DNA of 37,929 nt from Lachnospiraceae bacterium (GTDB lineage Bacteria; Bacillota; Clostridia; Lachnospirales; Lachnospiraceae), in assembly GCA_017392525.1 (NCBI GenBank), contig JAFOVD010000037.1, positions 1 through 37,929 on the forward strand. The letters are read 5' to 3'. Made by a program: the position numbers and the translations under genes. The notes beneath the pieces were generated by a model. That model worked only from the letters and a program-made list of their open reading frames with translations. It ran no database searches and was not told where the DNA came from. Below, in pieces: positions 1 through 37,929 of the stretch; positions within the stretch are counted from its first letter, which is position 1; the number at the start of each line of letters is the position of its first letter.

Positions 1-31
1 CATCCTGAGCCAGGATCAAACTCTCATGTTA
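1..31 (-). rRNA. 16S ribosomal RNA, 5' end only (gene runs off the left edge)
   Basis: Read on the minus strand, bases 24 down to 5 are the universal bacterial 16S start (AGAGTTTGATCCTGGCTCAG). This is E. coli position 8 onward, which puts the mature 5' end near base 31. Only about 31 nt of the gene are inside the window, so the rest of the rRNA operon lies to the left. Transcription comes from the two promoters in the leader at 273-417. The gene lies downstream of radA on the same strand, separated by the radA terminator. Confidence 0.95.
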
Positions 32-272
32 AAATATGTCGTTGCCCATAGGGCGACGGCTCAGTACGCGAAGCGTACAGAACTTACATAATCATTTGAA
101 CACATGATTCAGAGATAAACTTGACGTTTATTTCCTAATCTTTACTGTGTTAGGTTGCGATCTTTAAAATCGCTGTTCTTAAAATAATTCTCATTAGAAT
201 CTTTCAAGGTTGTTTCACTGTTCAGTTTTCAATGTTCTTTGTTGTTTTGCTCTCTCAAGCGACAACTTCTAT
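32..272 (-). other. rRNA operon leader (pre-16S 5' region)
   Basis: This is the transcribed leader between promoter P2 and the 16S gene. On the minus strand it holds an AACATTGAAAACTGAAC stretch (about 223-239) resembling the boxA antitermination sequences found in Firmicutes rRNA leaders. It also has a perfect GTACGC-TTC-GCGTAC hairpin (65-79) and a GTCGCCC-TAT-GGGCAAC near-hairpin (41-57) just before the mature 16S end. The hairpins may take part in processing. No protein gene is supported here. Confidence 0.6.
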
Positions 273-301
273 ATCTTAGCACCGAGTTAAGTTGTTGTCA
301 A
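273..301 (-). promoter_or_regulatory. rRNA promoter P2
   Basis: On the minus strand there is a -35 TTGACA (296-301), a 17-nt spacer and a -10 TAAGAT (273-278). The -35 is perfect and the spacing ideal, as expected for a strong rRNA promoter. The -35 lies inside a 19-bp palindrome at 289-307. Confidence 0.8.
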
Positions 302-307
302 CAACTT
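289..307. repeat. 19-bp perfect palindrome over the P2 -35 box
   Basis: The arms AAGTTGTTG and CAACAACTT flank one central base. The palindrome includes the whole -35 hexamer of rRNA promoter P2. It could be an operator-like site, or it could be a chance consequence of TTGACAA symmetry. Confidence 0.6.
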
Positions 308-388
308 TTTCTAATTTTTCGAAACTTTTTCGATTGCCTCAATCGCTGTAGTTTCTAGGTCTTAGAGCACCTCGGCAGTGCGAAATAT

Positions 389-417
389 ATAGTATCAAAA
401 TCCCACCTTACTGTCAA
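389..417 (-). promoter_or_regulatory. rRNA promoter P1
   Basis: On the minus strand there is a -35 TTGACA (412-417), a 17-nt spacer and a -10 TACTAT (389-394). It lies about 115 bases upstream of P2 and both point to the 16S gene. Tandem promoters of this kind are usual for Firmicutes rRNA operons. Confidence 0.8.
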
Positions 418-451
418 CAGAAATATTAAGAAAAAATAAAGTTTCATTATT

Positions 452-498
452 TAAAACAAAACTGGGAATTGTCAGATTTTTCAATCCGACAATTCCCA
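452..498 (-). terminator. Intrinsic terminator of radA
   Basis: The minus-strand RNA folds into a 16-bp stem (arms 483-498 and 463-478, one G-U pair) closed by a GAAA tetraloop. A T-rich tract (GTTTTGTTTT) follows. It begins about 19 bases after the radA stop and isolates radA from the rRNA promoters. Confidence 0.9.
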
Positions 499-516
499 CT
501 ATATTACACTGCTAAC

Positions 517-1875
517 TCAAGAAATAACACTGACCGCATCTCGAACATTATCTACACCTACCAGTTCAACATCTTCTATACCCTTCAAATGCTTCAACGA
601 AACCTTCGGCAAAATAACACGTTCAAACCCCAGCTTACACGCTTCGTGAATTCTTTGCTCAACCATATTCACCGCACGAACTTCACCACTCAGCCCAACT
701 TCTCCAAAACATATTGTTTTTTCGTCTATAATTATATCTTTAAAACTCGAATAAATCGCAAGCACAAGCCCTAAATCAATTGCCGGTTCATTCATGCGAA
801 CACCACCCGCAATATTTACATAAGCATCATAGTCTCCCAAGGGAATATGCAATCTCTTTTCCAGTACCGCCATCAGCAGATTCACACGATTGTAGTCGAC
901 GCCCACAGAAGTCCTTCTTGGCATTCCAAATGCACTTCTAGAAACAAGAGCCTGAATCTCAATGAGAATCGGTCTAGTTCCTTCCATAGAGCATGCAACC
1001 ACAGAACCACTTGCATCTTCCGGTCTTCCATCCAGCATAAACTCCGAAGGGTTCTTCACTTCTTTCAAGCCATCTGAACACATTTCAAATACGCCTATCT
1101 CGTCTGTAGACCCAAATCGATTTTTTACACCTCTTAGAATTCTATATGATGCATGCCGATCACCCTCAAAGTACAGTACAGTATCCACCATATGTTCAAG
1201 AACTCTTGGTCCAGCAACAACACCTTCCTTTGTTACATGCCCAACAACAAATACAGTTATTCCAAGTCCCTTTGCTATCTGCATTAATATAGCGGTAGAC
1301 TCTCGAACCTGAGATACACTGCCCGGAGCAGAATTTACCCCTTCATTGTACATTGTCTGAATAGAATCAATTACAACGACATCCGGTTTCTCTCGTTCTA
1401 TCACTGACTTTATCAAATCAAGATTCGTTTCACATAAAAGCGCTAAATTTTCTGAGAATTCTCCCATTCTATCTGCTCGAATCTTTATCTGCTGAAGAGA
1501 TTCCTCCCCTGAAATATATAGCAATTTTACATTATCATGACTAAGGTTTTTGCACACCTGTAGTAAAAGGGTAGATTTACCTATACCCGGATCACCTCCC
1601 ACCAAAACAAGGGATCCTTTTACAATTCCCCCTCCAAGAACACGATCCAGTTCTTCCATATGTGTACTAATCCTGTCTTCTAAAACAGATGTAATATCCT
1701 TCAGCACTGTCGTTTCGACATCTTTTATTTCTTTTCTGCCTTTTAATTCCTTTTTATCTACAATTTCTTCTACAAATGTATTCCATTCTTTACACCCAGG
1801 ACATTGTCCCATCCACTTTGTAGATTCAAATCCGCAATTCTGACAGAAATATATGGTTTTTTTCGTCTTTGCCAT
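517..1875 (-). CDS. radA: DNA repair protein RadA (Sms)
   Basis: This is a 452-aa RecA-like ATPase that promotes branch migration and processing of recombination intermediates in the cytoplasm. In order it shows a four-cysteine zinc finger (C11, C14, C25, C28), a Walker A site GGDPGIGKST (93-102), the RadA signature KNRFGS, and a C-terminal Lon-protease-like domain. The length matches the family (about 450-460). An in-frame ATG lies 19 codons upstream, but the start at 1875 begins with the conserved MAKTK zinc-finger leader and has an AAGGA site a few bases before it. The extra N-terminus would also run into the upstream gene's terminator. radA downstream of clpC is a common Firmicutes arrangement. 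No clear promoter of its own was seen. Confidence 0.97.
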   Translation of the reverse strand: MAKTKKTIYFCQNCGFESTKWMGQCPGCKEWNTFVEEIVDKKELKGRKEIKDVETTVLKDITSVLEDRISTHMEELDRVLGGGIVKGSLVLVGGDPGIGKSTLLLQVCKNLSHDNVKLLYISGEESLQQIKIRADRMGEFSENLALLCETNLDLIKSVIEREKPDVVVIDSIQTMYNEGVNSAPGSVSQVRESTAILMQIAKGLGITVFVVGHVTKEGVVAGPRVLEHMVDTVLYFEGDRHASYRILRGVKNRFGSTDEIGVFEMCSDGLKEVKNPSEFMLDGRPEDASGSVVACSMEGTRPILIEIQALVSRSAFGMPRRTSVGVDYNRVNLLMAVLEKRLHIPLGDYDAYVNIAGGVRMNEPAIDLGLVLAIYSSFKDIIIDEKTICFGEVGLSGEVRAVNMVEQRIHEACKLGFERVILPKVSLKHLKGIEDVELVGVDNVRDAVSVIS

Positions 1876-1887
1876 GCATGTCCTTCT

Positions 1888-1923
1888 TTCTACAAAAAAA
1901 ATCCGCCCTATAAAGGGCGGATT
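1888..1923 (-). terminator. Intrinsic terminator between the 137-aa gene and radA
   Basis: On the minus strand, TCCGCCC and GGGCGGA pair across a short TTTATA loop and are followed by eight T's. It begins about 10 bases after the stop of the 137-aa gene and ends only about 13 bases before the radA start. radA expression by read-through is therefore probably partial. Confidence 0.9.
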
Positions 1924-1932
1924 CAAATTCAT

Positions 1933-2346
1933 TTAAGCCTTCACAACTTTAACCGGCACCAAATTACCCGACTCCAGTTTTACACTTAAGCTTAACTTTC
2001 CGCCAAGGTTCGTCTTCATTCTGCCAGTGTCTGTCTGACCAACCGAAATGTCATATTCTGCTTCCGGTTCTAACTCTAAAGTGATCTGAGCGTCCTCAAC
2101 GCCGTCTACCGAAAACTCAATTTGATTTTCCGTAACACAAAAATGGTCTACTGCAGTTCCCGGAACAGATTCGTATACGAACATACCATTTCTTTCCAGT
2201 TTGGTTATTTCCTTATAAGTCTTAACCTTCAACAAGTCTCCATCATGTTTAAAATCCTCTACCTTAGATTTCTTATCCAAGGAATAATCCCCAAAACTGA
2301 TTGTTCCATCTGATTCCACACGAATCAATTCGCTAATAACAGCCAT
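1933..2346 (-). CDS. Conserved protein of unknown function (137 aa)
   Basis: This is a small soluble protein of 137 aa with no signal peptide or membrane segment. It is rich in alternating beta-type stretches: SDGTISFGDYSL near the N-terminus, a central KEITKLERNGMFVYES segment, and C-terminal strands ending VPVKVVKA. I recall similar proteins in Lachnospiraceae, sometimes labelled endosialidase, but I see no sialidase motif (for example no Asp-box) and do not support that label. The start at 2346 has a strong AGGAGG site. A TATAAT at about 2396-2401 may be a -10 for its own promoter, though the -35 is poor. It sits between clpC and radA and has its own terminator, so it could be linked to stress response by position only. 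Confidence 0.85.
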   Translation of the reverse strand: MAVISELIRVESDGTISFGDYSLDKKSKVEDFKHDGDLLKVKTYKEITKLERNGMFVYESVPGTAVDHFCVTENQIEFSVDGVEDAQITLELEPEAEYDISVGQTDTGRMKTNLGGKLSLSVKLESGNLVPVKVVKA

Positions 2347-2433
2347 TTTTACTTCCTCCTAGATTGCTATCCACGGCATCTCTGCCAGCGTCTTCCCTAA
2401 TTATATAATAGAAAACATAAAATTTCTATTCAT

Positions 2434-4881
2434 TTAGGACTCAAATACCAATTCACCCTTCTTTACGCTAACAACAACGCTATCACCTTTTTTTATGTCA
2501 TTTCCAAGAATCTTTTCAGCAAGCACATCCTCTAAGTCCGTCTGAATCTTTCGACGTAAAGGTCTAGCTCCATATTTCGGATCAAATGCCTTGTCTACAA
2601 TATAAGTTTTAGCAGCCGGACGAATCGTAAGATCAATATCCATCTGCTCCTTAGCCCTTGAAATCAGTGATTTTGTCATAATTGTAACAATAGACTTCAT
2701 ATCCTCCTTAGTAAGAGGTCTAAATACCAGAATATCATCTATTCTATTTAAAAATTCAGGTTTAAATATTCTTCGTATGTCTTCCATTACACTGTTTTTC
2801 ATACGTTTATAATCGGCCTCTTTACTTTCATCCTGAGAAAATCCCAGATGCTTCGGTTCCATAATTGATTGCGCTCCGGCATTACTTGTCATAATAATAA
2901 TTGTATTTTTAAAATCTACAACACGGCCTTGTGAATCTGTAATATGACCATCATCCAACACCTGTAACAGAACATTGAACACATCCGGATGAGCCTTTTC
3001 AATTTCATCAAAGAGAATAACAGAATATGGATTTCTACGAACTTTCTCACTAAGCTGTCCGCCCTCTTCATATCCTACATATCCCGGAGGAGAACCAATC
3101 ATCTTAGAGACACTATACTTCTCCATGTATTCTGACATATCAACGCGAATCATAGCATCTTCATTTCCAAAAACAGCTTCCGCAAGTGCTTTAGAAACTT
3201 CTGTCTTACCAACACCTGTCGGTCCTAAGAACAAGAATGAACCAATCGGTCTTCCCGGTTCCTTTAACCCAACTCTACCACGTCGAACCGCCTTAGAAAC
3301 AGCTGTAATTGCCTCATCCTGGCCAATTACACGCTTATGAAGTGTTTTTTCAAGATTTCTAAGACGAACTGCCTCTGATTCATTTAATTTTGAAACCGGT
3401 ATCTTTGTCCACTTTGCAACAGTCTCCGCAACATCATCTGCAGAAAGAACAAGTCGTTTACTTTTCTTCTGTCGTTCGTATTTCTTCTTTAATCGATCGA
3501 TTTCCTGTGAAATTTGATTCTTTTCCTCTTTCACTTCGCTTGCCAAAGCCAAATCATTATCCATCAACGCCCTGTCCATCTTATCATCACACTCCAGGAG
3601 TTGTTCCTGAAGATCACCAAGATTATCTGGTGCCTTAACAGACATTAACCTAAGTTTTGCAGCCGATTCATCCATCAAATCAATGGCCTTATCCGGAAGG
3701 AAACGATCAGAAATATATCTTTCCCCAAGTTCTACACAAGCATCAATCGCTTCATCAGAAATAACTACACCGTGATGCTTTTCATACTCTTCTTTTATAC
3801 CAAGTAAAATTTTCTTTGACTCTTCCTTTGTAGGTTCTTCAACCATTACCGGTTGAAATCTACGTTCAAGCGCCGCATCTTTTTCTACATATTTACGGTA
3901 TTCCGAAATCGTTGTGGCACCGATAATCTGAATTTCACCACGTGCCATTGCCGGTTTTAAAATATTTGATGCATCTATAGCACCTTCTGCTCCACCAGCA
4001 CCAATCAAAGTATGAATTTCATCGATAAAAAGCAGAATATTCCCTGCTTGAATAATCTCAGCAATTACCTTCTTGATTCGCTCCTCAAATTCTCCACGAT
4101 ATTTTGATCCCGCAACCATACCGGACAAATCAAGAGAGAGTACTCTTTTACCAAGAACTGAATCCGGTACCATGCCAGATTCAATCCGTTGTGCCAATCC
4201 TTCTACAATTGCTGTTTTACCAACTCCCGGCTCACCAATTAAACAAGGATTGTTCTTTCCTCTACGACTGAGAATCTGAATAACACGTTGAATCTCATCA
4301 TCTCTTCCAATAATCGGATCCAGTTTACCCTCTCTAGCCAATGCCGAAAGATCCCTTGAGTATTGTTCCAAAGTAGGCGTTCCCTCGACTCTGGAGCCAT
4401 TACCCTTTCTTCTATGATTATTCCGTTCTCTTTTAATATACAATTCGCCGCTTTTACCCATCGCTGCTACAAGCACCGAAAAGATTCTTTGGAAATTCAT
4501 ATCCATGGATGAAAGGAGACGGGAGCATGCACAATCAGGCGTACGAAGAAGTGCAATCAATAAATGCTCTGTTCCAATTTCCTCCGTATTACAAAATACA
4601 GCCTCATTCTCTGCCTGTTCAAGAACAGCATCCAGTTTCGGCGTATTTCCATCCGGTTCAGCAATCATAACACCGTTATCCGGATACATTAAATCTTCAA
4701 TTAATGCGCACACATCCTCCTCTCTAATTCCATTTTCAAACAGCACCTTCGCTGCTATAGATTCTTTTACATGCAACAGGCCTATCAGCAAATGTTCAGT
4801 TCCTACATAGTTGTGTTTTAACTTTTTAGAAGCTCTCTTTGCATAGCTTATAGCCCTTTTTGCAAGATTTGTATATTCCAT
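2434..4881 (-). CDS. clpC: ATP-dependent Clp protease ATP-binding subunit ClpC
   Basis: This is a 815-aa HSP100 unfoldase that feeds substrates to ClpP. In order it has a double Clp N-terminal repeat (about 1-140), a first AAA module with GEPGVGKT (216-223), a charged coiled middle region in the position of the UVR motif, and a second AAA module with GPTGVGKT (553-560). An LGF tripeptide (679-681) corresponds to the ClpP-binding loop. The ATG at 4881 is preferred over the GTG three codons upstream because an AAAAGGTG ribosome site precedes the ATG at the right distance and overlaps the GTG. The gene starts 20 bases after the stop of the surface-protein gene. The usual neighbours ctsR, mcsA and mcsB are absent, and I see no CtsR-type operator here. 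Confidence 0.97.
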
Positions 4882-4901
4882 TTCTTTCACCTTTTCTAAT
4901 C

Positions 4902-6371
4902 TTACAGATCGTTTAAATCCATAACGTCAAGATCGCCATTACTACGACGATTGTCCTTGTCATTCTTCTTGTCACTCTTCTTATCTTCGTTCACTGCATT
5001 AGAGATACTCATATCTTCGTCAAAAATTGTACCTGTTGTATCATCATCTTCAAAGATATCTTCATCCCTATGGAATAAACGGCTGAAAAATCCTTCTTTT
5101 TCAGAAGCAGATTCCTCTTCTTCACCATTCTCTTCAGAATCTTCATCATCAGAAATTTCTACTGTTTCAGCTACCTCTTCAGGAACCTCCTCAGAAAACT
5201 CTGATTTCTTTTCTATTACCTTATTGTCTGGTTCTTTCTCATCTACTTCATCGAAATCATTCTCATCATCAAATACATCGTCATCATTCTTCGACTTAAG
5301 CACTTTAAAATTAATAGTAATTATTGCAAGTACCACAACCACAAATATCAAAATTGCAATTGCACTTCTGGAGTTCTTAAATCGTGTCAAAATAGATGAT
5401 GCAGTTAGATCAGAACCATCTCCTTCATCTGTATGAGACGATATCATAGATAACATATCTGTATTCAGTGTCTGCACTGTTCCATCCGCTGTATTGTACT
5501 GGAACCATCCTGTATTCTGATTTTCATCCACCCCATATACGAAATAGAATCCATCATCTTCATATCCACTAAGTGCATAACCATAGTAATCCATGTCTGA
5601 CGCACTAAATTGAGCTTCTGTAAATAACTCAGACGGCAAACTATCAGGGGTCTGAATAATAACATAATCATCTTTCGATCCAAGCATGGAAAGCAATGAC
5701 ACGGAATTAGACTCTTCAGAATAAATATAGAATTTACCGGAAGAAGATGTATCACTTGCTGGTTTTAAATAAACCAGTGTCATAGATCCGTTAGAAAGTT
5801 CTTTATACTTAGAATTATTAATTGTAAGTTCCGTCTTTTCAAATCCAGCTGGAATCTCATCATCAGAAAACCGTTCTGACACAACATAGGCAATTCCGTC
5901 AACCTCAAAATCTCCCTCTACTGTATTATCAGCTTCGGTACTTGTTGTATCTTGTGTTGTTTCTGTTGTAGTCTCTGTTGAAGTTGACTCTGCCGGAGCA
6001 GCAACCGTAACATTTGTACTACTTCCTGTTAAAGTATTAGGCTTTACACTAATGTATGAAGTTCCCGCTGCTGCCGCAGAAAATGTAAGTGTAGCATTTT
6101 GTCCGGTATAGGAAACTGTACTTCCGGAAGTTGTGTAACCACTAGCCGAACAATTGGTTAATGACAACACACTTCCATTAAAGGAAACTGTAAATGTATC
6201 CTTGGCCGGAGCCTGAATTGTAACCGTTAAGGAATCGCCAACATTCATACTGCTTTTCGATACCGCAATAGATGTGGATCCCGTACCGGTTGCTGATACA
6301 GTCATTGTAAAAGCAAACAACAGGGTTAACATCAACGCGCAAGTCATTAAAATTTTATGTTTTCTATTCAT
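4902..6371 (-). CDS. Membrane-anchored extracellular protein with acidic cytoplasmic tail
   Basis: This is a 489-aa protein starting with a signal peptide (MNRKHK, a hydrophobic core, then VSATG). A beta-rich Ser/Thr/Gly domain follows that resembles an Ig-like or cohesin-like fold (about 30-125), then a Thr/Glu linker and a second extracellular region. One membrane helix lies at about 336-356, followed by a cytoplasmic tail of about 130 residues dense in Asp and Glu. The predicted topology is therefore outside domain, single helix, very acidic inside tail. The start at 6371 has a GAGGTG site 8 bases before it; the longer reading would use TTG. A very good promoter precedes it at 6430-6458. 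It is immediately upstream of clpC and probably cotranscribed. Function is unknown. Confidence 0.85.
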   Translation of the reverse strand: MNRKHKILMTCALMLTLLFAFTMTVSATGTGSTSIAVSKSSMNVGDSLTVTIQAPAKDTFTVSFNGSVLSLTNCSASGYTTSGSTVSYTGQNATLTFSAAAAGTSYISVKPNTLTGSSTNVTVAAPAESTSTETTTETTQDTTSTEADNTVEGDFEVDGIAYVVSERFSDDEIPAGFEKTELTINNSKYKELSNGSMTLVYLKPASDTSSSGKFYIYSEESNSVSLLSMLGSKDDYVIIQTPDSLPSELFTEAQFSASDMDYYGYALSGYEDDGFYFVYGVDENQNTGWFQYNTADGTVQTLNTDMLSMISSHTDEGDGSDLTASSILTRFKNSRSAIAILIFVVVVLAIITINFKVLKSKNDDDVFDDENDFDEVDEKEPDNKVIEKKSEFSEEVPEEVAETVEISDDEDSEENGEEEESASEKEGFFSRLFHRDEDIFEDDDTTGTIFDEDMSISNAVNEDKKSDKKNDKDNRRSNGDLDVMDLNDL

Positions 6372-6429
6372 ATATGAACACCTCAAACATCACATTTTTC
6401 TAAGGAAACCAATCCTCCAAGTTATTTAA

Positions 6430-6458
6430 ATTATAGAAAACTACGACTGTTACGTCAA
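6430..6458 (-). promoter_or_regulatory. Sigma-A promoter for the surface protein-clpC unit
   Basis: On the minus strand there is a -35 TTGACG (6453-6458), a 17-nt spacer and a perfect -10 TATAAT (6430-6435). It lies about 60 bases before the start codon of the surface protein. It is the only strong promoter seen upstream of clpC. Confidence 0.85.
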
Positions 6459-6466
6459 CTTTCCAT

Positions 6467-6658
6467 TTAACAATTTCGGCAGAGTAAATACCCCCAAATA
6501 ACAGCTGACAATATAGAAATTAACGATACTGTGAAAGTTGCGTCACACTGCGCCGGTCCTATACCGAAAAACAATACTCCAAGGCAAAACAATCCGATTG
6601 CCTCAAACAAAGCAATAAATCCTGTAATAACAATCTTCTCTCGTGTGATATCCATCAT
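6467..6658 (-). CDS. Small two-helix membrane protein, unknown function
   Basis: This is a 63-aa protein with two hydrophobic segments (about residues 7-29 and 39-57) separated by a short GPAQCDATF stretch. The N-terminus is MMDITREK. A perfect AAGGAGG (6667-6673) sits 8 bases before the ATG at 6658, which supports translation and this start. It lies head-to-head with the phosphofructokinase gene, and the promoter of the surface protein follows just inside its 3' end. I do not recognise the family. Confidence 0.65.
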   Translation of the reverse strand: MMDITREKIVITGFIALFEAIGLFCLGVLFFGIGPAQCDATFTVSLISILSAVIWGYLLCRNC

Positions 6659-6726
6659 AGAAAAAACCTCCTTGCATTTCTTATGATGAAAGTATCTCAT
6701 TTTTCATGTCCCCTTTATGGTACACC

Positions 6727-6755
6727 TTGCGCAAGCGAAGATTTTTCTATATTAT
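6727..6755 (+). promoter_or_regulatory. Probable promoter of the phosphofructokinase gene
   Basis: On the plus strand there is a TTGCGC (6727-6732), a 17-nt spacer and a TATTAT (6750-6755). The -10 is good and the -35 only half matches. It lies about 30 bases before the start codon. Confidence 0.6.
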
Positions 6756-6784
6756 ATGAAAGGTTTTCACATAAGGAGGAACAC

Positions 6785-8023
6785 ATGAAAAACTGTATTA
6801 TCGCTCAGTCCGGCGGGCCAACGGTAGCAATTAACGCTAGTTTAGCCGGCGTATTAAAAGGCAACTATGAAACAAATCAATTCGACACAATCTATGGTGC
6901 GTTAAACGGTATCACCGGTATTCTTAATGACCGCCTATTAAATCTATCTGAAAAAATAGAAACAATCCCTGATTTTATTGAAAAATTGAAAGTAACACCT
7001 GCTATGTACCTCGGTTCATGTAGATACAAACTTCCTACCATCGAATCCGACGAACATACATATCAAAAGATTTTTGATTATTTCCATAAAAAAGAGATTG
7101 ACACTTTTTTCTATATCGGTGGAAATGATTCCATGGATACCGTTTTAAAATTGTCTGATTATGCAGCCAAGATTGGAAGTAACGTCAAGGTCATCGGTAT
7201 ACCAAAAACAATTGATAACGATCTTTGCCATACCGATCACACTCCGGGATTTGGTTCAGCCGCAAAGTACATCGCATCTACCATTCGAGAGATTGCCCAC
7301 GATACATTTATCTACGCAATCAAGTCTGTTACCATCGTAGAAATTATGGGACGTGATGCCGGCTGGTTGACAGCAGCAGCTGCTCTCTCCCGAACAGAGT
7401 ATTCAACAGCTCCTCAGCTTATTTATCTTCCGGAAGTTGCATTTGACAAAGATGCCTGCATCCGAGATGTTAAATCACTTCTCGAAAAGACAAACAATGT
7501 TATTATTGCTATTTCTGAAGGAATACGTGATAAAGACGGTAATTATATCAGCGCTGCTGAAGCAGGAAATGATACATTTGGCCACAGTCAGTTAAGTGGC
7601 GCCGGTAAAGCTCTTGAATATATACTAAAGGACGCCTTATCCGTAAAGGTTCGTTCTGTAGAGGTAAATGTACTTCAAAGATGTGCTTCTCATCTTGCAA
7701 GTTTGACTGATTTGGACGAATCCATTGCCCTTGGCGAAAAGGCCTGCGCACTTGCAAAAGAAGGTATGAGTGGAGTTATGGTTACATTAAACCGTACAAG
7801 CGATGAGCCTTATAAAACAGAAATTGGACATTTCGACATCCACAATATTGCAAACGAAGTAAAGAACGTTCCTGTTGAATGGATTAATGAGGCCGGAAAT
7901 GATGTTACAGAAGAAATGATAACTTACCTTCGCCCATTAGTTGTTGGCGAACCTGAGATTTGTTATGAAGATGGTCTACCTACTTACCTTAACATCTCTC
8001 ATCTTCTTCCAGAACATCAATAA
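6785..8023 (+). CDS. 6-phosphofructokinase, probably PPi-dependent
   Basis: This is a 412-aa phosphofructokinase that phosphorylates fructose 6-phosphate in glycolysis. Visible motifs are the N-terminal SGGPT nucleotide/PPi loop, GGNDSMDT (112-119), the catalytic PKTIDNDL (140-147) and the MGRDAGW substrate loop (188-194). ATP-dependent enzymes have GGDGS at the second motif. An acidic/amide residue in that place, together with the whole GGNDSMDT form, is typical of PPi-using clostridial enzymes such as the one I recall from Clostridium thermocellum. The cosubstrate is therefore inferred as PPi. The ATG at 6785 follows AAGGAGGA at 6773-6780; an upstream in-frame start at 6683 lacks such a site and would lie over the promoter. 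It is monocistronic, with its own promoter and terminator. Confidence 0.93.
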   Translation: MKNCIIAQSGGPTVAINASLAGVLKGNYETNQFDTIYGALNGITGILNDRLLNLSEKIETIPDFIEKLKVTPAMYLGSCRYKLPTIESDEHTYQKIFDYFHKKEIDTFFYIGGNDSMDTVLKLSDYAAKIGSNVKVIGIPKTIDNDLCHTDHTPGFGSAAKYIASTIREIAHDTFIYAIKSVTIVEIMGRDAGWLTAAAALSRTEYSTAPQLIYLPEVAFDKDACIRDVKSLLEKTNNVIIAISEGIRDKDGNYISAAEAGNDTFGHSQLSGAGKALEYILKDALSVKVRSVEVNVLQRCASHLASLTDLDESIALGEKACALAKEGMSGVMVTLNRTSDEPYKTEIGHFDIHNIANEVKNVPVEWINEAGNDVTEEMITYLRPLVVGEPEICYEDGLPTYLNISHLLPEHQ

Positions 8024-8036
8024 TACATTTTTTCAT

Positions 8037-8080
8037 TGAAAAATCCCTGTATGAACCCAAATTCATACAGGGATTTTTTT
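8037..8080. terminator. Strong two-sided intrinsic terminator
   Basis: There is a perfect 15-bp inverted repeat (8041-8055 and 8062-8076) around a CCCAAA loop. It is flanked by A's on the left and T's on the right, so it can stop transcription in both directions. It separates the plus-strand phosphofructokinase gene from the minus-strand operon that ends at 8079. Confidence 0.95.
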
Positions 8081-8756
8081 ATATATGGAAACGCCGCTGC
8101 AATTCCAGTCTGGCCTGAGTTCCACCTAAAATCAATGTCCCAAGGAAAACCAATACACAGGCAATAAACGCACACTCCGAAAAAAGAGGATGCTTAACGA
8201 TTCCCGCTTCTACCAGTCCCACCGGAATCAGCCCGATTATAATTGTTAAAAGCTGAAATACCATGTAACTATGCCAATTTCTATGATTTACAAACATAAG
8301 TACAATCAATACCACATCAACCAGAATCAGCGCCCCCGGCAAAACATAGTCCACGGACCATCCATGAAAGCCCGTCAGATGATCAACTAAAAATACAAGA
8401 AGAATTGCTCCTATTACGCCGAAGAATATTCGATGTAAGTATCCTCTTCCTTTTACTATCATTCGAAGCATCCATAAAGGATATAATAAAGCCGCAACTA
8501 CTATAAAGCTCCATTTAAAGGACCAGTCCAAATGATAATTAATAAAAATACATATTATTGTACTGGCAACCCATAAAAAAGTAATAAGGTTAACAAAACC
8601 TGCAATTTTACGCTGTTTCAGCAAAACATTCGGATAGATATTAAACTGATTCGGCAGTTTCTGATCATCCTTTTTATCATCCACAACATTGCCACAGAGC
8701 GGGCAATATTCCATATTATCTAACACCGTGATTTTACACGCCTTACAATTACCCAT
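8079..8756 (-). CDS. Zinc-ribbon multi-pass membrane protein (DUF6320-like)
   Basis: This is a 225-aa protein. A short N-terminal zinc ribbon carries two CxxC pairs (C4, C7, C18, C21). A polar linker with KKDDQK and about six hydrophobic segments from residue 53 to 213 follow. I associate this layout with the DUF6320 family of Lachnospiraceae, but that label is from memory. The start at 8756 has GGAGTG upstream and lies one base after the stop of the acyltransferase gene, so the two are tightly coupled. It is the last gene of a three-gene unit (SDR, acyltransferase, this protein). It may tether or sense at the membrane; the real function is not known. Confidence 0.85.
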   Translation of the reverse strand: MGNCKACKITVLDNMEYCPLCGNVVDDKKDDQKLPNQFNIYPNVLLKQRKIAGFVNLITFLWVASTIICIFINYHLDWSFKWSFIVVAALLYPLWMLRMIVKGRGYLHRIFFGVIGAILLVFLVDHLTGFHGWSVDYVLPGALILVDVVLIVLMFVNHRNWHSYMVFQLLTIIIGLIPVGLVEAGIVKHPLFSECAFIACVLVFLGTLILGGTQARLELQRRFHI

Positions 8757-8757
8757 C

Positions 8758-10032
8758 TTAATACACTCCGTTCGTCTCTATTTCTACATGTACACCGTCA
8801 CCGGCAATTCTGCGAAATACGCCTTTTTGAATGGCTGTATCATTATATGCAGAAGAAAAAGTATAAACCAACGTATTCTGATACGATGTGATTGTAGCCT
8901 TAAGATTCTGTCCCTTGGAAAAGGACAGGAAGGAATAAAACATGGAAATATATGGTTTATATTCATCCATAACTTTTATATTTCCAATGTTTGTAATTGT
9001 TGTAGTATTTGCTGTTGCGGTTCTATCATACACAAAACGCATCGCCATATTTTTAAGCGGCAACGGGACAGCTCTTGCTACAAAATACTGTTCATTCGAC
9101 ACGTTGTAAGAGAAAATCGCCTCCAGATTTTCCTTTGTAATCTGAGATCTAAGACTTTCCTTTGTGATTTCCATAATCTCTTCGAATGAATAATCATCTT
9201 TTTCCGGTCTAAACTCAGCAGAGACCATTGCGAAAAAATTCTTCGTCGTTATTGATTCAAAAAATGGTCTTAAATTAACAGGAACCGCAACACGAATCGG
9301 ACGTTTCTTCGTAATATGACGGTAATTCTCCTGATAAGTTGCATAGATAAAGCAGGCTATCAAATACTCATTAATTGATGCACCATACTTCTCTTTTGCA
9401 ACGGCTTTCAATTCCGTAACCGGCATAAACCCGTGAACAACACCAAAGCCATGATACGGAATCTTCTCACCCTTAATCAAAAACGCTTTTCCTGACTTGT
9501 AATTCTTTGCATGACTACGCTTGTAATTTCGGATAAAGCTGTCTTCTCTATTCAGTGACGTATCATCAGACAACCCATCTCCCAGCTTATTTCGAATCTC
9601 CGGATGTGATAACCTGAGATACTGATATGTCAATTCACGCAAAAATCCAATACCGCCCATACCATCTGTAAGAGCGTGGAAAACCTCCAGATTAATTCTC
9701 TTTTCATAATAGGTTACTCGAAATAGATAACTGTTATTCTTGTTTGCATGAATAAATCTACAAGGATAAGTATTTTCCTTATGAACTCGAGGCGCCTTCT
9801 TACCATTTTCCTCAAAATAGTACCAGAAAATACCACTTCTCAACCTAAGATTAAATCCCGGAAACTTAGGTGTAACAATATCAACAGCCTCCTGCAAAAG
9901 CTCCGGTTGAATCTCCTCTGTCAGAACAGCACTTATGCGATACGTATTTGTCATACTTTCGCCTGCAATAACCGGAAATATATTGGCTGTATTGTCCAAT
10001 CGTTCCCAATTTATCTTCTCTCTTCTAGCCAT
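8758..10032 (-). CDS. Condensation-fold acyltransferase (alcohol acetyltransferase/PapA-like)
   Basis: This is a 424-aa protein with the HxxxDG active-site signature seen as HALTDG (H119, D123) in the context LEVFHALTDGMGG. That signature marks the CoA-dependent acyltransferase/condensation superfamily. The following GFLREL segment and the C-terminal region (TTTITNIGNIKV, then YNDTAIQ) fit a stand-alone acyltransferase rather than an NRPS module. The length is typical of the alcohol acetyltransferase/PapA group. The ATG at 10032 is chosen because AAGGGG lies about 10 bases upstream and the longer reading overlaps the previous gene by about 80 bases. It starts 7 bases after the SDR stop. The acyl donor and acceptor are unknown. 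Confidence 0.85.
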   Translation of the reverse strand: MARREKINWERLDNTANIFPVIAGESMTNTYRISAVLTEEIQPELLQEAVDIVTPKFPGFNLRLRSGIFWYYFEENGKKAPRVHKENTYPCRFIHANKNNSYLFRVTYYEKRINLEVFHALTDGMGGIGFLRELTYQYLRLSHPEIRNKLGDGLSDDTSLNREDSFIRNYKRSHAKNYKSGKAFLIKGEKIPYHGFGVVHGFMPVTELKAVAKEKYGASINEYLIACFIYATYQENYRHITKKRPIRVAVPVNLRPFFESITTKNFFAMVSAEFRPEKDDYSFEEIMEITKESLRSQITKENLEAIFSYNVSNEQYFVARAVPLPLKNMAMRFVYDRTATANTTTITNIGNIKVMDEYKPYISMFYSFLSFSKGQNLKATITSYQNTLVYTFSSAYNDTAIQKGVFRRIAGDGVHVEIETNGVY

Positions 10033-10039
10033 AAAAGCT

Positions 10040-10825
10040 CTACCCCTTTTTGCTTTTTCGAATCTGATGGATCTTTGCCATCCATAATAGCACTCCTGCC
10101 GGGAGTATTTTGCTACCAATATATGTAAACTTCACCGATAAACCCGGAATAATCAACTTTTTCCCACGCATCATCTTCTTCACAGCATATTTTGCGCAGC
10201 GTTCCGGCGACATACCGCCAGGATTCCCCTGAAATCCGGCAATCTTATGAAATTCTGTAGCAACAGGTCCGGGACAAAGCGTCCCGATATATACTCCACT
10301 CTTCTGCACTTCCGGCTCATAGGCAATTGATCTACTAAAAGAAAGTACATAAGATTTTGACGCATAATACGCAGCCATAAACGGGCTTCCCGGCATATAC
10401 GCGGCAGAACTGGCTATATTAAGTATATAGCCGTGCTTTCTCTCTATCATATCCCTTAAAAAGTATTTCGTCAAAAGATGAAGCGCACGGATATTCACGT
10501 AGAGCATGGACATTTCCTGTTCTATCGGAACATCCATAATCTGTCCAAATCCGCCCAGACCGGCTCCATTGACCAATATTTCCACCGGCTCTTCTGCATA
10601 TGCTTCATAGAGCCTTCTACACTCTTCCGGCTTTGACACATCACATGGAAATGCCACCGCCCTGCATTTTGTTCCATCGCGTTTCACTGTCTGACTGATT
10701 TCTTCACAAAAAATAGCAAGGCGCTCTTCACGCCTTGCTACTAAAACCAAATCATAATCGCGAGCTAATATCTTGGCGATTTCTCTTCCGATTCCGGATG
10801 AGGCACCTGTTATTATTGCAATCAT
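10040..10825 (-). CDS. Short-chain dehydrogenase/reductase (SDR)
   Basis: This is a 261-aa classical-type SDR. The N-terminal Rossmann loop TGASSGIG (6-13), the NGAG motif (86-89), an upstream Ser pair (139-140) and the catalytic Y153-x3-K157 pair are all intact, so it should be active with NAD(P)H. An Arg pair after the second strand (VARREE) favours NADPH. The C-terminus has a hydrophobic stretch (ILPAGVLLWMAK) that may touch the membrane. It is the first gene of the unit with the acyltransferase and the zinc-ribbon membrane protein. That order suggests reduction of a carbonyl to an alcohol followed by acylation, which is inference only. Confidence 0.9.
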   Translation of the reverse strand: MIAIITGASSGIGREIAKILARDYDLVLVARREERLAIFCEEISQTVKRDGTKCRAVAFPCDVSKPEECRRLYEAYAEEPVEILVNGAGLGGFGQIMDVPIEQEMSMLYVNIRALHLLTKYFLRDMIERKHGYILNIASSAAYMPGSPFMAAYYASKSYVLSFSRSIAYEPEVQKSGVYIGTLCPGPVATEFHKIAGFQGNPGGMSPERCAKYAVKKMMRGKKLIIPGLSVKFTYIGSKILPAGVLLWMAKIHQIRKSKKG

Positions 10826-10887
10826 AGATTATACCTTTTCTCAAGCGTTCTTTACAGAACTATTATATACTATCTGTTCACCGAATC

Positions 10888-12246
10888 CTATAAGAAGATA
10901 TACTTCAAAACGAATAATACAGCTAATACGTACATAAGAGGAGTAACATCCTTAGCCTTACCTGCAAATACCTTGATTACAACATATGAAATAAATCCAA
11001 CTGCAATACCTTCTGAGATACTGTACATAAGTGGCATAGCCATTAAGCAAAGGTATGCAGGAATTGCTTCTGTCATATCAGAGAAATCAATTTCAACAAC
11101 TGCAGAAACCATAAGGAATCCTACATAAATTAAAGCTGGTGCAGTAGCAAAACTTGGAATTGTTGTGAAGATTGGTGCAAGTACAATAGATACCAGGAAC
11201 AAAAGTCCTGTAACTACTGATGCAAGACCAGTTCTACCACCTTCAGCAACACCTGCAGAACTTTCTACGAATGTTGTTGTTGTAGAAGTACCGAAAATAG
11301 CACCAACAGATGTTGCAATTGCGTCAGAAAGAAGTGCTGGCTTAATACGAGGCAGTTTTCCTTCTTCGTCTAACATATTAGCTTTATTTGCAACACCAAC
11401 AAGTGTTCCAAGTGTATCAAACATATCTACGAATAAGAATGCGAAGATAATTACTACAAAATCAAGAGCATCAACGTGGCCAACAGCCTTCATGTTGAAG
11501 CACTGTCCAAAAGTCTCGCCAATTGCTGTGATGTCAAAGTTTGACCATGATGGAATTAATGAATAAAAACCATTTTCAACATCTACTGTGTAAACACCAG
11601 CAAGCTGGCAAACAAGACCGATTAACCAAGTTGCGATAATACCAATTAAGATAGAACCCTTTACGTTCTTAATAGAAAGAACAGCGATAATAAACACACC
11701 GATCACTGCAAGTAATGCTGTAATACCTGATGTTGTAAAGTTATCTCTAAAATTAACAATAGAAACTAAAGTAGATTCGTCATTCGTTACGATGCCACCA
11801 TTCTGTAAACCAATGAAAGCAACGAATAAACCAATACCAACAGAAACGCCCTTCTTCATTGTCAATGGAATTGCATTGAAGATTGCTTCACGAATATTTG
11901 TTAAAGATAATACTACGAAGATTAAACCTTCAACAAATACAGCAAGCAGAGCAAACTGCCAAGAGTAACCCATACTTCCGCAGATTGTGTAAGCGAAGTA
12001 TGCATTCAGGCCCAGTCCAGGAGCCAATGCAAATGGATAATTTGCAAGAACTGCCATAAGAATTGTACCAACAAATGATGCTAATGCTGTTGCCATTAAT
12101 ACCGCATTCTTATCCATTCCTGAAGCAGACAGAATACTTGGATTAACAGCGAGGATGTATGCCATTGTCATAAATGTTGTGATACCGGCAACAACCTCTG
12201 TTTTTACGTTTGTGTTGTTTTCTTTTAACTTAAAAAAACTTTCCAC
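10888..12246 (-). CDS. NCS2-family purine permease (AzgA/PbuG group)
   Basis: This is a 452-aa integral membrane transporter for adenine, guanine or hypoxanthine, with the N-terminal signature EVVAGITTFMTMAYILAVNPSIL and many hydrophobic helices through the C-terminus. The GTG at 12246 is preferred. GGAGG lies 8 bases before it, while the ATG five codons upstream has no ribosome site and itself contains the GGAGG. The leader is unusual because a terminator-shaped hairpin (12267-12300) stands between the promoter and the ribosome site. I looked for a purine riboswitch in the leader and found none. It is probably a single-gene transcript downstream of pyrG. Confidence 0.93.
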   Translation of the reverse strand: MESFFKLKENNTNVKTEVVAGITTFMTMAYILAVNPSILSASGMDKNAVLMATALASFVGTILMAVLANYPFALAPGLGLNAYFAYTICGSMGYSWQFALLAVFVEGLIFVVLSLTNIREAIFNAIPLTMKKGVSVGIGLFVAFIGLQNGGIVTNDESTLVSIVNFRDNFTTSGITALLAVIGVFIIAVLSIKNVKGSILIGIIATWLIGLVCQLAGVYTVDVENGFYSLIPSWSNFDITAIGETFGQCFNMKAVGHVDALDFVVIIFAFLFVDMFDTLGTLVGVANKANMLDEEGKLPRIKPALLSDAIATSVGAIFGTSTTTTFVESSAGVAEGGRTGLASVVTGLLFLVSIVLAPIFTTIPSFATAPALIYVGFLMVSAVVEIDFSDMTEAIPAYLCLMAMPLMYSISEGIAVGFISYVVIKVFAGKAKDVTPLMYVLAVLFVLKYIFL

Positions 12247-12266
12247 TTTACCTTCCTCCATAAGCG

Positions 12267-12300
12267 AAAAAACTTAGGCATACACTCTCGTATGCCCAAG
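12267..12300 (-). terminator. Terminator-like hairpin in the permease leader
   Basis: On the minus strand CTTGGGCATAC pairs with GTATGCCTAAG (11 bp, one G-U) around GAGAGT, followed by six T's. It ends about 20 bases before the permease start codon. It may end pyrG transcripts, or it may regulate the permease by attenuation, because a promoter lies immediately upstream at 12304-12332. Confidence 0.85.
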
Positions 12301-12303
12301 TTC

Positions 12304-12332
12304 ATAGTATACAAATCTTATTATATTTTCAA
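12304..12332 (-). promoter_or_regulatory. Probable promoter of the purine permease gene
   Basis: On the minus strand there is a TTGAAA (12327-12332), a 17-nt spacer and a TACTAT (12304-12309); an overlapping TATACT is also present. The predicted transcript would begin almost at the base of the downstream hairpin. Confidence 0.65.
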
Positions 12333-12402
12333 TAGATTTATTAAAAAAATATGATTTTTTTAATTATATATTAGTATCTCTAATATATGAATATTTTTCC
12401 TC

Positions 12403-14007
12403 TTATAAGTTCTGTCCATTAATGGATGCTTTGATAAATTCGCGGAATAAAGGATGTGCCTTGTTTGGTCTACTCTTGAATTCAGGATGGAACTGAACAC
12501 CAACATGGAAACGGTTTTTATCTTCTTCCACAGCTTCTACCAACTGACCATCCGGTGATGTTCCGGAAATAGTAAGTCCTGCATTGACAAGTGCCTCTCT
12601 ATACTGGTTATTAAACTCAAAACGATGTCTATGTCTCTCAGAGATTTCTGCAGCCTTGTAAGCATCTTCCATTCTCGTTCCATTAACAACCTTACATGGG
12701 TATGCACCCAGACGCATTGTACCACCTTTACGTACAACAGCAATCTGCTCTTCCATTAAATCAATTACAAGGTTCTTGCCCTCAGGATTAAATTCTCTGG
12801 AATTTGCATCCGTTAATCCGAGTACGTTTCTAGCATATTCCATAACAGAAATCTGCATTCCCAAGCAGATTCCAAAATAAGGAACATCATGCTCTCTTGC
12901 ATACTTACAAGCAGTTATCATACCCTCAATTCCACGATCACCAAATCCACCCGGAAGGATAATACCATCTAAATGACCAAGAATCTCTTCTGCATTTTTG
13001 TCTGTAATCTTTTCACTGTCAATCCAGTCAATTTCTACCTTGGCATCATTTTCATATCCGCCGTGATACAGTGCCTCACGAACTGATAAATACGCATCAT
13101 GAAGTGCTACATATTTTCCTACCAGACCAATATGAACTGACTTTGACAGACCATGAATTCTCTCAACGAGTTCCTTCCATGCAGTCATATCCATTGCACG
13201 ATCTTCTAAGCCCAATTCTCTGCAGGCCACCGTATCCAAACCATTCTTATGAAGCATAATAGGAGCTTCATAAAGTGCCTCTACCGTATCATTTTCAATA
13301 ACACAATCCGGCTTAACGTTACAGAACAGTGATATTTTCTTCTTAATACTGTCTTCCAGTGGATGATCCACTCTTGCAACAATAATATCCGGGAAGATTC
13401 CAAGAGAACGCAATTCCTTGACAGAATGCTGTGTCGGCTTGGATTTATGCTCATTTGAACCACTTAAGTATGGTACAAGTGTTACATGGATGAAGAGACA
13501 GTTTTCTCGACCAACCTCTAATGAAACCTGACGGATTGCTTCTAAGAAAGGCTGAGATTCTATATCACCTGTAGTACCACCAATTTCAGTAATAAGCACA
13601 TCTGCTTCTGTACTCTTGGCACCCATATAAATAAATCTCTTTATCTCTTCTGTGATATGAGGAATAACCTGAACAGTTTCTCCAAGATATTCTCCCTTTC
13701 TTTCTCTATTTAATACATTCCAATATACTTTTCCGGATGTAAGATTCGAATATTTATTTAAATTTTCATCAATAAAACGTTCATAATGTCCCAGATCCAA
13801 ATCAGTCTCTGCACCATCTTCCGTGACATATACTTCTCCGTGCTGGTATGGGCTCATTGTACCCGGATCAACATTCATATACGGATCCAGCTTCTGTGAT
13901 GCAACGCGATATCCACGCATCTTAAGAAGTCTACCCAGTGATGCTGCCGTAATTCCCTTTCCAAGTCCTGATACTACTCCACCTGTTACAAATACAAACT
14001 TTGTCAT
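12403..14007 (-). CDS. pyrG: CTP synthase
   Basis: This is a 534-aa enzyme that aminates UTP to CTP using glutamine. The N-terminal synthetase domain starts with the invariant [20 protein letters not shown]-binding segment. The C-terminal class I glutamine amidotransferase has the nucleophile motif GICLGMQ and the His-Glu pair in VQFHPEF. The length matches the family. The start at 14007 has an AGAGGA site. It begins 27 bases after the ANTAR gene stop, so a glutamine synthetase-ANTAR-pyrG transcript is plausible and would link glutamine supply to a glutamine-consuming enzyme. The 156-nt gap after it holds only a weak AT-rich hairpin (12367-12387), the permease promoter and the leader hairpin. 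Confidence 0.98.
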
Positions 14008-14034
14008 AATTTCCTCTCATTTCTATAATCAAAT

Positions 14035-14601
14035 TTACTCATATGTAGAAATAATTTCCTGCGCAATCTCTCGTTTACTAAGTCTCTGATCCATAGCCAT
14101 CTTTTCAATTTTTCGATGAGCTGCTTCCTCAGAGATATTAAGTGACTGCATAAGAATTAATTTCGCCTGCGTGACCAGTTTTAGTTCTTTCATCTTTTTC
14201 TGCAACATCATATTCTCATGCATAAGCATCTGAATTCGATTATTTGCAATTTTGGATAACCTAAGCGCATCCCAAAACAACTTTGTATGCACCGGTTTAC
14301 CCAACGTTATTACTCCATACTTTTCCATATGCACTGATGTCTCCGCCTCAACCTCGGCTTTGACAAACAAAATAACCTGGAACATGTTTTTTTGTGCCAG
14401 CGCTCTTGCAAGCTGTTCAGCCTTTTCACCATGCAATGGTGCATTGATTATACACGTTTCAAAAGTCTGCTCCATGCAAATACGCTTGGCTTCCTCTCCA
14501 TTGGAAATGGTAACAACATCATAATGATTCTGCTGTAAAAATTTCCGAAAGAATTCTTCTGCTTTTGGTTGATCACAAACCAGTAATACGTTTGCTCCCA
14601 T
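14035..14601 (-). CDS. ANTAR-domain transcription antitermination regulator (NitR-like)
   Basis: This is a 188-aa protein with an N-terminal receiver-like domain (about 1-120), a coiled segment, and a C-terminal ANTAR domain (about 129-183, TQAKLILMQSLNISEEAAHRKIEKMA). ANTAR domains bind paired RNA hairpins and prevent termination. The receiver appears degenerate, since the phospho-acceptor position reads N53 in CIINAPL instead of Asp, although the later Lys (K102) is kept. Control by phosphorylation is therefore unlikely. The ATG at 14601 is preferred because GGGAGG directly abuts the ATG two codons upstream and is correctly spaced for this one. It lies just downstream of a glutamine synthetase gene, the same pairing I recall for NitR of Clostridium acetobutylicum. 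Confidence 0.88.
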   Translation of the reverse strand: MGANVLLVCDQPKAEEFFRKFLQQNHYDVVTISNGEEAKRICMEQTFETCIINAPLHGEKAEQLARALAQKNMFQVILFVKAEVEAETSVHMEKYGVITLGKPVHTKLFWDALRLSKIANNRIQMLMHENMMLQKKMKELKLVTQAKLILMQSLNISEEAAHRKIEKMAMDQRLSKREIAQEIISTYE

Positions 14602-14626
14602 AGGCATCCTCCCAAATTTTACAGCC

Positions 14627-15883
14627 CTATACGTTTTCTTTTTCCTGAATATTCTCTAAAAACTTATGTAAAATATCATAATCCTGTAAGGATGTAATAA
14701 ACTCACTTCCCTCTGCCAATGCAATTGCTTCTGCAAGAGATAAAGGCAATTGTTTTAACTTCATTCTCTCCTGGTCATCAATCTCTGTACTTGGTTTATC
14801 AAGAGGTTCCATAAGCTCTGCTTCCTCACGTATTCCGGCAAGTCCGGCCTGAAGAATTACAGCAAAGGCAATATACGGATTAATACCGGAATCCGGCGAT
14901 CTAAGAATAAATCCATCATTGCTACTACTTTCTCCGTCATACAGGCGCAGTAATCTGGAACGATTTTGCTTTGACCATGTAATATACTTAGGAGCTTCGT
15001 TCTGCCCAAATCTTTCATAAGATTCCATCTGGGTATTTAAAAATGCAGTCAAATCCCGCATGTGATTTAACACGCCTGCCATGAAATGGTTATGCTTTTT
15101 AGGGTCCGTTTTTAACAAGCTCTCCCCATGATGGAACAATGAAATCTTCAGATGTAAACCGTTACCGGGTTTTCCATGAATCGGCTTTGGTTCAAAACTG
15201 GCATACACACCATTTCTTGCCGCAATAGCACCAATGACATTCTTATATGTCATGAAATTATCTGCAGATGTAAGTGCATCCGCCCCAACAAAATCAATCT
15301 CATTTTGTCCAGGTCCAATTTCATGGTGAGATGATTTTGGTTCAACTCCCATCTCCTCAAGTGTTAAACAAATTTCTCTACGAATGTTTTCACATCGATC
15401 CAACGGAGCAATATCAAAATATCCCCCCTGATCCAACGGAGTTTCCGTTGGATTACCCTCATCATCAGTTTTAAAAATATAAAACTCTGAGCTTAATCCA
15501 ATTCTAGCCATGAATCCGGCGTTCTTACACTCTTCCACTGTTTTTTGCAAAAATCGGCGGTAATCAAAACGATAAGGAGAACCATCTGATTTTATTACGC
15601 TACAATAGAATCGAATTACTCGTCCCTCCTGTGGTCTCCATGGTAAAATATTCATTGTATTTGGATCCGGCAACAAATAGAGTTCGGAATGATCCGGATC
15701 CTCATATCCATTCACCAAATTCGCATCGAATCTCTCTCCATGTTCAAAAGCTCTGCGTAATTCACCCGGCATAATTGCAATATTCTTCTGTACACCAAAT
15801 ACATCAGAAAACGCTAAACGAATGAATTTTACATCGTTTTCTTCCACATATTCCATGATTTCTTCGACTGTATACCTGATCAT
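14627..15883 (-). CDS. Glutamine synthetase family protein (divergent, GSI-alpha-like)
   Basis: This is a 418-aa protein of the glutamine synthetase fold. Conserved parts are the N-terminal FSDVFGV, FD53, HHEIGPGQNEIDF (E188, E195), GNGLH (H244), the NEAP flap (E296) and NRS (R308), so it belongs near the Bacillus-type GSI group. Two n2 metal ligands appear replaced: the position of Salmonella/E. coli E129 is S131 (SSEFYIF instead of EPEFFLF) and the position of E357 is I326 (GFILRSPD instead of RVEVRS). This makes ordinary glutamine synthesis doubtful. The ATG at 15883 has CAGGAGG upstream. A long intrinsic terminator in its leader and the downstream ANTAR gene suggest control by antitermination. 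Confidence 0.88.
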   Translation of the reverse strand: MIRYTVEEIMEYVEENDVKFIRLAFSDVFGVQKNIAIMPGELRRAFEHGERFDANLVNGYEDPDHSELYLLPDPNTMNILPWRPQEGRVIRFYCSVIKSDGSPYRFDYRRFLQKTVEECKNAGFMARIGLSSEFYIFKTDDEGNPTETPLDQGGYFDIAPLDRCENIRREICLTLEEMGVEPKSSHHEIGPGQNEIDFVGADALTSADNFMTYKNVIGAIAARNGVYASFEPKPIHGKPGNGLHLKISLFHHGESLLKTDPKKHNHFMAGVLNHMRDLTAFLNTQMESYERFGQNEAPKYITWSKQNRSRLLRLYDGESSSNDGFILRSPDSGINPYIAFAVILQAGLAGIREEAELMEPLDKPSTEIDDQERMKLKQLPLSLAEAIALAEGSEFITSLQDYDILHKFLENIQEKENV

Positions 15884-15911
15884 ATAATCCTCCTGTTTAA
15901 ATTTTTGAACC

Positions 15912-15980
15912 AAAAAAAGGGGTGGGAAATCCATATGGATTTAATGCGTTTTTTTTAAATCCACTGGACTCCCACACCCC
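15912..15980 (-). terminator. Leader terminator upstream of the glutamine synthetase gene (attenuator candidate)
   Basis: The minus-strand RNA can form a long stem of about 25 bp (arms 15955-15980 and 15919-15944, with small bulges) followed by seven T's. It lies between a promoter at 16013-16041 and the coding start at 15883, so it must be overcome for expression. The distal arm also contains the palindrome AAATCCATATGGATTT, which can fold alone. An ANTAR protein is encoded two genes further on in the same direction. Confidence 0.85.
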
Positions 15981-16012
15981 TTTGTGCGTGCAAATATATT
16001 TTTTACTTAAAT

Positions 16013-16041
16013 ACTTTACTACGCCATTTTTCATTTGTAAA
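16013..16041 (-). promoter_or_regulatory. Promoter of the glutamine synthetase-ANTAR unit
   Basis: On the minus strand there is a TTTACA (16036-16041), a 17-nt spacer and a TAAAGT (16013-16018). It gives a leader of about 120 nt that contains the intrinsic terminator. Confidence 0.65.
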
Positions 16042-16061
16042 GTACTTTTTTCTTTTCGAAT

Positions 16062-16090
16062 AAAAAAAGAGAAGCGCCACGCGCTCCTCT
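16062..16090 (-). terminator. Intrinsic terminator after yajC
   Basis: On the minus strand AGAGGAGCGC pairs with GCGCTTCTCT (one G-U) around a GTG loop and is followed by seven T's. It starts about 12 bases after the yajC stop and closes the aroC-tgt-yajC unit. Confidence 0.92.
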
Positions 16091-16101
16091 TTACACTCAA
16101 A

Positions 16102-16410
16102 CTATTTATCTTCTTCTACAGCATCTTCCGGCTTTTCAACCTGAACAATTGCAGCCTTCTGCATTGGAATACGGCAGTTCTTATTGCTTCCGAATTCAAC
16201 AATAACTGTATCATCCTGGATATCAATAATCACACCATAGAATCCACTTGTTGTAAGAATTGTATCTCCAACTGCAAGATTAGCCAACATAGCGTTCTTC
16301 TGACGAGTTTCTTTCTGCTGTGGACGAATCATTAAAAAGTACATAGCTACCAATAAGATAACAATCCAACCCATTGTAATGATTCCTGAGTATGTTGTTG
16401 TTAATAACAT
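16102..16410 (-). CDS. yajC: Preprotein translocase subunit YajC
   Basis: This is a 102-aa inner-membrane accessory of the Sec translocase. There is one N-terminal membrane helix (about 9-28), immediately followed by the family hallmark MIRPQQKE and a small soluble beta domain with VGDTILTTSGFYGVI. The C-terminus is acidic. The start at 16410 has AGGAGG. It follows tgt by 66 bases, which is the conserved tgt-yajC order of many bacteria, and is the last gene of its transcript. Confidence 0.96.
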   Translation of the reverse strand: MLLTTTYSGIITMGWIVILLVAMYFLMIRPQQKETRQKNAMLANLAVGDTILTTSGFYGVIIDIQDDTVIVEFGSNKNCRIPMQKAAIVQVEKPEDAVEEDK

Positions 16411-16476
16411 TTGACTTCCTCCTAATTTTTCAAATCATAAACATTTTAAGCGACTTAATCGAAAAGCGCAACCGAT

Positions 16477-17622
16477 TTACTTCTTTTTCTCTCGATCGTA
16501 CTCTTCCATACCCTCTAATTTATGTTTCTTATACTCTGCAAATCTTCCTTCATCCAACGCATCACGGATTTCTTCCATCATATTGTTATAGAAATAAAGA
16601 TTATGCATAACACATAAACGCATACCTAACATCTCTTTTGCTTTTAACAGATGTCTGATATATGCCCTACTGTATGTGCGGCAAGCCGGGCAACCACAGC
16701 CCTCCTCAATCGGACTCATATCCTTTTCATACTGTTTATTAAACAGATTAATCTTGCCCCTATTTGTATAAACATGACCATGTCTACCATTTCTACTTGG
16801 ATAAACACAATCAAAGAAATCTATTCCACGTTCTACCCCCTCTAAAATATTAGCCGGGGTACCTACGCCCATAAGATATGTAGGCTTGTCTTTCGGTAAA
16901 TAAGGAACTGTCTCTTCGAGCACATGATACATTTCCTCATGTGACTCACCAACAGCAAGGCCACCAACAGCATAACCATCCAGTCCCCACTCTGCAATTC
17001 TCTTAGCATTATCAATACGAATATCATCGAAAATAGCACCCTGATTAATACCAAATAACATCTGCTGCTTATTTACGGTGTCTTCCAAACTATTCAGACG
17101 TTTCATCTCGTCCTGACAACGTTTTAACCAACGCTCTGTTCTAGCTACAGAAGCTTCCACATAAGAGCGATCTGCTACAGAACTTGGACACTCATCAAAG
17201 GCCATTGCAATAGTAGATCCAAGATTTGACTGAATCTGCATACTCTCTTCCGGTCCCATAAAAATCTTATGTCCATCAATATGTGAGCGGAAGGTTACTC
17301 CCTCTTCCTTGATCTTTCTCAATCCTGCAAGAGAAAACACCTGAAATCCGCCGGAATCTGTCAGGATTGGCTTATCCCAAACCATAAACTTATGCAGTCC
17401 ACCCAATTCCTTAATCAGTTTATCTCCTGTACGAACATGCAGATGATAAGTATTTGATAACTGAATCTGTGTCTTCAGTCCTTGTAAATCATCTGTTGAC
17501 ACTGCGCCTTTAATAGCAGCCACTGTACCTACATTCATAAATACAGGTGTCTGAACAGTACCATGTACCGTAGTCAATTCTCCTCTTTTTGCTCTTCCTT
17601 CTGTTTTTAATAGCTTATACAT
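16477..17622 (-). CDS. tgt: Queuine tRNA-ribosyltransferase (tRNA-guanine transglycosylase)
   Basis: This is a 381-aa enzyme that exchanges guanine 34 of Asp, Asn, His and Tyr tRNAs for a queuosine precursor. The TIM-barrel motifs DSGGFQVFSL, FDECP and GGLAVGE contain the catalytic aspartates and substrate loop. The C-terminal zinc site is formed by the GCGCPAC cysteines, with a later Cys and His in CVMHNLYFYN. The length matches the family. The ATG at 17622 has AAAGG upstream. The gene begins 18 bases after aroC and precedes yajC. Confidence 0.97.
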   Translation of the reverse strand: MYKLLKTEGRAKRGELTTVHGTVQTPVFMNVGTVAAIKGAVSTDDLQGLKTQIQLSNTYHLHVRTGDKLIKELGGLHKFMVWDKPILTDSGGFQVFSLAGLRKIKEEGVTFRSHIDGHKIFMGPEESMQIQSNLGSTIAMAFDECPSSVADRSYVEASVARTERWLKRCQDEMKRLNSLEDTVNKQQMLFGINQGAIFDDIRIDNAKRIAEWGLDGYAVGGLAVGESHEEMYHVLEETVPYLPKDKPTYLMGVGTPANILEGVERGIDFFDCVYPSRNGRHGHVYTNRGKINLFNKQYEKDMSPIEEGCGCPACRTYSRAYIRHLLKAKEMLGMRLCVMHNLYFYNNMMEEIRDALDEGRFAEYKKHKLEGMEEYDREKKK

Positions 17623-17640
17623 GAAGAAACCTTTCTAATA

Positions 17641-18738
17641 CTACTTGTCATAAATTTTCTTAATATGCCCCATCTGAGATGTGACATTTTGCAATAATAG
17701 ATCTGCAACCGTAATCATGGCCATAGATTCTACTACTACAACTGCTCTTGGAACAATGATTGGGTCATGTCTTCCATGAATTGTAATATCCACTTCATTT
17801 CCATCTTCCAAAACAGTCTGTTGTATCTGGGAAATAGATGGGGTCGGTTTAACTGCTGCACGAAATACAATCTGACTTCCATCAGACATTCCGCCCAACA
17901 CTCCGCCGGAATGATTTGTTGTTTTTATTACACTTCGATCATCTGAAATGCGAAACATGTCATTATTTTCTGAGCCCCTAAGCTTTGCAGCATGGAATCC
18001 CTCACCAATTTCAAATCCCTTTACTGCGCCAATAGAAAGCATAGCTTTGGCCAGAAGAGCATCTAATTTATCAAAAACCGGTTCTCCTACGCCTACCGGC
18101 ATTCCATCAATTATGCACTCAATTACTCCACCAACAGAATCCTTTGCTGAAATAGCCTCATGTACATACTTTTCTGCTGCTTTTGCAGCCTCATTGTCCG
18201 GCATGAAAAACATGTTCTCAGCGCACTCTTCTATGGAATATTTCTCAGCTTCGACTTCACCAATACTCTTTGTGTAAGCAGACACAACAATGCCAAGTTC
18301 ACTTAGGATTTTTGCTGCAACAGCGCCGCCGATAACACGGCCAATGGTCTCTCTCCCAGAGGATCTGCCACCTCCACGATAATCACGAAAACCGTATTTC
18401 TCAAAAAATGTATAATCCGCATGTCCCGGACGAAACGCCCGTGAAATGTCATTATAATCTTTTGAATGCTGGTCACTGTTTCGAACCATAACTGAAATCG
18501 GAGTACCTGTTGTCTTTCCTTCAAATACTCCGGATAAAATTTCACACTGATCCGATTCATTTCTAGCAGTTGTCACCTTGGACTGCCCCGGTCGTCTACG
18601 ATTTAGATATTTCTGAATATCTTCCTCCGTAAGCGGTATACCGGCCGGGCAGCCATCAATAACAGCTCCCAACGCCTTGCCATGGGATTCCCCCCACGTT
18701 GTAACTCGAAATTGTCTCCCAAATGTTGAACCTGACAT
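17641..18738 (-). CDS. aroC: Chorismate synthase
   Basis: This is a 365-aa enzyme of the shikimate pathway that converts EPSP to chorismate using reduced FMN. It has the N-terminal signature TTWGESHGKALGAVIDGCPAG, the RRPGQSKVTTARNESDQ segment and the internal GGGRSSGRET motif, all intact. The ATG at 18738 is chosen for the conserved MSGSTFG start and an AAGGA site. The longer reading would extend over the terminator of the preceding gene. No promoter is visible in the 55-base gap, so expression may rely on read-through from the lactonase gene or a promoter inside it. Confidence 0.98.
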   Translation of the reverse strand: MSGSTFGRQFRVTTWGESHGKALGAVIDGCPAGIPLTEEDIQKYLNRRRPGQSKVTTARNESDQCEILSGVFEGKTTGTPISVMVRNSDQHSKDYNDISRAFRPGHADYTFFEKYGFRDYRGGGRSSGRETIGRVIGGAVAAKILSELGIVVSAYTKSIGEVEAEKYSIEECAENMFFMPDNEAAKAAEKYVHEAISAKDSVGGVIECIIDGMPVGVGEPVFDKLDALLAKAMLSIGAVKGFEIGEGFHAAKLRGSENNDMFRISDDRSVIKTTNHSGGVLGGMSDGSQIVFRAAVKPTPSISQIQQTVLEDGNEVDITIHGRHDPIIVPRAVVVVESMAMITVADLLLQNVTSQMGHIKKIYDK

Positions 18739-18757
18739 ATTTTCCTTTTCCTTTCCC

Positions 18758-18784
18758 AAAAATAGGGGTTGCAAGCAACCCCTA
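18758..18784 (-). terminator. Intrinsic terminator between the lactonase gene and aroC
   Basis: On the minus strand TAGGGGTTG and CAACCCCTA pair around CTTG and are followed by five T's. It starts about 10 bases after the lactonase stop and leaves only about 20 bases before the aroC start. Confidence 0.9.
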
Positions 18785-18793
18785 CATAAATAA

Positions 18794-19840
18794 CTAGCCT
18801 AATTTATGAATGCGAATACAGTTTGGTTTATCAACCTTCACCGGCGCATTTTTCATAAGTCCATAATGTCCATCATAATCCATATGGAATGTACGAATCT
18901 CATTTGAATCATGATTTAATACGGCTATATATTCACTTCCCGGCACAACCAGAAGTGACTTTGGATAATCACCTGATGTATACGTAAATCCCTGCCACTC
19001 TAAGGTACCGTCCTGTTCATTTCGTTTAAGATATGAATATCCATCAACAGCATCTACTGTGACAAAGATGTACTTCTCATCTTCCGTGAATCTGAAGCAT
19101 GTGCAAGCAGCATTCTCATACTCCTTATCCAGTACATCAACAACCTGAACCAGTTCGAATTCCGGTCCATTATTATCCCTATATGTATAGACCTCCATTG
19201 TATTTCCAATGCCGGTCATAATATAAGCAAATTTACCATCCTTTGAGAATCTCATGATTCTAGCACCTGCATCTAATTCGGAACGAATCATGTCAACCAT
19301 ATGAAGATGACCAAGTTCATAATCAACTTCATAAATCTTGGTTTGATTTAAACCGAAATCAACAGCACATAAGTATTTCTCATCCGGTGTCAAAGTAACA
19401 CATGTTACCTTAGGATGATCCAATCGCTTCTCGGATGCACTTAAAAACCCACCTTTATGGAAAATTCCATCTGCAATATCACCAATACTGCCATCCTCAT
19501 TTATTCTCATCATTGTAACTCTACCATCATGGTAGCCTCCAACGAAAAGATAACGGTTCTTGGAATCAACTTCCACATAGCATCCACGCATGCCACCAAT
19601 CCATGACTGGTTGATTTTCTCTAATCCACCTTCTTCGTCAACATGAAAAGCAGCTACGCCCTCATCAGCGATGGAATATAAGAACTTTCCATCCTTAGAA
19701 ATTGTCAAATACGACGGATTATTAATTGGAACAACACTCTTTTCTGTAAACACGCCTGTGGCTGAATCTACATCATAAACATGAATCCCCACACTGTTTT
19801 CATGCGTATAAGTACCAACATAAGCTACATATTTGTCCAT
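18794..19840 (-). CDS. Lactonase-family beta-propeller protein (6-phosphogluconolactonase-like)
   Basis: This is a 348-aa cytoplasmic protein of the seven-bladed propeller family that includes YbhE-type 6-phosphogluconolactonase. The family start YVAYVGTYTHENSVGIHVYDVD is present, as are repeated blade motifs of the kind SKDGKFLY, TPDEKYLCAVD, SKDGKFAYIMT and TEDEKYIFV. The propeller family also includes other lactonases and cycloisomerases, so the exact substrate is not certain. The start at 19840 has GAGGAGG and its own promoter 38-66 bases upstream. Confidence 0.9.
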   Translation of the reverse strand: MDKYVAYVGTYTHENSVGIHVYDVDSATGVFTEKSVVPINNPSYLTISKDGKFLYSIADEGVAAFHVDEEGGLEKINQSWIGGMRGCYVEVDSKNRYLFVGGYHDGRVTMMRINEDGSIGDIADGIFHKGGFLSASEKRLDHPKVTCVTLTPDEKYLCAVDFGLNQTKIYEVDYELGHLHMVDMIRSELDAGARIMRFSKDGKFAYIMTGIGNTMEVYTYRDNNGPEFELVQVVDVLDKEYENAACTCFRFTEDEKYIFVTVDAVDGYSYLKRNEQDGTLEWQGFTYTSGDYPKSLLVVPGSEYIAVLNHDSNEIRTFHMDYDGHYGLMKNAPVKVDKPNCIRIHKLG

Positions 19841-19877
19841 AGTAAAACCTCCTCTTATGCCTTATTCAATTAAGTTA

Positions 19878-19906
19878 AGTATAACCTATTTTTCCGCTTT
19901 TTCCAA
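19878..19906 (-). promoter_or_regulatory. Promoter of the lactonase-family gene
   Basis: On the minus strand there is a TTGGAA (19901-19906), a 17-nt spacer and a TATACT (19878-19883), ending about 38 bases before the start codon. Confidence 0.75.
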
Positions 19907-19940
19907 CGGTTCCAAGACAAAGAAGGTTTGAACTTTATTT

Positions 19941-20582
19941 TTACTTTCTCACAAGAAGAGAAATGCCGTCGCCCACCGGTAAAATCGTACTCGAAAAATC
20001 TTTATCGTGCCCGGCTTCAAAGAGAAAGTCACGCATCCTCTTATAGATTGTTCGATTTCTACGTGTAACTGCAAAATGGGATTCAATTATATCTCCATCC
20101 TGTAGTACATTATCCGTAATCAGTACTGTCCCCGGCTTCGTTAAAGCCTTCAGCATAGGGAAAAATACCGGATATTGTCCCTTTGCGGCATCCATAAAAA
20201 TGAAATCATATGGCCCTTCGAGGGTCGGCAAAATCTCAGCCGCATCTCCATAATGCAGATTTATAACATCTTCAAAACCCGCATCTTTAATATTCTTTGT
20301 AGCAATCGGAATACGTTTGTCATAGTTTTCAATTGTATCGATTGTACATTGAACCGGATTATATGTAGCCATTAAAACAGAAGAAAAGCCAATGGCGGCT
20401 CCTACTTCTAGGATCCGCTTTGGCTGTTTCATCTGCAGGAATACCTTGATGAAGTTCTGCATATCTTTACGGATAATCGGAACATAGTTCTCAATTGCAT
20501 CTGCTTCCAGGTTTTCCAAAAACTCTGTATTTCCTTCTGCAAAGGAATTCATAAATGTTAAATAACGTTCATCAATGATCAT
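19941..20582 (-). CDS. trmR: O-methyltransferase, probable tRNA 5-hydroxyuridine methyltransferase
   Basis: This is a 213-aa class I SAM methyltransferase of the YrrM/TrmR group. The SAM loop ILEVGAAIGFSSVLMA is followed by an acidic residue after the second strand (DTIENY). The metal-binding FMDAAKGQYP and ITDNVL motifs typical of this O-methyltransferase family follow. TrmR in Bacillus methylates wobble 5-hydroxyuridine in tRNA, and the position next to an ireB-ruvX-DUF1292 cluster supports that identity. The gene starts one base after the RNase J stop with GGAAG as the ribosome site, so the two are translationally coupled. Confidence 0.82.
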   Translation of the reverse strand: MIIDERYLTFMNSFAEGNTEFLENLEADAIENYVPIIRKDMQNFIKVFLQMKQPKRILEVGAAIGFSSVLMATYNPVQCTIDTIENYDKRIPIATKNIKDAGFEDVINLHYGDAAEILPTLEGPYDFIFMDAAKGQYPVFFPMLKALTKPGTVLITDNVLQDGDIIESHFAVTRRNRTIYKRMRDFLFEAGHDKDFSSTILPVGDGISLLVRK

Positions 20583-20583
20583 A

Positions 20584-22251
20584 TTAAACTTCCATAATAA
20601 TTGGCAGAATCATTGGACGACGCTGTGTTTCCTTCCAAACAAAATCAGAAAGTGAATTCTTGATTTCATTCTTAATACGAGTCCAATCAGAAACATTTCG
20701 TTCTGCTAAACGAAGGACTGTATCATCCAACACTGCTTTTGCACTGTCCATAAGGTCTTCTGATCCACGAACATATACAAATCCACGGGAAACAATATCC
20801 GGTCCCGCAATAACTTCGCCACTTCCGCCATCTAATGTCATAACAACGATAATAATACCGTCTTCTGCTAATCTCTGACGATCGCGTAAAACAATATTAC
20901 CAACATCACCTACGCCCAATCCATCAACCATGATTGCGCCGGTGTGAACGCGTCCATTTACTCTTGCATTCTCTTCCTCGTCAAATTCAAGGACATCTCC
21001 GGAATGGAGAATAAACGTATGATCGGAATCATAACCAAGAGAACGAACAGTAGCTTCCTGTGCTTTAAGGTGTTTATACTCACCGTGCACCGGAATCGCG
21101 TACTTTGGATTTACCAATGAATAAATCAACTTGATTTCTTCCTGGCATGGATGTCCGGAAACGTGAACATCCTGGAAGATTACATTGGCACCCTTCATAT
21201 AAAGCTCGTTAATTACATTGCCAACCGCCTTTTCATTTCCCGGGATTGGATGAGATGAAAATACAACGGTGTCTCCCGGCTGAATCTGAATCTTACGATG
21301 CATTCCATTCGCCATACGGGAAAGAGCAGCCATAGATTCACCCTGAGAACCTGTTGTAATCAAAACAGTTCTCTCATCCGGGAAGTTTTTCAATTCTTCA
21401 ATACTAATCAGCGTATTATCGGGAATATTCAAATAACCAAGCTCAGATGCCGTGTTAATGATATTCACCATGCTTCGGCCTTCAACCACAACCTTACGCT
21501 CGTACTTACAAGCCGCATCAATAATCTGCTGCACACGGTCTACGTTAGAAGCAAATGTTGCAATAATAATACGGTGTTCCTTATTTTCATTAAAAATACT
21601 GTCGATAGCCTTACCAACTGTACTCTCTGAAGCAGTAAATCCCGGTCGTTCCGCATTTGTACTATCGCACATTACGGCAAGAACGCCCTTCTTACCGATT
21701 TCGGCAAAACGCTGTAAATCGATGGCATCACCAAATACCGGTGTGTAATCCACCTTAAAGTCACCTGTATGAATAATTGTTCCTACCGGTGAATAAATTG
21801 CAAGAGCTGCTGCATCCTGTATCGAATGATTAGTCTTGATAAATTCTACACGGAAATTGCCCAGATTAATATGCTGACCATATTTAACCACCTTACGACG
21901 TGTAGATTTCATCATGTTTCGCTCTTCAAGCTTACGTTCAATAATACCGATTGTAAGCTTTGTTGCATAAACGGGTACATTAACCTTCTGGAGAACATAT
22001 GGAAGCGCTCCGATATGATCCTCATGACCATGTGTAATAAAGAATCCCTTAACCTTGTCAATGTTCTCTTCAAGGTAAGAAACATCAGGAATTACCAAAT
22101 CAACACCCAACATGTCATCTTCCGGAAAAGCTAAACCACAGTCCACAACAATAATACTGTCTCCATACTCGAAGGCAGTAATATTCATACCTATCTGCTC
22201 AAGTCCTCCCAGAGGGATAACTTTAAGCTTTTCATTTTCAATTTTCTTCAA
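20584..22251 (-). CDS. rnj: Ribonuclease J
   Basis: This is a 555-aa metallo-beta-lactamase/beta-CASP nuclease with 5'-3' exonuclease and endonuclease activity in mRNA decay and rRNA maturation. The catalytic zinc motif HGHEDHIG is at 74-81, the beta-CASP region follows, and the histidine of HVSGHPC is visible. I choose a TTG start at 22251 because AAGGAG lies 6 bases before it and the resulting length is exactly that of typical RNase J. The upstream ATG has no ribosome site and would add an unlike N-terminus. Only one RNase J gene is visible, so whether it is J1 or J2 cannot be told. Confidence 0.96.
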   Translation of the reverse strand: MKKIENEKLKVIPLGGLEQIGMNITAFEYGDSIIVVDCGLAFPEDDMLGVDLVIPDVSYLEENIDKVKGFFITHGHEDHIGALPYVLQKVNVPVYATKLTIGIIERKLEERNMMKSTRRKVVKYGQHINLGNFRVEFIKTNHSIQDAAALAIYSPVGTIIHTGDFKVDYTPVFGDAIDLQRFAEIGKKGVLAVMCDSTNAERPGFTASESTVGKAIDSIFNENKEHRIIIATFASNVDRVQQIIDAACKYERKVVVEGRSMVNIINTASELGYLNIPDNTLISIEELKNFPDERTVLITTGSQGESMAALSRMANGMHRKIQIQPGDTVVFSSHPIPGNEKAVGNVINELYMKGANVIFQDVHVSGHPCQEEIKLIYSLVNPKYAIPVHGEYKHLKAQEATVRSLGYDSDHTFILHSGDVLEFDEEENARVNGRVHTGAIMVDGLGVGDVGNIVLRDRQRLAEDGIIIVVMTLDGGSGEVIAGPDIVSRGFVYVRGSEDLMDSAKAVLDDTVLRLAERNVSDWTRIKNEIKNSLSDFVWKETQRRPMILPIIMEV

Positions 22252-22320
22252 AAATAACTCCTTTTCCTTGGTAGGGAAATGGGTACACATCCTATCGTCT
22301 GTCCACGGGCAATACAGAAC

Positions 22321-22572
22321 CTATTCAAAGTCTGTGTCTTCCATTAATTCCTCAAACACCTTAAGAATTGCAGAGAATTCAACATCATCTTCCACCGGTT
22401 CATAGGCAACTTCATCTTCGTTAGAAGCAACCTCCCTAAAAATGTAAGCTTCCGAATCACCTTCTGCATCTTCGGCTACCAATAAATATTTATGTTCACT
22501 GACAGTAGTCTCTTCTAAAACGAAAAGTTCTACAGTCTCATCAGTGTCTGTAATAAATGTAATTTTATCCAT
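22321..22572 (-). CDS. DUF1292 protein (YrzB family)
   Basis: This is an 83-aa acidic protein, MDKITFITDTDETVELFVLEET..., with the pattern of the DUF1292/YrzB family, whose role is unknown. The ATG at 22572 has AAGGAT upstream and lies 10 bases after the ruvX stop. The longer reading would overlap ruvX. The order ireB-ruvX-DUF1292 is conserved across Firmicutes (yrzL-yrrK-yrzB in Bacillus). Confidence 0.9.
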   Translation of the reverse strand: MDKITFITDTDETVELFVLEETTVSEHKYLLVAEDAEGDSEAYIFREVASNEDEVAYEPVEDDVEFSAILKVFEELMEDTDFE

Positions 22573-22582
22573 ACTATAATCC

Positions 22583-23023
22583 TTATACCTGTCCATTCTT
22601 TCGAGCATCTAAATAGCTCTGCAAAATTAACATGGCCGCAATTTCATCCACGTATTCCTTACGGTTTTCTCTGCGAATACCCAATTCCATCATGGTATTG
22701 TCTGCCATAACTGTAGTTAATCTCTCATCAAAAAGAGTAACCGGCAGTCCTGTACGCTTTTCTACCTCTTCTTTAAAGGCCAGCGTCTTCTCTACACGCT
22801 CACCCTCTGTATTATTCATATTCTTTGGATTACCCAAAACAATAGACTCCACCTGATATTCATCACAAATCGCCTTGATTCTCGCAAGTGTTGTGCGAAG
22901 CTTACCCGGCTTTTCTCTACGAATAATCTCCAGTCCCTGGGCAGTCAAAAGCAAGGGGTCGCTGATTGCCACCCCACAAGTTTTTGATCCAAAATCCAAT
23001 CCTAAGATTCTATTTTCACTCAT
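22583..23023 (-). CDS. ruvX: Holliday junction resolvase-like protein RuvX (YqgF)
   Basis: This is a 146-aa RNase H-fold protein. The N-terminal ILGLDFGSKTCGVAISD carries the first acidic catalytic residue and the C-terminal FDERLTTV the second. The family has been tied to pre-16S rRNA 5' processing and to recombination. The start overlaps the ireB stop as ATGA, indicating translational coupling. Confidence 0.95.
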   Translation of the reverse strand: MSENRILGLDFGSKTCGVAISDPLLLTAQGLEIIRREKPGKLRTTLARIKAICDEYQVESIVLGNPKNMNNTEGERVEKTLAFKEEVEKRTGLPVTLFDERLTTVMADNTMMELGIRRENRKEYVDEIAAMLILQSYLDARKNGQV

Positions 23024-23289
23024 TTATTATTCCATGCCTCTGTCTTAATATATTCTGTGAGAAGTTCTTCTACCAGTTCATCCCGTTCGACCTTCATAAT
23101 AAGGCTTCTCGCATTCTTGTGGCTAGTAATAAATGTTGGATCTCCAGACATAATATAACCTACAATCTGATTCACCGGATTGTAACCCTTCTCAGAAAGT
23201 GCGTCATAAACCTGGTGAACGATTTCCTTAATACTAGTCTGATTTTCCTTTTCAACTTTAAAATACTGTGTATTGCTTAAATCTTGCAT
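23020..23289 (-). CDS. ireB: IreB family regulatory phosphoprotein (UPF0297)
   Basis: This is an 89-aa protein beginning MQDLSNTQYFKVE and containing the family core VYDALSEKGYNPVNQIVGYIMSGDPTFITSHKNAR. In Enterococcus the homologue is phosphorylated on N-terminal threonines by the PASTA kinase IreK; the matching N-terminal Thr here is T7. I choose the ATG at 23289 over one ten codons upstream because the family starts at this point; neither has a strong ribosome site. A good promoter precedes it at 23331-23359. It is the first gene of ireB-ruvX-DUF1292-rnj-trmR. Confidence 0.92.
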   Translation of the reverse strand: MQDLSNTQYFKVEKENQTSIKEIVHQVYDALSEKGYNPVNQIVGYIMSGDPTFITSHKNARSLIMKVERDELVEELLTEYIKTEAWNNK

Positions 23290-23330
23290 ACATTCACGAC
23301 CAATCTGCTTATATAGCATAGTTTATGATT

Positions 23331-23359
23331 ATTCTATATTATATTTAAAAAATAATCAA
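23331..23359 (-). promoter_or_regulatory. Promoter of the ireB-ruvX-DUF1292-rnj-trmR unit
   Basis: On the minus strand there is a TTGATT (23354-23359), a 17-nt spacer and a TAGAAT (23331-23336). It lies in the 93-base gap after mtaB, about 42 bases before the ireB start. Confidence 0.7.
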
Positions 23360-23382
23360 CCGCACCAACTCTTTGTTTTTCT

Positions 23383-24702
23383 TTATTTCTCTAATTCGTA
23401 CGTTTCCATCAGCATAATTTCATCATTCAGAAATCTCTCTGCCTTGCCACGAACAAATCTGTTATGTAAATCTTCGTCCGATTTTACTGCATATCTTACA
23501 TACTCTTCAGTAAATCCTGTCCAATATGTCTGACCATCCAATTCCATCGGCTCTTCCATCAGGACACATACATCCTTATGCAAGTCTTCTTCTCTAAACT
23601 CTTTCGACATTTCCCCGGCGAGACGAATCAATTCTTCAGAACGCTGAGATTTAATCTGTTCCGGAATCTGATCCGGCATACGTTCTGCTCTTGTACCCTT
23701 TCGAATAGAGAATTTAAACACGTGCATCTCGTAGAAATGTATCATTTCCAGATATTTCTTTGTCTCCCGGAATTCCTCTTCGGTTTCTCCCGGGAAACCA
23801 ACGATTACATCCGTTGTAATTGCAGGATGCTCAAAGTACTTTCTAAGATAATCTACGCTCGCCTTAAACTCCTCTGTAGTATACTTACGATTCATGCGCT
23901 TCAGCGTCTCATCACAACCGCTCTGAAGTGACAAATGGAAATGCGGACAGAGTTTGTCTACCTTGGATGCTCTAGAAGCAAACTCCTCAGTAACAATCAT
24001 CGGCTCCAATGAACCAAGTCTGATGCGACGAATTCCCGGGATTTCCTGAACAGCTTCAATCACATCAATCAAACCGTACTCATCTTTTACTCCGTAAGAG
24101 CTAAGGTGAATTCCGGTAAGGACAACCTCCTGATAACCAGATTCTGCAAGGTCCTTTATCTCACGGACAACATCATCCTTGTCTCTGGATCTGACACGGC
24201 CTCTTGCATAAGGAATCACACAATAACTGCAGAACTGATTGCAACCGTCCTGAATCTTGATAAAAGCTCTTGTATGCTCTGCTGTCTTGGTTACATGGAG
24301 CACTTCGTAATCCTGTACACCATCGTTGATATCGATAATATCAATATTCTGCTTATGATCCTCAAGGAACTTATGGATTTCAGGAACCAGCTCGTTTTTC
24401 TTATTATTTCCAATAATAATATCCGCAGATAAATCAAGCGTATCACTCTGACTTGCTGTCTGAACATAACATCCTGCAGCTACAACAATTGCGTCCGGAT
24501 TCAGCTTTTTCGCCCTATGAATCATCTGTCGGCTCTTGCGATCTGCCATGTTTGTAACAGAACATGTATTAATCACATAAACATCTGCTCGTTCTGTAAA
24601 TGGTACAATTTCATAGCCATCTGCCTCTAAAAGCTGCTGCATCGCCTCTGTTTCATATGCATTTACTTTACAACCCAAATTATGAAGGGCAGCTGTTTTC
24701 AT
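23383..24702 (-). CDS. mtaB: tRNA t6A37 methylthiotransferase MtaB
   Basis: This is a 439-aa radical SAM enzyme that converts t6A37 to ms2t6A37 in tRNA. The N-terminal MTTase domain starts LHNLGCKVNAYETE, with cluster cysteines also in NTCSVT and AAGCYVQ. The radical SAM cluster motif CNQFCSYC (CX3CX2C) is followed by VIPYARGRVRSR, and a C-terminal TRAM-like region is present. The LGCKVN start distinguishes MtaB from MiaB and RimO. The ATG at 24702 has AGAGGAG upstream. Confidence 0.95.
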   Translation of the reverse strand: MKTAALHNLGCKVNAYETEAMQQLLEADGYEIVPFTERADVYVINTCSVTNMADRKSRQMIHRAKKLNPDAIVVAAGCYVQTASQSDTLDLSADIIIGNNKKNELVPEIHKFLEDHKQNIDIIDINDGVQDYEVLHVTKTAEHTRAFIKIQDGCNQFCSYCVIPYARGRVRSRDKDDVVREIKDLAESGYQEVVLTGIHLSSYGVKDEYGLIDVIEAVQEIPGIRRIRLGSLEPMIVTEEFASRASKVDKLCPHFHLSLQSGCDETLKRMNRKYTTEEFKASVDYLRKYFEHPAITTDVIVGFPGETEEEFRETKKYLEMIHFYEMHVFKFSIRKGTRAERMPDQIPEQIKSQRSEELIRLAGEMSKEFREEDLHKDVCVLMEEPMELDGQTYWTGFTEEYVRYAVKSDEDLHNRFVRGKAERFLNDEIMLMETYELEK

Positions 24703-24722
24703 ATTTCTATCTCCTCTCGTGA

Positions 24723-24751
24723 TTGACTTTTACATCCCTTTGATTTACCAT
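24723..24751 (+). promoter_or_regulatory. Promoter of the HPr-like gene
   Basis: On the plus strand there is a TTGACT (24723-24728), a 17-nt spacer and a TACCAT (24746-24751), about 31 bases before the start codon. Confidence 0.65.
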
Positions 24752-24782
24752 AAATTCAACAAACAAATAGGAGGTACCAAAC

Positions 24783-25013
24783 ATGAAAACTGTACAGATC
24801 TCACTTAACTCAATTGATAAGGTAAAATCTTTTGTTAACACAGTAAGTCAGATTGATTCCGATTTCGATCTTGTATCCGGAAGATATGTTATCGATGCTA
24901 AATCTATTATGGGAATTTTTAGTCTTGATCTCTCTAAACCTATTGAGCTTAATATTCATGCTGAAACAGGTGTAGAGGAAATTCTTGAAACATTAAAACC
25001 TTATATCGTTTAA
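24783..25013 (+). CDS. HPr-like protein lacking the active-site histidine
   Basis: This is a 76-aa single-domain protein of the HPr fold. The regulatory-serine motif is well kept as KSIMGIFSL (S41, equivalent to HPr Ser46). Counting back from it, the position of the PEP-dependent active-site His15 is S10 and that of Arg17 is D12. It therefore should not carry phosphate from Enzyme I, but it could still be a target of HPr kinase and act like the Bacillus regulator Crh. The start has AGGAGG, a good promoter and a following intrinsic terminator, so it is a stand-alone plus-strand gene between two minus-strand operons. Confidence 0.88.
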   Translation: MKTVQISLNSIDKVKSFVNTVSQIDSDFDLVSGRYVIDAKSIMGIFSLDLSKPIELNIHAETGVEEILETLKPYIV

Positions 25014-25038
25014 GATTTAGATTTTAACATGATTTCAT

Positions 25039-25063
25039 GGCACAGCTTGTCTGTGCCTTTTTT
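25039..25063 (+). terminator. Intrinsic terminator of the HPr-like gene
   Basis: GGCACAG and CTGTGCC pair around CTTGT and are followed by six T's on the plus strand, 25 bases after the stop codon. Confidence 0.92.
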
Positions 25064-25071
25064 ATTTGTAA

Positions 25072-25098
25072 AATATTAGGCCAGCAAACGCCGGCCTA
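25072..25098 (-). terminator. Probable terminator after thiI
   Basis: On the minus strand TAGGCCGGC pairs with GCTGGCCTA (one G-U) around GTTT and is followed by ATATTTT. It lies 7 bases after the thiI stop. The U tract is short, so termination may be incomplete. Confidence 0.7.
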
Positions 25099-25105
25099 TA
25101 CTATC

Positions 25106-26296
25106 TTAATTCTCTGGTTCTACCAAGATAACTTCCGTAGTTTCAATTGCTGTCTTCACCAGCTCTTCCATACTACCAACGAGTTTCTTTTCTGAGTTAT
25201 GAATATTCTGTAATCTTGGCTTAGTAACAGGATGCTTCGCCACAAAGATTGTGCAACAATCCTCAAATGGAAGGATGGAAGTCTCATATGCTCCAATCTT
25301 CTCTGAAACAGAGATGATTTCCTGCTTATCAAATCCAATTAAAGGACGATATACAGGAAGTGTACAAACTTCATTTGTAGCCATAAGCGAATGCATTGTC
25401 TGTGATGCAACCTGTCCAATGGATTCTCCGGTAATTAATCCCAGATCGCCGTTCTCATTTGCAAAATGCTCTGCAATCTCCATCATATAACGACGCATGA
25501 TAATTGTCAGTTCTTCGTGAGGACACTTCTCGTAAATATTCAACTGACAGTCCGTAAAATTAACAATATGAAGGCGAATAGGGCCTGTATACTTACTGAT
25601 AATACGTGCAAGATCTACAACCTTCTGCTTTGCTCGTTCTGATGTATATGGTGGCGCATGGAAATATGTAGCATCAATTGCCACACCACGCTTGGAAATC
25701 ATGTATCCGGCAACCGGAGAATCAATACCTCCAGAAAGAAGAAGCATAGCTCTTCCATTAGTTCCAACAGGCATTCCACCAGGTCCAGGGATAATCTCAG
25801 AATAGAAATTAATCTGCTCACGAATCTCAACATACAACATCAAATCCGGATTATGTACATCTACAGACATTTCCGGGAATGCATTCAGAATCTTCTCTCC
25901 CAAATCCATGTTGATTTCCGGTGAAGTCTTTGGATAATTCTTTCTGGCACGACGTGCTTCTACCTTAAAGGTCATATTCTTATCCGGATAAGTCTCATCC
26001 AGATACTGAATGATATCCTCTGCAAGCTTATCAAATCCCTGATCCTCCACGAGAACAGCCGGACAGATACCAACAATACCAAATACTGTCTGCAGTGCCG
26101 CTACAGTCTCTTCATAATCGAAATCTTCATCCTTGGCTTCTACATAGATACGTCCCTGCTGTTTAATAACCTCAAACTTACCTTCTACAGGCTTCAGAGC
26201 GTACGTAATCTGACGAACCAATGCATCTTCGAACAGATGACGGTTCTTTCCCTTAATAGCAATTTCACCATACTTAATTAAAAAAGCGCGATACAT
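25106..26296 (-). CDS. thiI: tRNA 4-thiouridine synthase ThiI
   Basis: This is a 396-aa enzyme that adenylates U8 of tRNA and inserts sulfur; it can also supply sulfur for thiazole. There is an N-terminal ferredoxin-like/THUMP region, then a PP-loop ATPase with LLSGGIDSPVAGY. The cysteine of FEDCCTIF is in the place of the catalytic Cys344 of E. coli. There is no C-terminal rhodanese domain, as is usual in Firmicutes. It lies directly downstream of a cysteine desulfurase gene (37-base gap), its likely sulfur donor. The ribosome site is weak (AGAGAG). Confidence 0.96.
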   Translation of the reverse strand: MYRAFLIKYGEIAIKGKNRHLFEDALVRQITYALKPVEGKFEVIKQQGRIYVEAKDEDFDYEETVAALQTVFGIVGICPAVLVEDQGFDKLAEDIIQYLDETYPDKNMTFKVEARRARKNYPKTSPEINMDLGEKILNAFPEMSVDVHNPDLMLYVEIREQINFYSEIIPGPGGMPVGTNGRAMLLLSGGIDSPVAGYMISKRGVAIDATYFHAPPYTSERAKQKVVDLARIISKYTGPIRLHIVNFTDCQLNIYEKCPHEELTIIMRRYMMEIAEHFANENGDLGLITGESIGQVASQTMHSLMATNEVCTLPVYRPLIGFDKQEIISVSEKIGAYETSILPFEDCCTIFVAKHPVTKPRLQNIHNSEKKLVGSMEELVKTAIETTEVILVEPEN

Positions 26297-26333
26297 AATT
26301 TCTCTCTTTCTTATCTATACTTTCATTGACATC

Positions 26334-27488
26334 TTAATGTCTTGTAAACTTCTGAAGCATTGGAATCAATGTTCGCATTGCATCCAACGCATAATCAACT
26401 TCTTCCATGGTAGTATGTACGCTAAAACTAAAGCGAACCGTTGAATCAAGGAGATCCTGATCAAGGTGAATCGCCTGTAACGTTTTAGAAATCGATGGCT
26501 TATTGGAAGAGCATGCTGAACCTGCTGAAACATAAATATTCTTATCTTCCAGTGCATGAAGCAACACTTCTGCTCTTACTGACTTCACACTAACACTCAC
26601 AATCTGGGGTGCTGAAGTATGGTCCGTTGGTCCGTTTACACTGACACCATCAATTTTCGTAACTTCTTCAATAAAATGATCTTTTAACCGGAATAAGTGC
26701 TCTCTATTCTCTTCCAAATGGTCATACATCTGGGCAGCAGCCACTCCCAGGCCAGCTATCGCAGGTGTATTCTGCGTTCCTGAACGCAGTCCCCATTCCT
26801 GTCCGCCTCCAAGTATTTCCGGCTTAATTTTGATTTTGCCGTTGACATATAAGAATCCGGATCCCTTTGGTCCATGAATCTTATGTCCACTGACAGACAG
26901 CATATCTACACCAATTCTCTCCGGAAGAATCTTGAATTTACCATATGACTGAATTGCATCTACATGAAATGCACACTTCGGATTCTTATTCTTAATGATT
27001 TTTCCAGCTTCTTCAATTGGAATTACAACGCCAATCTCATTATTTACATGCATCATAGCTACAAGAATGGTATCTTCTCGAATCAGATCTTCTAATTCCT
27101 TCAAATCAATATGCCCCTGTCTATCCACATGCAAATAGGAAACCGAGAATCCTTGCTCTTCAAGAAATGCCAGTGGGTTTCCAACACTTGGATGCTCAAA
27201 TGGCGTAGAAATGATATGTTTACCAGCTCTACTATTTGCCATCGCATAACCGACCAGCGCCAGGTTGTTGGATTCTGTTCCACCGGACGTAAAATAGATT
27301 TCCTTTTCCTTAACCTTTAATGTCTTTGCAATTGTACGACGTGCATCTCTTACAAAATTCTCACCCTCTATGCCCTTATTATGAAGGGAAGAAGGATTTC
27401 CATAATCTACTGTCAATATCTGCATCACCATTTTAGCTGCTTCTTCTGAGCATGCTGTAGTGGCAGAATTATCTAAATAAGCTTCCAT
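26334..27488 (-). CDS. Cysteine desulfurase (NifS/IscS family)
   Basis: This is a 384-aa PLP enzyme that takes sulfur from cysteine and passes it on as persulfide. It shows the N-terminal YLDNSATT, the PLP lysine in SVSGHKIHGPKGSGF and the catalytic-loop cysteine in SAGSACSSN. It is one gene upstream of thiI, as with Bacillus NifZ-ThiI, so its dedicated acceptor is probably ThiI for tRNA thiolation rather than an Fe-S scaffold. No IscU or SufU gene is adjacent. It begins 29 bases after rsmE. Confidence 0.95.
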   Translation of the reverse strand: MEAYLDNSATTACSEEAAKMVMQILTVDYGNPSSLHNKGIEGENFVRDARRTIAKTLKVKEKEIYFTSGGTESNNLALVGYAMANSRAGKHIISTPFEHPSVGNPLAFLEEQGFSVSYLHVDRQGHIDLKELEDLIREDTILVAMMHVNNEIGVVIPIEEAGKIIKNKNPKCAFHVDAIQSYGKFKILPERIGVDMLSVSGHKIHGPKGSGFLYVNGKIKIKPEILGGGQEWGLRSGTQNTPAIAGLGVAAAQMYDHLEENREHLFRLKDHFIEEVTKIDGVSVNGPTDHTSAPQIVSVSVKSVRAEVLLHALEDKNIYVSAGSACSSNKPSISKTLQAIHLDQDLLDSTVRFSFSVHTTMEEVDYALDAMRTLIPMLQKFTRH

Positions 27489-27517
27489 CTTATCACTTCT
27501 TTCTTTTCAAGCTATAG

Positions 27518-28255
27518 CTATTCTAAAATTTCAGCCGCAAGCATTACTGCTGACATGGTAGTAATTGCAGCTGTATCTGTTCTCAAAATTCTCTTTCCAA
27601 GAGAAACCAATTCCGCCTTGCCGTCTGCCATTTCGATTTCCTCATCCGAAAATCCACCTTCCGGCCCAATCATAATGCTAATTGTTTCTGCATCCTTAAC
27701 TCTCTTCAGGGCCTCTTTTGTAGGTGCCATACCAAATTTATTTTCATATGGAAGCAGACACAAATCCATCGAAGAAGCGTACTCCAAAGCCTCTTTATAA
27801 TTCATCACTTCATGAACCCTTGGAATTATACTTCTCTTCGACTGCTTTGCCGCAGATTCCGCAATTGCCTGATAACGTTTTACCTTAGACTGCTTCTTTT
27901 TCTCATCTAATTTAACAACGCAATACTTCATTTCCACCGGAATAATTTCAAATACGCCTAATTCCACTGTCTTTTCAATGATTGTCTCCATCCGGCTTCC
28001 CTTAGGAAGTGCCTGAAACAAATATATCTTCTGTGAAAGCTCCGTTTCATGCGCCTCTCCTGTAATCTTTGCAATTACAGTATCCTGCGCCACCGAAGTA
28101 ATCTCACAAAAAAAGCTCTTTGAAGACTCCGTACTGATACGAATAACTTCACCCACACGGATTCGAATCACTTTTGCAAGATGCTTTGCATCCTGTCCGG
28201 TAATTGTAACGATATCACCATTTAACTGACCATCATTAACAAAAATCTGTTGCAT
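27518..28255 (-). CDS. rsmE: 16S rRNA (uracil1498-N3)-methyltransferase RsmE
   Basis: This is a 245-aa SPOUT-class methyltransferase. The N-terminal PUA-like region includes HLAKVIRIRVGE and the C-terminal knotted SAM site includes IGPEGGFSDEEIE and LGKRILRTDTAA. The ATG at 28255 has AGGAGAG upstream, formed partly by the prmA stop codon, so the two genes are coupled. The longer reading overlaps prmA. Confidence 0.96.
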   Translation of the reverse strand: MQQIFVNDGQLNGDIVTITGQDAKHLAKVIRIRVGEVIRISTESSKSFFCEITSVAQDTVIAKITGEAHETELSQKIYLFQALPKGSRMETIIEKTVELGVFEIIPVEMKYCVVKLDEKKKQSKVKRYQAIAESAAKQSKRSIIPRVHEVMNYKEALEYASSMDLCLLPYENKFGMAPTKEALKRVKDAETISIMIGPEGGFSDEEIEMADGKAELVSLGKRILRTDTAAITTMSAVMLAAEILE

Positions 28256-28263
28256 ATACTCTC

Positions 28264-29214
28264 CTATTTTGTAGCAGTAATATTCACCCATTCACCCTGG
28301 TGATTAATCTCAAGTACTTTTAATCCGGCATCTTCCAAAGATTTTTTAACCTCTTTTTCCTTGAAATTGATAATTCCGGACGTGATAAGGTGTCCACCCG
28401 GTTTCAAAGCATTTTTCAACTGTTCTGACATGCCAATAATAATATCCGCAAGAATATTGGAAACAATAACGTCGTACCTATCATATCCAACCTTATCCTG
28501 TAACTCCTTGTCATCTGTAAGATTTCCAACATAAAAATCTCCCAGAGACTGTTCCAGATGGTTAACCTCAAAATTAGCCGCTGTGGAAGAGATACAGTCA
28601 TCATCAATATCTGTTCCAACCACATGAGATGCACCCATCTTTAAAGCAATAATAGACAAAATACCGGAGCCACATCCAACATCAAACACTTCGTCACCCT
28701 CTTTAAGATGCTTCTGCATCTGCCGGATACAAAGCTGTGTTGTCTCATGCTTACCGGTTCCAAATGAAACTCCCGGATCGATCTCAATAACAATCTGATC
28801 ATCCTTTGCTTCCACCTGTTCCCAAGTCGGCTTAATCAAAACATTTTCTATTTCAAAGGAATGAAAGAATGACTTCCAGTTATCTCGCCAATCCGTATCC
28901 TCTGTCTCGGAAATGTTAATTTCACCCTTTCCCAGGTTTACTATATTTCGAAGCTTTTCTAATTCATTTCGAAGTTCATCCAATAATTCGCCATATTCTT
29001 GCCCTTCTTCCAAATAGAAGTTGATACGGCTACTACCGTCATCTTCCGGTAAATCCGGCTGTAATTCCTCGAAATGACCGCCTTCTCTTTCAGTATCATC
29101 AACAGGCATCAAATCCTCTATTTCTACAGCGTCAATCCCAAGTTCTGAGAGTGTTGCAGTAACAAGATCTTCAGCCTCTTCTGTCGTATCTATCGTAAAT
29201 TTCATCCACTTCAT
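28264..29214 (-). CDS. prmA: Ribosomal protein L11 methyltransferase PrmA
   Basis: This is a 316-aa SAM-dependent methyltransferase with an N-terminal substrate-recognition domain and a C-terminal catalytic domain carrying VFDVGCGSGILSI and SNILADI. The ATG at 29214 starts MKWMKFTIDT, has GGAGGAC before it, and matches the family N-terminus. It follows the heat-shock operon, an arrangement common in Firmicutes, and leads prmA-rsmE-desulfurase-thiI. Confidence 0.96.
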   Translation of the reverse strand: MKWMKFTIDTTEEAEDLVTATLSELGIDAVEIEDLMPVDDTEREGGHFEELQPDLPEDDGSSRINFYLEEGQEYGELLDELRNELEKLRNIVNLGKGEINISETEDTDWRDNWKSFFHSFEIENVLIKPTWEQVEAKDDQIVIEIDPGVSFGTGKHETTQLCIRQMQKHLKEGDEVFDVGCGSGILSIIALKMGASHVVGTDIDDDCISSTAANFEVNHLEQSLGDFYVGNLTDDKELQDKVGYDRYDVIVSNILADIIIGMSEQLKNALKPGGHLITSGIINFKEKEVKKSLEDAGLKVLEINHQGEWVNITATK

Positions 29215-29249
29215 AGAATGTCCTCCATTCAAAATGCAATCAATCATGT

Positions 29250-29255
29250 ATATTA
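29250..29255 (-). promoter_or_regulatory. Possible extended -10 promoter of prmA
   Basis: The minus strand reads TGTGGTAATAT, giving a -10 of TAATAT about 36 bases before the start. No good -35 was found. The same 11-mer occurs in front of lepA. Confidence 0.45.
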
Positions 29256-29316
29256 CCACAAAATTCCGTAAAAGAAAAGGCAGTGCCGGTCTCCGCCACT
29301 TCTGTAATCATTGGCT

Positions 29317-29347
29317 AAAAAAAGAGGCTCCTAAACAGAGCCTCTTT
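29317..29347 (-). terminator. Intrinsic terminator of the hrcA-grpE-dnaK-dnaJ operon
   Basis: On the minus strand AAAGAGGCTC pairs with GAGCCTCTTT around TGTTTAG and continues into a run of T's. It starts about 10 bases after the dnaJ stop. Confidence 0.94.
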
Positions 29348-29357
29348 CGTCTTGCAT

Positions 29358-30524
29358 TTATAATTCATCAAACGCGTCTTTAATCTTGTCTTTAAAGCCT
29401 TTTTTCTTTTCCGGCTTCACTTCTGTCCCAGACTTTAATGTATTACCACTTGCCTCATCAAATTTCTTCAGAGCTTCCTTCGCCTCTTTATTCAAAGTCT
29501 TTGGAACCTGAACCACAAGAGTAACATAGTGATCACCACGTACATCCTTATTTCTAAGAGATGGCACGCCCTTACCACGAAGTCTGATTCTTGTATCTGT
29601 CTGTGTTCCCGGCTTCACTTCATATGCTACCTTGCCATCCAATGTATCAATAATCGCTTCACCACCCAATGCAGCCTGTGCAAAGGATATTGGAGCTGAA
29701 GAATAGATATCCTGGTTTCTTCTCTGGAAAATCGGATGTGGCGAAACTCGAACTTCTACAAGTAAATCTCCTCGTGGACCACCATTAATTCCCGGTTCAC
29801 CTTTCTCACGGATACGAACTGCCTGACCATCATCAATACCCGCCGGTATACTTACTTCGATTCTCTTCTTCTTTGCAATATATCCCGTTCCATGACAATC
29901 CACACACTTGTCAGTAATAATCTCGCCTGTACCATTACAATCCGGACAAGTTGTTACATTCTGTACTGTTCCGAAGAATGACTGCTGAGTAACAACAATC
30001 TTACCCTTACCGCCACACTTGCCGCATGTCTTCTTGGATGTTCCCGGTTTTGCACCTGTTCCGTGACATGTAGGACATTCATCCTTCAGTACCATTTCAA
30101 TTTCTTTGGTACATCCAAATGCTGCTTCTTCAAACTTGATACGTACACTGGTTCTTAAGTTAGCACCTTTCATCGGACCATTGTTCTGTTGTCTTCTGCC
30201 ACCGCCGAAGAAGTCGCCAAAGATATCTCCGAAGATATCTCCCATATCCATGCCTGAGAAATCAAAACCTCCTGCGCCGGCACCACCGGAACCATCAAAG
30301 GCTGCATGGCCGAACTGGTCATACTGTCTACGTTTATCTGCATCTGAAAGAACAGCATAGGCCTCAGAAGCTTCCTTAAACTTTGCTTCAGCCTCTTTAT
30401 CTCCCGGGTTTGAATCCGGATGATACTTCTTTGCAAGCTTACGGTATGCTCTTTTTATTGCTGCGTCATCGGCTGATTTATCAACGCCTAAGACTTCATA
30501 ATAATCTCTTTTTTGTTCTGCCAT
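29358..30524 (-). CDS. dnaJ: Chaperone DnaJ (Hsp40)
   Basis: This is a 388-aa type I Hsp40 that stimulates DnaK ATPase and delivers clients. The J domain (about 6-70) has the HPD motif. A Gly/Phe-rich linker follows, then the four zinc repeats [24 protein letters not shown] and CVDCHGTG, then the C-terminal substrate domains. The start has AAAGGA. It is the last gene of the operon, separated from dnaK by 84 bases that hold a 12-bp hairpin. Confidence 0.98.
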
Positions 30525-30551
30525 ATTCCATTCCTTTTTTCAGTACATGAA

Positions 30552-30579
30552 GTCAGGAACTAATTTCTTAGTCCCTGAC
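30552..30579 (-). other. Hairpin between dnaK and dnaJ
   Basis: On the minus strand GTCAGGGACTAA pairs with TTAGTTCCTGAC (one G-U) around a GAAA tetraloop. No T run follows, so it is not a normal terminator. It may mark an RNA processing or stability site that sets the dnaK to dnaJ ratio. Confidence 0.75.
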
Positions 30580-30608
30580 CCATGCAATAAACTCTATATG
30601 ATTTCAGA

Positions 30609-32480
<1,872 letters not shown>

Positions 32481-32525
32481 CTATTTATAATGAGATTGTT
32501 AACTGAATATATAATCAAATAAAAA

Positions 32526-33098
32526 CTAATTTGCTACTTTTACCATGCTGTGACGTACTACAGAATCATGGAACATATAACCCTTCTGAAGTTCTTCCAC
32601 GATTTCATTGTCACCGGCATTTTCATCCTCCACATGCATAACCGCATTATGGAATTCCGGATTAAACTCCTGACCCACAGCCTCAATCGGTGTAACTCCA
32701 ATTGTCTCTAAACTTGTCATAAGCTGCTTATAAATCATCTTCATACCATCAGCAAAAGCATCTCCTTCTGCTGCTCCGGCCAAACCTCTTTCAAAGTTAT
32801 CTACAACCGGAAGGATTTTCTCAATTACACTCTTTGCGCCAGCATCAAACATCTGACCCTTTTCTTTTTCAGAGCGTTTACGGAAATTATCAAACTCTGC
32901 CATCTGACGCTTGATACGATCATTTAATTCTTCAATCACCGCATTGTCAGATGTCTCCTCTGTTTCTTCGGCTGCTGCAGCATCTTCTTCAACTGCTTCT
33001 GCTGTTTCTTCTACAGTAGCTTCCGCTTCCTGATCAAGTTCAGCGTCTACTTTCTTTTCCTGTGTCTCTTCCACAGTTTCCTTGTTGTTCTTAGCCAC
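32526..33098 (-). CDS. grpE: Nucleotide exchange factor GrpE
   Basis: This is a 190-aa DnaK cofactor. A long Glu/Ala-rich N-terminal tail (about 1-50) is followed by the coiled helix (DRIKRQMAEFDNFRKRSEKEK) and the C-terminal beta domain, including EFNPEFHNAVMHVEDE. It uses a GTG start with AAAGGTGG upstream. It begins 15 bases after hrcA. Confidence 0.97.
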   Translation of the reverse strand: MAKNNKETVEETQEKKVDAELDQEAEATVEETAEAVEEDAAAAEETEETSDNAVIEELNDRIKRQMAEFDNFRKRSEKEKGQMFDAGAKSVIEKILPVVDNFERGLAGAAEGDAFADGMKMIYKQLMTSLETIGVTPIEAVGQEFNPEFHNAVMHVEDENAGDNEIVEELQKGYMFHDSVVRHSMVKVAN

Positions 33099-33113
33099 TT
33101 CCTGACCACCTTT

Positions 33114-34169
33114 CTATCTATTGCTATCCTCTGACTGATCGATCACTTTACCAAGCTCCGATTTCAGATTCTTCAAGTTTTCCACAACTTTCTTGTAGTC
33201 CATTCGTTTTGGACCAATGATACCTATCGTACCTTTGACGCCATCACCCAGCTCATATGTTGCAGTAACAACACTGCAATCTTTCATAGTAGACATTTTT
33301 GATTCGCCACCAATATACACCTGGATTCCGGTACCCTTTGTCTCTTCCTCTTCCTGAACATCATTCAGAAAATCAGCCAGCACTTCTTTTTCTTCAAACG
33401 CTGAAATCAATTCTTTCGCGCTTTCAGAGGAGGCCAGCTCCGGATATTTAAATACATTTGTAGCACCACTCGTATAAACTTCCAGTTCTTCATTCGGATC
33501 AATCGTATCTGCAACCGTATTCAAAACCGAAGCAATAATGTCTTCGTGAATACCTGCCTGTTCTCTCATCTTAGAAATAAGACCCAGATTAATCTCATTC
33601 ACTGTCAGCCCATTTAAGTTTGTGTTCAAAAGCATATTTAACTTGAGCATCGTCTCATTATCCAGCGGCTTATCGACCTGAATCATCTTATTACGAACAA
33701 TATTGCCGTCCATAACTACTACAGAAAGAATCTGACGTTCATCCACTGCTGAAAGCTGAACAAACTTTACACGATTTCGAACAACAGATGGCGCCGATAT
33801 CACAGTTGCATACTCAGTATTCGTTGCCAGAACCTTAACAACTTTCTTCAGGACTTTCTCCATCTTCTCTGTCCTCTGCTCGAGGAATTCTTTCATGTCC
33901 GTAATCTGCTGATCTTTCTCTGTAATCAAACGATCTACATAGAATCGATATCCCTTATCCGATGGAATTCGACCCGCCGACGTATGCGGCTGGACAATAT
34001 ATCCAAGCTCCTCCAAATCGGCCATCTCATTTCGAATCGTCGCAGAGCTCAGATTCAAATCGGAATACTTGGAAATAGTACGTGATCCAACAGGTTCACC
34101 TGTTTCCAAATAATTCTGGATAATAGCATATAGGATTTTTTCTTTTCTTTCGCTTAAAACTTCTTCCAT
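33114..34169 (-). CDS. hrcA: Heat-inducible transcription repressor HrcA
   Basis: This is a 351-aa repressor that binds CIRCE. The N-terminal winged-helix domain has YLETGEPVGSRTIS and LSSATIRNEMADLEELGYIVQPHTSAGRIPSDKGYRFYV, and the remainder is the dimer/GAF-like region. The start at 34169 has GAGGTGAT. It is the first gene of the operon and represses itself through the CIRCE element 46-72 bases upstream. No other CIRCE was seen in the window. Confidence 0.98.
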   Translation of the reverse strand: MEEVLSERKEKILYAIIQNYLETGEPVGSRTISKYSDLNLSSATIRNEMADLEELGYIVQPHTSAGRIPSDKGYRFYVDRLITEKDQQITDMKEFLEQRTEKMEKVLKKVVKVLATNTEYATVISAPSVVRNRVKFVQLSAVDERQILSVVVMDGNIVRNKMIQVDKPLDNETMLKLNMLLNTNLNGLTVNEINLGLISKMREQAGIHEDIIASVLNTVADTIDPNEELEVYTSGATNVFKYPELASSESAKELISAFEEKEVLADFLNDVQEEEETKGTGIQVYIGGESKMSTMKDCSVVTATYELGDGVKGTIGIIGPKRMDYKKVVENLKNLKSELGKVIDQSEDSNR

Positions 34170-34214
34170 ACATCACCTCATATGGTTGTTGTTTCTTACT
34201 TTATTTTTATGTTG

Positions 34215-34241
34215 TTAGCACTCATTCATTTGGAGTGCTAA
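34215..34241. promoter_or_regulatory. CIRCE operator (HrcA binding site)
   Basis: This is a perfect match to the consensus: TTAGCACTC (34215-34223), a 9-base spacer, and GAGTGCTAA (34233-34241). It lies just downstream of the -10 box, so bound HrcA would block the start region. Confidence 0.98.
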
Positions 34242-34255
34242 TATCTACATTTCAT

Positions 34256-34284
34256 AATCTACTCCCTTTCCATTTCTTTGTCAA
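34256..34284 (-). promoter_or_regulatory. Sigma-A promoter of the hrcA operon
   Basis: On the minus strand there is a TTGACA (34279-34284), a 17-nt spacer and a TAGATT (34256-34261). Confidence 0.88.
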
Positions 34285-34309
34285 CCATTTCACGATTTTT
34301 TTATATTTT

Positions 34310-34352
34310 TTATATAAAAACAGATGCCACATGATAATCACATGACATCTGT
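34310..34352 (-). terminator. Intrinsic terminator of the lepA-hemW unit
   Basis: The minus-strand arms at 34337-34352 and 34320-34335 pair over most of their length with three G-U pairs, and a T-rich tract follows. It begins about 10 bases after the hemW stop. Confidence 0.85.
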
Positions 34353-34361
34353 CTTACCTCA

Positions 34362-35561
34362 TTAATCTTCTAATAAAAATTTTGCCATAGCGTAGTTACT
34401 TAAATCCATTCCACGCTCTGTTAAAAACACTCTTCCTTCATACATATCCAGAAGTTCTTCCCTGCGAAGCTCCGCAATTACATCCCGGTAAATCAAATCC
34501 ATTCTGGTACCAAAACGTTCTTCAAAATCAGCAAGCGAAACACCATCTGTCATACGAAGACCGAGAAACATAAATTCCTCCATCTCATCATTTCTCGTAC
34601 GACTCTGTAATGTCTCCTCATCCATCCAATGATTTCCGGCAGTATCATTTCTATCATACGCTTCAGAAGCTTCTATATAATCATATATGTTTGTCTTGTT
34701 TGAATATCGAACTCCATCTATATAAGAAGAAGCTCCCAAACCCGCACCCAGGTACGGCACCATCGTCCAATAGCCACTGTTATGCTCACCCTCATATCCG
34801 GGTTTCGCAAAGTTGGATATCTCGTATTTCCGATAGCCATTGGCTGCCAGGAAATGTTCCGTTTGCTTGGTAAGTTCATATACCTGATCTTCCGTCGGCA
34901 AAATCTCCGTCTGCATTCCGGCTTCCTGCCTAACGCTGTCAAACTGATATTTCTCGTAAAAAGGTGTTCCCTTTTCAATAATAAGAGAATATGCAGATAT
35001 ATGTTCCGGATGTAATCGCACAACCGTATCCAATGTATTCTGTAATTTCTGAGGATTCTGATAAGGCAATCCCGTCATCACATCAACATTAATATTCATA
35101 AATCCGGCATTTCTTGCAAGCTCAAAGGTATGCAAAAAGCGTTTCAAATCATGAACTCGGCCTAGCAACTTCAATTCATCCTCATTTGCAGATTGCAGAC
35201 CTATGCTAAGTCGATTAAATCCCATCATGTGAAATGCACGAAGAGAATCCCTGGTCACTGTCCCCGGATTACACTCCAATGTAATCTCCGCTCCCTCATT
35301 GATTCTGAACCATTTGACAATGGTATCCATTATAAGTTTTATACAGTCTGTTTCCAACCAGGTTGGTGTACCACCGCCAAAATAGATGGAACGCAGGGGA
35401 TAACGATATGTCTTCCCCTGATATTCCAGTTCCTTTACCAGTGCCGCCGTATACGTTCTACGCATTTTCTCATCGTATACTCCGGATAAAAAATCGCAGT
35501 AATTACACTTCTTCATGCAGAAAGGAATATGGACATATAACTCTTGTTCTCTAATCTTCAT
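34362..35561 (-). CDS. hemW: Radical SAM heme chaperone HemW
   Basis: This is a 399-aa member of the coproporphyrinogen oxidase-like radical SAM family. The cluster motif CMKKCNYC (CX3CX2C) near residue 15 lies in [16 protein letters not shown]. The GGGTPTWL motif, the NPGT segment and the C-terminal HemW extension follow. True HemN has an additional upstream cysteine, which is absent here, so HemW is the better name. The start codon overlaps the end of lepA by 11 bases. The lepA-hemW order is widespread in Firmicutes. Confidence 0.93.
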
Positions 35562-37362
35562 CTAACTTCAGTACACTCATGAATGCTTCCTGCGGAATCT
35601 CTACATTTCCAACCTGGCGCATTCTCTTCTTTCCTTCCTTCTGTTTCTCAAGAAGCTTCTTCTTACGGCTGATATCACCACCGTAACACTTCGCCAATAC
35701 ATCCTTTCGCATTGCTTTGACAGTTTCACGCGCAATAACCTTGTTACCGATTGCAGCCTGAATAGGAATTTCAAACATATGTCTTGGAATTTCACCCTTA
35801 AGCTTCTCACACATCTTACGACCGCGTTCGTAAGCAGTTCCTTCAAATACAATAAAGGAAAGTGCGTCCACTGTTTCCTTATTAATGAGGACATCCAGCT
35901 TCACAAGCTTGGATTCAACATATCCCTTCATTTCATAATCAAATGAAGCATATCCACGGGTTCTGGACTTTAATGCATCAAAGAAATCGTAGATAATTTC
36001 ATTCAGTGGCAATACATACTTAATAAGTGCACGTGTTTCCTCCATGTATTCCATGCTGACATAGATACCACGTCTCTCCTGGCAAAGATCCATTACAGCC
36101 CCCACATACTCAGAGGTTACCATAATTTCCGCATCTACCACCGGCTCTTCCATATAATCTATCTCAGATGGATCCGGAAGATTTGATGGGTTGGTAAGTT
36201 CAATCATAGTACCATCTGTCTTATGCACACGATAAACAACTCCCGGTGCGGTTGTAACAAGATCCAGGTTGTACTCTCGTTCAAGTCTTTCCTGAATTAC
36301 ATCCAAGTGAAGCAATCCCAAAAATCCACATCGGAAACCAAATCCAAGGGCAATAGAGGTTTCCGGTTCAAACTGCAGTGCAGCATCATTTAACTGTAAT
36401 TTCTCAAGTGCATCTCTAAGGTCTGTATATTTAGAAGAATCTGCAGGATATAGACCGCAGTAAACCATCGGATTTACCTTCTTGTATCCCGGAAGGGGTT
36501 CTGCACACGGACGATTATGTTCTGTAACCGTATCACCCACACGTGTTTCCTGCACATCTTTAATACTTGCCGTAAAATAACCAACAGTACCGGCCGGCAG
36601 CTCATCACAGGGAATAAACTGTCCCGCACCAAAATATCCAACTTCAACTACCTCTTCAACAGCGCCCGTTGCCATCATGCGAACCTTCATTCCTGCCTTC
36701 AGGGTACCCTCTTTAATACGACAGAATACAATTACGCCACGGTAAGCATCATAGAGAGAATCGAAAATCAAAGCCTGTAACGGAGCAGTTGCATCCCCTG
36801 TTGGAGCAGGAAGCTTTGTAACAATCTCCTCTAATACGTCTTCCACATTTAATCCCGTCTTCGCGGAAATACATGGTGCATCCTGTGCTTCTATCCCAAT
36901 CACATCCTCGATTTCATCCTTGACACGATCCGGATCTGCACTTGGTAAATCAACCTTGTTGATAACCGGAATAACATCCAGGTCATGATCCAAAGCCAGG
37001 TAAACATTAGCCAGAGTCTGCGCCTCAATTCCCTGTGCAGCATCAACCACAAGGATTGCGCCATCACACGCTGCAAGACTTCGTGAAACTTCATAGTTAA
37101 AATCCACATGTCCCGGAGTATCTATTAAATTAAAGATATACTCGTTGCCATCTTTTGCATGATAAATCAAACGAACTGCCTGAGATTTAATGGTAATCCC
37201 GCGTTCTCTCTCCAGTTCCATATTGTCAAGCACCTGCGCCTGCATTTCACGTTCTGTCAAAAGACCGGTCATCTGAATCATACGATCAGCCAATGTTGAT
37301 TTTCCATGATCAATATGCGCAACAATACAAAAATTACGAATCTTATCCTGTTCGAATGTCAT
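35551..37362 (-). CDS. lepA: Elongation factor 4 (LepA), ribosome-associated GTPase
   Basis: This is a 603-aa translational GTPase. It has the N-terminal G1 motif AHIDHGKST, the G3 motif DTPGHVDF and the G4 motif NKVD, then domains II, III and V. The LepA-specific C-terminal domain has [28 protein letters not shown]. The length is normal. The start has GAGAGG upstream and a probable promoter at 37411-37440. It is the first gene of lepA-hemW. Confidence 0.98.
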
Positions 37363-37410
37363 TTTATACCTCTCTAAACAATTGCCAATTGCAATCTATT
37401 TTCGATGTCA

Positions 37411-37440
37411 ATATTACCACAGAGCCGGGTGTATTAACAA
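37411..37440 (-). promoter_or_regulatory. Probable promoter of lepA
   Basis: On the minus strand there is a TTGTTA (37435-37440), an 18-nt spacer and a TAATAT (37411-37416), with the extended form TGTGGTAATAT. It lies about 50 bases before the lepA start. Confidence 0.5.
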
Positions 37441-37614
37441 GCAAACCCCAAAAATTCTCCCTTCCATTCTGCAAAGGGCACGTGACCGATGCTCGTTTTT
37501 TGCATATTGAAAAATAATAATATTCGCGAAAATATGGCGGCGGGCCGTCGAGGAGCGTAAGAAATGACGGTATTACCTGGAAGCGAATGAAGGAACGGGA
37601 TAATGGAGAAATTT
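37441..37614. other. Non-coding segment upstream of the nested palindrome
   Basis: No gene is supported here. The part from about 37530 to 37605 is richer in G and purines than its surroundings (GGCGGCGGGCCGTCGAGG, then AGCG...GACGG and AGCG...AACGGG). It contains two loosely similar units starting AGCG (37555 and 37582). It leads directly into the inverted repeat and may belong to the same element. Confidence 0.4.
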
Positions 37615-37807
37615 GTTACTATTCACAGTTATAGAATATTTAAAATGTATTCTGTCCAAATTTATTTGGTAAGAAATACTTTTAAATATTCTATAAACTG
37701 GAATCAGTGACTCCACCCACATGAATAATGTTAAGTGCTTCAGCACTGAGAAAGAAGTCTGAAAGACTTCCATTATGAATGTGGGTGGAGTTACTGTGAA
37801 TAGTAAC
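37615..37807 (+). repeat. 193-nt nested inverted repeat with cloverleaf-like fold
   Basis: The outer arms GTTACTATTCACAG (37615-37628) and CTGTGAATAGTAAC (37794-37807) are perfect complements. Inside are two long arms. Arm A has TTATAGAATATTTAAAA (37629-37645) pairing perfectly with 37680-37696 and capped by a CCAAA/TTTGG hairpin. Arm B has AGTGACTCCACCCACAT (37706-37722) pairing with 37779-37795, then a GA/GA internal loop and ATAATG/CATTAT. It ends in two small hairpins, AGTGC-TTCA-GCACT and GAAGTCT-GAA-AGACTTC. The one non-Watson-Crick pair in arm B is G-U on the plus strand but C-A on the minus strand, and GA/GA is stable only on the plus strand. This favours a plus-strand RNA fold. Family is unknown. 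Confidence 0.9.
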
Positions 37808-37837
37808 TTATCTATAGTCGGGGAGGCTGTGAGTTCT

Positions 37838-37929
37838 ATGAGATTTCTTATCTTTGAAATGAAAACAGTATGCTACAATTCATATCTTTATTTTGGTGAC
37901 TCTCTTGGTGAGGCTCTTACAAAGCTTGG
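37838..37929 (+). CDS. Unrecognised gene, 5' end only (truncated by the window)
   Basis: An ATG at 37838 opens a frame with no stop to the window end (30 codons), starting MRFLIFEMKTVCYNSYLYFG. GGGGAGG (37820-37826) lies 11 bases upstream, a little far but strong. The short hydrophobic first strand followed by a possible helix (GDSLGEALTKLG) is like the N-terminus of a GT-B glycosyltransferase, but 30 residues cannot establish this. It starts 30 bases after the nested palindrome, which would lie in its leader. Confidence 0.45.
   Translation, partial: MRFLIFEMKTVCYNSYLYFGDSLGEALTKL

Follow-up and report, generated by a model that had tools for sequence, protein, structure and literature searches.

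What is the large nested palindrome near the end of the window, the whole 37,929-nucleotide (nt) stretch of Lachnospiraceae DNA analysed here? It occupies positions 37615..37807, and a first-pass annotation, made from the letters alone, had left it as a structured RNA or small mobile element. Target-site duplications, dispersed copies, covariation and a preference for folding of the sense strand indicate that both descriptions apply to one object. We propose, with a probability of about three in four for the explanation as a whole, that the palindrome is a MITE moved by an IS66-family transposase, that its sense strand folds into a cloverleaf maintained by selection and likely acting as RNA, and that this copy is probably one of the two ends of a larger composite unit.

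The palindrome is organized as a closing stem with three arms. The outer arms (37615-37629 and 37793-37807) match at 100% over 15 bp; the perfect outer stem described earlier is thus present, with a length of 15 bp in place of the 14 bp given. The left terminal inverted repeat, GTTACTATTCACAG (37615..37628, plus strand), supplies the 5′ half of the closing stem, in which pairing extends to 37629, and the right repeat (37794..37807, minus strand) is its reverse complement. On the plus strand, arm 1 (37629..37696) is a long hairpin with a hypervariable yet complementary stem; its halves (37629-37661 and 37664-37696) match at 82% over 33 nt and include the 17-bp perfect stretch that had been reported as an arm. 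Arm 2 (37697..37708) is the small hairpin ACTGGAATCAGT. Arm 3 (37709..37792) has a stem of 26 nt (37705-37730 and 37771-37796, 88%) that contains the previously noticed GA/GA internal loop, at 37723-37724 and 37777-37778, and it opens, as had been described, into two small hairpins (37734-37747 and 37754-37770). Segment 37600-37830 folds with a minimum free energy of −97 kcal/mol, whereas 200 dinucleotide-shuffled versions give −44.7 ± 4.2 (z = −12.5) and not one of them reaches the native value; with the comparison of the arms, this bears out the three nested levels of inverted repeats.

An Rfam scan of the window gave no gathering-level match. The host gene on the left is lepA (elongation factor 4; 35551..37362, minus strand), and the segment 37363-37929 contains one promoter-like match, on the minus strand within the element, where 2.1 would be expected by chance, and one terminator-like match, outside it. 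A single open reading frame (ORF) of at least 60 amino acids (aa) overlaps the element (66 aa, minus strand). A size of 193 bp, the lack of a transposase and 15-bp perfect ends are the features of a bacterial MITE.

One copy of the element was found in this incomplete genome, in which the 14-nt GTTACTATTCACAG occurs four times, twice in the window and twice on contig C11. A direct DNA search of 61 genomes returned just one weak match to arm 1 (E of 8e-4) outside this genome, an outcome explained by the turnover of the letters; relatives became accessible through the ends that they share. Scanning of named genomes gave at least 119 stretches with both end arms 150-180 nt apart, and the 80 matches listed carry titles of Lachnospiraceae or other Clostridia, one being titled just 'bacterium'. 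Exact-ended pattern matches were present in 12 of 299 genomes of the family, against none for a reversed control pattern, with at most 8 end-pattern matches per genome, some of them with a different interior. The two-ended pattern gave no match in viral contigs. Carriers available in culture among the hits include Catenibacillus scindens, Schaedlerella arabinosiphila and Pseudobutyrivibrio xylanivorans.

We examined 123 elements, comprising the scan stretches, the window copy and loci L009, L012 and L166, with orientation assigned by geometry and not by energy. A cloverleaf fold with the shorter arm first was found for 111, which reduce to 110 distinct elements because the window copy and L062 are identical; the 12 without this geometry were dropped (L027, L032, L042, L061, L068, L072, L098, L102, L121, L129, L131 and L141). 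The fold filter behind the covariation set passed 75 of 83, and alignment A1 contains 74 of these (73 distinct), L090 being omitted as very like L035. The filter and the fixed-end pattern bias the sets towards cloverleafs and conserved ends. R1, a covariance model trained on 74 elements, had matches in 15 of the 61 genomes, some of which are cloverleafs with other ends. Through the shared ends and R1, the search for further copies that the first-pass annotation had recommended turned up many relatives.

Clean junctions had also been named as a mark of mobility. Exact 8-bp direct repeats flank 33 of the 110 elements (46 with up to one mismatch), whereas shuffled flanks gave a mean of 0.32 and a maximum of 3; exact repeats of 4 and 7 bp were found once each, and those of 5, 6 and 9-12 bp not at all. 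Cloverleafs of 174 bp in genome G032, with ends GTAACAGTTCAGCC, have exact 8-bp repeats in 12 of 20 cases and repeats with up to one mismatch in 17, and those of 141 bp in G028, with ends GTAACTGTTCAGAGCC, in 8 and 10 of 10, respectively; flanks were read for 20 of the 39 R1 matches in G032 and for all 10 in G028. No duplication turned up in the scan of L239-L248, ten cloverleafs that occur singly and have other types of end again. The ends and the duplications indicate that the palindrome is a non-autonomous DNA transposon (MITE). A tRNA gene lies within 150 bp of 7 of the 110 main-family elements, against 1.44 expected for random positions, a proximity that a preference for intergenic sites may explain. 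At L247 (G001:C122), a related cloverleaf begins 3 bases past a tRNA gene.

The two GTTACTATTCACAG copies on C11 face each other over a 2,962-bp span with 17-bp perfect repeats, and between them lies an IS66-family transposase (NCBIfam NF033517, 183.9 bits with a cut-off of 180; Pfam PF03050). All three transposase sites found through protein search (G000, G009 and G067) adjoin GTTACYATTCACA; at a fourth, in G025, a 64-aa C-terminal match was retrieved through the end motif itself. The MITE and the IS66 element on C11 have their terminal repeat in common, and the 8-bp duplication flanking the MITEs is the length that IS66 transposition leaves; unlike an IS66 insertion sequence, the element has no transposase in its 193 bp. 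The shared ends suggest that an IS66-family transposase moves the element in trans, in which case the enzyme would bind its 14-17-bp ends and produce the 8-bp target duplication. Two full-length IS66 elements, on C11 (AAATTTCT and TATATGTT) and in G067 (AAAAATTT and ACTATTCA), lack matching 8-bp sequences at their two sides, so the duplication length is assigned to this transposase indirectly. Close transposases (E ≤ 1e-50) are present in 3 of the 299 family genomes, and among the 12 element-bearing genomes one occurs together with an exact-ended element only in G000, the genome of the window. At L025 (1550-1942 and 3792-4280), the IS66 copy includes an upstream ORF of 130 aa and, on the opposite strand, one of 162 aa, neither of which has a Pfam or NCBIfam match above cut-off.

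The same observations bear on the proposal that the palindrome is an IS200/IS605-type element moved as single-stranded DNA. Strand-specific hairpins would suit that proposal, but exact 8-bp duplications, perfect terminal inverted repeats and ends common to elements with an IS66 transposase do not; IS200/IS605-type elements are not known to have target duplications or perfect terminal inverted repeats, and we rejected this reading as barely credible.

The 8-mers on either side of the window copy differ (AGAAATTT and TTATCTAT). The one on the lepA side (37607..37614, unstranded), a putative copy of the target-site duplication, recurs on C11 next to the boundary of the IS66 copy that faces rpsT, which places AGAAATTT at both outer ends; because the window copy's own flanks are unmatched, the 8-bp match requires this second contig of an incomplete MAG (78.6%, 65 contigs). 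The window is the whole of contig C19, which ends 122 bp beyond the element, and rpsT (ribosomal protein S20, PF01649) is found on C11, adjoining the IS66 copy. G003, a relative with a near-complete genome, has lepA and rpsT as divergent neighbours with no such insert between them. At a different site in L062, positions 37615-37929 of the window (315 bp, element plus 122 bp of cargo) recur at 100% identity; L062 is from a different species, as the Mur-ligase region beside it shares about 70-71% identity with the genus, including this genome. The stretch 37808..37929 (plus strand) would be the start of the cargo. A gene that begins there at 37838 continues in L062 as a glycosyltransferase-like protein (PF13524). 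Beyond the part matching the window, L062 has this gene and an HMGL-like gene; neither was found in the rest of our assembly.

A composite transposon comprising the MITE, polysaccharide-type cargo and IS66 probably lies between lepA and rpsT, with the window copy as its end next to lepA, and the simplest account of the match in L062 is that the unit is also shared with another species. We infer this unit, since neither contig runs through the whole cargo and the two sources are MAGs. Misassembly, by which unrelated pieces were fused at a repeated end in this MAG or in the L062 MAG, would accord with the incompleteness of the assembly, with the two contigs stopping within the supposed cargo and with an identity to L062 that is traceable only up to the window's end. 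However, the outer 8-mers agree, lepA and rpsT adjoin in G003, and the element with the start of its cargo recurs at 100% in L062, which makes an artefact somewhat unlikely. The proposed composite transposon resembles units in which a MITE forms one end of a cargo-bearing element, reportedly IMU in Enterobacter and TIME-COMP in Pseudomonas, and differs from them in that the other end is an IS66 copy, the start of the cargo is of polysaccharide type and no single contig closes the unit. Upstream of lepA, at 37465-37531, there is a second repeat of dispersed type, CGATGCTCGTTTTTTGCATATTGAAAAAT..ATTCGCGA; further copies are found on contigs C40 and C21 of this genome and in G003, with a facing pair in L200, and it is absent from the lepA-rpsT gap of G003.

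Across the relatives, the cloverleaf is kept while its letters have largely changed, suggesting selection on the fold itself. A 77-pair structure taken from individual folds is paired in 84.5% of cells in A1, against 66.8% in shuffled alignments, and 59 of the 77 pairs change on both sides, with a covariation score of 0.454 as compared with 0.166 for shuffled alignments and 0.09-0.13 with partners slid; the compensatory changes that had been set as a check on a structured RNA are therefore seen. RNAalifold, unaided, recovers 49 pairs, of which 35 change on both sides. In the columns of the arm-1 stem, the median pairwise identity is 0.38 and the minimum 0.07; the identity of the end columns largely reflects the search pattern, in which both ends were fixed. 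Particular motifs recur amid this turnover. Arm 1 in many relatives has a GTC/GTAAG-type internal loop and a GCTTGC cap, arm 2 reads CTGNGAAGCAG in 58 and CTGGAATCAG in 14 of the 110 elements, and the internal loop of arm 3 is AA/GC in 38, GA/GA in 19 and AA/GA in 3, the other 50 lying outside the motif as written. The recurrent hairpin caps in the 110 folds are C-GAA-G (76), G-CTTG-C (64) and C-GTAA-G (30).

Which strand folds, and in which chemical form? The GA/GA loop and a G-U pair had been taken as favourable only in plus-strand RNA. As regards the strand, the argument holds, in that RNA energies favour the sense strand in 102 of the 110 elements. As regards RNA, it does not, because a DNA model favours the same strand (104 of 110), and folding energy cannot tell RNA from DNA. 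Among non-Watson-Crick cells, G-U outnumbers A-C by 305 to 199 (519 to 462 after shuffling), and of 63 pairs G-U leads in 36 and A-C in 24. Covariation and strand asymmetry, both measured on filtered sets, suggest that one folded strand is maintained by selection.

Complementary arms could also arise by mutation in an ordinary MITE with a functionless folded strand, through template switching at quasi-palindromes, given that long perfect palindromes are substrates for template-switch correction; the lack of an orientation bias relative to genes (below) fits such an origin. Correction should erase mismatches, yet the defined internal loops of arm 3 persist in renewed stems (38 AA/GC, 19 GA/GA and 3 AA/GA of 110). 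The strand asymmetry (102 of 110) and an architecture common to elements with other ends likewise count against this origin, which we consider quite improbable. Alternatively, the conserved form could be one strand of DNA, folded while single-stranded, as in replication or transposition, for instance. The preference of DNA energies for the sense strand and the prevalence of C-GAA-G triloops, the commonest cap and of a kind very stable in DNA, would allow this. IS66, though, is a DDE-type family with double-stranded intermediates, the G-CTTG-C and GTAA caps and the excess of G-U over A-C suit RNA too, and the related Clostridiales-1 is classed as an RNA family; we regard the DNA form as unlikely. 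We infer RNA to be the likeliest acting form, because the fold resembles the Clostridiales-1 candidate RNA.

Clostridiales-1 RNA (Rfam RF01699; Weinberg 2010, PMC2864571) is described, in the portion of that report relied on here, as a probable RNA that is neither cis-regulatory nor a switch. It has in common with the window family a closing stem, a long first arm with a GCUUGC cap, an arm with an AUGAGCA/UGCGAAU-type loop and a dispersed distribution, and the models cross-match in both directions, below cut-off. RF01699 matched 4 of 14 elements with window-type ends, all under its cut-off of 48 bits: L099, which scored highest among them (40.7 bits in the set, 32.1 alone), L031, L127 and L133. 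On the window, which was one of the 14, it gave no match even at E ≤ 10. Among other-ended elements, it matched L173, L174 and L175 below cut-off and gave no match on L168, L169, L170, L171, L172, L179, L187 and L188. Conversely, R1 was run on 33 of the loci fetched for RF01699 and gave 12 matches at E ≤ 0.1 (best 1e-7), all at RF01699 positions and in 11 of the 33 loci; on 17 control loci there were none at E ≤ 1. RF01699 is found in 24 of 61 genomes, with up to 36 matches per genome, and has no match in this genome or in any of 14 control genomes.

The Clostridiales-1 copies (L249-L268 and L277-L296) sit in elements with ends of their own, TGATRYYRGGGTCAAAAGG. An exact 5-bp duplication flanks 13 of the 22 loci, out of 40, that have a recognizable second end (control mean 1.2, maximum 5), and a 6-bp duplication flanks 2 of the 22; the other 18 were not counted. 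Clostridiales-1 RNA thus appears to be mobile too, presumably by another transposase, since its ends and its 5-bp duplications differ from those of the window family, with its 8 bp. Ends of the types GTTACTATTCA, GTAACAGTTCA and GTAACTGTTCA look like diverged relatives, which softens end swapping as the sole story, and the 5-bp class is distinct. We tentatively suggest, at odds somewhat short of even, that at least two unrelated systems of transposition (8-bp and 5-bp), and several diverged ends, have carried one structured RNA or folded strand. Selection would in that case act lastingly on the folded strand and not on the transposon: an RNA-like parasite or helper, using borrowed transposases, would preserve its cloverleaf through the turnover of its letters, and Clostridiales-1 would be one branch of a superfamily.

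The position of the element just upstream of a same-strand gene start, at 37838, had raised the alternative of a structured 5′ leader or riboswitch acting in cis. Of the 87 main-family elements flanked by called genes, 29 are oriented with both neighbours and 26 against both, 23 lie between divergent and 9 between convergent genes; the remaining main-family elements are at edges (22) or, by crude ORF calls, inside ORFs (2). The G032 and G028 families have 10 with, 5 against, 12 divergent, 2 convergent and 1 at an edge, and the rest, including the Clostridiales-1 loci, 8 with, 10 against, 4 divergent, 3 convergent, 3 at edges and 2 inside. So even an orientation argues against a leader, which should keep a constant orientation to its downstream gene; we rejected this very improbable reading. 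It also weakens models that need sense transcription from neighbouring genes.

One such model is a possible action of the cloverleaf, to which we give about half the weight of the contrary view. A transcript crossing the element would form the cloverleaf, which would be recognized or cut by a double-strand RNase; this could separate or buffer the neighbouring messages and so let intergenic insertions survive. Correia and ERIC elements are likewise MITEs with transcripts that can be processed, and they have conserved letters and simpler hairpins, whereas here the letters change and the three-armed fold stays. For Correia, a passage of a review (PMC10969869) has RNase III cleaving the Correia-bearing message at the terminal repeats. 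The even orientation counts against the RNase model; the cloverleaf might instead act in trans or at some step of the transposition cycle.

MITEs and IS66 are already known, as is the Clostridiales-1 candidate RNA. In the open-access literature searched, without supplements, we found no report in print of a Clostridiales-1-type fold in transposable elements of two duplication lengths, and none of the end letters. The present analysis places the orphan RNA family Clostridiales-1 and its unrecognized relatives inside transposable elements of Lachnospiraceae, which would explain why the family was listed without a gene association, and it offers a case of a mobile element that retains its fold through extensive replacement of its stem letters. 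Calls of Clostridiales-1-type RNAs in genome annotation can therefore mark mobile elements, and the role of the RNA becomes directly testable through mobility and through breakage and restoration of the arms.

The ends of the window element are also seen on other repeats. In G007, hairpins of about 36 bp (L011, L016, L018, L020 and L022) combine this 14-nt end with an imperfect partner on the other side, and are possibly solo ends or a REP-like repeat. L027, L042 and L129 hold a different repeat of 199-200 bp with the same ends, from a roe-deer rumen genome, and short hairpins of the 36-bp type can be read inside it in L027 and L042.

What the first reader, a model, noticed from the sequence alone, without database searches (positions are those of the whole stretch)
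37615..37807. Large cloverleaf-like nested palindrome: candidate structured RNA or small mobile element
Three levels of perfect or near-perfect inverted repeats are nested in 193 nt: a 14-bp outer stem, a 17-bp perfect arm, and a 17-bp plus 6-bp arm that splits into two small hairpins. No listed gene or terminator explains it. The tandem GA/GA internal loop and the G-U pair are favourable only in the plus-strand RNA, which argues for selection on an RNA rather than simple DNA symmetry. A palindromic element of the IS200/IS605-derived kind or a structured 5' leader of the next gene are the main alternatives.
Basis: partly seen in the sequence, partly recalled or inferred. Interest (0 to 1): 0.7.

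Follow-up and report, generated by a model that had tools for sequence, protein, structure and literature searches.

The report
Cloverleaf-shaped mobile DNA of Lachnospiraceae
The nested palindrome is one copy of a small mobile DNA element found in many Lachnospiraceae; it has the same ends as an IS66-type transposon in the same genome and keeps an elaborate cloverleaf fold although its letters change.

Summary
The structure is real: 37600-37820 folds at -93.8 kcal/mol as RNA (z -14.7) and 37615-37807 at -55.7 as DNA (z -14.5). It is a 193-bp mobile element with perfect 14-bp terminal inverted repeats (TIRs; GTTACTATTCACAG). Relatives of 179-202 bp (80 loci) carry 8-bp target duplications: 31 of 78 exact, none at lengths 5-7 or 9-12. 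The window's genome holds a 2962-bp IS66-family transposon with identical 14-bp ends. The two elements sit at opposite ends of one insertion in the rpsT-lepA gap: their outer flanks form one 8-bp target duplication, and the DNA just inside each end matches two adjoining contigs of another species at 98-100%. Best read as a composite transposon of IS66 plus cloverleaf element. The fold is conserved: 55 diverged members keep it through massive compensatory change (covariation score 0.419; shuffles 0.163; slid at most 0.131). Selection on an RNA is not supported (no G-U preference, no orientation bias), nor excluded. I file it as an IS66-type MITE with a conserved cloverleaf, a new variant of a known kind. 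What the fold does is unproven.

The parts
37607..37614 (+). Left copy (lepA side) of the 8-bp target duplication AGAAATTT; the other copy, AAATTTCT (its reverse complement), is beside the IS66 transposon on contig C11 (L079 938-945)
37615..37628 (+). Terminal inverted repeat GTTACTATTCACAG
   Evidence: identical in 55 of 55 aligned members; the members were found by a pattern that requires it
37630..37695 (+). Arm 1: long hairpin, sequence hypervariable in the family but self-complementary
37697..37708 (+). Central mini-hairpin ACTG-GAAT-CAGT
37709..37792 (+). Arm 2: basal stem, GA/GA internal loop, two-lobed head
37794..37807 (-). Terminal inverted repeat, second copy (CTGTGAATAGTAAC on +)
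37808..37929 (.). 122 bp beyond the element, up to the contig end: identical to the flank of the element in another species (G399, locus L135); inferred inner cargo of the composite transposon
37302..37614 (-). 5' end of lepA (reading leftwards from 37362) and its upstream gap; with the rpsT side on contig C11 it rebuilds the rpsT-lepA gap of G001
   Evidence: the gene name lepA is my reading of the sequence, no family search was run on it

Best explanation
The palindrome is a non-autonomous transposable element (MITE) of the IS66 type, of the subgroup whose ends read GTNACTNNTCA. An IS66-family DDE transposase binds its two 14-bp TIRs and inserts it with an 8-bp target duplication. Shown: TIRs, duplications, multi-genome copies, a full IS66-family transposon with identical ends in the same genome, and one insertion with the IS66 end on one side and the cloverleaf end on the other. 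Inferred: that this insertion is a composite transposon (IS66, about 4.5 kb of cargo, cloverleaf; about 7.7 kb) that came from a species like G399, so that one transposase used the outer end of both elements. The inside is maintained as a cloverleaf by compensatory change. The likeliest reason (inferred, weak) is that one strand folds as single-stranded DNA, for example on the lagging-strand template, which brings the two TIRs together or keeps long palindromes tolerable; its loops are of the GNA/GNNA mini-hairpin type.
For: Copies: exact TIR in 58 of 397 family genomes, 603 sites by my sum, against 17 for the reversed motif. 80 loci with paired TIRs 150-180 apart (the list was cut, 119 or more exist). 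Target duplication: 31 of 78 exact at 8 bp, mean identity 0.72 vs 0.31 for mismatched flanks, 0 exact at 5-7 and 9-12. Same-genome IS66 element: 2962 bp, TIRs 14/14 identical, 581-aa protein over the NF033517 cut-off (183.9 vs 180 bits) and PF03050. Composite: flanks AGAAATTT (lepA side) and AAATTTCT (rpsT side) are one duplication; neither element alone has a duplication (3 of 8 matches each); rpsT and lepA are neighbours in G001, and the joined flanks align to it at 93-94%; the DNA inside each end matches G399 at 98% (252 bp) and 100% (122 bp), on two contigs whose starts overlap by 55 bp, while lepA of G399 is only 75% identical. Related transposases: 29 of 397 family genomes; of 28 loci read, 9 have TIR pairs within 3 mismatches of the window's, 3 of them with exact 8-bp duplications; three plasmid IS66 elements (ISGka4 among them) end in GTAACTATTCAGCC or GTAACTGCTCAGCA with exact 8-bp duplications. 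PMC12898284 (passages read) reports ISDge4, IS66 family, ends GTGACTACTCAGCA / GTAACTGCTCAGCA and an 8-bp repeat. Fold: 75 of 81 elements fold as the cloverleaf; covariation 0.419 vs shuffles 0.163 and slides at most 0.131, 719 two-sided cells vs 262. Strand: 96 of 209 hairpin loops are GNA or GNNA, 2 are their complements.
Against: Most cloverleaf-rich genomes searched show no close IS66 partner: of 24 genomes, only the window's own had a strong match; G243 with 243 sites had none by either search. Only 8 of the 58 TIR-positive genomes are among the 29 with a relative of this transposase. Full-length classical IS66 elements in G149, G174 and G156 have other ends. The G000 cargo itself is not assembled: only 252 and 122 bp of it are seen, so a chimeric assembly with a co-sampled G399-like organism is not fully excluded. 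Six of 81 TIR-bounded elements of this size are not cloverleafs, and one-armed forms exist (L088, L093), so the fold is not strictly needed for mobility. Single-stranded DNA versus RNA: DNA and RNA parameters recover the shape equally (40 of 55 each).
Confidence: 0.88

Rival explanations
1. A structured RNA (regulatory or stand-alone) that happens to be spread by a transposon: the selected object is the transcript, and mobility is secondary.
For: Strong covariation over 55 members; strand-specific loops and purine-purine mismatches; 23 of 28 GNNA loops are GNRA, as RNA prefers (the preference is recalled). A 614-bp element with nearly the same ends (13 of 14 bases) carries an Rfam RNA, TwoAYGGAY.
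Against: No excess of G.T over A.C in stems (41 vs 50; the cruder column count gave 223 vs 148). No orientation bias between tandem genes (17 vs 15). No Rfam match at gathering score in the window or in the elements of 18 further loci. GNA triloops (68) outnumber GNRA loops (23). No expression data on hand.
Confidence: 0.2
2. Mutation, not selection, keeps the arms complementary: template switching during replication copies one arm onto the other (palindrome correction), which mimics compensatory change.
For: Arms are nearly perfect although arm sequences differ as much between members (identity 0.41) as unrelated halves do (0.40), while own halves match at 0.88; mismatch types in stems are unbiased for G.T.
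Against: Correction should erase the conserved interruptions, but the asymmetric loop of arm 1, the central hairpin and the arm 2 internal loop persist, and that loop changes in concert (AA with GC in 17, GA with GA in 18 of 55 rows by my reading of the flanked states; one row is AA with GA). Strand-biased loops (96 GNA/GNNA vs 2 complements) are not expected from correction alone.
Confidence: 0.3
3. Assembly chimera: the element and the last 122 bp belong to a co-sampled G399-like species and were joined to the lepA contig by mistake.
For: Element plus right flank are 100% identical to G399 while lepA is 75%; the contig ends 122 bp on.
Against: The lepA-element junction lies exactly at the TIR and its flank is the exact partner of the flank at the rpsT-IS66 junction; both junctions share only 14 bp with other loci, too short to mis-join by usual assembly words (inference). 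Even if true, the family and its mobility stand on the 80 other loci.
Confidence: 0.1
4. IS200/IS605-type palindromic element moved as single-stranded DNA by a Y1 transposase.
For: Prominent hairpins.
Against: Perfect TIRs and 8-bp target duplications; partner is a DDE IS66 transposon.
Confidence: 0.02

Closest known systems
IS66 family, ISBst12-like members (ISDge4, ISGka4)
   Same: 8-bp target duplication; ends of the form GTNACTNNTCA; DDE_Tnp_IS66 transposase in the same-genome partner (PMC12898284, passages)
   Different: The element has no gene; the partner's transposase is only about 24-28% identical to the plasmid IS66 proteins listed and has an extra 130-aa ORF. Subgroup placement rests on ends and similarity, no tree was built
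Prokaryotic MITEs in general (review PMC10969869, passages)
   Same: Short, no gene, TIRs, target duplications, stem-loop transcripts predicted
   Different: Three-branched internal architecture kept by compensatory change across many genera; the passages of the review that I saw name no IS66 MITE (0 occurrences of IS66 in its main text)
Bacillus cereus repeats bcr1-bcr18 (PMC6542083, passages)
   Same: 100-400 bp dispersed non-coding elements with mobile features, up to 130 copies (bcr1)
   Different: A site-specific-recombination-like mechanism with TTTAT motif is proposed for bcr, not TIRs of an IS66 type; conserved bcr1 RNA fold is recalled, not read
TwoAYGGAY RNA (RF01731)
   Same: Highly structured, in Clostridia; found inside a 614-bp TIR-bounded palindrome of Pseudobutyrivibrio sp. 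YE44
   Different: The window element does not match it

Membership tests
MITE | Short and without its own transposase | tested here: met
   193 bp; no ORF of 100 aa or more in it (its length allows at most 64 codons)
MITE | Terminal inverted repeats | tested here: met
   14/14 bp
MITE | Target duplications at copies | tested here: met
   31 of 78 exact 8-bp, rest partly decayed or none; this copy: shared with the IS66 end
MITE | Many dispersed copies | tested here: met
   Within the window's genome only one cloverleaf copy; many in other genomes
MITE | Mobilised in trans by a known transposase | tested here: inconclusive
IS66-derived element | Ends match an IS66-family element | tested here: met
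   14/14 with the 2962-bp IS66 element of the same genome
IS66-derived element | 8-bp target duplication | tested here: met
   IS66 relatives with 8 bp in L288, L294, L308, L312-L314
IS66-derived element | Classical IS66 end GTAAGCG | tested here: not met
   Classical ends were seen in other IS66 elements (L271, L272); the window's end is the GTNACTNNTCA type
IS200/IS605 | No TIR, no target duplication (recalled) | tested here: not met
   Both are present
Structured non-coding RNA | Compensatory changes | tested here: met
Structured non-coding RNA | Member of an Rfam family | tested here: not met
Structured non-coding RNA | G-U pairs favoured on the folded strand | tested here: not met
   41 G.T vs 50 A.C inside helices; 223 vs 148 by alignment columns
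Structured non-coding RNA | Transcribed | not testable with these tools
   No expression data
Composite transposon (IS66 plus MITE) | One target duplication around both outer ends, cargo between | tested here: met
   Duplication and inner flanks; the middle of the cargo is not assembled in G000

The most novel reading that the evidence does not exclude
The cloverleaf is a single-stranded DNA device of a DDE (IS66-type) transposon parasite: one defined strand folds at the replication fork into a GNA-looped cloverleaf that presents the two ends together, so that a small element lives on a transposase thought to need only double-stranded ends, and in pairs with the IS it carries host genes between species.
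Probability: 0.25. Interest if true: 0.8.

Novelty: new variant of a known kind. Interest (0 to 1): 0.6.

Why it matters
It turns an odd palindrome into a family of mobile elements with a measurable structural constraint, spread over many Lachnospiraceae genera, and links it to a little-studied IS66 subgroup. The rpsT-lepA insertion suggests that such elements pair with an IS66 transposon and move chromosomal genes between gut or rumen species. Because the fold is kept while letters change, the question whether a transposon needs an internal fold, as DNA or RNA, becomes directly testable by arm swaps. The repeats also break metagenome assemblies: in G243 many contigs listed begin about 70-87 bases before a TIR.

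Tried and rejected
Near-neighbour search in phage and plasmid records: no match. TIR pairs in viral contigs: none; transposase relatives in viral contigs: none confirmed. Rfam: no family at gathering score for the element. IS200/IS605: rejected by TIRs and duplications. Terminator or leader role: rejected for lack of orientation bias, a test with a simple ORF finder on 74 loci, 15 of which were too near an edge and 5 overlapped ORFs of 100 aa or more. DNA against RNA parameters: no difference. The idea that classical IS66 elements in cloverleaf-rich genomes are the partners failed: their ends differ. First orientation method (fuzzy probes) left 25 of 80 elements nearly tied and was replaced by a structural rule. 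L172 passed that rule but does not align, and was dropped before the covariation count (55 instead of 56 non-redundant rows). Literature: ten searches listed no description of this element or of an IS66 MITE in Lachnospiraceae; the TIR letters occur in no held paper; subscription papers are mostly not held.

Full report
Observation. Window 37600-37820 folds as RNA at -93.8 kcal/mol against a shuffle mean of -39.7 (z -14.7), and 37615-37807 as DNA at -55.7 against -13.8 (z -14.5); none of 200 shuffles was as stable in either case. The element is bounded by a perfect 14-bp inverted repeat, GTTACTATTCACAG. It is 193 bp long and lies 122 bp from the end of its contig; the window is the whole contig.

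Copies elsewhere. In its own genome it is single, and none of the three other genomes of the genus searched has a match. A DNA search of 299 family genomes gave a full-length match outside the window's genome only in G156 (two copies, 94% and 85%), plus shorter or weaker ones. The 14-bp end alone, however, occurs exactly in 58 of 397 family genomes, 603 sites by my sum of the listing, 30 genomes with two or more, against 17 sites for the reversed motif.

Target duplication. For the 78 of 80 with enough flank, left and right flanks agree at exactly 8 bp: 31 identical, mean identity 0.72 against 0.31 for flanks of different elements; at 5-7 and 9-12 bp no pair is identical, at 4 bp one is. This is a DDE-type insertion signature and not that of IS200/IS605.

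Partner. The window's genome has one other pair of exact ends, 2962 bp apart on contig C11. Between them lie a 581-aa protein (IS66 family: NF033517 183.9 bits, cut-off 180; PF03050 E 6.6e-18) and a 130-aa ORF. Relatives of the protein occur in 29 of 397 family genomes and among 665 database proteins, 120 listed. Among 28 family loci read, 9 carry end pairs within three mismatches of the window's TIR, 3 of them (L288, L294, L308) with exact 8-bp duplications; three plasmid IS66 elements chosen from the 15 listed of 88 records (Geobacillus ISGka4, Anoxybacillus, Deinococcus) have ends GTAACTATTCAGCC, GTAACTATTCAGCC and GTAACTGCTCAGCA, with exact 8-bp duplications. Passages of PMC12898284 describe ISDge4, an IS66-family element with ends GTGACTACTCAGCA and GTAACTGCTCAGCA and an 8-bp repeat, which that paper puts in the ISBst12 group. 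So the window's end is an end of this IS66 type.

One insertion, two elements. Neither the IS66 element (flanks AAATTTCT and TATATGTT) nor the window element (AGAAATTT and TTATCTAT) has a duplication of its own. But AAATTTCT, on the rpsT side, is the reverse complement of AGAAATTT, on the lepA side, and in G001 rpsT and lepA are neighbours; joining the two G000 flanks with one copy of the 8 bp gives a sequence that aligns to G001 on both sides at 93-94%, with about 165 extra bases on the lepA side. Just inside the IS66 end the DNA (252 bp) is 98% identical to contig C33 of G399, and just inside the cloverleaf end (122 bp) it is 100% identical to contig C13 of G399. The starts of C33 and C13 are reverse complements over 55 bp, so they adjoin, about 4.5 kb apart end to end. 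G399 is another species: its lepA is 75% identical. It has no match to the IS66 element itself, and at the matching point of C33 it has TATATGTT once. The simplest account is a composite transposon IS66-cargo-cloverleaf of about 7.7 kb that moved from a G399-like species. The middle of the cargo is not assembled in G000, so this last step is inferred.

The fold is conserved. Of 81 elements (80 loci and the window), 75 fold as outer stem plus short linear arm plus longer arm; six do not, and one of the 75 (L172) is unrelated in sequence. On a sequence-only alignment of 55 non-redundant members, 84.0% of pair cells are standard pairs (shuffles 67.7, slides at most 43.6), 719 cells are changed on both sides (shuffles 262, slides at most 283), and the covariation score is 0.419 (shuffles 0.163, slides at most 0.131); all eight helices have two-sided changes. 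The structure was derived from folds of these same sequences, which helps it against the slides. The 14 TIR pairs never vary, by selection of the set. Own arm-1 halves match at 0.88, halves of different members at 0.40. Between the window and its 94% relative L005 one arm-1 pair has gone from G-C to A-T on both sides, and another change is one-sided.

DNA or RNA. In favour of one folded strand: 96 of 209 hairpin loops are GNA (68) or GNNA (28), against 2 of the complementary kinds, and mismatches inside the helices are purine-purine 138 times against 33 pyrimidine-pyrimidine (partly shared by descent). Passages of PMC4686876 describe GNA and GNNA loops as making extraordinarily stable DNA mini-hairpins. 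Against an RNA reading: 41 G.T against 50 A.C mismatches inside helices, although a cruder column count gave 223 against 148, and no orientation bias between tandem genes, 17 against 15. Neutral: DNA and RNA parameters recover the full shape in 40 of 55 each, and the complementary strand in 41 of 55; the arm-1-first strand is the more stable in 51 of 55 with either set. I lean to single-stranded DNA, weakly.

What speaks against the account. Cloverleaf-rich genomes mostly lack a close relative of the partner transposase: 1 strong match (the window's own genome) among 24, and none in G243 with 243 sites. Only 8 of the 58 genomes with the end are among the 29 with a relative of the transposase. 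An exact end next to a relative of the transposase (55% identical, C-terminal piece) was seen once more, in G025. Either the drivers have been lost, are missing from the drafts, or another transposase serves. Shorter and one-armed forms with the same ends exist, so the full cloverleaf is not needed for mobility.

Novelty. MITEs are a known kind, and IS66 ends and duplications are known. What I did not find in the ten searches listed is an IS66 MITE of Lachnospiraceae, a MITE with a three-branched fold kept by compensation over this range, or an IS66-MITE composite. Hence: new variant of a known kind.

Noticed in passing
window 37808-37929 and L079 3908-4159 (G000 contig C11): DNA inside both ends of the insertion is 98-100% identical to a different species (G399) whose lepA is 75% identical: recent transfer, or a chimeric assembly.
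   Followed up: partly
L080 563-1176 (Pseudobutyrivibrio sp. YE44, G156 contig C23): A 614-bp near-complete hairpin bounded by TTTACTATTCACAG, one base off the window's end, carries a TwoAYGGAY RNA (RF01731) near its apex (L080 788-948).
   Followed up: partly
L081 3320-3450 (G149): A variant of about 130 bp with an extra inverted end (31-bp palindrome GTTACTATTCACAGGAACTGTGAATAGTAAC) and flanks GATAGGAT on both sides, the 8-bp duplication.
   Followed up: partly
No IS66 partner found by two searches.
   Followed up: partly
window 37465-37531: This stretch between lepA and the element matches two other places of G001 at 82-84% (L258, L260); both loci hold TwoAYGGAY RNA matches nearby. It is part of about 165 bp present in G000 but absent from the rpsT-lepA gap of G001, perhaps another dispersed element.
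   Followed up: no
L267 207-2063, L268 388-1209 and 1206-2429 (G399): The inferred cargo holds ORFs of 618, 273 and 407 aa that look to me like a chemotaxis receptor, an aldolase and a glycosyltransferase (impression only, not searched).
   Followed up: no
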